A stretch of DNA of 64,000 nt, taken from an uncultured Dehalococcoidia bacterium (lineage in GTDB: Bacteria > Chloroflexota > Dehalococcoidia > Lucifugimonadales > G958296245). The notes under the pieces are model-generated. The model had not been told where the DNA came from. It searched no databases and saw nothing but the letters and a program-made list of their open reading frames with translations. Positions 1-64,000 of the stretch are shown in pieces. The position numbers were made by a program, and so were the translations under genes. Location of the stretch: positions 2,360,197 through 2,424,196 of the forward strand of contig OY282458.1 in NCBI GenBank assembly GCA_958296245.1, read 5' to 3'. Numbering within the stretch: position 1 is the stretch's first letter; each line of letters opens with the position of its first letter.

Positions 1-436
1 GCTTCTTCTTGGCGGTCACCTGGGCTTGGTGGGGATGCGAGTCACCCGCGTACACCTTGAGCCTCGAGAACATCCTCCGACCGAGTTTGCTCTTTGGCAA
101 CATGCCCTTCACCGCCTGCCTGATGACGCGCTCCGGCGTCTTTTCCAGCAGGGCGGATAATTTCTGTTCGGTGAGGCCTCCGTGGTAGCCGCTGTGACGG
201 TAGTACTTCTTTTGCTCCAGCTTGTTTCCCGTCACACGCACCTTCTCAGCATTGACTACGACCACGAAATCCCCGGACAGCAGGTTGGGAGTCCAACTGG
301 GCTTGTGCTTGCCCTGCAGCAACACGGCGACGTCGGAACAAACCCGTCCCAGTGTCTTTCCCTCCGCGTCGACGACGTGCCACGTCGGGGCCAAGTCCGC
401 AGCCCTAACCCTGGGCGGCTTGCTAGATGTCACCAT
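1..436 (-). CDS. rplM: Ribosomal protein L13, 3' end cut by window edge
   Basis: Large-subunit ribosomal protein. The reverse-strand translation from the ATG at 436 reads [10 protein letters not shown] and continues through family-typical segments ([46 protein letters not shown]). About 145 codons are visible, so nearly all of the usual ~142-150 residues are present; only the extreme C-terminus and stop lie outside. A second in-frame ATG at 448 is possible. The start overlaps the end of truA by about 14 bases, which suggests translational coupling. rpsI would be expected just beyond the edge. Confidence 0.9.
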
Positions 437-1199
437 GCTGTTCACCATCCTCCGGGGGGAACCCGGCGTACCTTACTCGCTCCAAGCTCAACCCGCGGGC
501 CGGCAGCGCACGGCTTATCTGCGCACCGGGCCGCCGGTCTATCATCGCTTCTAGGTCCTCCATCGACATCTTCCCCAAACCAATATCCACCAAGGCCCCC
601 GCCATCCGGCGCACCATGTGCGGCAGGAAGGCGTTGCCCTCTATCTCTATCATTACCATGTTACCGCAGCTGCGCACCGCTGTCCCGATGATCCGCCTTA
701 CGGTGGAGGCGCCGGGTTCTTGGAGCGGTCCCGCGAACTGTGCGAAGTCGTGCTCGCCCTCGAATAGTTCGGCCCCCCTGCGCATACGGTCCGCGTCCAA
801 CGGCCCCCCGACGCGATAGGTTGTCCGGCGGACCAAGGGCGCGCGCACCGCCGAGACGTAGAGGGTGTATGCGTAGACCCTCGACAGGGCGTCCCTGCGC
901 GGGTTGAAGCCATCGCCGACCCGGTACGCCGCACACACCGCAATCTGTTCGGGGAGGTAGTGATTGAGGGCCCGCAAGAACGTATACGGCGGGTGCCGGG
1001 ACTCCGTCAGGAACGAAACGACTTGCCCCCGGGCATGTACCCCCGCGTCGGTGCGCCCCGACGCTGTAATTCGGACGTTCTCGCCGGTCAGGCGCTCTAT
1101 TGCTTTTTCCAATTCCTCCTGTATCGAGGGGGCGTTGGCCTGGTACTGGAGACCGCTGTAACCCGTCCCCTCGTATTCGACGATCAGGGCGATCCGCAT
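423..1199 (-). CDS. truA: tRNA pseudouridine synthase A (TruA)
   Basis: Converts U38-U40 of tRNA anticodon stems to pseudouridine. The 258-residue product has the family length. The catalytic-Asp motif is visible as [15 protein letters not shown] near residues 46-60. [12 protein letters not shown] at the N-terminus and the C-terminal [13 protein letters not shown] segment are also TruA signatures. The gene sits between rplQ and rplM at the end of the ribosomal operon, a common bacterial order, with a 6-base gap after rplQ and an overlap into rplM. Confidence 0.96.
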
Positions 1200-1205
1200 T
1201 CGCCC

Positions 1206-1559
1206 CTAGGGCATCAATTCCAGAATGGCCATGGGCGCCGCATCCCCCTTGCGCGGTCCCAACTTGACCATGCGGGTATAGCCTCCGGGCCGTGACTCGT
1301 AGCGCGGGGCGATATCGTCAAAGAGCTTGCGAAGCACCTTCCGGTCTCTCAGGAGGGCCGCGGCCATTCGGCGGTCGTGCAGGGTGCCGCCCTTGCCACG
1401 GGTTATGACCTTCTCGGCCATGCGGCGCACTTCCCTAGCCTTAGCCTCGGTCGTCCGGATCGATTCGTTCCTCAGGAAGTCGGTAACCGCCGTCCTGAGC
1501 ATGGACATCCTATGGGCCGTTGGGCGCGATAGCTTATTACCAGCTACGCGATGCCTCAT
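1206..1559 (-). CDS. rplQ: Ribosomal protein L17
   Basis: Large-subunit protein near the peptide exit tunnel. It has 117 residues, typical of bacterial L17. MRHRVAGNKLSRPTAHR at the start, LRTAVTDFLRNESIRTTEAKA and the C-terminal RMVKLGPRKGDAAPMAILEL are diagnostic. The ATG overlaps the rpoA stop by 4 bases, so the two are probably translationally coupled as in other alpha operons. Confidence 0.98.
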   Translation of the reverse strand: MRHRVAGNKLSRPTAHRMSMLRTAVTDFLRNESIRTTEAKAREVRRMAEKVITRGKGGTLHDRRMAAALLRDRKVLRKLFDDIAPRYESRPGGYTRMVKLGPRKGDAAPMAILELMP

Positions 1560-2638
1560 TCTTGCCCACCTCCTACGGCGGGCGCAGGCGTAACGGATAC
1601 GTCGGCCTCGCCGTCCTCGGGGCTGTCCTCGGCCTGGCTATCCGTTCCCTGAAGGTCGGGGTCAAATTCGGATGGGAGCAGGTCCATCTCTCGCAGCCGG
1701 ACGTAGAGCTCCGTCAGAGACTTCTCCCCGAAGTTCCTGATCTCCAGCAGTTCCGAGCTCTTCATATCTAGGACTTCACCCACTCTGTTGATGCCGGCGC
1801 GCTTCAGGCAGTTCAAGGTACGCGACGACAGTTCCAGCCGCTCTACCGGTATGTTGTAGTGCTCCGGCGATATCTTAAGGGCAGCCAGCGGCCTGTCCGA
1901 GTCGTCCTCGGACGCGCCGCGCGTATTCGCAAACAGGAAGAAGCGCTCCACCAGTATGTTCCCGGCCTGGCGCATCGCCTCGACCGGGGTGATGGACCCA
2001 TCCGTCCATACCTCGACTTGGAGTTGTTCGAAGTCGGTCCGCTGACCAACCCTCAGGTCGTTGACGGTGTAGTTGACCTTCCTGATCGGGCTGTAGATCG
2101 CGTCGACGGGCAGGACTCCAATGGGCAGACCGTCGGACTGCAAGCCCACGGAGAAGCCCACGCTGCGTTCGACGTTGAGCTCCACGGAGAGGCGCGCCTC
2201 GTCCGCGTCCAAGGTTGCGAGGTGCAGTTCGGGATTGACCACTCCGAAGTCCGCCGACGCCATGATGTCCCCGGCGCAGACCTCGCCGCGGCCCGCGACC
2301 TCCAAGCGCAGCTTCCCGGGCCGGTCCACCTCGGATCGGAGCCTGATGCCCTTCACGTTGAGCAGTATCTCCGCCACCTCCTCTTTGACGTGCGGTATGG
2401 TGGCGTACTCGTGAAGCACCCCTTCGATCTTCACCCACGTGACCGCCGTGCCGGGAAGCGAATTGTAAAGCACGCGCCGTAGGGGGTTCCCCAACGTCAT
2501 GCCGTAGCCTTTGGGGAGGGGCTCGACTACGAACTTGCCATAACGCTCGCCGTCTTCGACAACGTGCACCTCGGGCGAGGGGGGGGACTCCTCCTCTTCA
2601 ATGGTCTCCTGAGATGGAAACTCCTGAAAGTTCAGCAT
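1556..2638 (-). CDS. rpoA: RNA polymerase alpha subunit
   Basis: Core RNA polymerase subunit that dimerises and nucleates assembly, and contacts promoter UP elements through its C-terminal domain. The N-terminal domain (about 20-245) shows YGKFVVEPLPKGYGMTLGNPLRRVLYNSLPG-type sequence. The C-terminal domain (about 265-330) has LSSRTLNCLKRAGINRVGEV with the helix-hairpin-helix. A ~40-residue acidic tail (EDSPEDGEADVS) follows, so the 360-residue protein is slightly longer than usual. The order rpsD-rpoA-rplQ is canonical. Confidence 0.98.
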   Translation of the reverse strand: MLNFQEFPSQETIEEEESPPSPEVHVVEDGERYGKFVVEPLPKGYGMTLGNPLRRVLYNSLPGTAVTWVKIEGVLHEYATIPHVKEEVAEILLNVKGIRLRSEVDRPGKLRLEVAGRGEVCAGDIMASADFGVVNPELHLATLDADEARLSVELNVERSVGFSVGLQSDGLPIGVLPVDAIYSPIRKVNYTVNDLRVGQRTDFEQLQVEVWTDGSITPVEAMRQAGNILVERFFLFANTRGASEDDSDRPLAALKISPEHYNIPVERLELSSRTLNCLKRAGINRVGEVLDMKSSELLEIRNFGEKSLTELYVRLREMDLLPSEFDPDLQGTDSQAEDSPEDGEADVSVTPAPAVGGGQE

Positions 2639-2691
2639 ATATGTCTCAACTCCTCGATGTGGCTTGCGGCGCGGTCAGGAGGACTGCCGCT

Positions 2692-3321
2692 CTACCTGGA
2701 GTAGAACTCCACTATGAGCCGCGGGTCTACGCCCGAGTCGATCTCCGTGGGATCGGGCATCGACACCACCTCGCCTTTGAGGTTATCGACGTCCAAGGCC
2801 AACCAGCTAGGCACCGGGCGCCTGGGGATGCCAGCCGTGAGCGCCTCTACGAAATCGGGCTTCGAATCGGACACGCGGCGCCACGCGATGACGTCACCCT
2901 CGCCGACGCGAAAGGATGGGATGTTGACCTTCCTGCCGTTTACCGTGAAGTGCCCGTGGGTAACGAGTTGCCGGCCCTGGCGCCGCGATTCGGCAAAGGA
3001 GAGCCTGTAGACCGTGTTGTCGAGGCGGCGTTCCAGAAGCTGCAACAGCACCTCGCCGGTCACGCCCTGGGATTCCTTTGCGGCCTCGAAGTACATACGG
3101 AACTGCCTCTCGAGAACGCCGTAGCTGAACCGCGCCTTCTGCTTTTCCCGGAGCTGCAGCGCCCAATCCGAAGAGCGCCGCCTACGCGGGATGTGGTCTC
3201 CCGGGGGCCTCTTGCGCTTCTCCACCGCGCACCTGGGCGAGAAGCACCGCTCCCCTTTGAGGAACAGCTTCTCACCGATGCGGCGGCATTGTCTGCAAAC
3301 CGGGTCTGTATAACGTGCCAT
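2692..3321 (-). CDS. rpsD: Ribosomal protein S4 (zinc-binding form)
   Basis: Primary 16S rRNA-binding protein and, in many bacteria, autogenous repressor of the alpha operon. It has 209 residues. The N-terminus carries four cysteines (CRQC near residues 9-12, then CFSPRC near 26-31), the C+ zinc-ribbon variant. The S4 RNA-binding domain follows (RRLDNTVYRLSFAESRRQGRQLV) at about residues 93-155. It is separated from rpsK by the inserted membrane-protein gene at 3379-4206. Confidence 0.98.
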   Translation of the reverse strand: MARYTDPVCRQCRRIGEKLFLKGERCFSPRCAVEKRKRPPGDHIPRRRRSSDWALQLREKQKARFSYGVLERQFRMYFEAAKESQGVTGEVLLQLLERRLDNTVYRLSFAESRRQGRQLVTHGHFTVNGRKVNIPSFRVGEGDVIAWRRVSDSKPDFVEALTAGIPRRPVPSWLALDVDNLKGEVVSMPDPTEIDSGVDPRLIVEFYSR

Positions 3322-3378
3322 ATCTTCCTTTCCGGGATCTCCCGCAGCGGCTAGGCCCTTGAAGGGCGCCGCTGCGGC

Positions 3379-4206
3379 CTAGGCGGCAGCCGCCCCCATC
3401 TCTCGTGAAAGCGTCTCGATGTCGTAATGTTCCTTCCGCACGCGCAAGTCGTAGTAGGTCAAGGTGCCTGCAATGAAGAGCACCGGCATGACCACCACCT
3501 GCATGACCTCTCCCGATAGCGCGTACAGTAACCGGGCGACGTTGAGGTTCTGGTCCCCTGCCACCATCAGCACCAGGGTGACGAACGGGAGCGTAATCAG
3601 TATGGTCAGCCCCAGGATGACGAGCCCGACCATTGCCGCTACCGTGCCCAGCCTCCACCAACTGCCGGCAACCAGGCTGAAGCCGCGCCGCACCGCGCCG
3701 AGCGTTCTGCGGCGCTCGACCACCACGGCCTGGACCGCAGTAGGCCATAGATAGACCCCCACGATGCAGAGGGCTGCCGCCATCACCCACGACAACACCA
3801 ACACCATCAACGCCGTCTCCTGGGGTGGTGCGACCACGAGCCACACTGTGCCGACGGCGGAGACCGCAGCCGCCAGCCCTAGGCCTCCCAGCGACACCGC
3901 CCGCCACCACACTTTGGAGTAGCAGGCCCAGAGGTCGAACTTCCCGGATACGTACTGCTGCCCAACCGCCCAAGCGCAGGCGGCGTATATCGCCACGGCG
4001 CCGAACGCGCCTATCACGATGTCGACTATCAGCCCTGCCGTTCCCTTTACCAGCATTCCCAGTACGAAAGCCGCGACAGCCAGGGGCGCCCGGGCCACGG
4101 CTACCAGGCCCATGTAACGCCAAATCTGGCCTCCGTAGACGGCGAACGTCTCGTCCAGAATGCCGCCCGGGTTGCGCATCTGCAGATCCGCCCTTGGGTA
4201 CTTCAA
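3379..4206 (-). CDS. Multi-pass membrane protein of unknown function
   Basis: 275 residues with about six hydrophobic segments (for example LAVAAFVLGMLVKGTAGLIV, AVSAVGTVWLVVAP, LVILGLTILITLPFVTLVLM and VVVMPVLFIAGTLTYYDLR). The short polar N-terminus includes NPGGILDETFAVYGGQIWRY, a pattern seen at the start of some glycerophosphodiester-phosphodiesterase-type membrane domains and related uncharacterised families; that resemblance is weak. It lies between rpsK (18-base gap) and rpsD (57-base gap) on the same strand, so it is probably cotranscribed with the alpha operon. The start at 4206 is the first Met; an alternative Met lies nine residues later. No function can be assigned. Confidence 0.75.
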   Translation of the reverse strand: MKYPRADLQMRNPGGILDETFAVYGGQIWRYMGLVAVARAPLAVAAFVLGMLVKGTAGLIVDIVIGAFGAVAIYAACAWAVGQQYVSGKFDLWACYSKVWWRAVSLGGLGLAAAVSAVGTVWLVVAPPQETALMVLVLSWVMAAALCIVGVYLWPTAVQAVVVERRRTLGAVRRGFSLVAGSWWRLGTVAAMVGLVILGLTILITLPFVTLVLMVAGDQNLNVARLLYALSGEVMQVVVMPVLFIAGTLTYYDLRVRKEHYDIETLSREMGAAAA

Positions 4207-4224
4207 CGCGAGTCCGAGCGACCC

Positions 4225-4611
4225 CTACACCCGTCGCCGCTTGGGGGGGCGGCATCCGTTGTGCGGTACCGGCGTGACGTCACGTATGCTCGTCACCCTC
4301 AAACCCGCTGCGCTGAGGGAACGTATGGCGGCCTCGCGTCCGGAGCCAGGGCCCCGGACCAGTACCTCCACCTGCCTGAGCCCGTGCTCGATGCCCTTGC
4401 GCGCCGCGTTGTCGCCGGCGCGCTGGGCAGCGAACGCCGTGGACTTGCGCGACCCCTTGAAGCCCACCGTACCGGCGCTCCCCCACGCTATGACGTTGCC
4501 CTCAGGGTCCGTGAGGGTTATGAGGGTATTGTTGAACGTAGACTGGATGTACGCCCGGCCCACCGGTATCGACTTCCTCTCTCGTCTTCTGGTCCGTGTA
4601 TTCTTTGCCAT
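4225..4611 (-). CDS. rpsK: Ribosomal protein S11
   Basis: Small-subunit platform protein that contacts the mRNA near the E site. It has 128 residues with the expected [42 protein letters not shown] and [19 protein letters not shown] signatures. It follows rpsM by 10 bases, as in the canonical alpha operon. Confidence 0.98.
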
Positions 4612-4621
4612 CTTCAGTCCT

Positions 4622-5002
4622 CTACCTGGTCACTGTGTGGCGTCTGCCTGCAACGGGGATGCGCCGTCCTCGTTTGGCTCGCGCGTTGGTCTTGGAGCGC
4701 TGGCCGCGAACGGGGAGCCCCCGGCGGTGACGCGCGCCGCGGTAGGAGCCGATGTCCATCAAACGCCTTATGTTCATGTTCATCTCGCGCCGGAGGTCGC
4801 CTTCGACCTTCTTCTCGCGGTCGATCACCTCTCTTATGCGCGAAAGGTCCCGCTCGCTCAGGTCCTTGACCCGGGTGTTGGGGGAGACAGAAGCCTTATC
4901 CAGCACGTCCCTCGCTTGGAACGATCCTATGCCGTAGATCGACTGCAGAGAGACCTCGGCTACCTTGTTGTCGGGTATGTTTACCCCCGAGACGATCGCC
5001 AT
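4622..5002 (-). CDS. rpsM: Ribosomal protein S13
   Basis: Small-subunit head protein that forms the bridge to the large subunit and contacts P-site tRNA. It has 126 residues. Diagnostic segments are [22 protein letters not shown] at the N-terminus and the C-terminal [21 protein letters not shown]. It follows rpmJ by 22 bases. Confidence 0.98.
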
Positions 5003-5024
5003 CTCTTCCTCCGTATGTCGGCGG

Positions 5025-5138
5025 TCACCCTTGCCGCTGCTTGTGGCGCAAGTTTTCGCAGATCACCATCACCCGGCCGCGTCTTCTGACGACCCGGCAC
5101 TTGGCGCACCTCTTCCTAACCGACGCTGATACCTTCAT
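5025..5138 (-). CDS. rpmJ: Ribosomal protein L36 (zinc-binding form)
   Basis: Small 37-residue large-subunit protein located between infA and rpsM, its canonical position. The reverse-strand translation starts [20 protein letters not shown] and ends [12 protein letters not shown]. The CxxC plus C/H ligands make it the C+ form that binds a structural zinc ion. The length matches the family exactly. Confidence 0.95.
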
Positions 5139-5162
5139 CGCGATTCTCCCGGCGAAACGCCT

Positions 5163-5381
5163 CTATCTGAAGCGGTACGTAATACGACCTCGGGAGAGGT
5201 CGTAAGGCGAGAGCTGAACGAGTACTCTGTCGCCGGGAAGCACCCGGATGTAGTTCAGCCGGATCTTGCCGGAGACGTAGGCCAACACCTCGTGGCCGTT
5301 CGCCAGTTCCACCTTGAACGTCGCGTCTCTGAGGGCTTCCCTTACCGTGCCCTCCACCTCGATGGTCTCTTTCTTCGCCAT
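5163..5381 (-). CDS. infA: Translation initiation factor IF-1
   Basis: 72-residue OB-fold protein that occupies the A site during initiation. [40 protein letters not shown] and [12 protein letters not shown] are family signatures. It sits between map and rpmJ (map-infA-rpmJ-rpsM-rpsK), a common order in Gram-positives and Chloroflexota. Confidence 0.98.
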
Positions 5382-5395
5382 GCCGTCGCTGGCCC

Positions 5396-6172
5396 TTATC
5401 GCAGGGCCGTCAGCACCTCCGGGCCGTCCTCGCTTATCGCGATAGTATCTTCAAAATGGGCTGAAAGGCTTCCGTCAGCGGTCACGACGGTCCAGCCATC
5501 GTCTCCCTGTACTGCCTCCCAGCCTCCAACATTGAGCATCGGCTCGATCGCCAGCGCCATCCCCTCCCGGAGAAGGGGCCCGCGCCCAGGTTCGCCGTAG
5601 TTCGGCACCTCCGGCGCCTCGTGCATCGACCGGCCAATCCCATGACCGACGTACTGGCGGACCACACCGTAGCCTCTGCTCTCAGCGTGTTCCTGCACGG
5701 CGGACGATATGTCTCCTATCCTGGCCCCCACTCTGGCTTGCTCTATACCCAGCCTGAGCGACTCCCGCGTGGCTTCAATCAGCCGTTCGGCCCCCTCGTC
5801 GATCTCTCCGACCCCTACCGTAAACGCGCTGTCCCCGTGGAAGCCGTGGACGATGGCGCCCACGTCGATGCTCAGAACATCCCCTTCTTCGAGTACTCTA
5901 CCGGAGGGTATCCCGTGAACGATCTCATCGTTCACGGACGCGCAGATGGACGCGGGAAACGGGATGTGGCCTCCGGCCGTGTACCCCTTGAAGGACGGGA
6001 CAGCCCCGTTGCTCCTTATCTCCCGCTCGGCGACGCGGTCGAGTTCCAGCGTCGTTACCCCAGGGCCTATGGCCTCGGCTATCTTCTCCTTGACTCTGGC
6101 GACGACACGGCCAGCTTCGCGCATATATCCAAGCTCCCGGTCCGACTTGATAGTTATGCTCGACCGGCGCAT
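5396..6172 (-). CDS. map: Methionine aminopeptidase, type I
   Basis: Removes the initiator methionine from nascent proteins. The five dimetal ligands are visible: Asp in SIDVGAIV, Asp in [10 protein letters not shown], His in [12 protein letters not shown], Glu in [10 protein letters not shown] and Glu in HFEDTIAI. I place the start at the Met of [18 protein letters not shown] (258 residues) because the family begins here. An upstream in-frame start at 6235 would add 21 non-conserved residues right behind the adk stop, and cannot be excluded. Confidence 0.95.
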
Positions 6173-6240
6173 GGCCCGCGAAACGGACAGCTTGGACGGC
6201 AGGTCTTCGGAGCTTGCACCAGCATATGATAGCATAGGAA

Positions 6241-6891
6241 CTAAGTAGCTACCGGCTGAAGCGCGCGTATCAGCGCGTCTCCAACCTCCGCCACTGACCG
6301 CTCACCATCGACACGGATGAGCTTCCCCCCTTCGCGGTAGTGCGCCACTAGGGGCTCGGTGTCCTGCACGTAGACCTCGATCCGCTTCTCGACGGCCTCC
6401 GGTTTGTCATCGGCGCGCTGGTACAACTCCCCGCCGCACCTGTCGCACTTCCCGGGCTCGCCGGGCGGGGCCTCGCGCCGGTTATACGGCGTCTGGCATC
6501 GGCTGCACAGGATGCGGCCCGACAGTCGGCGGACCAGTTCAGCGCGCGATACGTCGATCAGTACGGCTGCGTCCAGACCCCCTTCACCGGCCAGAGCCTC
6601 GTCCAAGGCCTCGGCTTGGGACCGCGTTCGGGGGAAACCGTCCAGTAGGAACCCTCCGGGCGAGGCATTGTCGGCGATCCACTCCATCACCATGCCTATG
6701 GTCACGTCATCCGGTACGAGCGCGCCCCGCTCCATGTATGAGCGGGCCAAGCGTCCGAGCTCCGTTCCGCGCTTCTGGTGGTCGCGGAACAGGTCGCCGG
6801 AAGAGACTCGGGGAATGCCCAGCTCTCCGGATACGCGCTCCGCCTGCGTCCCTTTGCCGGCTCCGGGCAGCCCCAGAAGAATTACTTTCAC
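6241..6891 (-). CDS. adk: Adenylate kinase (zinc-lid form)
   Basis: Interconverts ATP + AMP and 2 ADP. It begins at a GTG (VKVILLGLPGAGKGTQ) with an upstream GAGGGGAG Shine-Dalgarno, giving 216 residues. The P-loop GLPGAGKGT lies at residues 6-14. The LID domain carries two CxxC pairs (CSRC and CDRC) about 20 residues apart, the structural zinc site of Gram-positive-type enzymes. secY-adk-map-infA is the classic spc-operon distal order. Starts further upstream would overlap secY and are not conserved. Confidence 0.97.
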   Translation of the reverse strand: MKVILLGLPGAGKGTQAERVSGELGIPRVSSGDLFRDHQKRGTELGRLARSYMERGALVPDDVTIGMVMEWIADNASPGGFLLDGFPRTRSQAEALDEALAGEGGLDAAVLIDVSRAELVRRLSGRILCSRCQTPYNRREAPPGEPGKCDRCGGELYQRADDKPEAVEKRIEVYVQDTEPLVAHYREGGKLIRVDGERSVAEVGDALIRALQPVAT

Positions 6892-6923
6892 TGTCGGATA
6901 CTCTCCCCTCGATCGCGGACCGG

Positions 6924-8252
6924 CTAGCGCAGAAAGCCTTCGTAGTTGCGCATCAACAACTGAGCTTCCAACTGTCTCATCGTGTCCAGCGCGACCCCGA
7001 CCATGATGAGCAGGCTGAAGGAACTGATCGTCAGCGCGCGCACGTCGGTAGCCTGAGTCACGAAGAACGGCAATATCGAAACGGTGCCCAGGAACAGGGC
7101 GCCGCCCCACGTGATGCGCATGATCACCCGGTTCAGGTATTCCTGGGTCGGGCGCCCCGGCCGTATACCAGGGATGAATCCGCCGTTGCGCTGCAGGTTC
7201 TCAGACAGATTCTGTTGCTGGAACACGATTACCGTGTAGAAGAACGTAAACCCAACCACCAGGACGAATACCGCCAGATGGTACGGGAACCTCGACGGAT
7301 CAAGCGTATCCGACAGAAACTGCGAGATCCGGACCCAAAAACTGTCGCTCAGCGGGTTCCTGAAATAGCTGAAGAACGTGGCGGGCAGGATTATTATCGA
7401 CGATGCGAAAATCAACGGTATCATACCCGCGGAGTTTACCCGCAGAGGTAAGAAGGTCGATCCGCTTTGGCGCTGCATCCTCCCGCCCCGGAATACGCTG
7501 CGCCCGTATTGGACCGGCACGCGGCGCTGCGCCTCCGTGAACAGCACGATGAAGTAGATGATCCCGAACCCAAACATCCCCAGGAGCAGCAGCCCGCCGG
7601 CCTCATCCCGCTCCAAGAACCCCTGACCGATGACCTGGGGAAACCGCGCTACGATCCCGCCGAAGATGATGAGCGAAATGCCATTGCCCAAACCCCGCTC
7701 GGTTATCAGCTCCCCGAGCCAGACGAGGAACATCGTACCCGCGACCATCGACACGAGCATTGCCACGGTCGGTAGATTCGCTCCGAAATCTATCGTGGGG
7801 AGAACGCCGGACTGCCGCAGGATGCTCAACTGGCCGAATGACTGGAAGAAAGCGATCGGTATGGTCAGCCAATGCGTGAATTGATTGATCCGCTGACGCC
7901 CGTATTCGCCCTCCTGAGACAGCGCCTTGAGCTGGGGCAGCACCGGCGTCAGTATCTGCATGACGATCGACGCGGTGATGTACGGATATACGCCCAGCGC
8001 CGCAACGCTGAGGTTGGCCAGAGCGCCGCCGCTGAACAGGTCCAGGAATCCGAGCAACGCTTGCTGCTGGAAGGCTTGAGCCAGCGCCTGGGTGTCCACC
8101 CCCGGGACCGGCACGTGAGCGACGAACCGGAACACCACCAGCATGGCCAGGGTAAACAGGATCCGCGCCCGCAGATCCGGGACCCGCATGGCGTCGATCA
8201 TGGACTGGAGCAGCTGCGGCCGCCCTACGTCCGAGGCCTGAGCCTGCCTCAT
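6924..8252 (-). CDS. secY: Protein translocase subunit SecY
   Basis: Forms the membrane channel of the Sec translocon. It is 442 residues with about ten transmembrane segments. Family motifs include FRFVAHVPVPGVDTQAL (plug region follows), GGALANLSVAALGVYPYITASIVMQ, INQFTHWLTIPIAF and GGFIPGIRPGRPTQEYLNRV in the cytoplasmic C5 loop. It lies between rplO and adk; the 103-base gap upstream (8253-8355) shows no other gene. Confidence 0.98.
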   Translation of the reverse strand: MRQAQASDVGRPQLLQSMIDAMRVPDLRARILFTLAMLVVFRFVAHVPVPGVDTQALAQAFQQQALLGFLDLFSGGALANLSVAALGVYPYITASIVMQILTPVLPQLKALSQEGEYGRQRINQFTHWLTIPIAFFQSFGQLSILRQSGVLPTIDFGANLPTVAMLVSMVAGTMFLVWLGELITERGLGNGISLIIFGGIVARFPQVIGQGFLERDEAGGLLLLGMFGFGIIYFIVLFTEAQRRVPVQYGRSVFRGGRMQRQSGSTFLPLRVNSAGMIPLIFASSIIILPATFFSYFRNPLSDSFWVRISQFLSDTLDPSRFPYHLAVFVLVVGFTFFYTVIVFQQQNLSENLQRNGGFIPGIRPGRPTQEYLNRVIMRITWGGALFLGTVSILPFFVTQATDVRALTISSFSLLIMVGVALDTMRQLEAQLLMRNYEGFLR

Positions 8253-8355
8253 CGCTGCACAACCCCCAAACGGACCTCGCGGCGACGCGAGGTCACGACG
8301 GCAGAGCTACGCCCCTCACCCGCGAGCGGAAGATTCCGTTTGCGCCTGGCGCTCA

Positions 8356-8802
8356 TCATGCCCTCGTCCTGACGCTGCCGCCCGCGGCCTCGATCTTCCT
8401 GCGCGCGGACGCGGAGAAGAAGTGGGCCTCCACCACCATACGCCCCGGCGGCTCCCCTCTCCCCAGAACCTTCACAGGCCTTGTCAGGTCTCTCAGCAGG
8501 CCGGCCTGCGCCATTCGCTCCGGCGTGATCTCGGATTCTCCTCCAAGCACGGCGAGGCGGTCGAGATTGACCACGGAGAATTGCTTCTTGAATATATTGG
8601 TGAAGCCGCGCGTGCTGGGCAGCGCCTTGGCCAGCGGCAGTTGGCCGCCCGCGAACCCAGGACGAATGCCCGGCCCGCTGCGGGCCTTCTGGCCCTTTAT
8701 CCCACGGCCGGAGTAGGTCCCGCGGCCGCTCCCGTCTCCACGGCCGATCCTCTTGCGAGGCCGCTTGGCCCCGCGCGGCGGTCTCAACTCATCTTGCCTC
8801 AT
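8356..8802 (-). CDS. rplO: Ribosomal protein L15
   Basis: Large-subunit assembly protein, 148 residues. The Gly/Arg-rich N-terminus (RIGRGDGSGRGTYSGRGIKGQKAR) and the C-terminal VEAHFFSASARRKIEAAGG are diagnostic. The start overlaps the rpmD stop by 4 bases. Confidence 0.97.
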   Translation of the reverse strand: MRQDELRPPRGAKRPRKRIGRGDGSGRGTYSGRGIKGQKARSGPGIRPGFAGGQLPLAKALPSTRGFTNIFKKQFSVVNLDRLAVLGGESEITPERMAQAGLLRDLTRPVKVLGRGEPPGRMVVEAHFFSASARRKIEAAGGSVRTRA

Positions 8803-9002
8803 CGCCGGTCGGACTCCGGCCCAGTCAGATCAACCACCTCAACGAGGTGGCGCACCTTGTGGAGCATCCCCATAATGGAGGGAGAGTCATCGTGCTGAAC
8901 GGTCTGGTGCAACCGACGCAGCCCAAGGCTCTCCAACGTCCTGCGCTGGTCCTGCGGCGACCCTATCGAACTCTTCTTCCACGTGACGGCGACTCTGCCC
9001 AC
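8799..9002 (-). CDS. rpmD: Ribosomal protein L30
   Basis: 67-residue large-subunit protein. VTWKKSSIGSPQDQRRTLESLGLRRLHQTV and the central MGMLHKVRHLVEVVD match the family's single compact domain. It lies between rpsE (11-base gap) and rplO (4-base overlap), its canonical place. Confidence 0.95.
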   Translation of the reverse strand: MGRVAVTWKKSSIGSPQDQRRTLESLGLRRLHQTVQHDDSPSIMGMLHKVRHLVEVVDLTGPESDRR

Positions 9003-9013
9003 CGATGCCTCTC

Positions 9014-9559
9014 CTATCTCCGCCTCTGGGAGCGGTTCCGACGCCGGGGGGGCGATTCGACAAGCTCCCTGCGCTTGGCTGCCTCTGCTTCCGGGTCCCT
9101 CAGCATCGACAGGCCCTTGAAGGCCGCCTTGGCGCTGTTGACCGGGTTGGTGCTCCGCCTTATCTTCGTGAGGATGTCCTTGACACCCGCAAGCTCGACG
9201 ACCGCTCTGACCGCTCCGCCCGCTATGACCCCGGTCCCGGGCGACGCGGGCTTCAGCATCACCTCAGACGCCCCGTACTTGACGTTGATCTCGTGGGGGA
9301 TGGTGCTGCCCTTCAGGGGCACCTCTATGAGGTTCTTCCGAGCGTTGACACCCCCCTTCCTGACCGCGTCCGGCACCGCATCCGCCTTTCCCAACCCCAC
9401 GCCTACACGGCCGTCACCGTCACCCGCCACCACCACGGCGTTGAAGCTCAGATGGCGCCCGCCCTTGACCACCTTGGCAACGCGGGATATCTTCACGACC
9501 CTCTCCGAGATGAGAGAGTCATCAGACCGTTCTTCACGTCCGAAGCTAGGAGACATCAA
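9014..9559 (-). CDS. rpsE: Ribosomal protein S5
   Basis: Small-subunit protein at the mRNA entry site that contributes to decoding fidelity. It has 181 residues. The N-terminal double-stranded-RNA-binding fold has [21 protein letters not shown] and [18 protein letters not shown]. The C-terminal part shows [20 protein letters not shown]. The start overlaps the rplR stop by 4 bases. Confidence 0.97.
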
Positions 9560-9924
9560 AACTCGAGCCCTCCCTCTCTCGCTGCGTCCGCCAAAGCCTT
9601 GACGCGTCCATGGTACTTGTAACCGCTGCGGTCGAAGACGACGCGGGTGATCCCCTTCTCTGCGGACCGCTTCGCAACGAGACCCCCGATCACACGTGAC
9701 ACGTCCACCTTGGCTTTGTTCTCTCTCTGCGACTTCACTTCCTGCTCCAGGGTGGATGCCGAAACCAACGTTACCCCTGCGGAGTCGTCGATCACCTGGG
9801 CATAGGTATGCCTGAGGCTACGGAAGACAGTAAGCCTGGGGCGCTCGGCGACCCCCTTTAGCCGGCGTCGTATTCTCCTATGCCGAGCGTACCTTCTGAT
9901 CCTGCTGGTTCCTTCTCTAGGCAT
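9556..9924 (-). CDS. rplR: Ribosomal protein L18
   Basis: 5S rRNA-binding protein of the central protuberance, 122 residues. The basic N-terminus [37 protein letters not shown] and the C-terminal [26 protein letters not shown] are typical. It starts 1 base after the rplF stop. Confidence 0.97.
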
Positions 9925-9925
9925 C

Positions 9926-10471
9926 TTACTCGGCCCTGCGCGCGCTCTTGCCCGGCTTGAGCTTGACCTGCTCGCCGGCGTATCGGATCCCCTTGCCGGT
10001 ATAGACGTTCGGGGGGCGGACCGCCTTGATCTCGGCGGCCATCTGCCCGACAGCCTGCTTATCGTTGCCGCTGACGGTGATGCGGTTGTTGCCCTCCACC
10101 TCCAAGGTGATGCCGTCTATGGGCCGGATCTCGACCGGGTGGCTCAGCATTACGCTGAGCGTGATCGCTTCGCCGCTCTGCTGTACGCGGTACCCGACCC
10201 CCACGAGGTCCAGCCTCTTGGTGAACCCTTGGGTGACTCCGGTGACCATATTCGCAAGCAGGCTTCGGGTGAGTCCGTGGAGGGCTCTATGCTCCCGCTC
10301 GTCCGACGGACGGCTTACCACCAACGAGCCGTTGTCCTGGGAGATGACCATGTCGGCATGGAAGCGTTCCTTAAGGACGCCCCTGGGACCCCGCACCTCC
10401 ACTTCACCGCCGTCAATCGACACGTCTACCCCCTGGGACAGAGATATCGGCTGGGTGCCTATCCTCGACAT
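9926..10471 (-). CDS. rplF: Ribosomal protein L6
   Basis: Large-subunit protein near the factor-binding centre. I place the start at [17 protein letters not shown] (181 residues), the conserved beginning; an in-frame TTG start upstream would overlap rpsH. The two repeated L6 domains are visible, and the C-terminal [24 protein letters not shown] is the family signature. Confidence 0.96.
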
Positions 10472-10532
10472 CGGGATCTCCTGCGATTCGGTACGCGCGG
10501 GCCTGCCGACGCGCAAGTACCGGGCCGATGCG

Positions 10533-10931
10533 CTACCACACGTAACATAGCAACTCTCCTCCAACCCCCTGCCGCCACGCCTGCTTCCCCGTCATCACGC
10601 CCTTGGGCGTCGACAGCATGGCTACGCCGAGCCCGCCGTAGTACCTGGGTATCTCGCCCTTGCCGACGTACACCCGCAAGCCTGGCCGGCTGACGCGCTT
10701 CAGGCCTGCAATGGCGGATGCGCCGTCTTCCCGGTAGTTCAAGTATAGCTTGATCACACCCTGGGGCGAGCTGTCCTCGCGCACCTCGTAGTCTTCGACG
10801 AACCCCTCTTCCTTCAAGAGCTTCGCCAGGTCCCGCTTTGTCTTCGACGCAGGAATCGAGACCGAATCGTGCCGCACCATGACTGCGTTGCGGATGCGCG
10901 TGAGCATATCTGCTATCGGGTCTGTAATCAC
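10533..10931 (-). CDS. rpsH: Ribosomal protein S8
   Basis: Primary 16S rRNA-binding protein and, in some bacteria, repressor of the spc operon. It has 132 residues. [60 protein letters not shown] and the C-terminal GGELLCYVW are diagnostic. Confidence 0.98.
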
Positions 10932-10968
10932 CGTCTCTCGTCTCCTGCCCCGGCCCTCATTGCGCCGG

Positions 10969-11154
10969 CTACCAACTCGCCTTCCGCACGCCGGGCAGGA
11001 AACCCTTCAGGGCCAGTTCCCTGAAGCATATCCTGCACAGGCCGAAGTGTCGTATGTATGCACGCGGCCTTCCGCACCGGTGGCAGCGGTTATACTCCCT
11101 GACCGGGTACCGCTGCGGCTTCTTCCAACGGGCGACCTTGGAGGCCTTTGCCAT
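10969..11154 (-). CDS. rpsN: Ribosomal protein S14, zinc type
   Basis: 61-residue short-form S14. The four zinc-ligand cysteines are visible (CHRC and CRIC), with [23 protein letters not shown] and the C-terminal [11 protein letters not shown]. This is the Gram-positive/Chloroflexota-type C+ S14. It lies between rplE and rpsH, its canonical position. Confidence 0.97.
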
Positions 11155-11170
11155 CGTTCTCCCCTTGCGC

Positions 11171-11938
11171 CTATGCTGCCGCCGACTCGATACGCGCGAA
11201 CGGCATCCCCATCAGCTCCAAGAGGCGCAGCCCTTCATGATCGGAGCGGGCCGTAGTCGTTATCACGACCTGAAGGCCTCTGAGCCGGTCGATGGCGTTG
11301 TAGTCGATCTCGGGAAAGACAACCTGCTCCCGAATCCCCAGGGAGTAGTTGCCGCGGCCGTCGAACGCCTCTCTCGATACTCCCTGGAAGTCGCGTATTC
11401 GAGACAAGGAGGAGCTGACGAGCCTGTCAAAGAACTCGTACATGCGCCGGCCGCGCAGCGTCACCATCAGCCCGACCGCCATCCCTTCCCTGATCTTGAA
11501 GCCGGCGATGGACTTCCGCGCACGCGTCACCACCGGCCGTTGCCCCGCGATCATCATCAGATCGTTGGTGGCGGCCTCGATCGCCCTGGAGTTCTCCAGG
11601 GCCTCGCCAAGCCCTATGTTGAGTACTATCTTTCCAAGGCGCGGCGCCGCCATCGAGCTGCTGTACGAGAACTCTTCCACCAGTGCCGGCTTGATCTCCT
11701 CTCGGAAGCGGACCAGCAACCGAGGCATGGGGGCCGGCTTGGGGGCTTCCTCGACCGTCTCCTTGGGAGCAGCGCTCTTACGCCTCCTGGAGCCGCCGGT
11801 CTTCGCAGTAGACTTGGCCGGCGTCCGGCGCGCGGCGCCTTTGGCGGCGCTGGTAGACCGACCCCGCTTTGCCGAGCTCTTCGTGGGAGCATCCCCTTCA
11901 GGGGTCGGCTGGTCTTGTTTCTCTTGTTCCGTCGTCAC
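11171..11938 (-). CDS. rplE: Ribosomal protein L5 with basic N-terminal extension
   Basis: 5S rRNA-binding protein that contacts P-site tRNA. The conserved L5 body starts at about residue 71 ([20 protein letters not shown]) and is of normal length (~185 residues), with [32 protein letters not shown] and [14 protein letters not shown]. Ahead of it is a ~70-residue low-complexity segment rich in Lys, Arg, Ala, Ser and Thr (positions 11729-11938). The GTG start forms a GTGA overlap with the rplX stop, which favours translation of the extension. The internal Met at 11728 lacks a clear Shine-Dalgarno but remains an alternative start. Confidence 0.95.
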
Positions 11939-12246
11939 TCAATCACTTCCTTACAGCTATTGCAGACTCTGGCCTTCGTGCCGTCGGCCAAGACGCGCCG
12001 GTCGATGCGGGCGGGCTTGGTGCAGTGGGTGCAGACTAAGACCAAGTTCGCCGCAGGCACGGGCATCTCCTTCTGGATGATCCCGGCCTGGCGCAACGTG
12101 CTCGTGGGCTTAGTGTGACGCATGACGACGTTCACGCCCTCCACGAGTACCTTGCCCTCCTTGGGGAAGGTCTGGGTGACGCGGCCATGCTTGCCCCGGT
12201 CGCGGCCCTTCGTTACAAGTACGTTGTCATCTCGTCGGAGCTTCAC
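11935..12246 (-). CDS. rplX: Ribosomal protein L24
   Basis: Assembly initiator of the large subunit, 103 residues. The N-terminal KOW motif (DNVLVTKGRDRGKHGRVTQ) and VEGVNVVMRHTKPT are visible. The C-terminus has two CxxC pairs (CTHC and CNSC), a zinc-binding form. It abuts the rplN stop and overlaps rplE by 4 bases. Confidence 0.97.
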   Translation of the reverse strand: MKLRRDDNVLVTKGRDRGKHGRVTQTFPKEGKVLVEGVNVVMRHTKPTSTLRQAGIIQKEMPVPAANLVLVCTHCTKPARIDRRVLADGTKARVCNSCKEVIE

Positions 12247-12615
12247 CTATAACACCTCTGGCGCCAGCGACACGATCCTCATGAACTCCTGGTCGCGCAA
12301 CTCCCCCGCTACCGGCCCGAATATCCGAGTGCCCCTGGGCATCCGATCTTCGTTGATCAGCACCGCGGCGTTATCGTCGAACCTGATGTGGGAACCATCC
12401 GGCCGTCTCCTCGGCTTCACCGTCCTCACGACCACGGCCCGGACGACCTCGCCCTCCCGCGTCGTCGATCCTGGAGCCGCCTCTTTGACCGAGGCCACGA
12501 TGACGTCGCCGACGCCGGCGTACTTCCGGCCACTGCCGCCCGGGACCCCGATGCAGCTAATCACCTTGGCGCCGGAGTTATCGGCGACCTTGAGACGAGT
12601 GTATTGCTGGATCAT
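12247..12615 (-). CDS. rplN: Ribosomal protein L14
   Basis: Large-subunit protein at the interface with 16S rRNA, 122 residues. [45 protein letters not shown] and the C-terminal [13 protein letters not shown] are family signatures. The ATG overlaps the rpsQ stop by 4 bases, coupling it to the long acidic tail of S17. Confidence 0.98.
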
Positions 12616-13472
12616 GTTTCGCGCTGCCCTCTTGAGTCCATACCGGCCCCGTCCGCAACCACATCCGTTCGCCCCGACCCTGACTCAGTTGTGGGCGCGT
12701 CCTCACTCACTCCTGCCTCTTCCGAACCCGGAGAACCTTCGGCATCTGCGGGGGGCTGCTCCTCTTGGCCCTTTGTGTCCTCACCTTCGCCGGAAGCCTC
12801 CTCCGCCTCTTCTGCTCGCGGCTCGATAGCCTCTCCCCCCTGCCCGGCTTCGACACCAGGGGCCTGTTCCTCCGAGCCTTCCCCGCCAGCTTCGGCCCCC
12901 TCGGCTTCTCCAATCTCATCGGCCTCCGCCAAGACCGGAGCGCCTTCCTGTTCCTCGCCCGCTCCCGTCCCTTCGGCCTCGGCCTCTTCCCCGACGGATT
13001 CAGCTATGGGGCGCTGTTCGTCCTGCCCATCCGCCTCCGGCTCCTCTACGTCTACGCCGGGGCCTTCAACGGCCTCGGGATGCTCCACCCCAACCACCGC
13101 CTGGGCTGCTTCGCCGGCAACAGCAACGGCCACGTCCGCAGAGGGGGGCTGTTGTGTCTGCCCTTCCGCGTCTGTGTCCGGGGTTTCCACGGCGATGTCC
13201 TCAGGCTGTAGCTCTGCGAATTCTTCCCTGGACAGTATCTCGACCACCCGCCATCTCTTGGACCGGGATAGGGGCCTGGACTCTATCATCCGTATCGTGT
13301 CGCCCACCCGGCAGGCGTTGTCCTCATCGTGGGCTTTGAAGCGAGTCCGGCGCCTGATGGACTTCCCGTACAGCAGATGGACCTGCCGCCATTCGACCTG
13401 CACGACCACTGTCTTGTCCATGGCGTCACTTACGACCCTGCCGACCCGCACCTTGCGTCGTTCGTAGCTCAT
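12612..13472 (-). CDS. rpsQ: Ribosomal protein S17 with ~195-residue acidic C-terminal tail
   Basis: Residues 1-91 are a normal bacterial S17 ([58 protein letters not shown]), a primary 16S rRNA-binding protein. Residues 92-286 (positions 12615-13199) form a low-complexity tail in which roughly one residue in three is Glu or Asp, with Ala, Gly and Pro filling most of the rest and only six Lys/Arg. Usual S17 length is 80-110 residues. The reading frame stays open across the tail and ends in a 4-base overlap with rplN; the start overlaps rpmC by 4 bases. The tail is therefore very likely translated. Confidence 0.95.
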
Positions 13473-13672
13473 TCTGCCGTCCTGGCGAGATCTCGCTGAT
13501 GCATCACCGTCATGACGCGGGCGATGCGCTTACGTACTCGCCTGATCTGGTTTACGTTCGGGAGCTGCATGGTGGACACACGGAATCGCAGATTCATCAA
13601 CTCCATGCGGCTGTCATTCAGCTCTTCGGACAACTCGTCGTCCGTCAATGCTCTCAGGTCGTCTATCTCCAT
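13469..13672 (-). CDS. rpmC: Ribosomal protein L29
   Basis: 67-residue exit-tunnel protein. [40 protein letters not shown] and [16 protein letters not shown] are typical. It follows rplP by 22 bases. Confidence 0.97.
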
Positions 13673-13694
13673 TGCAGTTAACCCCTGGGGGCGT

Positions 13695-14108
13695 TTATAT
13701 CTCGTGCTTGACCACTACCTTGGTGGCGACCGGAAGCTTGGCGGAGGCCAACTTGAGCGCGGTCATCGCGTCGTCTTCCGGCACGCCCGCCACCTCGAAG
13801 ATTATCCGTCCGGGCTTGACCACCGCGACCCAATGGTCGACGGCCCCTTTCCCGGAGCCCATCCTCGTCTCCGCCGCCCTCGCGGTCACCGACTTGTCGG
13901 GGAATATCCGGATCCACAGACGGCCCCCGCTTCGGGCGTAACGGGTTATGACCCGGCGCGCCGCCTCGATCTGGCGCGACGTTATCCACGCCGGCTCCAC
14001 AGCCTTGAGACCGTATTCGCCGAAGTTGATCGTGCTGCCTGCAACGGAAATGCCCTTGCGGCGGCCTCGATGCTTATTCCTGTACTTGATTCTCCGAGGT
14101 TGCAGCAT
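13695..14108 (-). CDS. rplP: Ribosomal protein L16
   Basis: Large-subunit protein close to the A-site tRNA elbow, 137 residues. [45 protein letters not shown] and [20 protein letters not shown] are diagnostic. It starts 4 bases after the rpsC stop. Confidence 0.98.
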
Positions 14109-14112
14109 CGGC

Positions 14113-14811
14113 CTACGTCTCTTCGCCTGGGCTGACGGTCACCTCAATGGGGCTCATCAATTCCTCTTCCTGCTTGCGCTCGGGCAGGATCTCTCCCTTG
14201 AATATCCAGGTCTTGACGCCGATGCGTCCGAAATCCGTTGCGGCTTCCGCGATGCTGAAGTCGATGTTCGCCCTCAGTGTGTGCAGGGGAACCCTACCCG
14301 CCATCGCCTTCTCTCTTCTCGCAATGTCCGCCCCTCCCAGCCGCCCGGCGCAGATGATCTTGATGCCCTGGGCCCCCGCCTGCATCGTGCGTGTCAGCGC
14401 CAGCCGGATAGCGCGGCGGTACGCTATTCGGCGCTCCAACTGGTCGGCTATGTTCCGGGCCACGAGGTAGGCGTCCAACTCCGGCTGGCGTATCTCCTGC
14501 ACGTTCAGCCTGACACGCCCCCTGATCTGCTTCTCGATCTCTTTTCGGATCTCCTCGACCTTCTGACCTCCCCGCCCGATCACTATGCCGGGGCGGGCGG
14601 TCTGTATGGTGAGGACAACATCGCTGGATCCCCGCTCTATGTCGACGCGGGATATACCCGCATCCTCGTAGGCGTCGTCCAACACCTTGCGAATAGTCAG
14701 GTCCTCATCCACTAACTCGCGGTACTCACGCGGCTTGCCCGCAAACCATCTGGCCTGCCACTCGGCGGTGATCCCAAGACGGAAACCTATTGGGTGGGTC
14801 TTGTTTCCCAA
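14113..14811 (-). CDS. rpsC: Ribosomal protein S3
   Basis: mRNA entry-tunnel protein with helicase activity in the family, 232 residues. The N-terminal [14 protein letters not shown], the KH domain with [21 protein letters not shown] and the C-terminal [17 protein letters not shown] are present. It starts 1 base after the rplV stop. Confidence 0.98.
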
Positions 14812-14812
14812 G

Positions 14813-15151
14813 CTATGCGACCTCCTCGTCGACCACCACAGTTATGTGGCTGCTTCTTCTCCTGACGCGGCCGACGCGGCCACTGGCCCTGGGCCTAAAC
14901 CGCTTCAGGCGGGTCCCCTCGTTGGCGTATATCTCCGTTATGCGAAGGCTGGTCGGGCGGGCGAGCATCACGTCTTCAGCGTTCGCCATCGCCGACTTGA
15001 GCACCTTGGCGACCTGCCCAGCGGCTGGGGACGGAAGAAAATCAAGCAGTTCAAGGGCCTCGGCTGCGTCCTTACCCCGCACCATGTCGACGATGGGCTT
15101 GAGCCGCTTGACGGATATCCCGGTATCGGTAGTGGTCGCAGTGGCCGGCAT
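14813..15151 (-). CDS. rplV: Ribosomal protein L22
   Basis: Exit-tunnel protein, 112 residues. ISVKRLKPIVDMVRGKDAAEALELLDF, VLKSAMANAEDVMLARPTSLRITEIYA and the C-terminal beta-hairpin with KRFRPRASGRVGRVRRRSSHITVVV match the family. Confidence 0.98.
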   Translation of the reverse strand: MPATATTTDTGISVKRLKPIVDMVRGKDAAEALELLDFLPSPAAGQVAKVLKSAMANAEDVMLARPTSLRITEIYANEGTRLKRFRPRASGRVGRVRRRSSHITVVVDEEVA

Positions 15152-15155
15152 CTCG

Positions 15156-15440
15156 CTAACCTATCGCCGTCGTTCGCTCGGACTTGGAGGAATGGCCCCT
15201 GAACGTCCGCGTCGGGGCGAACTCGCCCAGGCGGTGCCCGACCATATTCTCGGTAATGTAGATGGGGACGTGCCGGCGTCCGTCGTGGACGGCTATGGTG
15301 AGGCCCAACATGTCGGGCATTACCATAGAGGCCCTGGACCAGGTGCGGATAACGGCCTTGCTGCTGCTCCGGCGGGCCGCGTCAACTTTCTTGGCCAGCT
15401 TGGCATCCACGTATGGCCCCTTCTTGACGGATCTGGACAT
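15156..15440 (-). CDS. rpsS: Ribosomal protein S19
   Basis: Small-subunit head protein, 94 residues. [44 protein letters not shown] and [19 protein letters not shown] are family signatures. It lies 4 bases upstream of rplV in the reading direction. Confidence 0.98.
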
Positions 15441-15452
15441 AGAGCCGCTCCT

Positions 15453-16280
15453 CTACTTACGCCTGCGGCTTAGGATAAGCCGGTCGGTCTTCTTATTGCG
15501 CCGCGTCCTATAACCGAGGGCAGGCTTGCCCCACGGCGTCTTTGGGCCCGGCATCCCTATGGGAGAGCGGCCTTCCCCGCCGCCGTGCGGGTGGTCTGCG
15601 GGGGACATCACGACCCCCCGGACCTCGGGCCTGCGGCCCATGTTCCGCTTTCGCCCGGCCTTGCCCAGCTTGACGTTCTTATGGTCCACGGCGCTGGCCT
15701 GGCCTATCGTCGCCATGCACTCGCTGATGACCCGCCGCACCTCTGATGACGGCAGCCGGAGGAGGGTATGCTTACCTTCCTTCGCCAGCACCTGCGCCGC
15801 CGTACCGGCGCTTCTTACGATCTGAGCCCCTCGGCCCACCGAGAGCTCGACGTTGTGGACCATGGTCCCCGTGGGGATAGCCCGCAGGGGAAGCGCGTTG
15901 CCCGGCCTGATGGGGGCCTGCTCCCCCGCCTCCACGACGTCGCCGACCCCAAGACCGTTCGGCGCTACGATGTAACGCCAATCGCCGTCACGGAACTTGA
16001 TGAGAGCGATCCGGGCGGACCGGTTCGGGTCGTACTCGATGGAAACGACCTCGCCCGGCACGCCTGCGTTGTCACGCTTGAAGTCTATCTTGCGGAACCG
16101 CCGCTTATGACCTCCCCCGCGGTGCCGAACGGTTATCCTTCCGTTCGAGTTCCGACCGGCGCGGTTCTTGCGCGGTTCGAGCAGCGACTTCTTGGGCCGC
16201 CTCGTCGTGATGTCATCCGACGTCTGGAGCACCGCCCCGCGTCGTCCTGGTGTAGTGGGATTCACTGCTTTCAATGGCAT
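15453..16280 (-). CDS. rplB: Ribosomal protein L2
   Basis: Central large-subunit protein needed for subunit association and peptidyl transfer. It has 275 residues. [21 protein letters not shown] at the N-terminus and [21 protein letters not shown] near residue 225, with the conserved catalytic-centre His, are diagnostic. It overlaps the rplW stop by 1 base. Confidence 0.98.
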
Positions 16281-16564
16281 CAGACGCCCTCGAATAACGT
16301 TATTGTGCTGCCGGGAGCCAGGGTCACGATCGCCTTCTTCCAGTCCCTCTTCTTCGACACGCGCGGGCCCAACCGCTTCCTCTTGCCCTGAACGTTCATC
16401 GTATTGACGCTGACGACGCTGACGTCGAAGGCTTCCTCGACGGCGCGCTTGACCTGGTGCTTGGTGGTGTTCCGTCCCACCTCGAACACGTACCTGCCTT
16501 GCTCCTGCATGTAGGTGCTCTTCTCGGTGATTATGGGTCTCCTCAGAATGTCGAAGCTATTCAT
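16280..16564 (-). CDS. rplW: Ribosomal protein L23
   Basis: Exit-site protein that docks trigger factor and SRP, 94 residues. [25 protein letters not shown] and [24 protein letters not shown] are typical. It overlaps the rplD stop by 8 bases. Confidence 0.97.
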
Positions 16565-17240
16565 CGGAGCTTCCGTCTCGGGACGGGGCCGCCCCTTGCC
16601 GCCTTCGCCTCACCATCGGGCGCCCCCATAGCTCCTCAGCCTTGCGCAGGGCCTCCTGGGTCATCACCACCTTCCGATGCTTCAGGAGGTCCGCCGTGTT
16701 CAGAAGAGAGGCGGGCAGCATCCTAAGCTCCGGTATGTTGCGCGCGGCCCTGAAGACGCCGTCTCCGGCCCCGTCCGCCACCAACAATGACGCCGGCCCA
16801 GCGCCCAGGGCTTCCAGGACGCCGACCATCTCTTTCGTCCGCGTCTGTTCCAAGTTCAGACTTTCGAGCACCACCAACTCGCCCTCGCGGACCTTGTCCG
16901 ACAGTACCGTAACCAAGGACAGCCGCCTCATCCTCTTTGGGGTGCGTTGGCGATAGCTGCGCGGCTGCGGCCCGAACGCCGCCCCTCCGCCGCGCCATTG
17001 AGAGGCTCGTATCGTACCGGCCCGCGACGCCCCCGTGTGCTTCTGCGGCCTTGGCTTTCTTCCGCCCCCGGAGACGCCGCTCCGCGACTTGACCGAAACG
17101 GTGCCCTGACGGGCGTTGGCCAACTGGCCCACGAGCACTTGGTGGACCACCGCCGGGTTAGGCGGGGCGTCGAAAACGTCGTCCCTGACTTGGACGCTCC
17201 CGACGACCTTGCCCTTCGTATTTCTGAGAGCGATCTTCAT
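16557..17240 (-). CDS. rplD: Ribosomal protein L4
   Basis: Exit-tunnel protein and, in enterobacteria, S10-operon repressor. It has 227 residues. VSGGGRKPRPQKHTGASRAGTIR and GPQPRSYRQRTPKRMRRL mark the tunnel loop. The C-terminal VVMTQEALRKAEELWG is followed by a short basic extension. It lies 4 bases after rplC. Confidence 0.97.
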   Translation of the reverse strand: MKIALRNTKGKVVGSVQVRDDVFDAPPNPAVVHQVLVGQLANARQGTVSVKSRSGVSGGGRKPRPQKHTGASRAGTIRASQWRGGGAAFGPQPRSYRQRTPKRMRRLSLVTVLSDKVREGELVVLESLNLEQTRTKEMVGVLEALGAGPASLLVADGAGDGVFRAARNIPELRMLPASLLNTADLLKHRKVVMTQEALRKAEELWGRPMVRRRRQGAAPSRDGSSDE

Positions 17241-17244
17241 AGCC

Positions 17245-17865
17245 TCAGCCGGCCTTTTGGATCACGACTAGAGAGTTCCGCGCACCCGGAAGCGCCCCCT
17301 TGATGAGCAGGAGATTCCTCGCCCTGTCCGCGCGCACGACCTCGAGGTTGCGGACGGTGACGCGGGCGTTGCCCATGTGGCCCGCCATCTTGAGACCCTT
17401 CAGCACGCGGCCCGGGGTGCTCCCGGCGCCGATGGAGCCCGGCGCGCGGTGCCTGTCCGACTGTCCGTGAGTCTTTGGCCCCCCGTGGAATCCATGCCTC
17501 TTGACACCTCCGGCAAAGCCGCGGCCCTTCGATAGTCCGGCCACACTGACCACGTCTCCCTCGGCGAACAGATCGACATCTACCGTCTGCCCCACGTCGA
17601 CTCCCGACACGTCATCCACCCCAACCTCACGCAGAAAACGCAATTGCCTGCCCGAGGGTTTCAGATGACCGCCGCTCGGCTTATTGACCTTCCTGACGTC
17701 TGCGTATCCGATCTGCACAGCTTCGTATCCGTCCCTCTCAGGCGTCTTGATCTGCGTGACGATGCACGGCCCGGCCTGTACGACGGTCACGCATACGGCC
17801 TCGCCGCTCTCGCGGAAGACCTGCGTCGTCCCCACTTTCTTGCCTATCAGACCTCGAATAGACAA
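17245..17865 (-). CDS. rplC: Ribosomal protein L3
   Basis: Large-subunit assembly protein next to the peptidyl-transferase centre, 206 residues. [55 protein letters not shown] and [16 protein letters not shown] are diagnostic. It lies 13 bases after rpsJ. Confidence 0.98.
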
Positions 17866-17878
17866 TCAACTCTCCCGA

Positions 17879-18202
17879 TCAGAGCTTCATCGAGATGAAA
17901 ACCCCGGCGGGTACGTTCAGCCGGGTCAGCGAGTCGATGGTCTTAGACGTCGGCTCCAGAATGTCGATCAGCCGGTTATGGGTCCTTATCTCGAAATGTT
18001 CGCGCGAGTCTTTATGGACGTGCCCCGAACGTATCACGCAGAACCTCTTTATGCTGGTGGGTAGGGGCACCGGGCCCGCTACCTGGGCCCCCGTCCGTTC
18101 GGCGGCTTCCACGATCTGACCCGACCACAGGTCCAAGACGCGGTGATCGAACGCCCTGAGTATGATCCTGATCTTGTGTCCCGTTGCGCTGGCGGTGACC
18201 AT
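17879..18202 (-). CDS. rpsJ: Ribosomal protein S10
   Basis: Small-subunit protein and NusE transcription-antitermination factor. The predicted 107-residue product contains [58 protein letters not shown] and [19 protein letters not shown]. The first eight residues (MVTASATG) precede the usual start of conservation. tuf, which often lies between fusA and rpsJ, is absent; the gap to fusA is 17 bases. Confidence 0.97.
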
Positions 18203-18219
18203 ATGATTACCCGCGTTAT

Positions 18220-20280
18220 CTAGACGGCCGCGGCGGCCACCTCAGCGGGCGCCTCCTCATATTCTTCGAACTCCATTGAATGGCCTGCCCTCCCCTGTGT
18301 CAGCGAACGCAGGCTGTTGACGTATCCGAAGCTCTCTGCCAACGGCAGCCGCGCCCGGACAGTCTGAACGCCTCCCCTCCCCTCGATGCTGCGGATATTG
18401 GCTCTACGCCGGCCCAGCTCTCCCAGAACGTCGCCGAGGAACTCTCCCGGCGTCACCACCTCCAGCTTCATCACCGGCTCGAGCAGGACGGGGGCGGCTC
18501 TCCGGACTGCAACCTTGGCCGCCAGGGACCCCGCGACCCGGAAGGCCATCTCGGAGGAATCGACTTCGTGATAGCTGCCATCGACCAACCTAACGCTCAC
18601 GTCCACGACGGGATAACCGCCCAGCGGCCCTGCCCCAAGGGCGTCTTGGACACCTCTGCGCACCGCGGGAATGAATTCCTTGGGGATCGCCCCTCCGGTG
18701 ATCCCGTCCCGAAACTCGAACCCGGCGCCGCGTTCCGCTGGCTCAACCTCGATCCAGACGTGTCCATACTGCCCGTGCCCGCCGGTCTGCCTCACAAGCC
18801 GCCCTTCGGCCCGCGCCGGTCTGCTGATGGCTTCCCGGTAGGCCACCTTCGGGCGGCCTACGTTCGCATCCACCTTGTACTCGCGGCGCACCCGGTCGAC
18901 GACGATCTCTAAATGCAACTCCCCCATGCCCGACATGATCGTCTGGCCTATCTCATCGTCGAAAGACACCTTCAGCGTAGGGTCTTCGTCCGATAGCTTC
19001 GATAAAGCGTCCATGAGACGGTCTTGGTCGGCTCGCGTCTTGGGCTCTACGGAAACCGACATGACCGGATCCGGGAAGGTGATCGTCTCCAAGACTATCG
19101 GGTCCCCGACGGCGCACAGAGTGTCCCCAGTCGAAACCCCCCTGAGTCCGACCGCCGCGGCGATCTCGCCGGCGACGACCTTGTCCAATTCCTCGCGGTG
19201 CTGAGCATGCATCCGCACGATCCGGCCTATGCGCCCGCGTTTGCCCGTCGTCGGATTGTACACGGTGTCTCCAGGCGCAACCTCGCCGGAGTAGACGCGG
19301 AAATAGGCGAGGCGCCCTATGAACGGGTCCGCGACGGCCTTGAAGGCCAGGGCGGCAAACGGCTCGTCCTCGGACGTATCGCGCACCACCGGGGCGCCTG
19401 TCTCCGGGTCCTTCCCCACCGACGGCGGCATGTCCAGAGGCGATGGAAGGTAGTCCCCAACGGCGTCCAAAAGCGGATGGACCCCCACGTTCTTGAGGGC
19501 TGCCCCACAGAGGACGGGGACCAGACGGTACTCGATGGTGGCCTTACGCAGGGCCCTCTTAATCTCCTCTTTGGTGATCTCGCGGCCCTCGACATACTTG
19601 ACTATCAACTCGTCGTCGTTCTCGGCAACCCGCTCGATCATGCTCTCACGGTGCCTGTGATACTCGTCGAGCATCTCCTCGGGCACCGAGGCTTCCTGGG
19701 GCGGCTCCGGGGAGCCGTTGCTATACACCAAGGCCTTGCCCTCGATGAGGTCCACAACGCCCCGATGGGCGTCTTCCAAGCCGATGGGGATCTGAATAGC
19801 TACTGGGGTCGTACTGAGCCTGCGGGCTATGCTATCGACGGTGCGGTGGAAGTCGGCTCCGAGCCGGTCCATCTTGTTGATGAAGCAGATACGGGGGACG
19901 TGGTAGCGGTCTGCTTGCCGCCATACCGTCTCAGATTGCGGCTGGACGCCTGCCACGGCGTCGAAGATGACAACCCCCCCGTCGAGAATGCGTAGGCTCC
20001 GCTCCACCTCAGCGGTGAAGTCCACGTGCCCGGGGGTGTCTATGACGTTTATCGTGTAGCCATTCCACCCGCAGGTCGTCGATGCTGACGTGATGGTGAT
20101 GCCCCGTTCCCTCTCCTGGGCCATCCAGTCCATCGCCGTGGTGCCCTCGTCCACGCCGCCGATCTTGTATATCCGGCCGGCCACGTAGAGAGCACGCTCG
20201 CTGACGGTCGTCTTGCCCGCGTCGATGTGTGCGACGAAGCCAATGTTTCGTGTTTTTTCCAGCCGGGATTGAGGAACCAT
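18220..20280 (-). CDS. fusA: Elongation factor G
   Basis: GTPase that drives ribosomal translocation. I place the start at [20 protein letters not shown] (686 residues); an upstream start at 20328 would add 16 non-conserved residues and overlap rpsG. G-motifs are clear: AHIDAGKTT (P-loop), RGITITSA (switch I), DTPGHVDF (G3) and NKMDRLGAD (G4). Domains II-V follow, with GMGELHLEI in domain III. rpsL-rpsG-fusA is the classic str operon. Confidence 0.98.
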
Positions 20281-20321
20281 AGTAGGAGAATCGCCGCACC
20301 AAGAGCCGGGGGTGCAAAGCA

Positions 20322-20792
20322 TCACCACCTGTAATGGACGAACGCTCGGTTCGCCTCAGCCATGCGGTGAAGGTCCTCCTTTCTCTTGACAGCGGCCCCT
20401 TGGGCGCGTGACGCCTCGAGGAGCTCCTGAGCTAATCTTTCTCTCATGGGGCGTCCGGACCGCGCCCGCGCCGCCTGCACCAGCCACCGTATCGACAATG
20501 CGAACTGACGGTCGGGCCTGATCTCACGCGGCACCTGATACGTGGCGCCGCCTACGCGCCTGGACCTCACTTCCAACTGCGGCGTTGCGTTCGTAATGGC
20601 GTGTCTGAATACTTCAAACCCGGGACGCCGCGCCTGCCGTTCAACGTCGTCCAAAGCCGCGTATACGATCCGCTGCGCGGTCGTCCGCTTCCCATTGAGC
20701 ATGACTCGGTTTATGAACTTGGCGAGTTCAATGCTGCCAAACTTTGGGTCCGGCGTGGTCGGGTGTCTGTCCGGCCTGTTCCTACGCGGCAT
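20322..20792 (-). CDS. rpsG: Ribosomal protein S7
   Basis: Primary assembly protein of the 30S head, 156 residues. [66 protein letters not shown] and the C-terminal [15 protein letters not shown] are diagnostic. It follows rpsL by 5 bases. Confidence 0.98.
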
Positions 20793-20797
20793 GAATC

Positions 20798-21211
20798 CTA
20801 ACCTGACCTCTTGCTTCCGTACTTGCTGCGCCCGCGGCGCCTCTCCTCCACGCCTCCCATGTCCAACGGGCCCCTGATGATGTGATACCGGACTCCCGGA
20901 AGATCCTTGACCCTCCCCCCACGGATGAGCACGACTGAGTGCTCCTGTAGGTTGTGGCCCTCACCCGGTATGTACGCGGTCACTTCCATGCCGTTCGTCA
21001 GTCTCACCCTCGCCACCTTTCGAAGCGCCGAGTTGGGCTTCCTGGGTGTCTGGGTCCTCACTTGGACGCACACGCCGCGTTTCTGCGGAGACCCGGAATC
21101 GCGCCAACCGCGATTCTTCAACGTGTTGAAGGTGTATCTGAGCGCGGGAGACTTGTCCTTCTTCTCCTTCGAACGTCTTCCCTTTCGCACAAGCTGATTC
21201 ACAGTCGGCAT
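20798..21211 (-). CDS. rpsL: Ribosomal protein S12
   Basis: Decoding-centre protein that monitors codon-anticodon pairing. The start at [18 protein letters not shown] gives 137 residues and matches the family; an in-frame start 15 codons upstream is not conserved. The streptomycin-contact segment reads [20 protein letters not shown], with Lys at the position usually called K43. The second loop reads [17 protein letters not shown]. This is the first gene of the operon, about 60 bases from the predicted transcription start. Confidence 0.98.
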
Positions 21212-21279
21212 ATCTTGGATTCTCCAGTGGCCCGCTCGGTATAACGCACCCTCCACCTGCCTGAGGGCGACAAACGAAG

Positions 21280-21309
21280 ATTATACAGACGTGGGCGCGC
21301 CGTTGTCAA
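21280..21309 (-). promoter_or_regulatory. Predicted sigma-70-type promoter of the str/ribosomal operon
   Basis: On the minus strand, TTGACA (21309-21304), an 18-base spacer and TATAAT (21285-21280) form a near-perfect consensus promoter. The predicted start near 21273 leaves a ~60-base leader before the rpsL ATG at 21211. It is the only strong promoter I found ahead of the long ribosomal gene series, which fits a major promoter for the cluster. Confidence 0.75.
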
Positions 21310-21323
21310 ACTCAACCCGGCGT

Positions 21324-21338
21324 GTAACTGTTCAAACT
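21324..21338. repeat. Solitary IS66-like repeat end
   Basis: GTAACTGTTCAAACT matches the terminal motif of the MITE-like elements at 27750, 40484 and 48358. No partner end in inverse orientation is visible within the next few hundred bases, so this is probably a remnant. It lies between the rpsL promoter and the DUF4328 gene. The remaining bases of this gap (about 21340-21433) show nothing recognisable. Confidence 0.4.
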
Positions 21339-21433
21339 ACACGAGAGCAGGCCATCCTTGGGTAGTTTCGCATGAGTCCGAAGGGCGATGCCGGCCCCAC
21401 TCGAACCGACGGAAGGGGGATTTGGGTATCCGC

Positions 21434-22108
21434 TCAGCCGGTCGGCGTCCTGTGGTGTATTTCGTCTTGGCGGCTTGTTATGCGCCGAACGATCAGAATA
21501 GCCAATACGCCTGCACATACCAAGAGCGTATTGGCGATGATGTCCAACCACAGATAGCCGTCGGACGGGATGGCGTCCGGAACAAAAAGGTTCCTCCTCT
21601 CGTAGACGAGGGAGGTAATTCCAACGAAATTGGCGGCGAGCCACGATACCCACCACCAAATCACCAGCGCCACAGGCCATTCGCCGGTGGATCTCCATAT
21701 CTCCGCCAGCGCCTGATAGGGGCGGAAGAAGTTCATAATCGGAACGAACCACCAGCCAACGGCCCAGCCCGGCGAGAACCGCTGGCCGTGCGTTCCGAGC
21801 GGCTGCAGGTTGCGGGACGTCAGATGTATCCACATCAGGAACAGCGCCGAAGTCGGTATGACCACCACAGCCAGCAGGACAACCAAGTTTCTGGCATCCA
21901 GAGCGCCGGACAACTCGGCGGACGGAAAGGGTTGCCCCGTATCCCGCAGCGACAGCATCCTCAGCAGCACCAGATCGATCAACATCCACAGCGCGAATAG
22001 GATGCACGCCGCTACCAGCAGCCCTATGGTCCAGTTCGCGCGGTTCCTCGGCGACCTGTATGGATGGGCCGCGGTCTGACCTGCCTGTTTGCCTTCGGAA
22101 TTCATCAT
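21434..22108 (-). CDS. DUF4328 family membrane protein
   Basis: 224 residues with about five to six transmembrane segments (NWTIGLLVAACILFALWMLI; NLVVLLAVVVIPTSALFLMW; VALVIWWWVSWLAANFVGI; ANTLLVCAGVLAILIV). The block FSPGWAVGWWFVPIMNFF followed by RPYQALAEIWR is the conserved core of the DUF4328 family, whose function is unknown. The N-terminal ~25 residues are polar and proline-containing. It is monocistronic: it reads away from rpsL's promoter region on the same strand, with no close partner. Confidence 0.85.
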   Translation of the reverse strand: MMNSEGKQAGQTAAHPYRSPRNRANWTIGLLVAACILFALWMLIDLVLLRMLSLRDTGQPFPSAELSGALDARNLVVLLAVVVIPTSALFLMWIHLTSRNLQPLGTHGQRFSPGWAVGWWFVPIMNFFRPYQALAEIWRSTGEWPVALVIWWWVSWLAANFVGITSLVYERRNLFVPDAIPSDGYLWLDIIANTLLVCAGVLAILIVRRITSRQDEIHHRTPTG

Positions 22109-22356
22109 GGCCTACCTCCAAATAGGAGACCCTTGAGTAACCCGGTGCGGGTCTCTGTTAAGGGGGAATCCGATGGGATGATGGGACGAAGGCAACCCCG
22201 CCCGCTTAAAGGTCAAGCCTCGCGGGCCCTCTTGGGCGGAGCGGCCACCCGACGGCTCTCCATACCAGGCGGGTCTAGACGTGACCGGGCGCCGGGCGCA
22301 CCATCCTTCTCAGGTTGAGAGTATCCCTCAGATATATGAGCTTAGGCCGTGTTCCT
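22109..22356. other. Intergenic gap without recognisable feature
   Basis: 248 bases between the DUF4328 gene and the end of the E1-alpha gene. I see no coding region, RNA motif or strong repeat here. It presumably contains the DUF4328 promoter on its left side. Confidence 0.4.
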
Positions 22357-23385
22357 TCAAGCTTGCGCCGCCTCGCCCATAGAGACCGACGTGAACCTCT
22401 GCTCAGGATAGGAGATGTAAACGTCGTCATATATCTCGCCGGGCTCCGGCCAGGGGCTCTCCTCGGCGAACTTGGAGGCTTCGGCCACTGCGGCGGTGGC
22501 CCTCACGTCGATGACCTTCAGGTCATCCTCTCCCGCGGCTCCGGCCTCGACGATGTGCCTGCTAAGGCGGTCCAAGCAGTCCTTCTCCCGGTAGTACTCT
22601 TCCTCCTCGGGACTCCTGTACAACGACGTGTCGTCAGCGCCGAAGTGGCCGAAGTACCTGTAGGTCATCGCCTCGATCAGGGTTGGGCCGTCGCCCGCCC
22701 GGGCACGGGCGACGGCTTCCCCGCCGATTTCGTACATCTCCAAGGCGTTCTGTCCGTCGGCCATGACTCCGGGTATCCCGTACCCGTCCGCCCTGTTCGC
22801 CACCGAGCCTCCGGAAACCACGTACTCGGATGGGGTCGACTCGGCGTAACGGTTGTTCTCGCACACGAAGATGACGGGCAACTTCCAGATGCCTGCGAGG
22901 TTCAACGACTCGTGAAGGCTGCCCTGGCTAGACGCGCCATCGCCGAAGAAGACGACGCTTACGTTGTCGACGCCCCTGAGTTGAGCACTCAGGGCCGCAC
23001 CCGTGGCAACCGGAATGTTGGATCCCACCACGCCGTTGGCGCCCAGCATCCCCTTGGTCATGTCCGCGATGTGCATAGTGCCGCCCTTGCCCTTGTTGGT
23101 GCCGGTGGCCCTGCCCAGCAGCTCCGCCATCATCTCCTTGAGGTCAACGCCCTTGGCGATGCAGTGGTGGTGGCTCCGGTGTGTGCCCAGGACGTAGTCA
23201 TCGCCCTTCAGATGCGCGCATATCCCTGTCGGCACGGCTTCCTGCCCCACCGACGAGTGCATCCCCCGGAGCTTGCCCTGGTCGGCCTGCCGCCGCGCCT
23301 CTTCCTCAAAGCGCCTGATGGTGATCATCGTCTCGTACATCCACAGCAGAGTCTTGTCGTCCAACGACGAACTCGTGGTCACCAT
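22357..23385 (-). CDS. Thiamine-diphosphate-dependent dehydrogenase E1 alpha subunit (pyruvate/acetoin type)
   Basis: 342 residues of the E1-alpha family, which decarboxylates pyruvate, acetoin or a related 2-oxo substrate together with an E1-beta partner. The TPP/Mg-binding motif runs GDGASSQGSLHESLN to CENNRYAESTP (about residues 146-182). GTHRSHHHCIAKGVD carries the conserved histidines, and NKGKGGTMHIADMTKGMLG and RYFGHFGADDTSLYR are also family blocks. No E1-beta, E2 or E3 gene lies beside it, so the partner must be elsewhere. Substrate cannot be decided from sequence alone. Confidence 0.9.
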   Translation of the reverse strand: MVTTSSSLDDKTLLWMYETMITIRRFEEEARRQADQGKLRGMHSSVGQEAVPTGICAHLKGDDYVLGTHRSHHHCIAKGVDLKEMMAELLGRATGTNKGKGGTMHIADMTKGMLGANGVVGSNIPVATGAALSAQLRGVDNVSVVFFGDGASSQGSLHESLNLAGIWKLPVIFVCENNRYAESTPSEYVVSGGSVANRADGYGIPGVMADGQNALEMYEIGGEAVARARAGDGPTLIEAMTYRYFGHFGADDTSLYRSPEEEEYYREKDCLDRLSRHIVEAGAAGEDDLKVIDVRATAAVAEASKFAEESPWPEPGEIYDDVYISYPEQRFTSVSMGEAAQA

Positions 23386-23462
23386 GTCATTCCTCCTGCC
23401 GGCGCACGCCCGCGTGGGCCAAGCGCATGAACGCTTGGCCCTTACTCAAGTGCCGTGGGGCC

Positions 23463-25463
23463 TTACGGGCCCATCATCTGCTGCATCGCGATCTGCTTGG
23501 CAAGAGGCCCAGTCTCGTTGAGAGGATGGGTCGTGCCAAACTCCACCACGTCCGTCTGATGCATCAGGTACTCCCAACTGTCGCGCTGCCCGCCGAACTC
23601 AGGAGTAAACTCAATGTCCTTGAGCTGGTTAGGCTGCGGGCGCCGGCCGAACCCGGGCACCCAGACGTGCGCGCCGTAGGTGTATAGGCGCAGCGGCGAG
23701 GAGATGACGACGATCGGCAGGTCCTCGATGAACATCTCGTTGATCTTGATGCCGATGTCCACCAACTCCTGGTTCGTCAGCGCCCGGGGCACTGCGTCCA
23801 AGAGAGCGTCCAGCTCGGGGGTGGCATAGCCCATCGCGTCCGTGTTCGCGCTGTGGAAGTAGTAGTTCTGGCTGGTAACAGCGCCGCCCCAGCCGCCGAC
23901 GCGGACCGAGTCGTAGTTGTAGTTCTCGTAGTAGACGGCAGCCCAGACCGGGGTCTCCATCGTCTCGAAGTTGACCTTCAATCCGGCGTCATTAAGCATC
24001 TGCTGCTCGGCCGCAAGCTGGACCAAGATCGGGCCGCTGTAGCCGGGGGCCTTCTCGGTGATCTCACGGTCGAAGTCCCAACCAGCCTCCTCCAGAAGCT
24101 GCCGCGCCTTGGCCGAGTCGCCCTCGGGGGTGTAGCGGGCCATCATCTCGGGAGTCTCGACGCCCGTGGGAACGAAAAGGCTGGTGTTGTGAATGTAACC
24201 CAACCCGCCCTCGAACGTATCCACCAGCTGCTTGCGGTTCAGCGCCCAGATGTGCGCCTGGTGGATGCGAGCATCGCGGATCCAGTCGGTGCGGAAGTTG
24301 AACGAGTAGCCGCCTCCGTTGTTGCGCCGGCCTGTGGCTGCGATCACGAACCGAGGGTCGGCCAAGAACGACTCGTTGACCTCGGGGGTGAAGCCGCCGC
24401 GCCTGCTGGCGTCGATCTCGCCCTTCTGCATGGCGATCTGAGCGGTGTCAGGAGACGAGATCAGGTGGACGAACACCCTGTCGATCTTCGCCTTGCCCAG
24501 GAAGTAGTCGTCCACGGCAAGCAGTTCATGGAACTGGTCGGGCTCGTGCTTGACGAACTGCCAGGCTCCAGAGCCGATGGGCTTCCCGCCGCTCAGACCG
24601 ATAAAGAAGTCATGGTCGTCAAGGTCCTCAGGGGGGATGCTGCCGAGGATGTGCTCCGGCAATATGTTCCTGCCCGCCGCCGGGATGAATTGGCCCGTGG
24701 GGAACGCCATGTCGAACCGTACCGTGTAGTCGTCGACGACCACAATGCCCTCGACGGAATCAGCGGTGCCCTCAGCGAAGGCGTCGGCTCCCTTGACCAT
24801 TGACAGGGACTGGACCGCGCGGCTCTTCGTCTTCGGGTCCATGTAGGACTCGAACGACCACTTGATGTCGTCCGCCGTTACCTGCTCACCGTCGTGGAAG
24901 AACGCGTTCTTCCTCAGGTAGAAGGTGACGGAGCTGCCGTCCTCGGCGGTTTCCCACCGCTCGGCCAACTCAGGGATGAACTTCTGGTCGTGCGGGTCCG
25001 CGATCAGGAGTCGCGAGAAGATGTGGTTGCCTATGAGGCCCACGTACCCACTGACTGCCGTGTAGGGAGACAGCTTCGTGACGGCGCTCGATGCCCTCAG
25101 GTTGAGCACCTTCGCCACGTCCCCCTCGCTCACCGGCACCTCGACAACCGTCGTTACCTCTCTCACAACCTCTTTCTCGACGATGACCGGCTTCTCAACC
25201 TCCCTCACCACCTCTTTCGTGACCACCCTCTCGACCGGCACCTCGACCTCTCTCACCACTTCCTTCTCCACCACCACTTCGACCGGTACCTCTTTGATGA
25301 CCTCCTTCTCGACCACCACCTCCTTGGGCACCTCTTTCACCACCGTCTCGGTGACGACCTTCGTCACCGGTACTTCCTTCACTACTTCCCGCGTGCACGC
25401 GATGGCGGCGACCAGCGCGACCGCAGCCGCTATCGCCAACAATATCCCAGACTTCTTCACCAT
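23463..25463 (-). CDS. ABC transporter solute-binding lipoprotein (family 5) with Val/Glu/Lys repeat stalk
   Basis: Extracytoplasmic receptor of the peptide/nickel (SBP_bac_5) class. The start at MVKKSGILLAIAAAVALVAA gives a signal peptide and lipobox ending at Cys23 (AAIAC). Residues 24-113 are a repetitive stalk of EVVVEKEV/KEVPVEV-like units. The binding domain follows, with the family pattern FIPELAERWETAEDGSSVTFYLRKNAFFHDGEQVTADDIKWSFE and a C-terminal LPIVVISSPLRLYTYG. No permease or ATPase genes lie beside it, so the rest of the transporter is elsewhere. An upstream in-frame start at 25538 would place 25 extra residues before the signal and is unlikely. Confidence 0.92.
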   Translation of the reverse strand: MVKKSGILLAIAAAVALVAAIACTREVVKEVPVTKVVTETVVKEVPKEVVVEKEVIKEVPVEVVVEKEVVREVEVPVERVVTKEVVREVEKPVIVEKEVVREVTTVVEVPVSEGDVAKVLNLRASSAVTKLSPYTAVSGYVGLIGNHIFSRLLIADPHDQKFIPELAERWETAEDGSSVTFYLRKNAFFHDGEQVTADDIKWSFESYMDPKTKSRAVQSLSMVKGADAFAEGTADSVEGIVVVDDYTVRFDMAFPTGQFIPAAGRNILPEHILGSIPPEDLDDHDFFIGLSGGKPIGSGAWQFVKHEPDQFHELLAVDDYFLGKAKIDRVFVHLISSPDTAQIAMQKGEIDASRRGGFTPEVNESFLADPRFVIAATGRRNNGGGYSFNFRTDWIRDARIHQAHIWALNRKQLVDTFEGGLGYIHNTSLFVPTGVETPEMMARYTPEGDSAKARQLLEEAGWDFDREITEKAPGYSGPILVQLAAEQQMLNDAGLKVNFETMETPVWAAVYYENYNYDSVRVGGWGGAVTSQNYYFHSANTDAMGYATPELDALLDAVPRALTNQELVDIGIKINEMFIEDLPIVVISSPLRLYTYGAHVWVPGFGRRPQPNQLKDIEFTPEFGGQRDSWEYLMHQTDVVEFGTTHPLNETGPLAKQIAMQQMMGP

Positions 25464-25630
25464 TAAACGCCCTCCTGTGTGCTCTGTGCTGCCTACGTAG
25501 AATGCTGCTAAGGAGGCGCGAAACCCCCAATGCAGCATGATTCTAGCATAAGCGTCAAAAACCTGTCAAGCTCTTGTACTCGTTCACCAGGGCCTTATAT
25601 GACGGAATCATGGACTGTCGACGCTCCGAG

Positions 25631-26962
25631 TCAGCGGGAATCGCGGCGGATTTTCGGGGTCTGCCCCGTTGGGGGCGCGGCCTGGGAGAGGTAGGGGTCG
25701 GCGGCGTGGTCCCTGTCCGGCAGGACGCGGCGCATCAGGGCCGGCATCAGCGCCGCGATGACGCCAAGGCAGACTATGCCCGCGACCGCGTCGAGGCGCA
25801 GAGCCAGCGCGGGGTTCCATGAGTTCGCCATTCCTCCGACCAGCAGCGCGCCCAACGGGCCGGTCCCTATAGCTAGGCTGATGATCCCCAGCGTCTTGCC
25901 TCTCATCTCCTCTCTGGCCAGCAGCATCACGAGGGTGGCTTGCATACTGCTGAAGCCGGCTGTGCCTATGCCGAGGACGAGCAGCGCCGCGGCAGACGCC
26001 CCGTACCATCGGGAGAACGAGAATGCGAGGAGTCCCAAGAGGGCCAGTAACGCCCCTCCTATATAGAACCGGCCGTGGTGCCTTACGTATGCCAGAGAGG
26101 CCACGAAGAACGCTCCTCCCACGGCCCCGAGGCCTGGCAGGGCTTGCAGCACCCCCATCGGTCCGGGCCCGACGTCGAGCACGTCCCGCGCAATAACCGG
26201 CACCATGTTTATGTAAGGGTATAGGAGCAGGTTCATCACCACCGTGACCATAACGGCCGCGAGCAGGACTTGGTGCCCGGCCACGTACCGTACCCCTTCG
26301 ATGACGTCGCGCCCGACGTTGAGCCTGCCGCTCTTGTGCGCGTGCGGGAGCCTGATGCGTGACAGCAGGACGAGGGTCACGAGGTAGAAGACGGCCACGA
26401 AAACGAAACCGCCCCGGACTCCGGCCAGAGCGATCAGGCCTCCGCCGAGCGCGGGTCCCAACATCTGGCTGAGGCTCATGCCCACGGAATCCAAGGCAAA
26501 GCCGTTGGTCACTCCCGAACGTCCGAGCAGGTCGTGGATGGCCGAGCGGCGGGAGGGTGTATCTATTGCCCAGCCCACTCCGGCCACCGCTATGACGGGG
26601 TAGGCGTGCCAGAATTGGGCGGCTCCGGAGATTAGGACCGCCGACATCACCACGGTGGCGAATAGGTTGGCGGTCTGAGTGGCCTGGATCACGAACAAGC
26701 GGTCCATTCTGTCCGCCAGCACTCCCCCGACCGGGCCGAGCGCCATGAGGGGGGCTGCTCCAAAGAAACCCACGAGCGCGACGCGCCAGGGCGAGTCGGT
26801 CGCCTCGAGAACGAACCATGCAAGGAGGATCATCTGCATCCATCGGGAGGAGTAGCCGAGCAGGTTGGCGGGCCAAAGTAGGCGGTAGTCGCGGTTCCTG
26901 AACGCCTGGAAGGTTCTGGGAAGGCGTTTCTCTGCTGCCCCCGATCTGGATGACGGAGTCAT
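25631..26962 (-). CDS. MFS transporter (MFS_3/EntS-like exporter)
   Basis: 443 residues with twelve predicted membrane helices. FQAFRNRDYRLLWPANLLGYSSRWMQ at the N-terminus and GPVGGVLADRMDRLFVIQATQ in the loop between helices 2 and 3 are typical of the EntS/MFS_3 branch. WAIDTPSRRSAIHDLLG matches the same branch. These proteins are usually drug or siderophore exporters; the substrate here is unknown. A frame-shifted shadow ORF covers the same region. The gene ends ~90 bases before the flanking intergenic region and follows the GNAT gene by 43 bases. Confidence 0.9.
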   Translation of the reverse strand: MTPSSRSGAAEKRLPRTFQAFRNRDYRLLWPANLLGYSSRWMQMILLAWFVLEATDSPWRVALVGFFGAAPLMALGPVGGVLADRMDRLFVIQATQTANLFATVVMSAVLISGAAQFWHAYPVIAVAGVGWAIDTPSRRSAIHDLLGRSGVTNGFALDSVGMSLSQMLGPALGGGLIALAGVRGGFVFVAVFYLVTLVLLSRIRLPHAHKSGRLNVGRDVIEGVRYVAGHQVLLAAVMVTVVMNLLLYPYINMVPVIARDVLDVGPGPMGVLQALPGLGAVGGAFFVASLAYVRHHGRFYIGGALLALLGLLAFSFSRWYGASAAALLVLGIGTAGFSSMQATLVMLLAREEMRGKTLGIISLAIGTGPLGALLVGGMANSWNPALALRLDAVAGIVCLGVIAALMPALMRRVLPDRDHAADPYLSQAAPPTGQTPKIRRDSR

Positions 26963-27005
26963 AGAGCCGGCCAGCCACCCTGCGCGCTCGTTCGGGTGCG
27001 GTGTT

Positions 27006-27626
27006 TCACGTCGTCCTACCGGCTGCCGCGTCCGGCGGTCCGCTGACTAGGGGCTTTTCCATACGCCGCACCTCCGGGGACCCAGTGGCAAGCCGCACAA
27101 GAAAGCCCCGCGAGGTCCGAGTGGTCTTGTAACCCAACCGTTCGTACAGCCGGGCGGCGCCCTCGTTCCCCCCTATTACTCCGAGCGACGTCGTGCGCTT
27201 ACCCATAGATACGGCTTTCTGTTCGGCCTTCTGCATCAGGGCTGTCCCGACGCTCATGCCCCGGGACGACCGGGCGACTGCCAGAGAATCCACGACAAAC
27301 TCATCGGGCTCAGTGTAGTCCTCAAGCAGCACGAGGTTGAAGAGCACCAGGACGGCTCTCAGCGGGGAGAACCTTGCAAATACCACAGCCGGGTTCAAGC
27401 GGTAGAACTCGCGGCCTGCCGTCCGGAAGGTCAGGATTCCCAATAGTTGCCCATCGGCTATCGCCGAGAAGCAATTGGCCGTGTCGACCGAGCCTCGGAA
27501 GAGGCGAATGAGGTCGTTGGCGTTCCTGAAGCCGATGCGGAACTTCTCAGCGAACGCGTCGTAGGCCACACGTAGGGCGTCGTCTACGTACTCCTCATCG
27601 ATGCCTTCGACGATATCCACTTCCAC
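27006..27626 (-). CDS. GNAT family N-acetyltransferase
   Basis: 206 residues starting at a GTG. The acetyl-CoA-binding motif A is visible as VDSLAVARSSRGMSVGTAL (about residues 114-132) followed by LMQKAEQKAVSMGKR. Motif B is GNEGAARLYERLGYKTTR. The substrate is unknown. It is upstream of, and probably cotranscribed with, the MFS exporter gene. A short overlapping ORF with a strong Shine-Dalgarno precedes it (27595-27696). Confidence 0.85.
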   Translation of the reverse strand: MEVDIVEGIDEEYVDDALRVAYDAFAEKFRIGFRNANDLIRLFRGSVDTANCFSAIADGQLLGILTFRTAGREFYRLNPAVVFARFSPLRAVLVLFNLVLLEDYTEPDEFVVDSLAVARSSRGMSVGTALMQKAEQKAVSMGKRTTSLGVIGGNEGAARLYERLGYKTTRTSRGFLVRLATGSPEVRRMEKPLVSGPPDAAAGRTT

Positions 27627-27696
27627 AGCTCACGTGGTCCCAGACTTCAAGCTGTCTCGCGTCAAAGCCTATCAGGCTGCGGAAGGACCCCTCCAT
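27595..27696 (-). CDS. Possible 33-residue leader ORF overlapping the GNAT start
   Basis: An ATG at 27696 is preceded by GGAGGAAGG at good spacing, better than anything seen before the GNAT start itself. The product (MEGSFRSLIGFDARQLEVWD, then 13 more residues) stops inside the GNAT gene about 30 bases past its GTG. It could couple translation of the acetyltransferase, mark a frameshift, or be chance. No homology is recognised. Confidence 0.3.
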   Translation of the reverse strand: MEGSFRSLIGFDARQLEVWDHVSCGSGYRRRHR

Positions 27697-27749
27697 ACCC
27701 TTCCTCCTCATCGACTGACTTTTTCATTGAATACTTACACCCGTTGACA

Positions 27750-27923
27750 GAAACTGTTCAGACTCTGTGAGACCTGAAGAGGGAAGTCAAGAGTGATTCT
27801 CCCCTCCGGCATGGGGGTCTGGGGGCTGCGCCCCCAGTTACCAAGGGGCGGGTGGGATCCAAAGACGTCCGCTATCGGGGCTTACGCCAGTCGAAGAGGA
27901 ACTCACGAAGTCTGAACACTTAC
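27750..27923. mobile_element. MITE-like element with 8-bp target duplication (IS66-like ends)
   Basis: A 174-base non-coding element. Left end GAAACTGTTCAGACTC and right end (reverse complement) GTAAGTGTTCAGACTT are imperfect inverted repeats. It is flanked on both sides by the identical octamer CGTTGACA (27742-27749 and 27924-27931). GTAA-type ends with 8-bp duplications are characteristic of the IS66 family. No transposase is encoded, so it would need one supplied in trans. Confidence 0.8.
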
Positions 27924-27925
27924 CG

Positions 27926-27955
27926 TTGACACGATGGCGGTGCAGCCGATAGACT
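27926..27955 (+). promoter_or_regulatory. Predicted promoter of the TPP riboswitch transcript
   Basis: TTGACA (27926-27931), an 18-base spacer and TAGACT (27950-27955) fit a sigma-70-type promoter. The start would be near 27962, about ten bases before the riboswitch. The -35 hexamer lies inside the right-hand target duplication of the adjacent MITE. Confidence 0.6.
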
Positions 27956-27971
27956 ACCCTGCAACATACAG

Positions 27972-28062
27972 CAGCGTGGGGGAGCTTGGGAAGCCAGGCT
28001 GAGAGGTCCCGGCCCGAGGGGACGACCCCAATACCTGATCTGGGTAATGCCAGCGGAGGAAT
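27972..28062 (+). ncRNA. TPP riboswitch (THI box)
   Basis: The thiamine-pyrophosphate aptamer core is recognisable: GGGGGAGCTTGGG, then GGCTGAGAGG (pyrimidine-sensor CUGAGA) near 27998-28007, then GACCCCAATACCTGATC and TGGGTAATGCCAGCGGAGG ending near 28060. These match the conserved CUGAGA, ACCUGAUC and GGUAAUGCCAGCG blocks of the family. A terminator follows directly, so TPP binding is expected to stop transcription before the symporter gene. Boundaries are approximate. Confidence 0.93.
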
Positions 28063-28080
28063 ACGGATGCGCAAGTGCCT

Positions 28081-28118
28081 GAAGGCCGCCCAGACCAGAA
28101 TGGGCGGCCTTCTTTGTT
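28081..28118 (+). terminator. Riboswitch-controlled intrinsic terminator
   Basis: GAAGGCCGCCCA (28081-28092) pairs perfectly with TGGGCGGCCTTC (28101-28112) across an 8-base loop. TTTGTT follows. It lies about 20 bases after the TPP aptamer and 40 bases before the symporter start, the arrangement expected of a transcriptional expression platform. Confidence 0.92.
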
Positions 28119-28158
28119 CCGTAGCCGTCCATAGAATCCGCGCCAAGGAGATGGACCT

Positions 28159-29646
28159 ATGATCGACGGCACTGTGGCGATTATCATTGCGCTGGTTACG
28201 GCAGCCGCCTTCGGAGCGGCCGGAGTGGCTTACGTCAGGCAAAGGCGGGCCAGCGTGGAGGACTACCTCGTGGCGCGCGGCTCCGCGGGGGCGCAGATAA
28301 CGACGGCGACCCTCGTTGCCTCGGTGATCGGCGCGTGGGTGCTCTTCAGCCCCGCCGAAGCGGGCACGTGGGCCGGCCTTGCGGCCCTTGTCGGCTACGG
28401 GATCGGACAGGCGGCGCCCCTACTTGCTTTCGTGTTCCTCGGGCCGAGGATGCGCCGAATCATGCCCGAAGGCCACTCGCTGACCGAGTACGTATGGCAC
28501 CGGTACGGGCCGGCCATGTACGCGCTCGCGCTGGCCGTGATCGTCTTCTACATGTTCGTATTCCTCTCAGCAGAACTGACCGGCATAGCCCTTGCCTTCG
28601 AACTGCTGGCGGATACGCCTCTGGTATTCACCGCCGTCATCGTGGGCCTTCTCACGGTGGCCTATACCGCATACGGCGGGATACGGGCCTCCATATTCAC
28701 CGACAGAATCCAGTTCAACCTCATCATGCCACTGCTGACCGTAGGGGTCATCGCCGTGATCGTCAACTTGGGCGGCCTCGGCGGGGCGCTCGATCCGGTG
28801 AGAGAGAAGGCCCCTCAGCTCCTGTCGCTGACTCACGGCGCCGGGGTCGAGTTCGGCATCACCCTGATCATAGCCATCCTGGCGGCGAACATGTTCCACC
28901 AGGGGTTTTGGCAGCGAGTTTACACGAGCAGAGACGACCGCGCGCTCCGCGGAGGGTTCGCCATTGCGGGCGCCGTTGTAATCCCAACGATAATCGTCGT
29001 CGGACTGCTGGGGGTCGCAGCCGCCGGCCGCGGCGTGCCCGTCGAGAACGCCTCGTCGGCCCTCTTCTGGCTGGTGGTCGAGACGATGCCTACCTGGGTC
29101 GCCGTCGGGGTGCTGCTGCTAGCGTTGGTGCTCGTCATGAGCAGCCTTGATACCCTTCTGAACGGCATAGCCAGCGCCGTGACCAGCGACCTCGCGCGGT
29201 TCAGGCCGGCCCTTGCCGGCGCTTCGCTCCTGAAGTGGTCTAGGGGCATCACCGTCGTGCTGATCATCCCGGCGATACTGATCGCGTCTCAGGGGTACAG
29301 CGTGCTGTACCTATTCCTGATCGCGGACATGGTATGCTCCGCGGTGGTGTTCCCCGTGTTCTGGGGTCTCTACTCGAGGCGGTTCGGCGGCGGCGGCGCT
29401 CTGGTTTCCAGCGCCGTAGGGCTGATCGCAGGGGTGGCCTTCTTCCCCACGCCGGAGGCGCCCTACCTGACCGGTTGGCTAATAGACATAGAATGGGCGG
29501 GCCAACTGGTCGCTAGTTTCGCGTTCGCCCTCGGAGCGGCGACCCTGGCGAGCTTGGCCTTCACCGCCGCGGCCGGCAGCCTCGGACGCCCACGGCTTTT
29601 CGACTTCGCGCGGCTCCGCGAGCGGGTGCGGCTAATCGAGAGGTGA
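28159..29646 (+). CDS. Sodium:solute symporter, predicted thiamine or thiamine-precursor transporter
   Basis: 495 residues of the SSS family with about thirteen membrane helices. Typical blocks are RRASVEDYLVARGSAG after helix 1, GPRMRRIMPEGHSLTEYVWHRYG, and AYTAYGGIRASIFTDRIQFN in the substrate/sodium region. Good Shine-Dalgarno AAGGAG 8 bases before the ATG. The upstream TPP riboswitch and terminator make thiamine or a pyrimidine/thiazole precursor the most likely substrate; SSS members under TPP control have been proposed before as thiamine-related transporters (ThiV-type). Substrate is inferred from regulation only. Confidence 0.88.
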   Translation: MIDGTVAIIIALVTAAAFGAAGVAYVRQRRASVEDYLVARGSAGAQITTATLVASVIGAWVLFSPAEAGTWAGLAALVGYGIGQAAPLLAFVFLGPRMRRIMPEGHSLTEYVWHRYGPAMYALALAVIVFYMFVFLSAELTGIALAFELLADTPLVFTAVIVGLLTVAYTAYGGIRASIFTDRIQFNLIMPLLTVGVIAVIVNLGGLGGALDPVREKAPQLLSLTHGAGVEFGITLIIAILAANMFHQGFWQRVYTSRDDRALRGGFAIAGAVVIPTIIVVGLLGVAAAGRGVPVENASSALFWLVVETMPTWVAVGVLLLALVLVMSSLDTLLNGIASAVTSDLARFRPALAGASLLKWSRGITVVLIIPAILIASQGYSVLYLFLIADMVCSAVVFPVFWGLYSRRFGGGGALVSSAVGLIAGVAFFPTPEAPYLTGWLIDIEWAGQLVASFAFALGAATLASLAFTAAAGSLGRPRLFDFARLRERVRLIER

Positions 29647-29719
29647 GAAGGCTGAACGCGCCGCCCTGCGGCCTCAGCCGGGCAGCTTTGCTCCGGGCGG
29701 GCGGAAGTGGGAAGAGCCG

Positions 29720-29977
29720 TTACCCGCCCCGGGCCGCGGTGAGACGCCTCATCAGGCGCGACTTGCGCCTGGACGCGTTGCCCTTGTGCAGGGCGCCCTT
29801 CTGAGCGGCCTTGTCCAGCACCACGCCCGCCTCTCTGACAGCCGCCTCGGCGGCCTCGATGTCTCCCTCGTCCACGAGCCTACGGGCCCGACGGACAACC
29901 GTCCTAGCCTGCGAACGCAACGGCGCCTTCCTCGCGCGGCGGCGCTCCGATACCCTGTGTGACTTGGCGCTCGGCAA
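29720..29977 (-). CDS. rpsT: Ribosomal protein S20
   Basis: 85-residue 16S rRNA-binding protein. KSHRVSERRRARKAPLRSQARTVVRRAR, KAAQKGALHKGNASRRKSRLMRRL and the all-helical, Lys/Arg/Ala-rich composition fit S20. It is convergent with the symporter gene and about 60 bases upstream of the rel stop in the same orientation. Confidence 0.93.
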   Translation of the reverse strand: MPSAKSHRVSERRRARKAPLRSQARTVVRRARRLVDEGDIEAAEAAVREAGVVLDKAAQKGALHKGNASRRKSRLMRRLTAARGG

Positions 29978-30040
29978 TTCCTGGCCTCCTTGGTTATTTC
30001 TTAGCTCTGCGGTACTTGTTGCGGCGGGACCGATGCAAGC

Positions 30041-32206
30041 TCAGGCGGTGGCCCGGCTCACACGCAGAACCCCGTTTACGCCCTCGAACTTGGCGAACAG
30101 GCGGCTCAGCTGGTTTATCCCGTCGATGAACACAGTCAGCGATATAATGCTCAGATCGTCCGCCTCCTCCGATACGCAGGAGGCAATGTTGACCCCCTCG
30201 TCGGACACGAGCGACGTTACGTCACGCAGTAAGCCGACCCGGTTCCACGCCTCCAGCCGCAGCCGTACAGGGTACAGCGTCCGCTCCTCGCCCCAATTCA
30301 CGGGAACCAGACGGTCGCCGTCGCTCTCCCGGAGGATATTCTGACAACTGGCCCTATGCACCGTGACCCCGCGGTTGCGGGTGATGTAACCCTTGATCGC
30401 ATCGCCCCTTATGGGGCTGCAGCACATGGCGACCCGCGTGAGCAGGTTGCCAACCCCTAGCACCGTGATATCCGACCCAGGCCCCCCGGCGGGCAGTACG
30501 ACCGGCTCTACCTCGTCCGGCTTGACCTCCTGCGAGGAGAGACGTTCGACTATCTGGTTCGTCGTTATGGCGCCGCTCCCCAGGGCGGCGAAGAACTCGT
30601 CCACGGTGTCGTACCTTGCCAGCTTGGCCACCTCCAAGTCGTTCAACGAGGTGTTCAGCCGCCGCAACTCCTTGTGGAAGATCTCCCGGCCCCTCTGGAT
30701 GTTGACCTGCTTGGCCTGCCGGTTGAACCATTGCCGCACCTTTTCACGGGCGGACGAAGTCTTGACGTAGCCGTGGTTCTGGTTGAGCCAGTCCAGGCTT
30801 GGGCCCCGCACCGTCTTGCTCGTCATGATCTCGACGGTATCGCCGTTCTGAAGCTCGTAGTTGAGCGCAACCAGCTTGCCGTTCACCTTTGCGCCAATGC
30901 ACCGATGCCCCACGTCGGTGTGAATCCGGTAGGCGAAGTCGAGCGGCGACGCCCCCGCGGGCAGCTCCTTGATGTCCCCCTTGGGGGTGTATACCAAGAC
31001 CTGGTTCCGGAAGATATCGGTCTTGAAGGACTCGACGAACTCCACGGCGCCGCTGACGTCCCGCTGCCACTCCAGTATCTGCCGCAACCACGTCATCTTC
31101 TCCTCGAAGCGCGGGTCCCCGACGTCGCCCTCCTTGTACAACCAATGTGCTGCCACGCCGTACTCAGCCAAGTTATGCATCTCCGCGGTCCTGATCTGGA
31201 TCTCCACCGGGAGGGCGTCTTCGCATAGCACAGCCGTGTGTAGAGACTGGTAGAGGTTGTCCTTGGGGTTCGCCACGTAGTCGTCGAACTGACCGGGCAG
31301 GGGGCGCCACTTCGAGTGGACCACGCCGAGGGCCGCGTAGCAGTCCCGCACCCCTTCGACCACGACGCGCAACGCGAACAGGTCGTATATCTCGCCGAAA
31401 GAGCGGTTCCGGGCGGCGTAGCGCTGGATCTTGTTGTATATGCTGTATATGTTCTTCGGCCTTCCGGTTACCTCCGCCTTAACCCCGGCGTTCCCCAGTT
31501 CACCGCGAAGGACAGAGATGACCTGCTCGATGTACGCTTCCCTCTCCGTCCTCTTGGCGCTCAGCAGCTTCGATACTGCCTGATACCCTGGCGGGTTGAT
31601 GTGCTGGAACGCCAGGTCCTCGAGGCGCCACTTCATCTCCCAGATCCCCAAGCGGTGGGCCAGGGGCGCGTATATCTCCAATGTCTCGTGGGCGACGGCA
31701 AGGCGGCGCTCCTTTGGCAGCGCCTTCAGGGTCCTCATGTTGTGCAGCCTGTCGGCCAGCTTGATCAACACCACCCTGATGTCCTCGGCCATCGTCATCA
31801 GCATCTTCCTGACGCTGGCCGCTTGGGCCGTGTCGTCGTCCGAAGAGACGCGCAGCCCTTGGCCCCTTCCCTCGGACTTCATCTCGTTCTGGGTCAGCTT
31901 CGTCACGCCGTCGACGAGCCTCGCGACCTCGTTGCCGAAGCGGTCCTCCAGCTCGCGGAAGCTGACCCCGCAGTCCTCCATCACGTCATGCAGCAGGGCT
32001 GCCGCCAGCGTAGTGGGGTCGAGACGCAGATCCGCCAGGTACAGCGCCGTCTCTAGGGGATGGGCCACGAACGGCTCCCCGGACAGGCGCTTCTGCCCGT
32101 CGTGCGCCTCTTCCGCGTACTTCAGGGCGCGCAGGACAATCCCCGTCCTATCCTCGGGCAGGTATTCGTTCGTCTTGGCGAGCAGGTTCTCCGCCAGCGT
32201 CGTCAT
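30041..32206 (-). CDS. rel: Rel-type (p)ppGpp synthetase/hydrolase
   Basis: Stringent-response enzyme making and degrading (p)ppGpp. The start at MTTLAENLLAKTNEY (721 residues) has GGGAGG upstream; 46 extra upstream codons are not conserved. The HD hydrolase domain is intact (AALLHDVMED and LADRLHNMRTL). The synthetase domain has IYDLFALRVVVEGVRDCYAALGVVHSKWRPLPGQFDDYV and NPKDNLYQSLHTAV. TGS (VYTPKGDIKELPAGASPLDFAY), a Cys-containing helical region and a C-terminal ACT domain follow. The synthetase loop reads QFDD, closer to the ExDD form than to the RxKD form usually found with an active HD domain. Confidence 0.94.
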   Translation of the reverse strand: MTTLAENLLAKTNEYLPEDRTGIVLRALKYAEEAHDGQKRLSGEPFVAHPLETALYLADLRLDPTTLAAALLHDVMEDCGVSFRELEDRFGNEVARLVDGVTKLTQNEMKSEGRGQGLRVSSDDDTAQAASVRKMLMTMAEDIRVVLIKLADRLHNMRTLKALPKERRLAVAHETLEIYAPLAHRLGIWEMKWRLEDLAFQHINPPGYQAVSKLLSAKRTEREAYIEQVISVLRGELGNAGVKAEVTGRPKNIYSIYNKIQRYAARNRSFGEIYDLFALRVVVEGVRDCYAALGVVHSKWRPLPGQFDDYVANPKDNLYQSLHTAVLCEDALPVEIQIRTAEMHNLAEYGVAAHWLYKEGDVGDPRFEEKMTWLRQILEWQRDVSGAVEFVESFKTDIFRNQVLVYTPKGDIKELPAGASPLDFAYRIHTDVGHRCIGAKVNGKLVALNYELQNGDTVEIMTSKTVRGPSLDWLNQNHGYVKTSSAREKVRQWFNRQAKQVNIQRGREIFHKELRRLNTSLNDLEVAKLARYDTVDEFFAALGSGAITTNQIVERLSSQEVKPDEVEPVVLPAGGPGSDITVLGVGNLLTRVAMCCSPIRGDAIKGYITRNRGVTVHRASCQNILRESDGDRLVPVNWGEERTLYPVRLRLEAWNRVGLLRDVTSLVSDEGVNIASCVSEEADDLSIISLTVFIDGINQLSRLFAKFEGVNGVLRVSRATA

Positions 32207-32336
32207 GTAGCCTCCCACTACGTCGAAGAGTATAGCACGCAGCCAAAGCCGCATCGTAGGCGACAGGCTTCTGAGAGCCGGAGGGAGGCAGTATGCTAAT
32301 ATCCGTTGGTCAAGACTCCCAGAGGGCCGGAGTAGA

Positions 32337-33614
32337 ATGGGCAAGCCCCAGTTTCAGTCCCCCAGAGGCACGGCGGACATCCTACCGGGCGCGCAGGCCC
32401 ATTGGCGCTACTTCGAGGCGGCCGCGTCCAAGGCGGCAGCGCGCTTCGGGTACGAACGAATCGACACCCCGACCTTCGAGGACGCGCGCCTGTACGTCCG
32501 AGGCGTGGGGGCCTTCACGGACATAGTGGAGAAGGAGACCTACACCTTCCAGGACCGCGGCGGCGACCGCTTCACCCTCCGGCCCGAGGGTACGGCAGGC
32601 GTCTGCCGCGCCTACCTACAGCACGGCATGAGCAACCTGCCTCAGCCGGTGAGGCTCTTCTACTTCAACAACCTGTTCCGGTATGAGCGTCCGCAGGCAG
32701 GGCGCTTCCGCGAGCATCACCAACTCGGCGTCGAGGTCATCGGCGACTCCGACGCCGCCATCGACGCCGAGGTCATCGAGCTCGCGTGGCGGCTCCTGGA
32801 GGATCTCGACGTCGGCGGCCTAACCCTCTTGGTCAACAGCATCGGCGACCCGGCGTGCCGCCCTGCATACGTAGGAAAGCTGAGGGAGTACTACAGCCGC
32901 GCCGAGGACGAGATCTGCCGCGACTGCCGCCGCCGGCTGGAACGCAACCCGCTCAGGTTGCTGGACTGCAAAGAGAAGCAGTGCCAGCCGCTCATCGCCG
33001 GCGCCCCCGCCGGAGCGGACCACCTCTGCGGCCTATGCCTGGAGCACTGGGAGATGCTCCTGGGCTTCCTGGAGGCTCTGGGTCTTCCGTTCACCGTGGA
33101 CAAGCGCTTGGTGCGCGGCTTCGACTACTACACCCGAACGGTGTTCGAGATCGTCCCGCCAACCGGGGGGCGTATGAGCACCATCTGCGGCGGAGGCCGG
33201 TACGACGGCCTCATAGAGGAGCTGGGCGGGAGGCCGACCCCCGGCATAGGCTTCGGGATGGGCGTCGAGCGCATCTTGCAGGAACTGCGGCTCCCGGACG
33301 CCGGACGGGCCGGTCGCCGCCCGTCGCCCAAGGTGGTCGTGGTCCACGCGGGCGCGGACGTCAGGGGCGAGTGTATGCGGCTTGCCGCCGGCCTCCGAGC
33401 GGACGGGGTGGCGGCCCTGCTTGCGCCCTCGGGCCGCAGCCTGAAGAGCCAGCTCAGGTACGCCTCGGCAGTTCATGCCACCCACGCCGCCATCCTAGGC
33501 GCAGACGAGGTCGCCAGAGGCAGCGCCTCCCTCCGCGACATGGCCAAGAGCGGCCAGCGCGAGGTGTCCAGGGACGCACTCGCCGCCGCGCTCGCGGCGT
33601 GGGCCTCGGCATAG
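32337..33614 (+). CDS. hisS: Histidyl-tRNA synthetase
   Basis: 425 residues, class II synthetase. FTLRPEGTAGVCRAYLQHGM (motif 2 region), NLFRYERPQAGRFREHHQLGVE, the histidine-specific RGFDYYTRTVFE and the motif 3 GFGMGVERI are all present. The C-terminal anticodon-binding domain starts near residue 325. A central segment has CRDCRRRLERNPLRLLDCKE, as in many bacterial HisRS. It is divergent from rel across a 130-base gap. Confidence 0.97.
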   Translation: MGKPQFQSPRGTADILPGAQAHWRYFEAAASKAAARFGYERIDTPTFEDARLYVRGVGAFTDIVEKETYTFQDRGGDRFTLRPEGTAGVCRAYLQHGMSNLPQPVRLFYFNNLFRYERPQAGRFREHHQLGVEVIGDSDAAIDAEVIELAWRLLEDLDVGGLTLLVNSIGDPACRPAYVGKLREYYSRAEDEICRDCRRRLERNPLRLLDCKEKQCQPLIAGAPAGADHLCGLCLEHWEMLLGFLEALGLPFTVDKRLVRGFDYYTRTVFEIVPPTGGRMSTICGGGRYDGLIEELGGRPTPGIGFGMGVERILQELRLPDAGRAGRRPSPKVVVVHAGADVRGECMRLAAGLRADGVAALLAPSGRSLKSQLRYASAVHATHAAILGADEVARGSASLRDMAKSGQREVSRDALAAALAAWASA

Positions 33615-33986
33615 GGTATCGAACCCTTGAGTTTGCGAGGCGTATCCGGCGATATGCTGAATTAGCTGCACGTCTTACGGGCGTTTCCCCCGTGCGCGCT
33701 GTGCCATTCGATCCACTCCAGCCGCCGTTTCGCTCCCGCGACGGTTCGACGCCCAGTCCTGACCGTCGTTTGGCTTTGGGCATGATGACTCCACGCACCC
33801 GTAGGCTGGAGCCAGAATATCGCTTCAGCCTGCGTCCATTCATTGCCCTCATGGTGTACGGCATCTATCTGAACGAGATCATCCGCCGCAAGGATGTTTC
33901 CAACAGGGTAGGCGCGGCGCCCGCCGGGAAGCGGCCGTTTGCTATACTGACGCCTGTCACGCCCACCCACTCCACGAGGCTTCCCC
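33615..33986. other. Intergenic region, no supported gene
   Basis: 372 bases between hisS and prfA. A minus-strand open frame of 111 codons (33662-33997) and a plus-strand extension of a hisS shadow frame cross it, but neither shows recognisable motifs or a good ribosome site. It may hold a decayed repeat. TATACT at 33944-33949 could be the -10 box of the prfA promoter. Confidence 0.4.
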
Positions 33987-35057
33987 ATGCTCGACAAGCT
34001 GGCGGCGTTAGAGTCCAGATATTCGGAGATAGAGCGGCTGATGGCCTCCCCGGAAGTCGCCGTGGACTACTCGCGCGTCCAAGAGCTTGCCCGCGAGATG
34101 GCGGGTCTCAAGGACGTGGCCGCCCTCTCGCGCCGGTACCGCAAAGTCACCCAAGACGCCGAGGACGCTAGGGCGATTTCGCGGGACGAGACCGACCGGG
34201 AGATGGCCGCCCTGGCAAGGGAGGAGCTCGCGGACTTGGAGTCTCAGAAGCAGGTGCTGGAGGACGATCTGCGGGTCGCCCTGCTGCCCAAGGACCCGAA
34301 CGACGCCAAGAACGTCATCGTGGAGATACGGGCGGGCGCCGGCGGGGAGGAGGCTGGCCTGTTCGCAGCCGACATGTACCGGATGTACTCCAGATACGCC
34401 CAGCTGAAAGACTGGCGTCTCGAAGTCATCAACAGCAACGAGAACGGCTTGGGCAGCATCAAGGAGATCGTCTTCAGGATCGACGGAAGAGGGGCCTACA
34501 GCCGGCTCAAGCACGAGAGCGGGGTACACCGGGTGCAGAGGATCCCGGTCACGGAGTCCAGCGGCAGGATACATACCTCCGCAGCGACGGTCGCCGTACT
34601 CCCTGAGGCCGAGGAGGTCGACGTCGAGGTGGACCCCGAAGACCTTCAGGTGGACATCTTCCACTCCAGCGGCCACGGCGGCCAGAACGTGCAGAAGGTG
34701 GCGACTGCCGTCCGGATCACTCACGTCCCCACGGGCATCGTGGCCGTATGCCAAGACGAGCGCTCGCAGTACAAGAACAAAGAGAAGGCGATGTCCGTCC
34801 TCCGCTCGCGGCTGTTGGCGATGGAGATCCGAAAGCAGCAGGAGGAGGTCAGCGAGGCCAGACGCTCCCAGGTCGGTTCGGGCGACCGCTCCGAGCGCGT
34901 GCGGACCTACAACTTCCCGCAGGACCGCGTCACCGACCACCGCGTATCCCTTACGAGGCACAACCTAGCCGGCATCCTCGACGGCGGCATAGACCCGTTC
35001 GTAGATGCGCTGACCGATTACGAGCAGGCCAGGATGCTACGGAACTCCGGGTTGTGA
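33987..35057 (+). CDS. prfA: Peptide chain release factor 1
   Basis: 356-residue RF1 that terminates at UAA/UAG. The codon-recognition tripeptide appears as PVT in RIPVTESSGRIHTSAATVAV (about residues 185-205). The peptidyl-hydrolysis loop is HSSGHGGQNVQKVATAVR (GGQ, near residue 230). The final HNLAGILDGGIDPFVDAL is also typical. It overlaps prmC by 4 bases. Confidence 0.97.
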   Translation: MLDKLAALESRYSEIERLMASPEVAVDYSRVQELAREMAGLKDVAALSRRYRKVTQDAEDARAISRDETDREMAALAREELADLESQKQVLEDDLRVALLPKDPNDAKNVIVEIRAGAGGEEAGLFAADMYRMYSRYAQLKDWRLEVINSNENGLGSIKEIVFRIDGRGAYSRLKHESGVHRVQRIPVTESSGRIHTSAATVAVLPEAEEVDVEVDPEDLQVDIFHSSGHGGQNVQKVATAVRITHVPTGIVAVCQDERSQYKNKEKAMSVLRSRLLAMEIRKQQEEVSEARRSQVGSGDRSERVRTYNFPQDRVTDHRVSLTRHNLAGILDGGIDPFVDALTDYEQARMLRNSGL

Positions 35058-35956
35058 ATCTCCGGGAGTGCTGGACCGTCGCCGCTCAACGCCTCACCGG
35101 CGTGGTGGAGGACCCCAGGATTGAGGCGGAGGCGCTCTTGAGGCACGTTCTGGACTGGGACCGCGCTCGATTCTTCGCGTCCCTGCGCGACCCGATTGAC
35201 GACCGCGCGGCCTCGCGCATGATGTCGCTGCTCCGGCGGCGAGCCGGCGGCGAGCCATTCGCCTACGTCGTCGGGCGCCGAGAGTTCTACGGCCTCGACT
35301 TCCACGTCGACCCCGGGGTGCTGATCCCGCGCCAAGAGACGGAGCTGCTGGTCGACGCGGTGATCGACTACGCAGGAAGACGGCGCGGCGGCGGCATTTC
35401 GATCTGCGACGTCGGAACGGGGAGTGGCGCCGTCGCGGTGGCGCTGGCCGTACACCTTGCCGGGGCCACCGTGTACGCGACCGACCGAAGCCCCGATGCC
35501 CTCAACGCCGCCGGACTCAACGTCCGGCGGCACGGCGTCTCCGACCGGGTGCATCTCATCGAGTGCGACCTGCTGGACGGCCTGCCGGGGCCCGTGGACG
35601 TTATCGTCTCCAACCCGCCGTACGTCAGATCGTCGGAGATCCCCACCCTTCAGCGCGAGGTGCGGCGGGAGCCGCGCCCCGCCCTGGACGGCGGACCGGA
35701 CGGCATGGCCGTCATGCGCAGGCTATTCGACCGCGCGCCCGCCGAGCTCCGCCCCGGCGGCTTCATGGCCGTCGAGATCGACCCGAGGCAGCGAGACGCC
35801 GCCCTCGAGATGGCGAGGGCCGCCTTCCGCGGGGCGGGCGTTGCCTACGCCGACGACCTTTCGGGAAAGCCCCGCGCGGTCGTGCTGGAGACGAGACCCG
35901 CCGCCGGGAGCGCCGCACCGCCGATTCACGCCTCCGGCAATGCTCTCGTTAAGTGA
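35054..35956 (+). CDS. prmC: Release factor glutamine methyltransferase
   Basis: Methylates the Gln of the GGQ motif of RF1/RF2. The start is the GTG of the GTGA overlap with prfA (300 residues); the longer upstream frame is a shadow inside prfA. YVVGRREFYGLDFHVDPGVLIPRQETELLVD, the SAM-binding CDVGTGSGAVAVALA and the catalytic VSNPPYVRSSEIPTLQREV are diagnostic. The order prfA-prmC is the usual one. Confidence 0.97.
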   Translation: MNLRECWTVAAQRLTGVVEDPRIEAEALLRHVLDWDRARFFASLRDPIDDRAASRMMSLLRRRAGGEPFAYVVGRREFYGLDFHVDPGVLIPRQETELLVDAVIDYAGRRRGGGISICDVGTGSGAVAVALAVHLAGATVYATDRSPDALNAAGLNVRRHGVSDRVHLIECDLLDGLPGPVDVIVSNPPYVRSSEIPTLQREVRREPRPALDGGPDGMAVMRRLFDRAPAELRPGGFMAVEIDPRQRDAALEMARAAFRGAGVAYADDLSGKPRAVVLETRPAAGSAAPPIHASGNALVK

Positions 35957-35965
35957 TGAGAGACC

Positions 35966-36370
35966 ATGGCAAAGAGGATCATCTCCCTCATCGCCCTGAG
36001 CGTCATGCTCCTCGCCGCCTTCGCCGTTCTAGGTCCCATCATCTTCTGGTTCGTCCTCCCAATCGCCCTCCCCCTGTACTTTCTCATCTTAATTTCAGCC
36101 AAAGAGAACCGCCCAACTCCCACGACTCCGTCATTCACCCCACGCCATTCGCTCAGGCTAGGCGATGGATTATGGAAAGACATGAAAACGCACGTGCGCG
36201 AAGCCATAGAGTTCTCGATCGAACTCCTCACGTGGGCGCGCTTGCTCATCACCCTCATCATCGTCTTCATCGCCATAGCCTTCGTCTTCTTCGTCCCCTA
36301 CGGCCCCTTCATCCTCTTCGTCGGTCTCTTCTTCGGGATCGGCATTATTCAATTCGCCAGCCGTGATTGA
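35966..36370 (+). CDS. Small membrane protein of unknown function
   Basis: 134 residues with about four hydrophobic segments (IISLIALSVMLLAAFAVLGP; IFWFVLPIALPLYFLILI; LLITLIIVFIAIAFVFFVPY; FILFVGLFFGIGIIQF) around a polar loop SAKENRPTPTTPSFTPRHSL. It starts 9 bases after prmC, so cotranscription is likely. Base composition is lower in GC than the neighbouring genes, as expected from the hydrophobic codons. No family recognised. Confidence 0.65.
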   Translation: MAKRIISLIALSVMLLAAFAVLGPIIFWFVLPIALPLYFLILISAKENRPTPTTPSFTPRHSLRLGDGLWKDMKTHVREAIEFSIELLTWARLLITLIIVFIAIAFVFFVPYGPFILFVGLFFGIGIIQFASRD

Positions 36371-36568
36371 GGTCCAAGTAGAGACCGGCGCCGCCGCGAG
36401 GGCCTCCCGGAGAGGGCTCATGCCGGCGCCGAGAACCGAACCGCCCACTAATCTCCCTCGGGGTGTGAGAGGGGTGCACCCCACCTCCACATAGGGCGGG
36501 CGGGAATCTCATCAATACAATGATGTTGGACCACTAGTAGAGCGCCCAAGACAAGAAAGGACACGCCA

Positions 36569-38401
36569 ATGCCCAAGACCTACGCCGGCTCTCATCAGCA
36601 GTACGACGTCATCTGCGACTCCAACGTCATGGTCTCGATGCGGGACGGCGTACGGCTCGCCGCTGACATATACAGGCCCGCGCTCGGCGGCCGCCCCGCG
36701 GACGGCCCATTCCCGGTCATACTGGAGCGCACCCCATACGACAAGTTGCTGCCGAGGGCCGTGGCACAGGCGAAATACTACGCGCGGCGCGGCTACGTCT
36801 GCGTCAGCCAGGACGTGAGGGGCCGCTACGAGTCCGAGGGGGAATGGTACGCCTTCGCCAAGGAGGCGCCGGACGGCTACGACACCGTCGAGTGGCTGGC
36901 CGCCCAGCCGTGGAGCAACGGCCGCATAGGTACGAAAGGCGGGTCTTACTCAGGCAGCGACCAGGCCGCGCTGGCGACCCTCGATCCTCCCCACCTTGAG
37001 ACGATGATCGTCGCCGTCGGGGCCTCGAACTACTTCCACAGTTCCATGAGGCAGAACGGCGCCCTGGAGCAGCGTTTTCACGTCTACGTCTACCGCATGG
37101 CCGCCACCAGCAAGGAGGCTGCCGCCGACCCCGAGCTCAAGGCCGCGCTCGCCAAGGCCTTCAAGCAAGACATCCCGCAGATCGTGCGGCAATTCCCCAT
37201 GAAGGAAGGAGCGACCGTTCTGAGCCGCCTGCCGTCGTACGAGCGCTGGGCCATAGACATCATGATCCACGGGGAGTACGACGACTACTGGAAGCAGCGG
37301 GGTTACGCCATCTCCGAGTACTACGAAGAGCACGCCGACGTGCCGACCCTATATCTGGGCGGGTGGTATGACTCCTACGCGCGCAACACCTGCGAGAGCT
37401 ACGCGGCGCTCAGCAAGGCCAAGACCTCCCGGCAGATGCTTCTCATGGGACCGTGGACACACGGGCAGTATGAGGTCACGTTCGCCGGTGAAGTCGACTT
37501 TGGGCCGGAGTCGACCATCAACCAGAACGACCTGCAACTCGCGTGGTTCGACCGGTATCTCAAGGGGATGGACTCCGAGGCAGCGTACTGGCCGCCGGTA
37601 CGCTTCTTCACCATGGGAACCGGGGACCGAAAGGTAGACCACGAGGGCCGCCTGAGGAGGGGCGGGTACTGGCGCGGCGGGCAGGACTGGCCCCTGCCCA
37701 ACACCCGCTTCACTCCGTACTACCTCCGCGCCGGCTCGACCCTTTCGGAGTCCAGGGCGGACGAAGGGGAAGAGGAGGAGTCCCGGTTCACATTCGACCC
37801 TAGGGACCCTGTGCCGACGATAGGAGGCGGCCTCTCCGCCGCAGACAACGTAATGAGGCCCGGGGCCTTCGACCAGCGGGGCCGCCCGGATTTCATCGGA
37901 TGCAGGGACACGCTGCCCCTCAACTACCGGGGCGACGTGCTGAGCTTCCAGACGCCGCCGCTAGAGGACGACTTGGAGGTGACGGGGCCTGTGGAGATGC
38001 GCCTATGGGCCTCGTCTTCGGCGCCCGACACCGACTTCACGGCAAAGCTGTCGGACGTGTTCCCGGCGGACCCCGACTACCCCGACGGCCTCGCCATCAA
38101 CATCACCGACTCCATAATCCGCGCTAGGTACCGCAACGGCTACGACGCGCCCGAACCGTTGGAGCCGGGCACGCCTTACGAATTCGTCTTCCAGCTCTAC
38201 CCGACCTCAACCATCTTCCGTAAGGGGCATCGGATCAGGCTGGACGTGAGCAGCAGCAATTGGCCCCGGTTCGACGTGAACCCGAACACGGGGGGGCCTC
38301 TGGGACGCGACCAGAGCTACCGCACGGCGACCCAGACCGTCTACCACAGCGCGGACATGCCGTCCCGCGTGGTACTGCCCATCCAACCGGCAACAGCCTG
38401 A
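36569..38401 (+). CDS. CocE/NonD family (S15-like) hydrolase
   Basis: 610 residues. The N-terminal alpha/beta-hydrolase domain has MVSMRDGVRLAADIYRP, ERTPYDK and the nucleophile elbow GTKGGSYSGSDQAALA (Ser near residue 137). The C-terminal beta-sandwich domain ends with the family pattern GHRIRLDVSSSNWPRFDVNPNTGGPL. Members cleave esters or X-Pro dipeptides; substrate here unknown. The preceding gap carries GGGGTGCACCCC (36471-36482), a perfect palindrome of unknown role. Confidence 0.92.
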   Translation: MPKTYAGSHQQYDVICDSNVMVSMRDGVRLAADIYRPALGGRPADGPFPVILERTPYDKLLPRAVAQAKYYARRGYVCVSQDVRGRYESEGEWYAFAKEAPDGYDTVEWLAAQPWSNGRIGTKGGSYSGSDQAALATLDPPHLETMIVAVGASNYFHSSMRQNGALEQRFHVYVYRMAATSKEAAADPELKAALAKAFKQDIPQIVRQFPMKEGATVLSRLPSYERWAIDIMIHGEYDDYWKQRGYAISEYYEEHADVPTLYLGGWYDSYARNTCESYAALSKAKTSRQMLLMGPWTHGQYEVTFAGEVDFGPESTINQNDLQLAWFDRYLKGMDSEAAYWPPVRFFTMGTGDRKVDHEGRLRRGGYWRGGQDWPLPNTRFTPYYLRAGSTLSESRADEGEEEESRFTFDPRDPVPTIGGGLSAADNVMRPGAFDQRGRPDFIGCRDTLPLNYRGDVLSFQTPPLEDDLEVTGPVEMRLWASSSAPDTDFTAKLSDVFPADPDYPDGLAINITDSIIRARYRNGYDAPEPLEPGTPYEFVFQLYPTSTIFRKGHRIRLDVSSSNWPRFDVNPNTGGPLGRDQSYRTATQTVYHSADMPSRVVLPIQPATA

Positions 38402-38520
38402 GCCCGATACCAACGTCTGCATTAGCGCGCTGAGGCTGTTCAGGCTCGCCTGGAACCCTTGACACTTCCGGTTGACATGCCAGCCGCCGCCAACTAGGCT
38501 GTGCCTACATTTTCAGTGGA

Positions 38521-38536
38521 CGTCTCCCGGGAGACG
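38521..38536. promoter_or_regulatory. 16-bp perfect palindrome upstream of the 587-residue gene
   Basis: CGTCTCCCGGGAGACG is a perfect 16-bp inverted repeat about 145 bases before the start at 38680. It has no T-tract, so it is not an intrinsic terminator. An operator is possible; chance cannot be excluded in GC-rich DNA. TTGACA occurs twice just upstream (near 38460 and 38472). Confidence 0.35.
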
Positions 38537-38679
38537 GATACAGCGGGAGCGCCGCCTTTCTATCTTAACTAAGGAAGCAGGATTCCCGCTTTCGAGGGTG
38601 TTCAAACTCCAGAATCCCGTTCATGGCGGCGCCGGGGCAACCTGACATTTAGCGCAAAGGCATTATCGGAGGAGCCACA

Positions 38680-40443
38680 ATGAACAGCGGCATGACCGAC
38701 CTCTTCGGCGACCGGTGGTTGAGCGGCCGTCCCATATTCAAAGGTGACTTGAACAAGGGTGAGCCCTCCGACGGCCTATACCCAGGCGCCAAGGCTAGGC
38801 ACTGGCGAATGTTGGAATACGACGCTTCGGGGGTTTCGGGGGTGATGCTCCGCGCCGATTCCGAAACCGACGCGCCGGACCTGACGTACCGACCCGGCGT
38901 GAAGGGCTGGCACGCCATCTCCATCGGCGTGATGCCTGAGATGTCGGAGCGGGTGGAGGTTCTCACCCGCCTAACGGGCGACGACACCTTCTCTATACTG
39001 ACCGCTTCCAACGTGGAACGCGACGACAGGCACTCGCTGCAGGAGCTGTTCTGGAAGGTGGACGACCTGACCGGCAAGGACATCGTCTTTTCGCAGCCCA
39101 AGCTACAGGTGGCCCTTGGCGACAGCCCCGGCTCCGAGCTATGTACGGACGTGCGCATAGCTTACGTAAAGCTGACGCCCCTCTCCGAATCGGAGCTCGC
39201 CGCATACAGGGCTGACGCTGACCGGAACGATACGGGGCGCCTGTACGGCCATAACGACGCCCACGGGCTCCACTACGGCGACCGCCCCACGGACGCCGAG
39301 GGGATACGGAGGCATATAGAGTTCTTCAGGAATACCGACTTTTCACGGGTCTATTGGGAGTGCGGCATGGGAGACCTGCTCTACTACCTCGGCAAGGCGG
39401 GCAGGCTTTCCACGCTGGAAGGCTTGGACGACTTCGCGCACCAAGGGGACCGGCTGCACCGGGAGAGTTGGCAGGTACTGCAACGCAAGGGCATCGATCC
39501 TTTCAGGGTGGCCTTGGACCACACGCGGGACATGGGGATGGAGTTCCACGCCAGCTACCGCCCGGCGGGCTTCAAGTTCCCGCCGGCGCATGACCACTTC
39601 GACTTTGGAGACTCGTTCTACGAAAGGCATCCGGAATTGAGGGGCGCCGACCGCGAAGGAAACGTCACCCCCCGCATCGCATACAGCCACCCGGAAACGC
39701 GCCAATACGCAGTGTCGCTCCTGCGGGAGGTGGCCGCGAATTACGACGTGGACGGGGTATGCTTGCTGTACAACCGCAGACCGCCCTTCTCCGAATACGA
39801 GGCCCCCCTGACGAAGGGCTTCATGGAGAAGTACGGGGAGGACCCGCGCCGACTCGACGACGACGATCCGCGGTGGCTGACGTACCGGTGCGGCGTATTG
39901 ACGCAGTTCATGCGTGAGGTGCGGGCAGCTATGGACGACGAGGCCCGCAAGCAGGGGCGCCGCCGCATCAAGGTGTCCGCCATCGTGATGCGCGACGCTG
40001 CGGAGAACCTCTACTACGGCATGGACCTCAAGACGTGGATATCCGAGGGTATCGTGGATACGCTGATACCTTACACGTCGGCTGTCTTCCTAGACAGCGC
40101 GGCGGACTCGTGGACGAACCCTCACGGCGCCGATTACTTCGTGGGGCTCACCAAGGGCACCTCAACCGAGTTGGCGATGAGTTTGCTGCCGCGGCAGATG
40201 AGCGCCGAGACGTACCGCGAGAGGGCCGCCGGGCTGTACGGCGTGGGGGTGGAGAACTTCTTCTTCTGGGACTGCACGCCGGGGCGAGGCAGCTATTCGG
40301 ACTCTTGGAGCGCGCTTCGACGCCTCGGGCACAAGGAGGAGGTCGAGGCATGGGCCAAGGCGGGCAAGCCCGCTCTGTCTGCGCCTACAGTACCGCTCAG
40401 GTCCCTTGACGGGTGGAACCTGTCCTACGGGACACCCGGATAG
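38680..40443 (+). CDS. Unrecognised 587-residue protein, possibly glycoside-hydrolase-like
   Basis: No family recognised with confidence. The first ~185 residues look like an all-beta domain (TYRPGVKGWHAISIGVMPEM, VQVALGDSPGSELCTDVRI-like strands). The rest looks like a TIM barrel: FFRNTDFSRVYWECGMGD, GMEFHASYRPAGFKF, NYDVDGVCLLYNRRPPF, RRIKVSAIVMRD and ISEGIVDTLIPYTSA have the strand-loop spacing seen in GHL10/DUF187-type glycosyl-hydrolase-like proteins. No signal peptide is visible. Shine-Dalgarno GGAGGAG precedes the ATG. Proposed role: carbohydrate processing in the cytoplasm; this is an inference only. Confidence 0.8.
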   Translation: MNSGMTDLFGDRWLSGRPIFKGDLNKGEPSDGLYPGAKARHWRMLEYDASGVSGVMLRADSETDAPDLTYRPGVKGWHAISIGVMPEMSERVEVLTRLTGDDTFSILTASNVERDDRHSLQELFWKVDDLTGKDIVFSQPKLQVALGDSPGSELCTDVRIAYVKLTPLSESELAAYRADADRNDTGRLYGHNDAHGLHYGDRPTDAEGIRRHIEFFRNTDFSRVYWECGMGDLLYYLGKAGRLSTLEGLDDFAHQGDRLHRESWQVLQRKGIDPFRVALDHTRDMGMEFHASYRPAGFKFPPAHDHFDFGDSFYERHPELRGADREGNVTPRIAYSHPETRQYAVSLLREVAANYDVDGVCLLYNRRPPFSEYEAPLTKGFMEKYGEDPRRLDDDDPRWLTYRCGVLTQFMREVRAAMDDEARKQGRRRIKVSAIVMRDAAENLYYGMDLKTWISEGIVDTLIPYTSAVFLDSAADSWTNPHGADYFVGLTKGTSTELAMSLLPRQMSAETYRERAAGLYGVGVENFFFWDCTPGRGSYSDSWSALRRLGHKEEVEAWAKAGKPALSAPTVPLRSLDGWNLSYGTPG

Positions 40444-40483
40444 GCTTCATACGGCCCCCGGTGGGAGGGACGCGCGTCTCCTC

Positions 40484-40782
40484 GGAACTTGTTCAGACTT
40501 GGTGAGGAGTGCGGGGGGAATTGTCCCCCTCGCCGCCCTCCACTGTTTTGTCGTTCAGGAGCGCAGCACCGTTTTGTCATTCTGAGGAGCGCAGCGACGA
40601 AGAATCTAAAGTCATTGCACAGGCGCCGCGCCGTCGAGGAATGGACCGCCCAATAGCAGGCCTCAGATTCCTCACTCCGCTGGCGCTGCGTTCGGAATGA
40701 CAATTTGGGAGGGCTCTCGCGTCGCCTGATAATTTGGGAAGGGCTCTCACGGTCCGCCTGACGGAAGACTGAACAGAGTAAC
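40484..40782. mobile_element. MITE-like element with IS66-like ends and inner repeat
   Basis: About 299 bases. Left end GGAACTTGTTCAGACTT and right end (reverse complement) GTTACTCTGTTCAGTCTT are imperfect inverted repeats of the same type as the elements at 27750 and 48358. Flanking octamers (GTCTCCTC and GTCCGCCC) match at five of eight positions, so any target duplication has decayed. Inside, 40575-40702 is an inverted copy of the repeat core at 48462-48592. No coding region. Confidence 0.6.
40575..40702 (-). repeat. Dispersed repeat core, copy 1
   Basis: Begins TGTCATTCTGAGGAGCGCAG and ends CTGCGTTCGGAATGACA, so its ends are themselves imperfectly inverted. The reverse complement matches 48462-48592 closely over its length. 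This type of intergenic repeat is common in environmental bacterial genomes. Confidence 0.7.
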
Positions 40783-40801
40783 GTCCGCCCGGCTTCCCGC
40801 T

Positions 40802-41980
40802 TCACGCCGATTCGGGGAGCCAACCCCACGGGCGAGGGCCCCAATCCGGCGAGACTACGCCGCCGCCCTTGATGGTGACGACGGGCGCCAAGGCCGTGGA
40901 GCCGTGGAGCTTGCCGCCGTCGGCGTCCGGGAAGACCCACCGGCCCGCAACCTGCTCCAGCACCGTCACGTCCGCAGGGCGTCCCGGCGCCAGGCTGCCG
41001 GCGGCGTGATGGATCCCCAAGGCTCGGGCGGGGTTTGTGGTGGTGCGGCGGATGACGTCCTCCAGGGAGAGCCCCAACGCAATGAACCGGGCCATTATGG
41101 AGGTCAGGCTGTGGACCACGCCCAGCCGCCCCGGGCCGGTGATGTCGCTGCTGATCGTGTCGGGCAGCAGATCTTGGTCCAAGGCGCGCTTGGCCACGTC
41201 GAAGTTGAAGTTCTGGCGTCCGTGCGCCGCGTCTAGGACGACCCCGCGCTCCCGCGCCTCGATGATCTCCGGCAAGAGGACGCCGGCATCGTCAAGGATA
41301 CGGCCAGGGTTGCCGGTGTACAAGTGGGTGACGACGTCGCCGGGCTCAAGCAGAGGCAGGAGGTCTCGAGTGAGCACGGGGCCGTCCCCTTCCTGAAAGC
41401 GGTCGCCGATATGGACCATCAGGGGCACGCCGCCTTCGACGGCGGCGGTCTTGGCGAGCTTGATCATCTCGATGCCCAGGGAGACGACCCCAGGCCCGGC
41501 CGCTCTGACCTTGACGCCCTTGACCAAGGGCTTGTTGCTCCGTACAACCCTGATCGTCTCGTCCAAGTCTATGTCGTCCCGGTCCCGTATCTCCGGCATA
41601 CGCGCCAAGCCGAGTCCGGCAATGTGCACCAGACAGAATATCCGGGTCTCTGCACAGGGTACGACGTAGTCGCGGAGGCCCTCGAAGGTCTGCGAGCCGG
41701 CGCTTCCAGCGTCCAGGAGGGTCGTAACGCCGGACTTGACCCCGGCGACGTCGGCTTCAAGGCCGGATTCGGTAACGCCCCGGTAGACGTGGGCGTGAAT
41801 ATCCACGAGGCCGGGCGTAACGAGCTTGCCGCTCACGTCCAGTACACGGGTCTGCTCGTCGGGCTCGATCTTCTCGGCGACGGCGGAGATCAACCCGTTT
41901 TCGACTGCGACGTCAGCCCTGCCTCGGAAGGAACGTGACGGGTCTATGACCTCCCCGCCCTTGAGAATCAGATCGGTCAT
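40802..41980 (-). CDS. Amidohydrolase/deacetylase family metallohydrolase (dihydroorotase-like)
   Basis: 392 residues from MTDLILKGGEVIDPSRSF; upstream in-frame codons are not conserved. Metal-binding motifs: HxH in LVDIHAHVYRG (about residues 60-64), the Lys region KGVKVRAAGPG, His in GDVVTHLYTGNPG, His in VLDAAHGRQNF and Asp in TISSDITGPGR. These match the EF_0837/AHA_3915-type branch of dihydroorotase-like enzymes, whose members act on N-acyl amino acids or ureido compounds. No pyrimidine genes are adjacent, so dihydroorotase itself is unlikely. Confidence 0.88.
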   Translation of the reverse strand: MTDLILKGGEVIDPSRSFRGRADVAVENGLISAVAEKIEPDEQTRVLDVSGKLVTPGLVDIHAHVYRGVTESGLEADVAGVKSGVTTLLDAGSAGSQTFEGLRDYVVPCAETRIFCLVHIAGLGLARMPEIRDRDDIDLDETIRVVRSNKPLVKGVKVRAAGPGVVSLGIEMIKLAKTAAVEGGVPLMVHIGDRFQEGDGPVLTRDLLPLLEPGDVVTHLYTGNPGRILDDAGVLLPEIIEARERGVVLDAAHGRQNFNFDVAKRALDQDLLPDTISSDITGPGRLGVVHSLTSIMARFIALGLSLEDVIRRTTTNPARALGIHHAAGSLAPGRPADVTVLEQVAGRWVFPDADGGKLHGSTALAPVVTIKGGGVVSPDWGPRPWGWLPESA

Positions 41981-42180
41981 GAGGCGCCTCCCACGGTGAC
42001 GGTACGAAATTGCCGGCGCTGCAAGAATACCAGAACGCAGCCCTCCCGCGGTCAGCATCCTGAGCCGGTCGGAGTCGGTGAGGAGCGGACGCACGCCTTG
42101 AGTGAACCCCTCCACGGGCTCGTCCCTAAATACCTCCGATCAACGGCATCGGCTCGTTACGCAACTCTCACAATCGCCTA

Positions 42181-42222
42181 TTGACAAGATTAGAGTTGTG
42201 GTGTATCTTCGTTACACGTAAC
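42181..42222 (+). promoter_or_regulatory. Predicted promoter with inverted repeat at the start site
   Basis: TTGACA (42181-42186), a 17-base spacer and TATCTT (42204-42209) form a good promoter for the three-gene island. GTTACACGTAAC (42211-42222) just downstream has 5-bp inverted arms around AC and would cover the transcription start, a position suitable for a repressor. Confidence 0.6.
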
Positions 42223-42248
42223 TATAGATGCTCGAAAGGGGGCGCGAA

Positions 42249-42482
42249 ATGAACAGTGGCAAGAATGGTGAGCGCGGCAAGCACGAACCCGAGAACGCTC
42301 GGCAGAAGGACAGGGCGGGGTTCGTGAGCGGTGTCCGTGAGAACCTGGGCAAGGAGTTGGACGGCGTCGATCGAGTCGTCCGAATGGGTCTGGGAACCGG
42401 CAAGGACGTCGCCGCGAGCGTGGGCGGGTCTATAGGAGAGACACTGAAGAGCCGGGCGCCGCGCCGGGGTCTTGAGGCCTAG
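42249..42482 (+). CDS. Small charged protein of unknown function
   Basis: 77 residues from MNSGKNGERGKHEPENARQ, with a GGGGG-type Shine-Dalgarno upstream; an in-frame ATG at 42228 would add seven residues. The N-terminal half is rich in Lys, Glu, Asn and Gly. The C-terminal half (NLGKELDGVDRVVRMGLGTGKDVAASVGG) could form an amphipathic helix. It is the first gene of the plus-strand island and precedes the zinc-ribbon gene by 42 bases. No family recognised. Confidence 0.6.
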   Translation: MNSGKNGERGKHEPENARQKDRAGFVSGVRENLGKELDGVDRVVRMGLGTGKDVAASVGGSIGETLKSRAPRRGLEA

Positions 42483-42524
42483 AGTGCGCGGAGCGAGTAG
42501 GCCCTAACAAAAAGGAGTTTATAC

Positions 42525-43655
42525 ATGTGGCACGTAATTGCTGAAGAAGAGACGAGGTGTTCCGAGTGCTTCCACAGTATCCCGGCCGGCTCGAGGTGTC
42601 TGTCACAGATGCCGATGGAGCTGCCGGACGGGTCCCGGCGGGGCGTGGGAGAGAACTACTGCATCGGCTGCTCGAGATGCAGTCTGAAGGGAAACAGGCA
42701 GCCCTGCTACGTGCGGCGGCTCAGCCACTGGTACGCACCCAAGGAGACGGTCGAGGTGGATACCCCCTGCGGCCACTGCGGCGAGACCGTGCCGGAGGGT
42801 ACGCGGACCTTCGCGCAGAGGGTCTACGTCGGTATCGAGGATGAAACGGAATCCGCTTCCGACGGCACGGAAGCTCGTACCGGCGGATCTGCCGCCGCTG
42901 CCGCCGCAGGCGCCGGAGCCGCCAGGCCGACGCCCGCCGTATGGAATAATCTCAGCGCCGCGACCCAAAGGAAGTTCCAGACTGGCGGTCTGGGCGGCCC
43001 CCGCGGAATCCGGTCCCCAAAGATGGGCCAACGATTGTTCGAGCGCACCATTCCGAAATCGACCCGCAACTTGGGCGAAGGCGCCGTCAAGGACTACATG
43101 AAGGGAAAGCACTTCAGCCATATAAAGTCGGTGAGCAATTCGCCCCGTCTTGCCAAGGCGCCCAGCAACATAGTCTTGGAGGACGCCAGTAAGAATCTAT
43201 CCCGCGGCAGCCGAAACATGACCCGCGCCGAGGCTGCCGCCACAAAGTCGGCGGGACGCGGACCCGCCACGGCGATACGCATGACGGCCCGGGCCCGAGG
43301 CGCCCTGAGGAGCGGAGTCATGGCCGCGGCCATGGAAGGCGCGGTTGCAGGGGTGGAGAACTTTCTCCACTGGAGGCGCGGGCGGAAGACAGGGAAAGAA
43401 GCCGTGAAGGACGCCGCTTGGAGCACGGCAACCGCTGGTGCATTTGGCCTCGCAGCGGCTCCGCTGCTTGTGTGGCTGCCGCTGGGACCCCTCGGAATCC
43501 CCGTCGCAATCGCCGGCGGAGCGGTGTGGGCCGGAAGCTCCGTGTACCGCGTTGCCAGGGCCGCCGGACACGACATCCCCCTAGCCGAGGGTTACGTTTT
43601 CTTCTGCAAGGGGCGGGACTGCCCGAGCGGGTTCGCGCGGACCATGGCAGCCTAA
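42525..43655 (+). CDS. Zinc-ribbon protein with hydrophobic C-terminal domain
   Basis: 376 residues, strong Shine-Dalgarno AAGGAG. The N-terminal ~105 residues hold repeated cysteine pairs: CSEC near 11-14, CIGC/SRC near 46-52 and CGHC near 86-89, suggesting two small zinc ribbons. A low-complexity Ala/Gly linker follows. The segment about 185-240 (KGKHFSHIKSVSNSPRLAK, then NIVLEDASKNLSRGSRNMT) has His and Asn spacing that faintly recalls HNH-type nucleases; this is a guess. The C-terminal ~110 residues include a long hydrophobic stretch (GAFGLAAAPLLVWLPLGPLG) and a final Cys pair. Function unknown. Confidence 0.75.
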   Translation: MWHVIAEEETRCSECFHSIPAGSRCLSQMPMELPDGSRRGVGENYCIGCSRCSLKGNRQPCYVRRLSHWYAPKETVEVDTPCGHCGETVPEGTRTFAQRVYVGIEDETESASDGTEARTGGSAAAAAAGAGAARPTPAVWNNLSAATQRKFQTGGLGGPRGIRSPKMGQRLFERTIPKSTRNLGEGAVKDYMKGKHFSHIKSVSNSPRLAKAPSNIVLEDASKNLSRGSRNMTRAEAAATKSAGRGPATAIRMTARARGALRSGVMAAAMEGAVAGVENFLHWRRGRKTGKEAVKDAAWSTATAGAFGLAAAPLLVWLPLGPLGIPVAIAGGAVWAGSSVYRVARAAGHDIPLAEGYVFFCKGRDCPSGFARTMAA

Positions 43656-43691
43656 TCTGGGGTAGAATCATAGACCCTTGACACGACAAGC

Positions 43692-43720
43692 TTGACACAT
43701 AACGATAATATCGTTATGCT
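43692..43720 (+). promoter_or_regulatory. Promoter with overlapping 21-bp palindromic operator
   Basis: TTGACA (43692-43697), a 17-base spacer and TATGCT (43715-43720) form a promoter. The spacer and most of the -10 box are occupied by a near-perfect inverted repeat: arms CATAACGAT (43698-43706) and ATCGTTATG (43710-43718) around AAT. A protein bound here would block RNA polymerase. The predicted start (about 43727-43729) coincides with the ATG of the downstream gene. Confidence 0.75.
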
Positions 43721-43728
43721 TGGTCATT

Positions 43729-45237
43729 ATGAGCAATGCAAAGCAGATCATAGACCGTTTTGGGGGCCAGTCCTCGCTGGCGTCATTGCTGGGTAAACGT
43801 CAGAGCACGATTCAGCACTGGGCTAGGACGGGTAGAATACCGTCGCAGTGGCACGAGCGGCTCTTGGAGCTCGCAGTCCGTCAGGGCGTCAGCTTGGACC
43901 CCAAGGACTTCGTGGCGGCGGGCGCGCCCAGCATCAGCCCGGCGGACGGGAGGCTTGGCGTCCTGCTCGTGGGCCTGGGCGCGGTCTCCTCTACCTTCAT
44001 CGCGGGCGTCGAGCACGTCCGGCGTGGAACGGGGGAGCCTGTGGGTTCGGTCACCCAGTTGGCGACCATTCGCCTCGGCAAGCGGCCCGACAGGCGCGCC
44101 CCGCCGATTCGCGACTTCGTTCCCCTGGCAAACCTTGATCAGTTGGTGTTCGGCGCGTGGGACCCGATCCCCGACAATGCCTACGACGCGGCTGTCAAGG
44201 GCGGGGTTCTCGACCGCCACGAGCAGTTGGAGCCCATCGCCGATTTCCTGAAGTCGATCGAACCCATGCCGGCGGTGTTCAGCAACGATTACGTAAGGCG
44301 CATCGACGGGACCAACACCAAGTCCACAGGCTCCAGGCTCGCATCCGTGGAGGCGATTCGCAGGGACATCCGACGCTTCAAGGCGGACAACGATTGTGAC
44401 CGGCTGGTTATGATCTGGTGCGCGTCCACCGAAAAATTCATTACGGAAACCCAGGTTCATCAGGAGATCGAGGGTTTCGTCGGAGGGCTTCACGACGACG
44501 ACGAGAGCATCGCGCCTTCGATGGTCTACGCCTACGCGGCGCTGATGGAGGGAGTCCCCTTCGTAAACGGCGCCCCCAACCTCACAGTGGACGTACCCGC
44601 CCTGGAGAGGCTGGCGAGGGACGAGGGGGTGCCCATCTGCGGCAAGGACTTCAAGACCGGCCAGACCCTCGTCAAGACCGTCATCGGGCCGATGCTGAAG
44701 GCCAGGATGCTGGGGATGGACGGCTGGTTCTCCACGAACATACTCGGAAACCGCGACGGCGAGGTCCTGGACGAGCCGGAGAACTTCAAGACGAAGGAGG
44801 AGTCGAAGCTCGGCGTCCTCGAGTACATCCTGCAGCCCGACGTCTATCCGGAGCTCTATTCGGACGCCTATCACAAGGTGCGGATCAACTACTACCCTCC
44901 GCGCGGCGACAACAAGGAGGGCTGGGACAACATCGACCTGTTTGGCTGGCTGGGCCGCCGGATGCAGCTAAAGGTCAACTTCCTATGCTCGGACTCCATA
45001 CTGGCCGCCCCGCTGGTGCTCGACCTGGTCCTGTTCATGGATCTGGCGCAACGCGCCGGCATGGCGGGCATTCAGGAGTGGTTGTCCTTCTACTTCAAGA
45101 GTCCGCAGCACGCCGCGTCGGTCTATCCTGAACACGACCTGTTCATCCAGCAGACGAAGCTCAAGAACACCCTGAGGTGGCTGATGGGGGAGGAGCAGAT
45201 CACCCACTTCGGCATGGAGTACTACCGGGGCGGCTGA
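43729..45237 (+). CDS. Inositol-3-phosphate synthase with N-terminal helix-turn-helix domain
   Basis: 502 residues. Residues ~1-60 form a Cro/YdaS-like (carph-isopro type) HTH: IIDRFGGQSSLASLLGKRQSTIQHWARTGRIPSQWHE. From about residue 75 the protein is a prokaryotic myo-inositol-1-phosphate synthase, which converts glucose 6-phosphate to inositol 3-phosphate using NAD: GVLLVGLGAVSSTF (Rossmann loop), MIWCASTEKF, FVNGAPNLTVDVPAL, GKDFKTGQTLVKT and FSTNILGNRDGEVL. The enzyme part is complete. The ATG at 43729 is chosen because the predicted transcript begins there; a TTG at 43720 is the only alternative. A 21-bp palindrome over the promoter suggests autoregulation. Confidence 0.9.
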   Translation: MSNAKQIIDRFGGQSSLASLLGKRQSTIQHWARTGRIPSQWHERLLELAVRQGVSLDPKDFVAAGAPSISPADGRLGVLLVGLGAVSSTFIAGVEHVRRGTGEPVGSVTQLATIRLGKRPDRRAPPIRDFVPLANLDQLVFGAWDPIPDNAYDAAVKGGVLDRHEQLEPIADFLKSIEPMPAVFSNDYVRRIDGTNTKSTGSRLASVEAIRRDIRRFKADNDCDRLVMIWCASTEKFITETQVHQEIEGFVGGLHDDDESIAPSMVYAYAALMEGVPFVNGAPNLTVDVPALERLARDEGVPICGKDFKTGQTLVKTVIGPMLKARMLGMDGWFSTNILGNRDGEVLDEPENFKTKEESKLGVLEYILQPDVYPELYSDAYHKVRINYYPPRGDNKEGWDNIDLFGWLGRRMQLKVNFLCSDSILAAPLVLDLVLFMDLAQRAGMAGIQEWLSFYFKSPQHAASVYPEHDLFIQQTKLKNTLRWLMGEEQITHFGMEYYRGG

Positions 45238-45256
45238 GGCCGCGCAGGCGGCGGCG

Positions 45257-45901
45257 CTACAGCTCGATGCGGCTCCCGGCGCCCGCTCTCTTTTGGAGAG
45301 CGACGATTCGTTCGATCTCCGCGGCCGTATCGTCGACGCGGCCGCTGTGATTGTTGACGACGTGGTCGAAGTGGACGGCCTCTCTCATCTCCGAGCGGGC
45401 CGTATCCAGACGCCGCCTGAGCGTGTCGGGAGACTCCGTCATCCGCTCGCTGAGCCTCTTGGTGAGCTCGTCCATGCTGGGCGGGGCTAGGAATATGAAG
45501 AGGGCGCCGGGGACACGCCTTCTAATCGTTGCGGCGCCTTGGACGTCGATCTTGATAATCACGTCCTTGCCCTCCCGGAGCGCCTCGGCCACCTGCGCTC
45601 TCGGGACCCCGTAGAAGTAGCCGTAGACGTTAGCCCATTCGAGCAGACCGCCCGCCTCCTTAAGGGCTTGAAAGCGGGGGCCGGAGATGAAGATATAGTC
45701 GACGCCGTCCCGCTCGCTGTCCCGGGGGGGTCTCGTCGTGGCGGTAACGACGAAGTGGCACGGGCTGCCCAACTCCCTCATACGGGCTAGAACGGTGTCC
45801 TTGCCCACCCCTGAGGGGCCTGACAGCACTATCAGCAGGGGCCGGCGGTCTTCCGGGATGCTTTGCTTAGTTTCAGGCACGCGGGAGGCGGTAGGGTCCA
45901 A
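45257..45901 (-). CDS. gmk: Guanylate kinase
   Basis: Phosphorylates GMP to GDP. It has 214 residues with P-loop LSGPSGVGKDTVLARM (about residues 25-40), the GMP-binding TTRPPRDSERDGVDYIF and VIIKIDVQGAATIRRRVPGALFIFLAPPS. It is the last gene of the minus-strand tyrA-aroA-gmk cluster, 2 bases after aroA. Confidence 0.97.
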   Translation of the reverse strand: MDPTASRVPETKQSIPEDRRPLLIVLSGPSGVGKDTVLARMRELGSPCHFVVTATTRPPRDSERDGVDYIFISGPRFQALKEAGGLLEWANVYGYFYGVPRAQVAEALREGKDVIIKIDVQGAATIRRRVPGALFIFLAPPSMDELTKRLSERMTESPDTLRRRLDTARSEMREAVHFDHVVNNHSGRVDDTAAEIERIVALQKRAGAGSRIEL

Positions 45902-45903
45902 GC

Positions 45904-47250
45904 TCAGGTTGCTTCGAGCACGGCGGGGCGGTCGCCGGACTCGGAGATCGATTCGAGCACGTCCCAGAAACCCGGGTATGATACGCCCGCCGCCTCGGCG
46001 CCGCTTACGACGGTGTCGCCTCTGGATATCAGGCCGGCCACGGCCATCGCCATGGCGATGCGATGGTCTCCATCGCTTGCGGTCCTGCCGCTGGTGAGGT
46101 TGCTCACTCCCTGGACGACCATACCGTCGGGGCGCTCTTCCACGATAGCCCCCAGCGCAGTGAGTCCGTTTACGGTCGAGCGTATGCGGTCGGACTCCTT
46201 GACGCGGAGTTCGGCAGCGTCCCTGATGACGGTGGTCCCACGGGCGACGCTCGCGGCCACTGCAAGGACGGGCAGTTCGTCTATGACCTGGGGCACGATA
46301 TCGCCCGCAACTTCGGTACCCACGAGCTCGCTGGACTGGGCCACGATGTCAGCTACTGGTTCGTCTCCCTCTTCACGGACGTTTTCCAGCCTGACCTCCG
46401 CCCCCATCGACCGGAGGACCTCCAACACACCCGCGCGGGTGGGATTCACCCCAACTCCCTCTATCCGTACCTCCGCGTCCGGGTGGCAGCAGGCGGCGAC
46501 CAGCCAGAAGGCGGACGAGCTAATGTCGCCGGGCACTCTGACGTCCACAGGCGCAAGCGAGGATGGGCTGATGGTCAATGCCAGGCCGTCTTCCTGCAGG
46601 TCGGCTCCCATCGCGCGGAGCAGCCTCTCCGTGTGGTCCCGGGAGGCCGCAGGCTGCAGGATGGTAGAGCTGCCGGCAGCGTAGAGCCCGGCGATCAGAA
46701 GGCAGGACTTCACCTGCGCGCTGGCTACGGGAAGCGTGTACGAGATGCCGCGCAGGTCTCCGCCGCGGATGGCCAGAGGAGCCCTGCTGTCTCCACCTCG
46801 GCCCATTATGCGCGCGCCCATCTCAACGAGTGGCTGCACGACTCGATCCATAGGCCGCGACCTCAGCGACGAGTCGCCGGATAAGACGCTGAGGAAGGGT
46901 TGGCCCGAAAGCAGGCCGGCCAGCAACCGCATCGTGGTCCCGCTGTTTCCGGAGTCCAGGACGTCTGCCGGTTCCTCCAGGCCGTTCAGGCCGCGCCCCC
47001 GGATCTCGAAGCACTCCTCCCCCGTCCTACCGACCGCACAGCGCGAGCACGGGACTATGGAGACCCCCAAGCCCTGGAGGCACCGCAGGATCGACTCCCT
47101 GTCGTCGCCGACGCACGGGTTGGAGACGTGGGCGGGGCCCTCGGCGATGGCGTTCAGGAGAAACGCCCTCTGGGATATGGACTTGTCTCCGGGCAAGGAT
47201 ATGGCGCCACGGAGACGGCTCGGAGAGCCTATAACCTGCTGCATGGTCAC
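45904..47250 (-). CDS. aroA: 3-phosphoshikimate 1-carboxyvinyltransferase (EPSP synthase)
   Basis: Sixth step of the shikimate pathway. It has 448 residues with LPGDKSISQRAFLLNAIAEG, the PEP-binding LDSGNSGTTMRLLAG, SLRSRPMDRVVQPL, VPGDISSSAFWLVAA and RVKESDRIRSTVNGL. It lies 24 bases after tyrA, so both are in one operon for aromatic amino-acid synthesis. Confidence 0.96.
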   Translation of the reverse strand: MTMQQVIGSPSRLRGAISLPGDKSISQRAFLLNAIAEGPAHVSNPCVGDDRESILRCLQGLGVSIVPCSRCAVGRTGEECFEIRGRGLNGLEEPADVLDSGNSGTTMRLLAGLLSGQPFLSVLSGDSSLRSRPMDRVVQPLVEMGARIMGRGGDSRAPLAIRGGDLRGISYTLPVASAQVKSCLLIAGLYAAGSSTILQPAASRDHTERLLRAMGADLQEDGLALTISPSSLAPVDVRVPGDISSSAFWLVAACCHPDAEVRIEGVGVNPTRAGVLEVLRSMGAEVRLENVREEGDEPVADIVAQSSELVGTEVAGDIVPQVIDELPVLAVAASVARGTTVIRDAAELRVKESDRIRSTVNGLTALGAIVEERPDGMVVQGVSNLTSGRTASDGDHRIAMAMAVAGLISRGDTVVSGAEAAGVSYPGFWDVLESISESGDRPAVLEAT

Positions 47251-47274
47251 TATTCGGACGCGGCTGCCTGCGGC

Positions 47275-48273
47275 CTAGCGGCGGCCCCGAAACTTCCAGG
47301 CCGGCCGATCATCGGACTTCACCATCTTCCGCGAGCGTTCAGCCCATTTATGGCCTACGATCATACCTGCCATATGCTCCCGCATGGTTGGTACCTCGGG
47401 CCCCACCGGCTCCTGGCTCAGCTCGCCGGATTCCCATCTGGCCCTTTGTTCCCAGGCGTGAACGAAGGAGTCCGTCAGCTCGTCGCCGCCTTCGGAGACC
47501 TTCTCCCTGAACGAGGATAGCTCGGCTATCATCTTATCGAGCCAGTAGGTCAGCGCCTCGGCGTTGTGGATGCACGACGAAGAGCTGTCGGCGGGGTCTG
47601 CGGCTGCCAACCGGCTCAGCTGTTGGAACTCCGGGCCGGCCAGCCGGGAAACCTCCCGCCAGGATGGGCTCGAGCTGGCCATGCTAATCAAGGACGCGGC
47701 GAGCACGGTGGGAAGCTGCGCCATGGCGGCAGAGTATGAGTCGTGCTCGTGGGCGTCTAGGAAGAACGGGCGCGCGCCCAACATCTCCACCATTCCGACG
47801 ACGGTCTTGACGGCGTCTTGGTTGGCTCTGCCGGATGGCACTATGCAGTATTCGCTCTTGTCGAAGATGGAGGCGTCAGCCTCTTCCACGGCTGCCGGGA
47901 GCTTCCTTATCAGCGGATGGCCTCCGACGAAGCTGACTTCAGGCCTGAGGTATTCGTCTGCCCACTCTATGATCTGGGTCTTCGTCGCCCCCACGTCGGT
48001 GACGACGCAACCGTCTTCGAGGATAGGGGCTACGGCTTCCAATATCTCCTCGGTCTCGGACAGGGGTACGTCGAGGACCACCAGCTGAGCGCCGTCCATC
48101 GCCGATCTTAGGTTTCTGATAGAGCGGTCGATGGCCCCCATCTTCTCGGCGGTGCGCATGGAGCCGCGGTCCCTGTCGGTGCCTACGATCTCCATCTTGA
48201 GGCCGGCGCGCTTCAGCGCCAGCCCCACTGAGGCCGCCACCGGGCTAAGGCCCAACAAGGTTACGTGACTCAT
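47275..48273 (-). CDS. tyrA: Prephenate/arogenate dehydrogenase
   Basis: NAD(P)-dependent step to tyrosine, 332 residues. CVVTDVGATKTQIIEWADEYL, SFVGGHPLIRKLPA and DAHEHDSYSAAMAQLPTVLAASL are family signatures. The C-terminal ~45 residues are a non-conserved polar tail. The N-terminal dinucleotide loop reads LLGLSPVAASVGLALKRAG, lacking two glycines of the usual GxGxxG. It is first in the tyrA-aroA-gmk operon. Confidence 0.9.
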   Translation of the reverse strand: MSHVTLLGLSPVAASVGLALKRAGLKMEIVGTDRDRGSMRTAEKMGAIDRSIRNLRSAMDGAQLVVLDVPLSETEEILEAVAPILEDGCVVTDVGATKTQIIEWADEYLRPEVSFVGGHPLIRKLPAAVEEADASIFDKSEYCIVPSGRANQDAVKTVVGMVEMLGARPFFLDAHEHDSYSAAMAQLPTVLAASLISMASSSPSWREVSRLAGPEFQQLSRLAAADPADSSSSCIHNAEALTYWLDKMIAELSSFREKVSEGGDELTDSFVHAWEQRARWESGELSQEPVGPEVPTMREHMAGMIVGHKWAERSRKMVKSDDRPAWKFRGRR

Positions 48274-48357
48274 TACTGCCTCTTCCCCAACCAGTCCCCA
48301 GAGCTAACCCTACTGATACCAGATTCCTACCATAATTGTCCACCCGGAGACCGGCGC

Positions 48358-48665
48358 GTAACTGTTCAGTCTCCATGCGTCGAATAGTGAGAGCCTCCCC
48401 ATTCCCCGCAGCCCAGCTGCCCTAAACCGTCATCCCGAACGCAGCGCCAACTGCCCTATACTGTCATCCCGAACGCAGCGCCAGCGGAGTGAGGAATCTA
48501 AAGGCCTGCTATTGGGGACGGTCCGTTCCTCGACGACCCGGCGCGTGTGCAAGGACTTTAGACCCTTCGTCGCTGCGCTCCTCAGAATGACAAACAGGGG
48601 AGGGCCCCAGAATGACAAACGAGGAGGGCGATTCCCTGTGCGCCTCACAGAGTCTGAACAGTTAC
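48358..48665. mobile_element. MITE-like element with perfect 8-bp target duplication
   Basis: 308 bases, non-coding. Left end GTAACTGTTCAGTCTCCATG and right end (reverse complement) GTAACTGTTCAGACTCTGTG are near-identical inverted repeats. Both sides carry the same octamer ACCGGCGC (48350-48357 and 48666-48673). The inner repeat core (48462-48592) is flanked by shorter partial copies near 48426 and 48601. GTAA ends plus 8-bp duplications point to mobilisation by an IS66-type transposase. Confidence 0.85.
48462..48592 (+). repeat. Dispersed repeat core, copy 2
   Basis: Runs from TGTCATCCCGAACGCAGCG to CTGCGCTCCTCAGAATGACA and matches the reverse complement of 40575-40702. A shortened copy lies at 61387-61458. 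Confidence 0.75.
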
Positions 48666-48698
48666 ACCGGCGCGGGGACACGGCAGGGGAGGCTGTGT

Positions 48699-48707
48699 TG
48701 GTATAAT
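48699..48707 (+). promoter_or_regulatory. Extended -10 promoter of the SDR gene
   Basis: TGGTATAAT is an extended -10 element (TGn plus perfect TATAAT), 45 bases before the TTG start at 48752. No good -35 hexamer is seen, which is usual for extended -10 promoters. Confidence 0.5.
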
Positions 48708-48751
48708 CGGCCTCAGCACCATTGGCCCTGATAGCCTTGGGGGAGGAGAAG

Positions 48752-49510
48752 TTGCCCGTCGCCAGGACCGCACTCGTGACCGGAGCTGCCAGCGGCATAG
48801 GGAAGGCCACGGCCCAAGCGCTGGCCGAGTCGGGCGTGCGGGTCATACTGAGCGACGTCAGCGAGGGTGGACGCGAGGCCGCTGAGCACGTCGGAGGCAG
48901 CTTCCTCCAAGCCGACCTCGCCAGCATGGACGAGGCCGCCGCCCTCAGTCAGCGTGCGCTCGATCTTTGCGGCCGGGTGGACATCCTCGTCAACAACGCC
49001 GGGTTCCAGCAGATGGCCCCCGTGGAGGAATACGACGACCGGGCATGGGCGCGATTCCTACAGGTCATGCTCGTCGCACCTTTCCAGCTCATCAAGCGGC
49101 TGCTCCCCGGTATGAAGGAGCAGGGGTGGGGGCGGATAATCAACATATCGTCGATACACGGCCTCATCGCCAGCCCATACAAGTCCGCTTACGTCTCGGC
49201 CAAACATGGGCTTATAGGACTCACCAAGACGGTCGCGCTGGAGGCCGGAGGCCGCGGGGTGACCGTGAACGCCATCTGCCCGGGCTACGTGCGGACGCCG
49301 CTAGTGGAGGCTCAGGTCGCCAGTCAAGCCGCCGCGCATGGAATTGGCGAGGACGAGGTGATCGAGAAGATCATGTTGGACCCCGCCGCTATCAGGCGGT
49401 TGATCGAGCCCGAAGAGGTGGCCCGCCTGGCTCTGTTCCTAGCGTCCGACGACGCCCGCTCGGTGACTGGGTCCGCCTATTCCATAGACGCCGGATGGAC
49501 CGCCCGCTAG
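48752..49510 (+). CDS. Short-chain dehydrogenase, 3-hydroxybutyrate-dehydrogenase-like
   Basis: 252 residues from a TTG preceded by GGGGGAGGAG; an in-frame TTG at 48722 would add ten residues. NAD-binding ALVTGAASGIGKATAQALAE, VDILVNNAGFQQMAPVEEY, catalytic Ser in INISSIHGLIASPYKSAYVSAKHG with YxxxK, and CPGYVRTPLVEAQV are present. The QQMAPVE and PGYVRTPLVE-type blocks are common in D-3-hydroxybutyrate dehydrogenases; that substrate is likely but not proven. Confidence 0.88.
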   Translation: MPVARTALVTGAASGIGKATAQALAESGVRVILSDVSEGGREAAEHVGGSFLQADLASMDEAAALSQRALDLCGRVDILVNNAGFQQMAPVEEYDDRAWARFLQVMLVAPFQLIKRLLPGMKEQGWGRIINISSIHGLIASPYKSAYVSAKHGLIGLTKTVALEAGGRGVTVNAICPGYVRTPLVEAQVASQAAAHGIGEDEVIEKIMLDPAAIRRLIEPEEVARLALFLASDDARSVTGSAYSIDAGWTAR

Positions 49511-49655
49511 CAGCCTGCCAGGGTTGACGGCTACAACCTGCGCTCCGACGATTCTTGCGCCGACAAAGTTTGAAGGCAGCCACTAGAGCCCCGTTGCTCA
49601 CCATACCCTCTCGACATAATGGCCATCTTTGCCTTGTATCAAACAATCGATTGAC

Positions 49656-51623
49656 ATGTTAGGCCAGATGTTTAGAAGATTGGTCCTGATAGCGTTGTTA
49701 CTCGTACTGGCAGCCTATGCAGTCGGCTGCCAGTGGGATTCCACAGCTACGCCTATCGTGAAGCCGACCTTTACCCTGACACCAGATCCCACACGGACTC
49801 CAACGCCGACTCCATCTCCAACTGCTACGCCTACCCCAACGCCGACTCCATCTCCAACTCCGACTCCGACTCCTACCCCAACGCTGAGTACGTATACGAT
49901 AGCTGACCAGTACGTCCCCCCGTGCGGTCCATCCCACGCAGTCCCAGTGGTGTCGCAAGAGCATTTTCTCTATTGGGCCGTAGACGGCTGGGCCGTAGAC
50001 GGCTCTGATTGGGACCATCTGGTATTCAACTTTGACCAAAAAATCTGGGCTGTGAACATTAGGAACAACGAGTTGCGGGAGATCGTTGACGCGAATCCGG
50101 GAGGCACACCGACAGCGCCCTACTTGTTTTGGTATGGCTTCCACGCCGACGTTTCGCCAAACGGCTCCCGGATCGTCTACTCCACCTGCGAATACCAGAC
50201 CAGTGATTCACCACCCTATGATGATCCCAGGCTTGGGGTAGGTTACGAGATCGCCTCGATCAGTATCGACGGGACGGGACGGCGGCGGCTAACGGACAAC
50301 GAGTATTTCGAGAGCTTCCCGGTGTGGTCGCCGGATGGGTCCAGAATAGCCTTTATCAGGGGCTACGGACACCACGGTCACCACGGGTGGTCGTGGTCGG
50401 AGCTCTTCATCATGTCCTCGGATGGTTCGGACTCATCGACGGTCGTGGCTGCGCCCATGTCGGTCGCCTTACTCCCTCCGGTGTGGTCGCCGGATGGAGA
50501 GTACTTGGCGTTCATCGTGGAGGATTGGGATACCGATCCAAATCAACTGGTCTTGTACACGGTCAGCGTACAGAGTTCGACCGTAACCCGAATCTCTGGG
50601 GTCGGCAGCAGGCCCAAAAGGCATGACGTCGGCAGCGCGCCCGCCTGGTCTCCTGACGGGCGCCACCTCGCCTTCGCAGTGTACGGTGAGGAGAGCGCAG
50701 GCATCTACGTGGCGCGGCCCGACGGGACGGACCTCCGGCAGATCGTAGATGGGCTCAGTGGACCTCCCGCCTGGTCTCCCGACGGATCGGAGGTCCTCTT
50801 CGTCTCCGACGGCGTGTACGTCGTCGGTTCGGACGGCAGCGATCTGCGGAGGTTGGACGTATACTTTCCCATAGTTGTTCCGGATCGGGCGGTGTGGTCG
50901 CCCGACGGGTCGAGAATCGCCGTCTTGGGCAACATCCGCAAGGGCTACGTGCGAAGGGTGCTCTTCACGATGCAACGGAACGGGGAGGAGAAGCGCATCC
51001 TGGTCGTAGGGGATGTTGAAATGTATCACCCGGTGGTCTCTCTTTACGGGGACCTCCACGCATTGACGCCCTTCTGGCCCAAGTCGGCGATAGACCTCAC
51101 AGCTTGTTCGAGAGCCCCTGCGGTCCTGCCCATCGAAGCGAACCCCGGCCTGGTACGGGACTGCGAAGTGCTGCTGGACATCCGCGATATGCTCGCCGGG
51201 ACCGCTGGGCTCAACTGGAACCCCAGCACTAACATCGGCGGATGGGCAGGGGTAACCGTCGGCGGCTCGCCGCCACGTGTCCTTGAGTTGTCGCTCAGAG
51301 GTCGCGGCCTGACCGGCACTATTCCGCCCGAAATCAGTAAACTGACCAAGTTGAGGAAGTTGGACCTATCGTCAAACTACCTCAGCGGCGGCATAGCGCC
51401 GGAACTGGGCGGGCTCGTGAATCTCCAGGAATTGAACCTCGTAGACAACCTGCTCACCGGGAACATCCCCCCTGAGATGGGAGGCCTTGAAGAACTGACG
51501 GAGCTGTACATCAGGTACAACGGCTTCAGCGGATGCATATCCGCTGAGCTTCCGGAGCTCTGGGCCAAACAGAGTGAGCTGGAGCGTTGCGAACCGGAAG
51601 AGGCGACGACTGCGGCGCCGTGA
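49656..51623 (+). CDS. Lipoprotein: TolB-like beta-propeller plus leucine-rich repeats
   Basis: 655 residues. Signal peptide with lipobox ending AYAVGC (Cys25) from the start at 49656; a Met four residues on is an alternative. Residues ~36-80 are a Thr-Pro-Ser repeat stalk (TPTPTPSPTPTPTPT). A beta-propeller follows with repeated WSPDG motifs (WSPDGSRIAF, WSPDGEYLAF, WSPDGRHLAF, WSPDGSEVLF). The C-terminal ~150 residues carry plant-type leucine-rich repeats (LTKLRKLDLSSNYLSGGIAPEL, LVNLQELNLVDNLLTGNIP). It is probably a surface-anchored binding protein; partner unknown. Confidence 0.85.
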   Translation: MLGQMFRRLVLIALLLVLAAYAVGCQWDSTATPIVKPTFTLTPDPTRTPTPTPSPTATPTPTPTPSPTPTPTPTPTLSTYTIADQYVPPCGPSHAVPVVSQEHFLYWAVDGWAVDGSDWDHLVFNFDQKIWAVNIRNNELREIVDANPGGTPTAPYLFWYGFHADVSPNGSRIVYSTCEYQTSDSPPYDDPRLGVGYEIASISIDGTGRRRLTDNEYFESFPVWSPDGSRIAFIRGYGHHGHHGWSWSELFIMSSDGSDSSTVVAAPMSVALLPPVWSPDGEYLAFIVEDWDTDPNQLVLYTVSVQSSTVTRISGVGSRPKRHDVGSAPAWSPDGRHLAFAVYGEESAGIYVARPDGTDLRQIVDGLSGPPAWSPDGSEVLFVSDGVYVVGSDGSDLRRLDVYFPIVVPDRAVWSPDGSRIAVLGNIRKGYVRRVLFTMQRNGEEKRILVVGDVEMYHPVVSLYGDLHALTPFWPKSAIDLTACSRAPAVLPIEANPGLVRDCEVLLDIRDMLAGTAGLNWNPSTNIGGWAGVTVGGSPPRVLELSLRGRGLTGTIPPEISKLTKLRKLDLSSNYLSGGIAPELGGLVNLQELNLVDNLLTGNIPPEMGGLEELTELYIRYNGFSGCISAELPELWAKQSELERCEPEEATTAAP

Positions 51624-51713
51624 TGCGTCCTCTACATCGACGGCGGAGGCATCCGCGGGATCTTCCCGGCCGCTCTTCCGGCAGGACTGGAAGAACGCTA
51701 TCTAGGCGGCTCT

Positions 51714-52529
51714 TCAGGGCCGGGGGCGGTCCAGTATGATGCGCTTGAAGGCCTCGGCGTACTCCATTGGCTTGCCTTCGGCTCGGCGCCGGCGCCACTC
51801 GCGCATCATCTCGCCCACCTCCTTCTCCCCCTTGCCTCCGATCTGGGACGTGTGTTGAGCGAGGGCCTTGGCGGAGGTGCAGATGTAGTCGGTCACGTCC
51901 ACGAACTGGTCGGGTTCAGGATGCATCATGACCCACACTTCCGAGACCTTGTGGGGCTCCAGCCCCTCCCCCAGCAGTTCGGGGAAGGTCAGGTGATCGC
52001 GCGCCGTCGGGAAGACGGCTGAAAGGGCTGCCTCTCCGGCCGCGAGGTGGTCGGGGTGCCCTACTCCCCAGCCACCGTCAAGGTTACGCTGGGGGGTAGT
52101 GCAAACGAGGATGTCGGGGCGGTAACGCCTGATCTCCCGCGTGATCTCCTTACGCAGTTCGAGAGTGGGCTCCAGCATAGCGTCCTCGTGACCCAGGAAC
52201 ACCACTTCCTTGAGGCCGAGCACCTCCGCAGCGGCAAGCTGCTCCTGACGCCTGATCCGGGCGAGGTCGCGAGCGGTGAGCTGCCGGTCGCCGGTGCCCT
52301 TGCTGCCGTCCGTACACAGGACGTAGACGACCTCCCATCCCTCGCCGCACCACTTCGCCACGGTGCCCGAGCAGCCGAATTCGGCATCGTCGGGGTGAGC
52401 CACCACGACCATCGCCCGGCTGTACTCCCTGACGTGCTCCTTCTCTTGCGTCACTTCTCTCTCCCCAGGTGTCCGCGGCACGTTCAGAGACTGTAGATTC
52501 TCCGTAAACTTCCCGCGCGTGGTCATCAT
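51714..52529 (-). CDS. PIG-L family deacetylase
   Basis: About 271 residues; the ATG at 52529 forms an ATGA overlap with the stop of the solute-binding protein gene. The zinc-binding signature AHPDDAEFGCSG and the second HPDHLAAGEAAL are present. Members remove acetyl groups from N-acetylglucosamine conjugates (for example in bacillithiol or mycothiol synthesis) or antibiotics. Substrate unknown; coupling to a binding protein suggests a role in using an imported compound, but this is inference. Confidence 0.9.
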   Translation of the reverse strand: MMTTRGKFTENLQSLNVPRTPGEREVTQEKEHVREYSRAMVVVAHPDDAEFGCSGTVAKWCGEGWEVVYVLCTDGSKGTGDRQLTARDLARIRRQEQLAAAEVLGLKEVVFLGHEDAMLEPTLELRKEITREIRRYRPDILVCTTPQRNLDGGWGVGHPDHLAAGEAALSAVFPTARDHLTFPELLGEGLEPHKVSEVWVMMHPEPDQFVDVTDYICTSAKALAQHTSQIGGKGEKEVGEMMREWRRRRAEGKPMEYAEAFKRIILDRPRP

Positions 52530-54682
52530 GGAGCCGAGCGGTAAACAACCTTCAACTCCGTCGGCTCGGTGATGCCGGTGTCGGTGTGATGCGATATGCG
52601 GACTAGGCCGGTACCGCAGTCGCCGAACTCGTCGCAAGTGATTGTGCCTATGATGCCCTGGAAGCCCTCGGTAGCGGTCAGCACCTCCCGTAGCCTGGCC
52701 CGGTCGATGTAGAGGGTTCCCCCATCGTCGACCGCGGTCTCCTCTATAGCCCTGAGCAGGATGGTCGTCGCGTCGTAGGCGCCGGGCAGGTATGCCGAGG
52801 AGGGCGCCTCGCCGTATCTATCGTGATAGACCGCGTCGAGTTCCGCACCGCTCTTGCCGGTCGCCTGGTTGGCGTTGTCCCCGGTGTCCAGGTCAGGACC
52901 GGCGAAGTAGATGCCCTCCGTCTCCGGTATGGCGAGGAACTCTGAGACGAGCAGGGCCGCGCCTGCAATGAGGGTTACGCCCTCCAGGCCGGCGACGCCG
53001 CCCATCTGCCTGACGATGTGAGCGCCTTCTTCGGGGAATATGGGGAAGAAGATACCGTCGGGAGCGCCCGCCGCGATCGAAGTGAGCACGGGGACCATGT
53101 CCGTGTCTCCCCTGCCGATGGGGAGGACCTCGACCTGTCCTCCAAGGGTTACGAACTCAGTGGAAAATGCGGTGGTGAGTCCGGTTGTGTACGGGTCGCC
53201 GTCGTGGATGGCGGTCACGTTTCGCAGCCCGAGCTCTTCGTAGGCAAACTGGGCTACCGTCCGAGCTTGGTATAGGTCGTTGCTGGAGGTGCGGTAGTAG
53301 CCGGGGTAGTAGTTGTAGCCGGGGTTGCCCTGGAGATCCGACGTGAGCGACGGGGAGGTGTTCGAGGGCGCGATCATCACCAGACCTGCGCTGCTGATGA
53401 TGGGCGAGGCCTCTGCCGCGGCGACGGAGCAGTTCGGGCCAATCACGCCCACGACCCGGTAATCAGCGACTATAGTCTCAGCAGCCTCACGCCCGCCGTC
53501 CGCGGTGCAGCGAGAGTCAAGGCCTTCCCCGACCGCGACGGCGTGCCCCAGAATGGGGCCGTAGTCCTCGACCGCAAGCTCCACGCCGCGCTGGATCGGG
53601 ATGCCGAGGTCGCTGACGCCGCCGGTTAGCACGTTCATCGAGCGTATTTGAATAGCCTCGCCCGGGGGCACTTCCACGCCGGCTGCCGAATCGAGGCCTT
53701 CTCCTCCGAAGTCGGCGGCGACGTAATCCTGGGGCGCCTCGATCTGCACGGAGGCGTCAAATGCCGAGAATTCGACCTCGGCCTTTATGGTCCCGACGAC
53801 CATTGCGGAGATCGGACCTGCGGAGACCGGACCTCCGTCCGAAGTAAGTGTCCCATCGGGGCTGACGTCAACGGTCCCGGAAGCAGTCAGCCGCACCATT
53901 AGGTCGTCGTTCACCCTGACCCAAATGTCGACTTCGAATACGTCCGAGGCCGACCCCTGCTCCGACAAACGGTCGCCCGTGAGCCTCGCTCTTATGTGGT
54001 AGACCTCCACCCCGTCAACCTGCTCTACCCCGACCAGTTCGACCTCCTCGGCGCCCTCGAAATTCGCCGGATCGAACATCAGGAGCGGGGCTACTACTCC
54101 CTCGCCCATTTCGTTGCTCAGGATCCACTGCCCGGAGACAACGTCCTTAACGTATGAGTCTTCTCCTATCTGAATGAATTCGATATCGATCGGGGGGGCC
54201 TCAGGGATGTTCAACTGTACCGCCCCGCTGATGCGGTCGGGCGCCTGGAAATCAGCCGTGGACGTCAGCCCTATCTCCACCTCCGCCCCAAAGAGGTCGG
54301 TCAGGACCTCCATGTCCAATGTCGAGCGAAAGCTGGGCAGCGCGCCCATGGCGGTAATGCTGTCCCGGAGTATCTGGGATGGGTCCGCGTCCGCCGGGGG
54401 CGGCGCGCTGACAGGGGTATCAGTTGGGACTGGTTCCGGTGTGTCGACAGGGGTATCAGTTGGGGCGGGTTCCGGTGTGTCGACAGGCGGCGTGGGCGTA
54501 TTCGTTGGTTCCGGGATAGGGGTCGGCTCAACAGGAGCGGCGGTAGGAGTAGAGGGTACGGGCGAGGGCCCGGCTACTCCAGAGTCGCCGCAGGCAGCCA
54601 TGAAGAACAGGGCCGCCACGGGGATTATCGCGATGAAACTCCGCAGGTACGCAAACGAAACTTGGGGCATCTTTGGGGTCAT
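52526..54682 (-). CDS. Lipoprotein fusion: LppX-like domain plus branched-chain amino-acid binding domain
   Basis: 718 residues. Signal peptide and lipobox end at Cys31 (FMAAC). Residues ~36-98 are a Pro/Thr-rich stalk with repeated PVDTPEPAPTDTP units. Residues ~100-320 resemble the LppX/LprG-type lipoprotein fold (SQILRDSITAMGALPSFRSTLDMEV, IQIGEDSYVKDVVSGQW). Residues ~345-715 are a LivJ-type periplasmic binding domain (GGVSDLGIPIQRGVELAVEDYG, VVGVIGPNCSVAAAEASPIISSAGL, YLPGAYDATTILLRAIEE). No permease genes are adjacent. The domain reading of the middle part is less certain. Confidence 0.85.
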   Translation of the reverse strand: MTPKMPQVSFAYLRSFIAIIPVAALFFMAACGDSGVAGPSPVPSTPTAAPVEPTPIPEPTNTPTPPVDTPEPAPTDTPVDTPEPVPTDTPVSAPPPADADPSQILRDSITAMGALPSFRSTLDMEVLTDLFGAEVEIGLTSTADFQAPDRISGAVQLNIPEAPPIDIEFIQIGEDSYVKDVVSGQWILSNEMGEGVVAPLLMFDPANFEGAEEVELVGVEQVDGVEVYHIRARLTGDRLSEQGSASDVFEVDIWVRVNDDLMVRLTASGTVDVSPDGTLTSDGGPVSAGPISAMVVGTIKAEVEFSAFDASVQIEAPQDYVAADFGGEGLDSAAGVEVPPGEAIQIRSMNVLTGGVSDLGIPIQRGVELAVEDYGPILGHAVAVGEGLDSRCTADGGREAAETIVADYRVVGVIGPNCSVAAAEASPIISSAGLVMIAPSNTSPSLTSDLQGNPGYNYYPGYYRTSSNDLYQARTVAQFAYEELGLRNVTAIHDGDPYTTGLTTAFSTEFVTLGGQVEVLPIGRGDTDMVPVLTSIAAGAPDGIFFPIFPEEGAHIVRQMGGVAGLEGVTLIAGAALLVSEFLAIPETEGIYFAGPDLDTGDNANQATGKSGAELDAVYHDRYGEAPSSAYLPGAYDATTILLRAIEETAVDDGGTLYIDRARLREVLTATEGFQGIIGTITCDEFGDCGTGLVRISHHTDTGITEPTELKVVYRSAP

Positions 54683-54972
54683 CCTCCTGAGTGGGATATT
54701 GATCTATTTTCTCGATTGTAGCAATGGCTCACAAATGGCGTATAGTAGAATGCCGCACTATAATTACGAAGAAATTGCGGAGGCTGGACGCATGGGGCCG
54801 CTCGCACCTACGAGATGAAGTTCCATGAGAGGCGCACGAGGAGCGGCTAACTTCACGGGCGGCCTCTAGGGCGTCCCTCGCGACGGTCACAGCCCCTTGG
54901 GACGCCGCCGCGCCCATCTCAGCCGCAACTTGCGCCTACAACAACGTCCGCGCGGGGATATGAGTTGCAAAA

Positions 54973-55332
54973 ATGCCCATGCACACCCGGATCCACAGCT
55001 ACGCCGAGGAACTCCTCGCCACGCCCAGGGCCCACCTGCGCCTGGATTTAGGTCAAGACGACGAAGGGCTGAAGCTGACCTACCAAGGCAAGGCGCTCGT
55101 CGAGTGCTATTTGACCAGGGAAGGAATGGCCGCCGGGGCCTATATGGCAAGGGCGCTTGGGGTCGGGGTCCCGCCGCTGGGGAGCAGTATCACGGCGCGC
55201 GTGGGGACCGGGGTCCTGTTCAGAGCAACAGCGATCGCCTCCCTGGACTTCAGCAAGGAGGAGTCCATGGTGTTGCTGGAGCGATGGTTGGAAGAGGCGG
55301 ACCAGCAGCGAGGCGGTCCCAGCGAGGCGTGA
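54973..55332 (+). CDS. 119-residue protein upstream of the flavoprotein, unknown function
   Basis: Begins MPMHTRIHSYAEELLATPRAH and has a compact alpha/beta look (LRLDLGQDDEGLKLTYQGKAL, LVECYLTREGMAAGAYMARAL). No family recognised. The stop overlaps the GTG of the next gene as GTGA, so it is probably coupled to the oxidoreductase. The Shine-Dalgarno is weak, and a Met two codons later (54979) is equally possible. Confidence 0.6.
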   Translation: MPMHTRIHSYAEELLATPRAHLRLDLGQDDEGLKLTYQGKALVECYLTREGMAAGAYMARALGVGVPPLGSSITARVGTGVLFRATAIASLDFSKEESMVLLERWLEEADQQRGGPSEA

Positions 55333-56630
55333 TTGAACGGCATAGGGATAGCCGTGAGTTGACCGAGCGCTGCGACGTAGTGGTGATCGGGGGAGGCGTG
55401 ATCGGGGTTTGCGCCGCCTACTATCTCGCGGTCCACGGGCGGCAGGTTACGCTTCTGGAACGGGACGAGGTCTGCTCCGGCAGTTCCTACGGCAACTCGG
55501 GGCTGATCGTTCCCAGCCACAGCATCCCCCTACCCTCGCCGGGAGCGGACAAGCTCGCGATGAAGTGGATGTTGAACCCTGAGAGCCCCTTCTACGTCAA
55601 GCCGCGCCTCGACTTAGGGCTGGCTTCGTGGCTGTGGCGGTTTCGCTCCAACTGTACGGAGGAGAAGATGCGCCGGGGCGTCAAGACGCTGACGGAGCTC
55701 AGCAGCGCGAGTATAGAGCTCTACGAGGAGGTGATCGCCGCTGAGGCGCTGGATTGTGGATTCAGACGCGATGGGGTACTGATGCTGTACGAGACCCCTG
55801 AGGGTCTCAGCGAGGGCTTGCACGAGGCGGACTTGCTGAAGGGATTCGGCCTGGCTCCCAAGGAGATGACGGGGGCCGAGACCCATGCGCTGGAACCCAG
55901 CATACGGCCTAGCGCCGCCGGCGCCGTGTACTACGACGGGGACGGCTATCTCGACCCGCAGCAGTTCGTGACGGGGCTGGCCGCCGCGTTAGCGCGGAAG
56001 GGGGTGTCGGTCCGCGAAGGGGTGGAGGTCTTGGGGTTTGGGGTCTCCGGCAGGAGTGTAGAAAGCGTCAGGACGTCTGAGGGAGAATATCGAGCAGACC
56101 AAGTCGTGCTGGCGGCAGGATCATGGTCGCCCGGCATCGTCAACAAGCTGCCATTGAAGCTTCCGGTACAGCCGGGCAAGGGCTACAGCGTAACGTACTC
56201 GAAAGCCGGAGTAACCCCGACGAGGCCGTTGATCCTGGGGGAGGCCAGAGTCGGCGTCAACCCGATGGGCGGCGCCGTGCGCTTGGCGGGCACGCTGGAG
56301 CTCGCCGGGCTCGACCTGTCGATGGACCAGCGGCGCATAGGCGCCATGGTACGCGGCGCGGCGCGCTATTTCGTCGACGACGGCTCGCCTGCGGCTGTGA
56401 GCGGCCACTGGGCCGGGCTGCGGCCATGCACCCCTGACGGACTGCCCATCGTCGGCGCCATCGAGGGGATGCACAACCTGATAGTGGCAACAGGCCACGC
56501 CATGCTGGGCATGACACTGGGGCCCGTCACGGGCAAGCTGGTTGCCGAAGTCGCCGGGGGCAGCGAAACCTCGTTGGACGTCGCCGCCCTGAGCCCCGAC
56601 AGGTTCCAGCGGCGAGTCAGGCGTCCCTGA
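55329..56630 (+). CDS. FAD-dependent amino-acid oxidoreductase (DadA/glycine-oxidase-like)
   Basis: 433 residues from the GTG overlapping the preceding stop. FAD-binding CDVVVIGGGVIGVCAAYYLAV (about residues 15-35), SSYGNSGLIVPSHSIPLPSPG and the C-terminal GLRPCTPDGLPIVGAIEGMHNLIVATGHAMLGMTLGPVTGKLVAEV are typical of D-amino-acid dehydrogenases. Oxidative deamination of a D-amino or imino acid is the likely reaction. The longer upstream frame is a shadow of the 119-residue gene. Its 3' end overlaps lysS convergently by 14 bases. Confidence 0.9.
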   Translation: MIERHRDSRELTERCDVVVIGGGVIGVCAAYYLAVHGRQVTLLERDEVCSGSSYGNSGLIVPSHSIPLPSPGADKLAMKWMLNPESPFYVKPRLDLGLASWLWRFRSNCTEEKMRRGVKTLTELSSASIELYEEVIAAEALDCGFRRDGVLMLYETPEGLSEGLHEADLLKGFGLAPKEMTGAETHALEPSIRPSAAGAVYYDGDGYLDPQQFVTGLAAALARKGVSVREGVEVLGFGVSGRSVESVRTSEGEYRADQVVLAAGSWSPGIVNKLPLKLPVQPGKGYSVTYSKAGVTPTRPLILGEARVGVNPMGGAVRLAGTLELAGLDLSMDQRRIGAMVRGAARYFVDDGSPAAVSGHWAGLRPCTPDGLPIVGAIEGMHNLIVATGHAMLGMTLGPVTGKLVAEVAGGSETSLDVAALSPDRFQRRVRRP

Positions 56631-58101
56631 GCTGCGGAAACAAGACCACCTCGCGGATGCTCCGCTGTCCCGTGAACAACATGACCAGGCGGTCGATTCC
56701 GACGCCCAGCCCGCCGGTCGGGGGCATCCCGTGTTCCAAGGCCACCAGGAAGTCCTCGTCGAGGCGGTCCATCTCCTCGTCGCGGTACTGTAGGTTGAGC
56801 GCCTCCTGCCGCTCCATGCGCTCCCGCTGGTCTACGGGATCGTTGAGCTCGGTGAAGGCATTGCATATCTCCATTCCGGCGGCGAACCCCTCGAACCGCT
56901 CCACGAGGCGCCCGTCGTCAGGACGCTTCTTCGCAAGGGGGGACATTTCGACAGGGTAGTCCATCAAGAAGATTGGCTGGGTGAGGTGGGGTTCTACGGT
57001 GTCCGACAAGAGCTTATCCAGGAGCCCGCCCCAGCTCACCTGACGGCCAACTTCTAGGCCGATACGCTTCATTTCCGCGCCGAGGCTCTCCACGTCGGGG
57101 CAGTTCAGGAAGTCGATGCCCGACCGGTCCCGTATCTCGTCCCGCAGCGTGCGGCGAGTCCAGGGCGGCGTCAGATCGACGGTCTCCCCTTCCACCATAA
57201 CTAAGGGCGACCCAGTCACCTCGACCGCGATCCCGTGCGTCAGCTCTTCCACCATGCGCATGACGTCGTTATAGTCGGCGAAGGCCTCGTAGCTCTCCAT
57301 AGTCGTGAATTCGGGGTTGTGTGTCAGGTCCACGCCCTCGTTGCGGAATATCCTTCCGATTTCGTAGACCTTCTCGAGTCCGCCGATCACAAGCCTCTTC
57401 AAGTAGAGTTCTGTGGCGATTCTCAAGAAGAGGTCTCTATTCAAGGCCCTGTAGTGCGTTGAAAACGGCCTGGCGGTCCCGCCTGCCGGTACAGAAACCA
57501 GCATAGGGGTCTCGACCTCGATGAACCCCCTAGCGTCCATCATCCGTCTTAGAGATGCAACGACGCGGCTGCGGAGAGCGGCAATGCGCCGCGCGTCCTC
57601 ATTGGATATGAGGTCGAGGTAACGGCGGCGGTACCTGGTTTCGACGTCGGCGAGGCCGTGCCACTTCTCCGGGAGCGGCCTGAGCGACTTGCTCAAGAGC
57701 TTCCATTGGCGGACCTCGACGGTGGGCTCGCCGGTCCTGGTCCGCATCAAAGGCCCGGTGACCCCGAGCCAGTCCCCAATATCGAGGTCGCGTATGCCTT
57801 GGTAGGACTCTTGGAGCAGATTTCGGCGGAGGAGGGCTTGGATGCGGCCTTGGCCGTCCTGAATGTCGAGGAAGGTTGCCTTGCCCATTCCGCGGAGCTG
57901 CATGATGCGGCCAGCAACCGACACGCAACCACCGGAGGCGGCATCGACACCCTGGCGCTCCAGAGACTCCAGGCAGGCTAACGCTTCGGCAGTGGTGTGT
58001 GTCCTGTCGACCCTGTGAGGATACGGGTCGACTCCTCTGGCTCTGATGCGGGTGAGGCTGTCGAGGCGCGCCCTGATGAGCTGGCTTTCCGGTTCCGGCA
58101 C
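56617..58101 (-). CDS. lysS: Lysyl-tRNA synthetase (class II)
   Basis: 494 residues. N-terminal OB-fold anticodon-binding domain (VSVAGRIMQLRGMGKATFLDIQDGQGRIQ); catalytic motifs RSRVVASLRRMMDARGFIEVETPML (motif 1), FRNEGVDLTHNPEFTTMESYEAFADY (motif 2) and GLGVGIDRLVMLFTGQRSIREVVLFP (motif 3). It follows greA by 12 bases; greA-lysS is a common Chloroflexota pair. Confidence 0.97.
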   Translation of the reverse strand: MPEPESQLIRARLDSLTRIRARGVDPYPHRVDRTHTTAEALACLESLERQGVDAASGGCVSVAGRIMQLRGMGKATFLDIQDGQGRIQALLRRNLLQESYQGIRDLDIGDWLGVTGPLMRTRTGEPTVEVRQWKLLSKSLRPLPEKWHGLADVETRYRRRYLDLISNEDARRIAALRSRVVASLRRMMDARGFIEVETPMLVSVPAGGTARPFSTHYRALNRDLFLRIATELYLKRLVIGGLEKVYEIGRIFRNEGVDLTHNPEFTTMESYEAFADYNDVMRMVEELTHGIAVEVTGSPLVMVEGETVDLTPPWTRRTLRDEIRDRSGIDFLNCPDVESLGAEMKRIGLEVGRQVSWGGLLDKLLSDTVEPHLTQPIFLMDYPVEMSPLAKKRPDDGRLVERFEGFAAGMEICNAFTELNDPVDQRERMERQEALNLQYRDEEMDRLDEDFLVALEHGMPPTGGLGVGIDRLVMLFTGQRSIREVVLFPQLRDA

Positions 58102-58113
58102 GGCTCCGGCGCC

Positions 58114-58584
58114 TTATTTGATCTTCGTTATCTTCAGACTGACGACGCCGGCGGGTGTCTGGATGTCGACCTCTTCTCCGACCTTGCGCCCCATGAGAGA
58201 ACGTCCGACAGGTGACTCCATAGATATTTTCCCCTCGAGAGGGGCGGCCTCGGCGGTCCCCACGACCTTGTAATTCCTCTTTTCGCCCTTATCGGTAGTT
58301 ACGGTGACGGAGGAGCCGAACTTGATCACGCCGTCGTCTCGATCCCCGGGGTCTTGGACCACGGCATCGGACAGGATCCGTTCGAGGTCCGAGATGCGGC
58401 CCTCCACAAATGCCTGCTCGTTCTTGGCCTCCTCGTACTCGGCGTTATCGACCGTCCCGCCATTCTCGCTGGCCCTGTGGATCCGTGCAGCGACCTCGCG
58501 TCGACGTACCGCCATGAGGTGGTCTAGTTCATTGGCGAGGGTTTTTCTACCCTCGGGGGTTAGATAGGTCTGTCGTCTGAGCAT
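58114..58584 (-). CDS. greA: Transcription elongation factor GreA
   Basis: Rescues backtracked RNA polymerase by stimulating transcript cleavage. It has 156 residues from MLRRQTYLTPEGRKTLANEL; an in-frame start six codons upstream is not conserved. The N-terminal coiled coil carries the cleavage tip NAEYEEAKNEQAFVEGRI. The C-terminal FKBP-like domain has KISMESPVGRSLMGRKVGEEV. The leader carries a terminator-like hairpin (see 58603-58647). Confidence 0.97.
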   Translation of the reverse strand: MLRRQTYLTPEGRKTLANELDHLMAVRRREVAARIHRASENGGTVDNAEYEEAKNEQAFVEGRISDLERILSDAVVQDPGDRDDGVIKFGSSVTVTTDKGEKRNYKVVGTAEAAPLEGKISMESPVGRSLMGRKVGEEVDIQTPAGVVSLKITKIK

Positions 58585-58602
58585 TGTCGCAGCTCCCAAC
58601 AC

Positions 58603-58647
58603 AAAAAGACTGAGCGGTTGCCGTCGCTTGCGGCCTACGCCTCAGTC
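58603..58647 (-). terminator. Leader terminator/attenuator ahead of greA
   Basis: On the minus strand GACTGAG (58647-58641) pairs with CTCAGTC (58614-58608), with an inner GCCG/CGGC stem in the loop, and a run of five T follows (58607-58603). It lies between the predicted promoter and the greA start at 58584, just before the Shine-Dalgarno. This should release a leader RNA of about 45-50 nucleotides and reduce greA expression. Confidence 0.65.
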
Positions 58648-58656
58648 AGTCCTCCT

Positions 58657-58685
58657 ATTGTAGCCGCGAATGGCGGCTTTGTAAA
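58657..58685 (-). promoter_or_regulatory. Predicted greA-lysS promoter
   Basis: On the minus strand TTTACA (58685-58680), a 17-base spacer and TACAAT (58662-58657) form a good sigma-70-type promoter, with a start near 58650. It is divergent from, and close to, the SMP-30 promoter. Confidence 0.65.
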
Positions 58686-58692
58686 ATCTCGG

Positions 58693-58722
58693 TTGACACC
58701 CAAGTTGGCGCCGCCTTACACT
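58693..58722 (+). promoter_or_regulatory. Predicted promoter of the SMP-30 gene
   Basis: TTGACA (58693-58698), an 18-base spacer and TACACT (58717-58722) lie about 45 bases before the GTG start at 58768. Confidence 0.5.
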
Positions 58723-58767
58723 TCGCGGTGCGCTGTACGCGCAGCTATCCTCTACAGGAGGTGCTCG

Positions 58768-59646
58768 GTGGAGCCTCAAGTCGCTGCCGACTACCAAAAT
58801 GACACCGGCGAGGGGCCTCTATGGCACGAGGAGGAGGGCAAGCTCTACTGGGTAGACATCCCCAACGGCAAGATATTCTGGTACGACCCGGTCACAGGCG
58901 AGCATGACCTGTTCTTCGAGGGGCCCGTTCTCGGCGGCTTTACCATCCAGGAGGACGGCGCCTTTCTGCTGTTCCTGGAGCGGGGCGGCATCGCGCTTCT
59001 GAAGGACGGAAAGCTCGACTACCTGATCGAGAAGCTGCCCGGCGAAGAGGAGAACCGGTTCAACGACGTGTTCGCCGACTCTGGGGGGCGCGTCTTCTGC
59101 GGCACGATGCCCTTGGACTCCAGCCTCCCGGTCCAACATGGAAAGAGGCTGGGGAGCCTATACCGCCTCGACACCAACGGGTCCATCTCCAAGGTGCTGG
59201 AGGGCGTCGGCATCTCGAACGGTATGGGGCTGACCCCGGACAGGAAGGGCCTCTACTATACCGACTCACTCGACTACGCCATCACCATCTTCGACTACGA
59301 CCACGCCGCAGGGGAAGTGACCAACCGGCGCACCTTTACTGAAACTGCCGGGGAAGGTCTGCCCGACGGGATGACGGTGGACAGCGAAGGGTACGTCTGG
59401 TCGGCGCGCGCCGGCGGATGGGCGCTGCACAGGTACGCGCCCGACGGCGCGGAGGTGCAGGCCGTTCGCTTCCCGGCAAGGCTTGTGTCCAGCGTGACCT
59501 TCGGGGGCGCCGACCTGACCGACATCTTCGTCACCACCATAGGCGGCCATAACAGGGGTGAGGATGGACCGGGAGCAGGAGCTCTGTTCAGGTTGAACCT
59601 CGGTATCCGAGGCGTGCAGGAGTTCCGGTCTAGAATCAGGATCTGA
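58768..59646 (+). CDS. SMP-30/gluconolactonase-family protein
   Basis: 292 residues from a GTG with AGGAGG Shine-Dalgarno. Six-bladed propeller lactonase family: metal-ligand regions GEGPLWHEEEGKLYWVDIPNG (Glu), ENRFNDVFADSGGRVFCGTM (Asn/Asp) and SNGMGLTPDRKGLYYTDSLDY (Asn, Asp) are intact. C-terminal AVRFPARLVSSVTFGGADLTDIFVTT is typical. The reaction is probably hydrolysis of a sugar-acid lactone such as gluconolactone; substrate unproven. Confidence 0.93.
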   Translation: MEPQVAADYQNDTGEGPLWHEEEGKLYWVDIPNGKIFWYDPVTGEHDLFFEGPVLGGFTIQEDGAFLLFLERGGIALLKDGKLDYLIEKLPGEEENRFNDVFADSGGRVFCGTMPLDSSLPVQHGKRLGSLYRLDTNGSISKVLEGVGISNGMGLTPDRKGLYYTDSLDYAITIFDYDHAAGEVTNRRTFTETAGEGLPDGMTVDSEGYVWSARAGGWALHRYAPDGAEVQAVRFPARLVSSVTFGGADLTDIFVTTIGGHNRGEDGPGAGALFRLNLGIRGVQEFRSRIRI

Positions 59647-59787
59647 AGGAGTCTTCCGGCAGAAGAGACTCTACCAGCCATCCCATAATTCCGAACATCC
59701 CTGATTCAGGCATCTGACCAGCCCGCAAATACGGGGTGTGCAGAGGGCGAAGCCCCTCTGGGGTGGCGCCCCTCAGAAACTAGCAGG

Positions 59788-60237
59788 CTAGCTGGAAGCG
59801 ATGTACTTGGATGGGCACTTGACCGTGACGTCGTGGCTCTCGAAGATGCCGTCGGGCCGCAGCGCTCCCTCGAGGATAACCTCCGAGTGCTCGTTGAAGA
59901 ACAGATCAGGCACCACGCCGTCGTAGATGGCCGCTAGGGTCTGGTCACCGTCGGTCAGGGTGAACCGGGCCAGCGTCGATCCCGCCTCGCGGTGGAAGGA
60001 GTCCGGCACCAATTTGCCGCTGACACGCACGACCTCGCCATCACTGGCCCGCACGCTTTCGTGTACCTCGCCAACCGTGTAGTAGAAGCGGGCCGCGCTC
60101 TCGAAGGCGATGAATGCAAAGTAGCCGAACGCGCCGATAAGCACCGCCACGGCAAGAAAGACCTTGATCCTGTGGGCGGACAGGCCGCCTTGACGCGCCT
60201 TAGGACGCGATAGCTGAGGGGTCCCTGCGTACTCCAA
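59788..60237 (-). CDS. ccmE: Cytochrome c maturation protein CcmE, CxxxY type
   Basis: 149-residue heme chaperone anchored by one N-terminal membrane segment (HRIKVFLAVAVLIGAFGYFAF). The OB-fold carries VRVSGKLVPDSFHREAG, FTLTDGDQTLAAIYDGVVPDLF and VILEGALRPDGIFESHDV. The heme-binding segment reads VKCPSKYIASS: a Cys with CxxxY spacing replaces the usual His of the HxxxY motif, as known in some archaeal and delta-proteobacterial CcmE. It follows the ccmD-like gene by 9 bases. Confidence 0.92.
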   Translation of the reverse strand: MEYAGTPQLSRPKARQGGLSAHRIKVFLAVAVLIGAFGYFAFIAFESAARFYYTVGEVHESVRASDGEVVRVSGKLVPDSFHREAGSTLARFTLTDGDQTLAAIYDGVVPDLFFNEHSEVILEGALRPDGIFESHDVTVKCPSKYIASS

Positions 60238-60246
60238 GGTCTCCGC

Positions 60247-60606
60247 CTACCCTCCGTCCGCCGAGGACATCTGCCCCCTATCTCGTAGGGCCAACTTCAG
60301 GGTCTCGATCTCCCGCTCCATCTGCCGCTGACGCCGCGATGACAGGAACGCGTATCCGAAGAAACCCGCCCACGTGATAATGAACACGGCGAACAGGTAT
60401 GGCAGATTGGCCTCTGGGGTACGCTCCTGGGCTTGAGCGGCATGAACGGGAGTTGGAACGACGCCCGGGAGGGCGGAAGAGCTGGCTTCAGCCGCCCACG
60501 ACGCACCCCCGGCAGCGAGGAGTACGACTGCCGCGGCGATCACGCCGGCCCAGAAGCCGCCTCTACGAGATAGAACGATAAAGCTCGTCGACCGCAGCCT
60601 CTCCAC
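60247..60606 (-). CDS. ccmD: CcmD-like small membrane protein
   Basis: 119 residues. An N-terminal signal-like helix (FWAGVIAAAVVLLAAGGASWAAEA) is followed by a second membrane helix and the CcmD-type pattern NLPYLFAVFIITWAGFFGYAFLSSRRQRQMEREIETLKLAL. CcmD links CcmC and CcmE in heme handover. It is longer than usual CcmD (~60 residues) owing to the N-terminal part. It overlaps ccmC by 44 bases. Confidence 0.8.
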   Translation of the reverse strand: MERLRSTSFIVLSRRGGFWAGVIAAAVVLLAAGGASWAAEASSSALPGVVPTPVHAAQAQERTPEANLPYLFAVFIITWAGFFGYAFLSSRRQRQMEREIETLKLALRDRGQMSSADGG

Positions 60607-61291
60607 GTCTGAGCGCGTACCTTTCTATGAGCATGGCGACGTACATCACGCTGAAGGTCAACGTAGATACCAGAAGCGTGGCGCGCATCGCTGGGGCGAG
60701 CATACCCTCTCCGGCCAGCGGGCCGATGTTCATCTCCGGGTGCTGCGTCCGCCACCACACCGTGGCGAAGTAGATTATCGGGGTGTCAATGGCGCCGATA
60801 ATCGCAATGACGGCGCCATACCTTGCGCCCTGGGATCCCCTGGGCCCGTAAGCCCTGAGCATCAGGTAGCCCACGTAGATGAACCAGAGGATAAGGGTGG
60901 TGGTGAGCTTCGCGTCCCAAGTCCACCAGCGGCCCCAGGTGGGCTGACTCCAGGCGATGCCGGTTATCAGCAGCAGAGAGATGTAGACCACGCCAAGCTC
61001 CGCAGCCGAGTAGGCGAGGTTGTCCCACTTCTCCTTCCTGGTAACGAGGTGCATGACGCTAGCGGCCGCGACCACTACGATGGAAAGCATCCCCAGCCAG
61101 GCGAGGGGCACGTGGAAGTAGAAGATGCGCTGCGACACGCCCAAGTTCTGCTCAGTCGGCACCCATAGGAACACCATATAGAGCGTCAGGCCCATCAAGA
61201 GGGCGGCGGCGGCCATGAGGCCGACTCTGACGAGGCTCCCGCTCAACCGGGTAGGCGCGGCGACTGTGTTATGGATTGCAGCCTGCATCAC
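60563..61291 (-). CDS. ccmC: Heme transporter/maturation protein CcmC
   Basis: 242 residues with six membrane helices. The WWD heme-binding motif reads SQPTWGRWWTWDAKLTTTLILW (about residues 112-133), flanked by conserved His in FYFHVPLAWLGML and in the later loop. It transfers heme to CcmE. ccmC-ccmD-ccmE form one minus-strand operon; ccmA, ccmB and ccmF are not in the window. Confidence 0.95.
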   Translation of the reverse strand: MMQAAIHNTVAAPTRLSGSLVRVGLMAAAALLMGLTLYMVFLWVPTEQNLGVSQRIFYFHVPLAWLGMLSIVVVAAASVMHLVTRKEKWDNLAYSAAELGVVYISLLLITGIAWSQPTWGRWWTWDAKLTTTLILWFIYVGYLMLRAYGPRGSQGARYGAVIAIIGAIDTPIIYFATVWWRTQHPEMNIGPLAGEGMLAPAMRATLLVSTLTFSVMYVAMLIERYALRRGEAAVDELYRSIS

Positions 61292-61343
61292 GTACGTAAA
61301 CGTACCATAGGGAGTTCACCTACCGCAAGACAGTTGTACGTGA

Positions 61344-61458
61344 GTAGCTGTTCAGTCATGAGTCGAATCGTGTGAACCTCCTAAACTGTCATCCCGAACG
61401 CAACGCCAGCGGGGCGGTCCATTCCTCGGCGGCCCGGCGTATCTGCAAGGACATTAAG
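61344..61458 (+). repeat. Truncated copy of the MITE-like repeat
   Basis: Begins GTAGCTGTTCAGTCATGAGTC, like the left end of the 48358 element, and runs into a shortened core (61387-61458; part of the middle is missing). Similarity stops after GCAAGGACATTA near 61458, and no right end is found. Confidence 0.65.
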
Positions 61459-61623
61459 GCCGTGCATCACTGCTACGTGCGGGCGACCGTGGGCAAGGAG
61501 CGGATGCCCATCTTCTCCATGATGGTGCGCACGCCGGAGCCGGAAGACCTGCACACGGCCGCTGGCGAGATCGCAGCGCGGCAGGGCGAGGTGCTGGTCA
61601 ACTCCCCGCTCGTCGGAGGATGA
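61459..61623 (+). pseudogene. Gene remnant cut by the repeat, possibly AsnC/siroheme-decarboxylase-like
   Basis: An open frame continues from the repeat into about 55 codons that look coding (VHHCYVRATVGKERMPIFSM, VRTPEPEDLHTAAGEIAARQG, VLVNSPLVGG) and end at a stop before 61624. HHCY and PIFSMMV recall the C-terminal part of Lrp/AsnC-type siroheme decarboxylase proteins, a weak resemblance. The 5' part of the gene is missing where the repeat begins. Confidence 0.45.
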
Positions 61624-61632
61624 CGCGCATCT

Positions 61633-62535
61633 TTACTCCAGCCGACTGAGGTATTGGCCCACGATGTCGATGCCGACCAAGCCGCTATAGGCGGACTGGA
61701 GGCGGTCGGTGACCGGCCCCGGGACGCTGCCGTCGCCAATCGGGGCGCCGTTGATAGTGGAGACTGCGCAGATGCAGAAGCTCGTAGAGGTAACGAAGGC
61801 CTCATCTGCAGTGTAGGCGTCGTAGACGTCTATGTCCGCCTCCTCTACGTGGACGTCAAGCTCGTGGGCCAGCTCGAAGGTGGTCTCGCGGCTGATTCCT
61901 CCCAGGACGAACTGTCCCTTAGGTGTGATCAAGGCTCCATCCTTGACTATGAATATGTTGCTACCCATTCCCTCCGCCAGATTGCCGTTGGTATCGAGCA
62001 AGACGGCGTGAGCGTCGGGGTTTTGAGCTTTGACCTCCAGGTCGGCGAGGATGACGTTTATGTAGTTGTGCATCTTCGCCCTAGGGCTCATCGACTCAGG
62101 AGGGGTCCTGCGTATGGACGGCACCACGACGGGCAGGCCGTCCCTGTAGTACCGCGCCCTTTCCTTGAATGGCAGCGGCCAGCACTCGATGACGACCGTT
62201 GGGCCGCTTTCCGGGGCGCCACGGACTCCCCTGCTGACCCTTTGCGCTATCCAGTAGTCGTCATCGTCGTCCAGGAGGGGCAGGTTGGCGTTGAGGACTT
62301 CCATCGTGATGCGGACGAATCCTTGCTTGTCGATTCCGGGGTCGATGCGCATGTACTTCAGCGAGTTGAAGAACCGGTCCAGGTGCTCTTCGAGCTTGAA
62401 TATGCGGTGCCCGAAGGTCCTGGTCATATCGAAAGCCGCGTCGCCGTAGAGGAAGCCAAAGTCGTTGGTCGAGATCTTCGCGCCGCTCTCCGGCACGATT
62501 TCGCCGTTCACGTAAGCAACCCTTTCTTGCGCCAT
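61633..62535 (-). CDS. Class IV aminotransferase (branched-chain type)
   Basis: 300 residues, PLP-dependent fold type IV. YVNGEIVPESGAKISTNDFGFLYGDAAFDMTRTF, LEEHLDRFFNSLKYM, the PLP-lysine region SPRAKMHNYINVILADLE, LLDTNGNLAEGMGSNIFIV and ADEAFVTSTSFCICAVSTING are present. This supports a branched-chain-like aminotransferase (IlvE), but D-amino-acid aminotransferase or an R-selective transaminase from the same family cannot be excluded. The gap to the next gene (62536-62731) shows no feature. Confidence 0.9.
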   Translation of the reverse strand: MAQERVAYVNGEIVPESGAKISTNDFGFLYGDAAFDMTRTFGHRIFKLEEHLDRFFNSLKYMRIDPGIDKQGFVRITMEVLNANLPLLDDDDDYWIAQRVSRGVRGAPESGPTVVIECWPLPFKERARYYRDGLPVVVPSIRRTPPESMSPRAKMHNYINVILADLEVKAQNPDAHAVLLDTNGNLAEGMGSNIFIVKDGALITPKGQFVLGGISRETTFELAHELDVHVEEADIDVYDAYTADEAFVTSTSFCICAVSTINGAPIGDGSVPGPVTDRLQSAYSGLVGIDIVGQYLSRLE

Positions 62536-62731
62536 TACCGTCCTCCTAGTGGCCTCTTACTGCTTCTTCGAGAGAGAAGCAGGCTCCTGTCCTTAAGCAG
62601 GTTGCGGAAGAACCCTTCCGTACCTTCTAGTTTTCCTTCCTGATGGGAAGGAAAATGGAATTATATCTGAGGGACACCCTCAGACACCCGGCAAAGGGGA
62701 TGCGCTCCTGCACACCCCGTATTTGCGCAGC

Positions 62732-63412
62732 CTAACACTCTGCGCCGTCCCTGATACGGTATCCAACGTTCCATATGGTCTCGATGTATGAGCGGTCGAC
62801 ATCCTCGATCTTGCTCCGAAGGCGGCGCACGTGGACGTCGACTGTGCGGGTGCCTCCGAGGTACTCGTAGCCCCATACCTGCTTGAGCAACGCTTCACGG
62901 CTGTAGACGCGGCCCGGATTGCTGGCCATGAGCAGCAGGAGCTCGTACTCCTTGAATCTCAGGTCCACGCGCCGACCCCTCACCGATACCTCGTAGTTAG
63001 TCGGGTTGATGGCGAGGTCGCCGATCCTTACGACGTCCTCGCCCATCCCGTCGACGGCGCGCTCTACCAGACGCCGCGCCCGCAACGCGAGCTCTTCCCG
63101 GGAAAACGGGCTGACGATGAAGTCGTCTGGGTGGTCAGCCGCATTCCCAATTTCCTCAATGCTGTCTGCGTCCAGTATCAACAGCACAGGCGCTTTGAGG
63201 CGTGCGCATCGGTCCAGACACGACCGCAATAGTTGCCTCGATACGGCGCTCGACTCTATCAGCACGAGGGTGGATCTGGGATCGATGGATTCGGCGTCCG
63301 CAGGCGACGAGATCAAGGCGGCGTCGATCCCAAGGTCTGCCAGCACCTCCTCGGGCGTGGGCGCGGCGATAGCCCTCCGCCTTGGCATTGCCTGCATAGG
63401 GCTATAGGTCAT
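62732..63412 (-). CDS. OmpR/PhoB-type response regulator with degenerate receiver
   Basis: 226 residues. Residues ~1-115 have the receiver fold but lack key residues: the strand that normally ends in the phospho-acceptor Asp reads STLVLIESSAV (Glu), and the Lys site reads FIVSPFSREEL instead of KPF. Residues ~125-222 are an intact winged helix (RIGDLAINPTNYEVSVRGRRVDLRFKEYELLLLMASNPGRVYSREALLKQVWG, RTVDVHVRRLRSKIE, YIETIWNVGYRI). No histidine kinase is adjacent. It probably acts independently of phosphorylation. Confidence 0.9.
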   Translation of the reverse strand: MTYSPMQAMPRRRAIAAPTPEEVLADLGIDAALISSPADAESIDPRSTLVLIESSAVSRQLLRSCLDRCARLKAPVLLILDADSIEEIGNAADHPDDFIVSPFSREELALRARRLVERAVDGMGEDVVRIGDLAINPTNYEVSVRGRRVDLRFKEYELLLLMASNPGRVYSREALLKQVWGYEYLGGTRTVDVHVRRLRSKIEDVDRSYIETIWNVGYRIRDGAEC

Positions 63413-63508
63413 TGCTCCTAGCCGTTTCCGTCTTGCGGTCTCGATCTTGAGAGCGCGCGCCGCCCCTCGGGGGTGTGGACGGCCGGCGAGGTACGGGAGG
63501 CTGTGCCT

Positions 63509-64000
63509 TCATCCACGAGGGCCCGTCCCCGTCTCGATGGGAACGCCGGCGGAGTTTCCCCACTCCGTCCAAGACCCATCGTAGTTCTTCACCCTCTCGA
63601 AACCCAGCAGGTACTTCAACACGAACCAGCTGTACGACGCCCTAACCCCCAAGCGGCAATAGGGGATTATCTCATCGGACTGTTCCAGCCCTTGGCCCGC
63701 ATAGAGCGCGGCCAGATCGGCGGCCGGCTTGAACGTCCCATCCTCAGCCGACCCGTCGTCCCAGGGCACGTGCACCGCCCCCGGTATGCGGCCCTTGCGG
63801 TAGATGTCCGGCTGAGGCGTACCCGGCGCCGAGGTCATATCCCCCGTGTACTCCTCGATAGTCCTGGTGTCCAGCAGCTTGACGCCGGGGCGCCGGTGGC
63901 TCTCCACGACGTAGTCCTTCATGGCGCGCAGCGACTTATCCGGTGCGGAGATAGGGTAGTCAACAGGGCTAACCACTCTCGAGACCTTGGACAGCGGCTT
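63509..64000 (-). CDS. Thiosulfate sulfurtransferase, C-terminal part (5' end outside window)
   Basis: The frame remains open to the window edge (KPLSKVSRVVSPVDYP precedes the first start-like codon), so this is the C-terminal part of a larger protein. Rhodanese C-domain features: VKLLDTRTIEEYTG, GRIPGAVHVPWDD, active-site Cys in IPYCRLGVRASYSWFVLKYLLGF and VKNYDGSWTEWGNSAGVPIE. It transfers sulfane sulfur, probably from thiosulfate or mercaptopyruvate. Confidence 0.9.
   Translation of the reverse strand, partial: KPLSKVSRVVSPVDYPISAPDKSLRAMKDYVVESHRRPGVKLLDTRTIEEYTGDMTSAPGTPQPDIYRKGRIPGAVHVPWDDGSAEDGTFKPAADLAALYAGQGLEQSDEIIPYCRLGVRASYSWFVLKYLLGFERVKNYDGSWTEWGNSAGVPIETGTGPRG

Follow-up and report, generated by a model that had tools for sequence, protein, structure and literature searches.

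Miniature IS66-type elements adjoin predicted sigma70-type promoters at a preferred distance in an order of Dehalococcoidia, with an off-register copy at a thiamine riboswitch promoter

In a 64,000-nucleotide stretch of DNA from an uncultured Dehalococcoidia bacterium (the window), a short mobile element directly abuts the predicted promoter of a TPP riboswitch, and the -35 hexamer of this promoter is repeated on the far side of the element. How could an insertion at this position leave a workable promoter behind, and is the position peculiar to this locus? The features concerned are listed below.

27006–27626, minus strand: GNAT acetyltransferase gene, divergent, upstream of the element (PF00583, 8.4e-13)
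27742–27749, plus strand: left copy of the 8-bp target-site duplication (TSD), CGTTGACA, carrying an orphan -35
27750–27923, unstranded: non-autonomous IS66-type element (MITE), 174 bp, with paired inverted ends and TSD; 56 sequence matches in its own genome
27750–27771, plus strand: left terminal inverted repeat, 22 bp, GAAACTGTTCAGACTCTGTGAG
27902–27923, minus strand: right terminal inverted repeat, 22 bp, GTAAGTGTTCAGACTTCGTGAG, the promoter-proximal end
27924–27931, plus strand: right TSD copy, CGTTGACA, a perfect match to the left copy
27926–27931, plus strand: -35 hexamer TTGACA, starting 2 nt from the element edge
27950–27955, plus strand: -10 hexamer TAGACT after an 18-nt spacer, with transcription predicted to start near 27962; the same hexamer is found in loci L154, L155 and L157
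27968–28079, plus strand: TPP riboswitch aptamer RF00059, scoring 56.2 bits (gathering threshold 54.3)
28081–28112, plus strand: intrinsic terminator of the riboswitch leader
28159–29646, plus strand: sodium:solute symporter family transporter, 495 aa (PF00474, 4.1e-23)

The sequence CCGTTGACA occurs twice, 182 bp apart, at 27741–27749 and 27923–27931. The TSD is nonetheless 8 bp and not 9, as the GTTAC-type end of the element extends to and includes the C at 27923. The two ends, GAAACTGTTCAGACTCTGTGAG and, in reverse, GTAAGTGTTCAGACTTCGTGAG, form an imperfect inverted repeat, and the arms 27747–27771 and 27902–27926 are 80% complementary over 25 nt. Inverted ends, a TSD, many copies and a length too short for a transposase identify the 174-bp element as a MITE. 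The first-pass annotation had described an octamer duplication containing the -35 TTGACA, and the perfect copies of CGTTGACA on both sides of the element bear this out. Its statement that all upstream sequence had been replaced needs correcting: the native upstream sequence persists to the left of 27742, displaced by 182 bp. The element core (27781–27856, a CTGGGGGC-TGC-GCCCCCAG hairpin region) also has matches in several genomes of the order in which the full ends gave none. The predicted RNA fold of the whole element is strong (-73.4 kcal/mol, z -2.7), though it lies upstream of the predicted transcript.

The combination TTGACA-18-TAGACT (27926–27955) was the sole sigma70-like promoter found in 27500–28300, where shuffled sequences gave a mean of 0.1. 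The right-hand copy was said to keep the promoter intact and indeed provides a complete TTGACA at a workable spacing of 18 before TAGACT; inspection of the sequence downstream of the left TTGACA copy found no -10 at the right distance. The covariance-model score of the riboswitch clears the gathering threshold, and its presence suggests a thiamine-related substrate for the symporter. Insulation of the transporter by the element, also proposed in the first-pass annotation, is unsupported because the gene to the left (27006–27626, minus strand) is transcribed away from the element and a search for an intrinsic terminator inside the element found none; on the same grounds a role as insulator or terminator was rejected. 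The element was likewise rejected as a promoter carrier: the promoters lie in the flanks outside the duplications, and the thiamine promoter is present without the element in loci L151 and L152.

The age of the promoter was assessed at symporter loci of relatives. A scan of genome contigs yielded 24 such loci, mostly from Chloroflexota and including Dehalococcoidia and SAR202 MAGs, and a TPP riboswitch was present at 15 of the 20 loci searched. The sequence before the aptamer contains TTGACA-17-TAAACT in L151 and L152 and TTGACA-17-TAGACT in L154, L155 and L157; other loci have TTGACG/C variants or other spacings, and by the same criterion no promoter was found upstream of the aptamer in L153, L160 and L172. 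At the element-free loci L151, L152, L157 and L154 the promoter starts 34–40 nt before the aptamer, and the L348 locus of genome G022, also without the element, keeps TTGACA. Empty sites in relatives thus retain TTGACA-17-TAGACT/TAAACT, so the promoter predates the element and the duplication regenerated its -35, in agreement with the earlier proposal that the promoter was preserved. When all 24 loci were searched for the end repeat, paired ends resembling an element turned up in L155 alone, immediately before the riboswitch; L158, L163 and L172 gave single end-like matches. The L155 element belongs to the same family and ends 15 nt upstream of the TTGACA of the orthologous TPP promoter; its 8-bp duplication has decayed. 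The TPP promoter was thus hit in two species, in each at its own register, and we read these hits as independent of each other.

The family is abundant. In the 2.69-Mb genome of the bacterium, a 17-nt end motif with at most 2 mismatches gave 133+128 matches, against 0+1 for a reversed-pattern control, corresponding to about 130 non-autonomous copies (261 ends). Several of the 56 matches to the element lie in tandem arrays. The terminal repeats have the form GTAACTGTTCAGA(C/G)T, GTAAC being the commonest end in this genome, and the 8-bp duplications have no evident sequence consensus. The duplication is retained at 7–8 of 8 positions in 24/51 non-redundant paired own copies. Family ends are present in 27/250 genomes of the order, this one included. 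Tandem arrays of regular period (e.g. 162 bp), in which element and flank are repeated together, were seen at G000:C1:2001031–2001630, 1160479–1161186, 234508–235063 and 2221305–2221952. The window holds further members of the family:

20801–21256, minus strand: ribosomal protein S12 gene (PF00164, 4.1e-37), served by the rpsL promoter
21280–21285 (TATAAT) and 21304–21309 (TTGACA), minus strand: predicted rpsL promoter, spacer 18
21324–21345, plus strand: degenerate element end, 14 nt upstream of the rpsL promoter; partner end not identified
40485–40506, plus strand: another family end; an outward promoter was looked for and not detected
48358–48665, unstranded: second family copy, 308 bp, with TSD ACCGGCGC on both sides

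The longer family members share an internal repeat, TCATTCTGAGGAGCGCAGCGACGAAGAATCT, together with its complement (window 48440–48620 and 40560–40740; L155:2619–2769).

The probable source of these elements was found in relatives. Locus L196 of genome G209 contains a full-length element with matching ends and one 466-aa ORF encoding an IS66-family transposase (NF033517, 2.2e-75; PF03050, 9.7e-36; zf-IS66, 2.3e-6). Its inverted ends, GTAACTGTTCAGACTTGATGAG, begin with GTAA, a criterion of the IS66 family. Classical IS66 members carry a tnpA-tnpB-tnpC operon, and single-ORF members are also accepted in the family. The L196 element, 1.43 kb long, is filled by its single ORF; the lack of the operon excludes only the three-gene IS66 subgroup. 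The intact IS in L196/L265 has an 8-bp TSD, CTAGGTAG, with TTGACA exactly 16 nt out. Transposases of the L196 type occur in 13/247 genomes of the order, and intact IS copies were found only in relatives; the present genome has no copy of that transposase and no PF03050. Since the ends are shared with the L196 IS and the transposase is absent, the copies in this genome are orphaned MITEs of an IS66-type IS.

The first sign of a wider pattern was seen while duplications were being checked: TTGAC lay near many element edges, mostly pointing outward. The own-genome ends, drawn from fetched stretches and not from all 261 ends, were reduced from 195 to 174 by removing those less than 80 nt from another end (tandem arrays) and to 168 by removing near-duplicates. 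The same filters left 115 ends of relatives, 114 of them with sufficient flanking sequence. Among the 174 non-tandem ends, outward TTGAC was found 27 times at 10–19 nt (4 of these at near-identical ends of array L144) and 3 times at 20–29 nt; inward TTGAC at 10–19 nt was found once. Scored separately over the 168 non-redundant ends, outward -35 hexamers (at least 5/6) numbered 31 at 10–19 nt and outward -10 hexamers 30 at 35–44 nt, both far above the neighbouring bins.

For a combined promoter score, weights were E. coli-like values and the threshold was set at the top 0.1% of background positions. A predicted outward sigma70-like promoter whose -35 starts 13–18 nt from the element edge was present at 43/168 own ends (expected 1.0, P 3e-56). 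Elsewhere the -35 starts numbered 8/168 at 0–5 nt (P 9e-6), 8/168 at 6–12 nt (P 3e-5), 2/168 at 19–23 nt, 6/168 at 24–27 nt (P 7e-5) and 7/168 over the 32 positions 28–59. The thiamine-locus copy, with its -35 at 2 nt, falls in the first of these bins and is an off-register case. Two phased cases lie within the window: the end at 21324, facing the rpsL promoter, and the 308-bp copy, whose right-hand promoter (-35 start at 14, -10 TATAAT at 48702–48707) precedes a short-chain dehydrogenase gene.

The 13–18 interval had first emerged from the own genome; ends of G022, G247–G249, G039 and other genomes of the order were scored afterwards in an identical way. The pattern was replicated in these other families of the order, with 30/114 ends at 13–18 nt (expected 0.7, P 4e-40, mode 15–16), a count in which 15 BLAST flank matches between own and relatives' ends were left in, a few insertions in different species near the same genes being perhaps shared or recurrent. 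The phasing, seen throughout in standing insertions, also held for insertions with a TSD of 7–8/8 (18/49 at 13–18 nt, expected 0.6, P 2e-22) and for transposase-bearing or truncated IS copies (6/27 ends, expected 0.16, P 1e-8). Strong predicted promoters within 0–60 nt (68/283 ends) had their modal -35 start at 16 and -10 start at 39. Counted from the predicted start site, the element edge would then lie near -52/-51 and the duplicated target would span about -51 to -44. TSDs containing TTGAC were found in 3/49 well-defined duplications: the thiamine locus, L115 (TSD CGGTTGAC, promoter at 2 nt) and L177 (TSD GATTGACA).

As a negative control we scored IS66 elements of other Chloroflexota that have related ends (GTAACTAYTCAGGT); 2/62 ends had a promoter at 13–18 nt (expected 1.8). 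This control was less sensitive, with a looser threshold (the top 0.5% of background in place of 0.1%) and AT-richer genomes. The flat result shows that the peak is not produced by the method itself. Phasing as a general IS66 property was set aside, as it was not seen in these 62 less sensitively scored ends. Ends were also sought automatically at 30 IS66 loci of the phylum; boundaries with a full TSD were obtained for only some of them, and these results were left out of the counts.

Phasing to many promoters bears on the view taken in the first-pass annotation, in which the thiamine insertion was an isolated accident that preserved and insulated one promoter. The duplicated -35 and the conservation of the promoter in relatives agree with such an accident, but the divergent upstream gene, the element in which no terminator was found and a family phased to many promoters make it very doubtful.

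A second alternative is survivorship only: elements would insert anywhere between genes, insertions breaking promoters or genes would be lost, and those just upstream of promoters would be left. In 49 of 62 own pairs kept for the comparison of phasing with TSD state, 14/29 copies with a decayed TSD lay in the 13–18 interval against 5/20 with an intact one, so that decayed copies are somewhat oftener in register, as survivorship would have it. Against directed insertion it also counts that 30 of these 49 paired copies lie outside the interval, that 17/49 have no promoter at 0–28 nt, that some IS copies (L269, L282) lie in apparent coding sequence and that the thiamine-locus copy is itself off-register. 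Survivorship predicts, however, a flat upstream distribution, whereas the actual profile falls sharply past 13–18 nt, from 43/168 to 2/168 at 19–23 nt. In addition, 9/20 intact-TSD insertions of relatives are phased, clustering at 15–17 nt and mostly at 16. We consider survivorship alone unlikely.

What, then, marks the target? A preference for target sequence was rejected: over the first 15 flank positions the information content peaks at 0.34 bit. No strong consensus is apparent in the target octamer, and the flank is GC-rich over these 15 positions and not UP-element-like. The transposase might instead read DNA sequence at a distance, such as TTGAC at a set spacing, and not the promoter. 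TTGAC is the most visible motif, and -35 hexamers (at least 5/6) are enriched even at ends where no -10 passes (19/138 against 2.4 expected); yet -10 hexamers are also enriched at ends without a -35 (18/119 against 1.1 expected), and inward TTGAC has no peak at 10–19 nt. Sequence reading of this kind is accordingly improbable, about as much so as the isolated accident. As each hexamer is enriched without the other, the landmark is the whole promoter, or what binds there.

The credibility of the predicted promoters was judged from their genomic context. An ORF of at least 70 aa starts within 350 nt of the predicted start in 66/66 cases, although unphased ends reach 92/102 on the same weak test. 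Of the 66 ORFs, 20 were scanned and 19 match Pfam families; the genes include those for ribosomal protein S12, Rho, SufB, UvrA, a DinB-like polymerase and prephenate dehydrogenase. This diversity of housekeeping genes, together with the fixed spacing, would also be expected if the element had become a domesticated regulatory site, its end binding an activator that works at a set distance and selection having kept the phased copies. The end facing the promoter is mildly biased in type (TC/TG ends 23/76 phased, CT ends 10/69, P 0.03), which can be counted for domestication and would also fit an asymmetric insertion complex. Domestication predicts better-conserved promoter-proximal ends, but end-repeat mismatches do not differ between phased and unphased ends (own 2.14 and 2.22, P 0.69; relatives 1.83 and 1.41, P 0.13), and selection on the promoter-proximal end was rejected for this reason. 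The spacing, too, varies over ~6 bp, and the pattern is already present in transposase-bearing and intact-duplication copies. A domesticated site is therefore quite unlikely, slightly more so than survivorship.

Insertion directed to promoters is favoured because the peak is narrow and not a plateau, because proximal ends are not better conserved, and because intact-duplication and transposase-bearing copies are phased. On these comparative grounds we think it likely that an IS66-family transposase mobilised this MITE and that insertion is directed to predicted sigma70-type promoters; some later sorting or sharpening by selection is possible, given the excess of decayed copies in register. The transposase would sense the promoter or bound RNA polymerase, directly or via DNA shape, and the element would be joined just behind it, with the duplicated target near -51 to -44. 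Such a site would be a safe place, since promoter and transcript stay intact. At the thiamine locus the same process may have landed too close, inside the -35, where the 8-bp duplication would have rebuilt a full TTGACA, so that thiamine-controlled expression was probably kept. More tentatively, we infer that the IS66-type transposase might dock on promoter-bound RNA polymerase holoenzyme and insert near -51, a safe harbour for the element. By analogy, docking could perhaps be a bacterial counterpart of polymerase-guided retrotransposon integration, a parallel that we offer with the same reserve.

The known cues by which bacterial transposons select a target are sequence, replication, nucleoid proteins and guide RNA. 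If insertion is directed as proposed, a fixed distance from the promoters of many unrelated genes would add another class to these, and would account for a load of >100 MITE copies in a 2.7-Mb genome without broken genes. With the single-ORF, ISBst12-like ISs of the IS66 family, the present family shares a transposase (NF033517/PF03050 with zf-IS66), GTAA ends and an 8-bp duplication; it differs in being phased to promoters, whereas the other Chloroflexota IS66 elements tested show no phasing. Yeast Ty1 and Ty3 insert upstream of Pol III genes. They likewise have a harmless insertion place set by the transcription machinery, but the present family is a bacterial DDE transposon at predicted sigma70-type promoters, with a putative polymerase contact. 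attTn7 is one sequence-defined site. Insertion of Tn7 there is also insertion at a safe site, although a single one, in contrast to the class of promoters here. The target specificity of Tn7 is mentioned in PMC10969869, which also places the promoter of Correia elements and other promoter-bearing MITEs inside the element. The Correia elements of Neisseria and such MITEs are, like the present family, short non-autonomous repeats adjoining genes; here, in contrast, the promoter is native to the host and lies outside the element at a fixed distance. A literature search covering few subscription papers, passages of PMC10969869 and PMC9208149 included, turned up no account of insertion phased to promoters, whether by IS66 or by any bacterial MITE. 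The phased ends provide a ready-made map of predicted promoters for uncultured Chloroflexota and, if the proposal is true, the system is a possible natural tool for marking active promoters.

Flank matches between own and relatives' ends include L205/L077, L217/L020, L218/L123, L223/L016 and L257/L110. Some genes thus have an element of this kind nearby in two or more families of the order, not always at one register, the insertions being shared or recurrent. At the G022 ends in L205, L218 and L226, a -10-like hexamer lies ~5–8 nt away; here the element may have gone in downstream of the -35 and upstream of the -10, or its own end may contribute a -35.

Follow-up and report, generated by a model that had tools for sequence, protein, structure and literature searches.

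The greA gene considered here is preceded by a short leader in which a hairpin is followed by a run of T residues, and this raises the question of whether transcription is stopped within the leader and, if so, what decides between stopping and read-through. The greA–lysS locus lies in a stretch of 64,000 nucleotides (hereafter the window) from the 2.69-Mb single-contig genome of an uncultured Dehalococcoidia bacterium, whose named close relatives are MAGs of the Chloroflexota, Dehalococcoidia and SAR202. A sequence-only reading of this DNA had described a TTTACA-N17-TACAAT promoter, a hairpin with a 7-bp stem, a T5 run, a Shine-Dalgarno sequence and greA, all of which are present on the minus strand (Table 1). 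The 7 bp of the outer stem are formed by GACTGAG and CTCAGTC, and the hairpin begins at about +4, leaving some 3 nt ahead of the stem. The expectation that attenuation would also affect lysS fits the gene order, as lysS follows greA in 96 of the 97 loci having lysS. The upstream neighbour of greA is a divergent, SMP-30/gluconolactonase-like gene, which is faced by a promoter-like site of its own (TTGACA-N18-TACACT, window 58693-58722, plus strand).

Table 1. Features of the greA–lysS locus in window coordinates.
Feature	Position	Strand	Basis
-35 element TTTACA	58680..58685	-	promoter match; same place in most relatives
-10 element TACAAT, 17-nt spacer from -35	58657..58662	-	promoter match; relatives compared
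Predicted transcription start, A 7 nt past -10	58650 (about)	-	inferred from promoter match
Outer terminator stem, 5' arm GACTGAG (putative)	58641..58647	-	sequence, folding, covariation
Inner hairpin and loop, variable among relatives	58615..58640	-	folding, relatives' leaders
Outer stem, 3' arm CTCAGTC	58608..58614	-	sequence, folding, covariation
T5 tract, predicted end of ~47-nt terminated RNA	58603..58607	-	sequence, relatives, T-tract position
Shine-Dalgarno-like GGGAG	58593..58597	-	sequence
greA, 156 aa, tip ENGGTVDNAEY	58114..58584	-	ORF; GreA_GreB N and C domains; ATG 58584
lysS, 12 nt 3' of greA	56617..58101	-	ORF, domain evidence

Folding of the predicted RNA of 45 nt gives -19.9 kcal/mol (z -2.9), a stability equalled by 2 of 200 shuffled sequences. 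The 68-nt leader taken whole is no more stable than its shuffles (z -0.43), and because this energy is unremarkable the argument is carried by comparison with relatives. A simple terminator scan made no call at the greA leader hairpin, since the inner hairpin enclosed by the outer stem is interrupted, and a folding-based scan was therefore used instead; the same scan also picks up E. coli GraL. It detected a hairpin plus T-tract (E <= -9) in 74 of 102 greA upstream regions, compared with 13-17 of 102 after dinucleotide shuffling. Terminator-like structure was likewise found downstream of 71 of 98 greA promoter sites, the figure for control promoter-like sites from elsewhere in the window and loci being 18 of 301; the 98 sites include a few from outside the Chloroflexota and, the sequences being related, these counts overstate the number of independent events. 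Where the hexamers of the greA sites are perfect, 30 of 33 precede a hairpin and T-tract.

The hairpin has the properties of a premature greA-leader terminator: by sequence and folding it lies on the same strand as greA, between the promoter and the start of the gene, and it is conserved at the orthologous gene in relatives. The earlier reading had made its case depend on such conservation, which was found among the relatives examined. Within the order, a terminator was scored in 29 of 36 distinct greA leaders, one of which (L010) bears a hairpin of a different kind. Inspection of the printed leaders showed that three others (L008, L009 and L027) keep the stem with a degraded T-tract and that L021 has a hairpin which the scan missed; L117, L120 and L123 are the only leaders of the order clearly devoid of a terminator hairpin. 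L117 and L120 belong to AT-rich relatives with 1.4-Mb genomes, in which the TTTACA promoter is retained and the leader hairpin lost. Across the 34 leaders with CTGAG-type stems, 96.3% of stem cells are paired, versus 28.8-51.7% in slid controls, and the covariation score of the stem, to which three invariant pairs contribute no information, was reached by 0 of 500 shuffles and lies far above the slid controls. When the genome was searched with a covariance model built on the hairpin, a single good match was obtained, at greA (32.4 bits; the next scores 14.2), and the model's 17 best matches in 59 relatives all fall just upstream of greA, as checked against a protein search. Phylum-wide, 44 of 88 greA leaders score for a terminator and about half are without a clear one; CTGAG/CTCAG stems reappear in distant Chloroflexota, and other lineages carry different stems in the same place.

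Together with the position of the T-tract (see below), this conservation, covariation and gene specificity give good support to attenuation at a leader terminator, as originally suggested, and we consider it likely that the greA–lysS leader contains a promoter-proximal intrinsic terminator. RNA polymerase would initiate at the TTTACA/TACAAT promoter and transcribe about 47 nt, with the hairpin folding while the U-tract is copied; a fraction of transcripts would then end at the T-tract, with read-through giving rise to the greA–lysS mRNA. Termination of this kind in cells, which we infer from the comparative data, would probably limit the amount of greA and lysS made. Since there is almost no RNA ahead of the stem, an alternative upstream fold is improbable as the switch between stopping and read-through, and the choice would probably be set by polymerase-bound factors or by polymerase movement (GreA, NusA/NusG or the NTP level).

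GreA itself is a candidate for the signal. In E. coli, active GreA boosts termination in its own leader to form a negative loop: it raises GraL and lowers greA read-through, in a manner that depends on the leader sequence and requires D41 (PMC6829880). Autoregulation of this style would refine the attenuator explanation, and the gene, its layout and the restriction of the motif to greA in this genome are all consistent with it, but the catalytic tip is not. Both D41 and E44 are in contact with the catalytic Mg (PMC7527559). Aligned with E. coli GreA, without gaps around the tip, the protein encoded in the window has Gly at the former position and Asp at the latter; the catalytic D41 associated with GraL-type control is thus absent. 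The leader was moreover retained in 37 of 42 genes with the D41-to-Gly change, compared with 43 of 77 genes with Asp and 29 of 56 with the D41-to-Glu change, in a scan that undercounts Anaerolineae with A-rich tails. The leader is kept both with and without D41 and therefore does not track this residue. Reproduction of autoregulation in vitro also failed even for E. coli (PMC6829880), and we hold the E. coli-style loop only as a tentative refinement, rather less probable than its absence. It is possible that GreA acts by a cleavage-independent route, and a still more speculative and on balance unlikely proposal is that, in the Dehalococcoidia/SAR202 type, a Gre factor lacking D41 controls its own operon, at early elongation, via a terminator kept at a constant distance from the start (about +40) with no need for RNA cleavage. 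Across the genomes compared, the tip (window 58445-58460, minus strand) is Gly/Asp in this lineage, Gly/Asn in some relatives and Glu/Glu in Anaerolineae.

Could the hairpin be a stabiliser at the 5' end of the mRNA rather than a terminator? Protective stem-loops are expected at the very start of a transcript, and in most leaders of the order the stem does start at +0 to +4 from the predicted start. Against this, most leaders have a T-tract after the stem, and the hairpin begins at +13 when short and at +3 when long while the T-tract holds near +40 in both cases; 20 of 10,000 permutations gave an equally tight result, a figure that is not a clean probability as the sequences are related. Over the greA promoter sites the T-tract ends at a median of +44 from the predicted start (sd 7.7), and the distance from stem to ATG is loose (sd 30.3). 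Given that the T-tract stays at about +40 for short and long hairpins alike, the termination point looks like the selected feature, and selection appears to act there and not on the 5' end of the RNA. A stabilising role is therefore quite improbable, and termination remains the preferred function of the hairpin.

A classical attenuator, in which a ligand-binding or leader-peptide antiterminator governs the terminator, would have precedent in the published greA-leader models of other phyla, which contain an antiterminator (PMC2965389). Here, however, given the predicted start, the roughly 3 nt before the stem leave no space for an open reading frame or an alternative fold, and no aptamer or antiterminator of the riboswitch or T-box kind lies upstream of the terminator. 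An Rfam search matched no family to the greA leader, and we regard such an arrangement as very unlikely. The 5' arm of the hairpin could also base-pair with a CTCAG that lies within codons 2-3 of the greA reading frame, a pairing that would postdate the termination decision. Elsewhere in the window there is a TPP riboswitch (27968-28079, plus strand, 56.2 bits). Finally, although the free energy is by itself only moderate, a chance origin of the hairpin, or a role for it in terminating a different gene at its 3' end, is scarcely credible in view of its conservation, the shuffle and promoter-site controls and the divergent orientation of the upstream neighbour, owing to which no co-directional gene ends there for the hairpin to terminate.

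The terminator preferred here joins a recognised group. In a ranking of gene families by how often a premature terminator precedes them, greA/rnk comes seventh, with examples from Proteobacteria, bacilli and Clostridia (Naville and Gautheret 2010, PMC2965389); a Chloroflexota greA leader is not among them. As in E. coli (GraL, RF01769), a promoter-proximal terminator composed of hairpin and T-tract is predicted before greA, and the leader RNA is short (37-59 nt for GraL, about 47 nt predicted here). The two differ in the sequence of the stem, which is unrelated, in the number of nucleotides before it (about 3 here, 18 in GraL), in the presence of lysS downstream of greA here and in the GreA tip (Gly/Asp here, Asp/Glu in E. 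coli). RF01769 covers Enterobacteria, E. coli scoring 127.5 bits, and its covariance model found no match in the window (E <= 5) or in the relatives tested. The greA leaders of bacilli and Clostridia also have predicted premature terminators before the gene, but their models, unlike the leader here, contain an antiterminator (PMC2965389), and Bacillota stem sequences such as AAGCACTG...CAGTGCTT differ from the present stem. In bacilli and Clostridia some of the structures returned by our scan were leader hairpins and others probably the 3' terminators of genes lying upstream, and no leader rate was therefore derived there. The suggestion that the device is convergent is in keeping with the failure of the enterobacterial Rfam model to match the window; it is nonetheless unproven, as similar leaders occur in several phyla and shared ancestry with them is possible. 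Premature greA terminators are thus already known, and for the Chloroflexota case, with its unrelated sequence, we found no report in the literature searched, which is not proof of absence. The leader adds a further phylum to those with premature greA termination, its sequence being unrelated and its position similar, and suggests that early termination is a general means of setting Gre-factor levels. The occurrence of the same leader with D41-bearing and D41-lacking GreA offers a comparison that bears on whether autoregulation needs transcript cleavage.

A second Gre-type gene (L002:1495-2310, minus strand; G000:C1:282043-282495) encodes a Gre domain whose catalytic tip has Asp/Glu. A terminator hairpin was looked for upstream of this gene and none was found. 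Its product carries a helical N-terminal domain of about 100 aa ahead of the Gre domain, the predicted fold of which resembles the N-terminal domain of tyrosine recombinases (3nrw the best match of this kind, E 5.7e-4; lambda integrase weaker), and long-frame homologues of the gene were found across the order.
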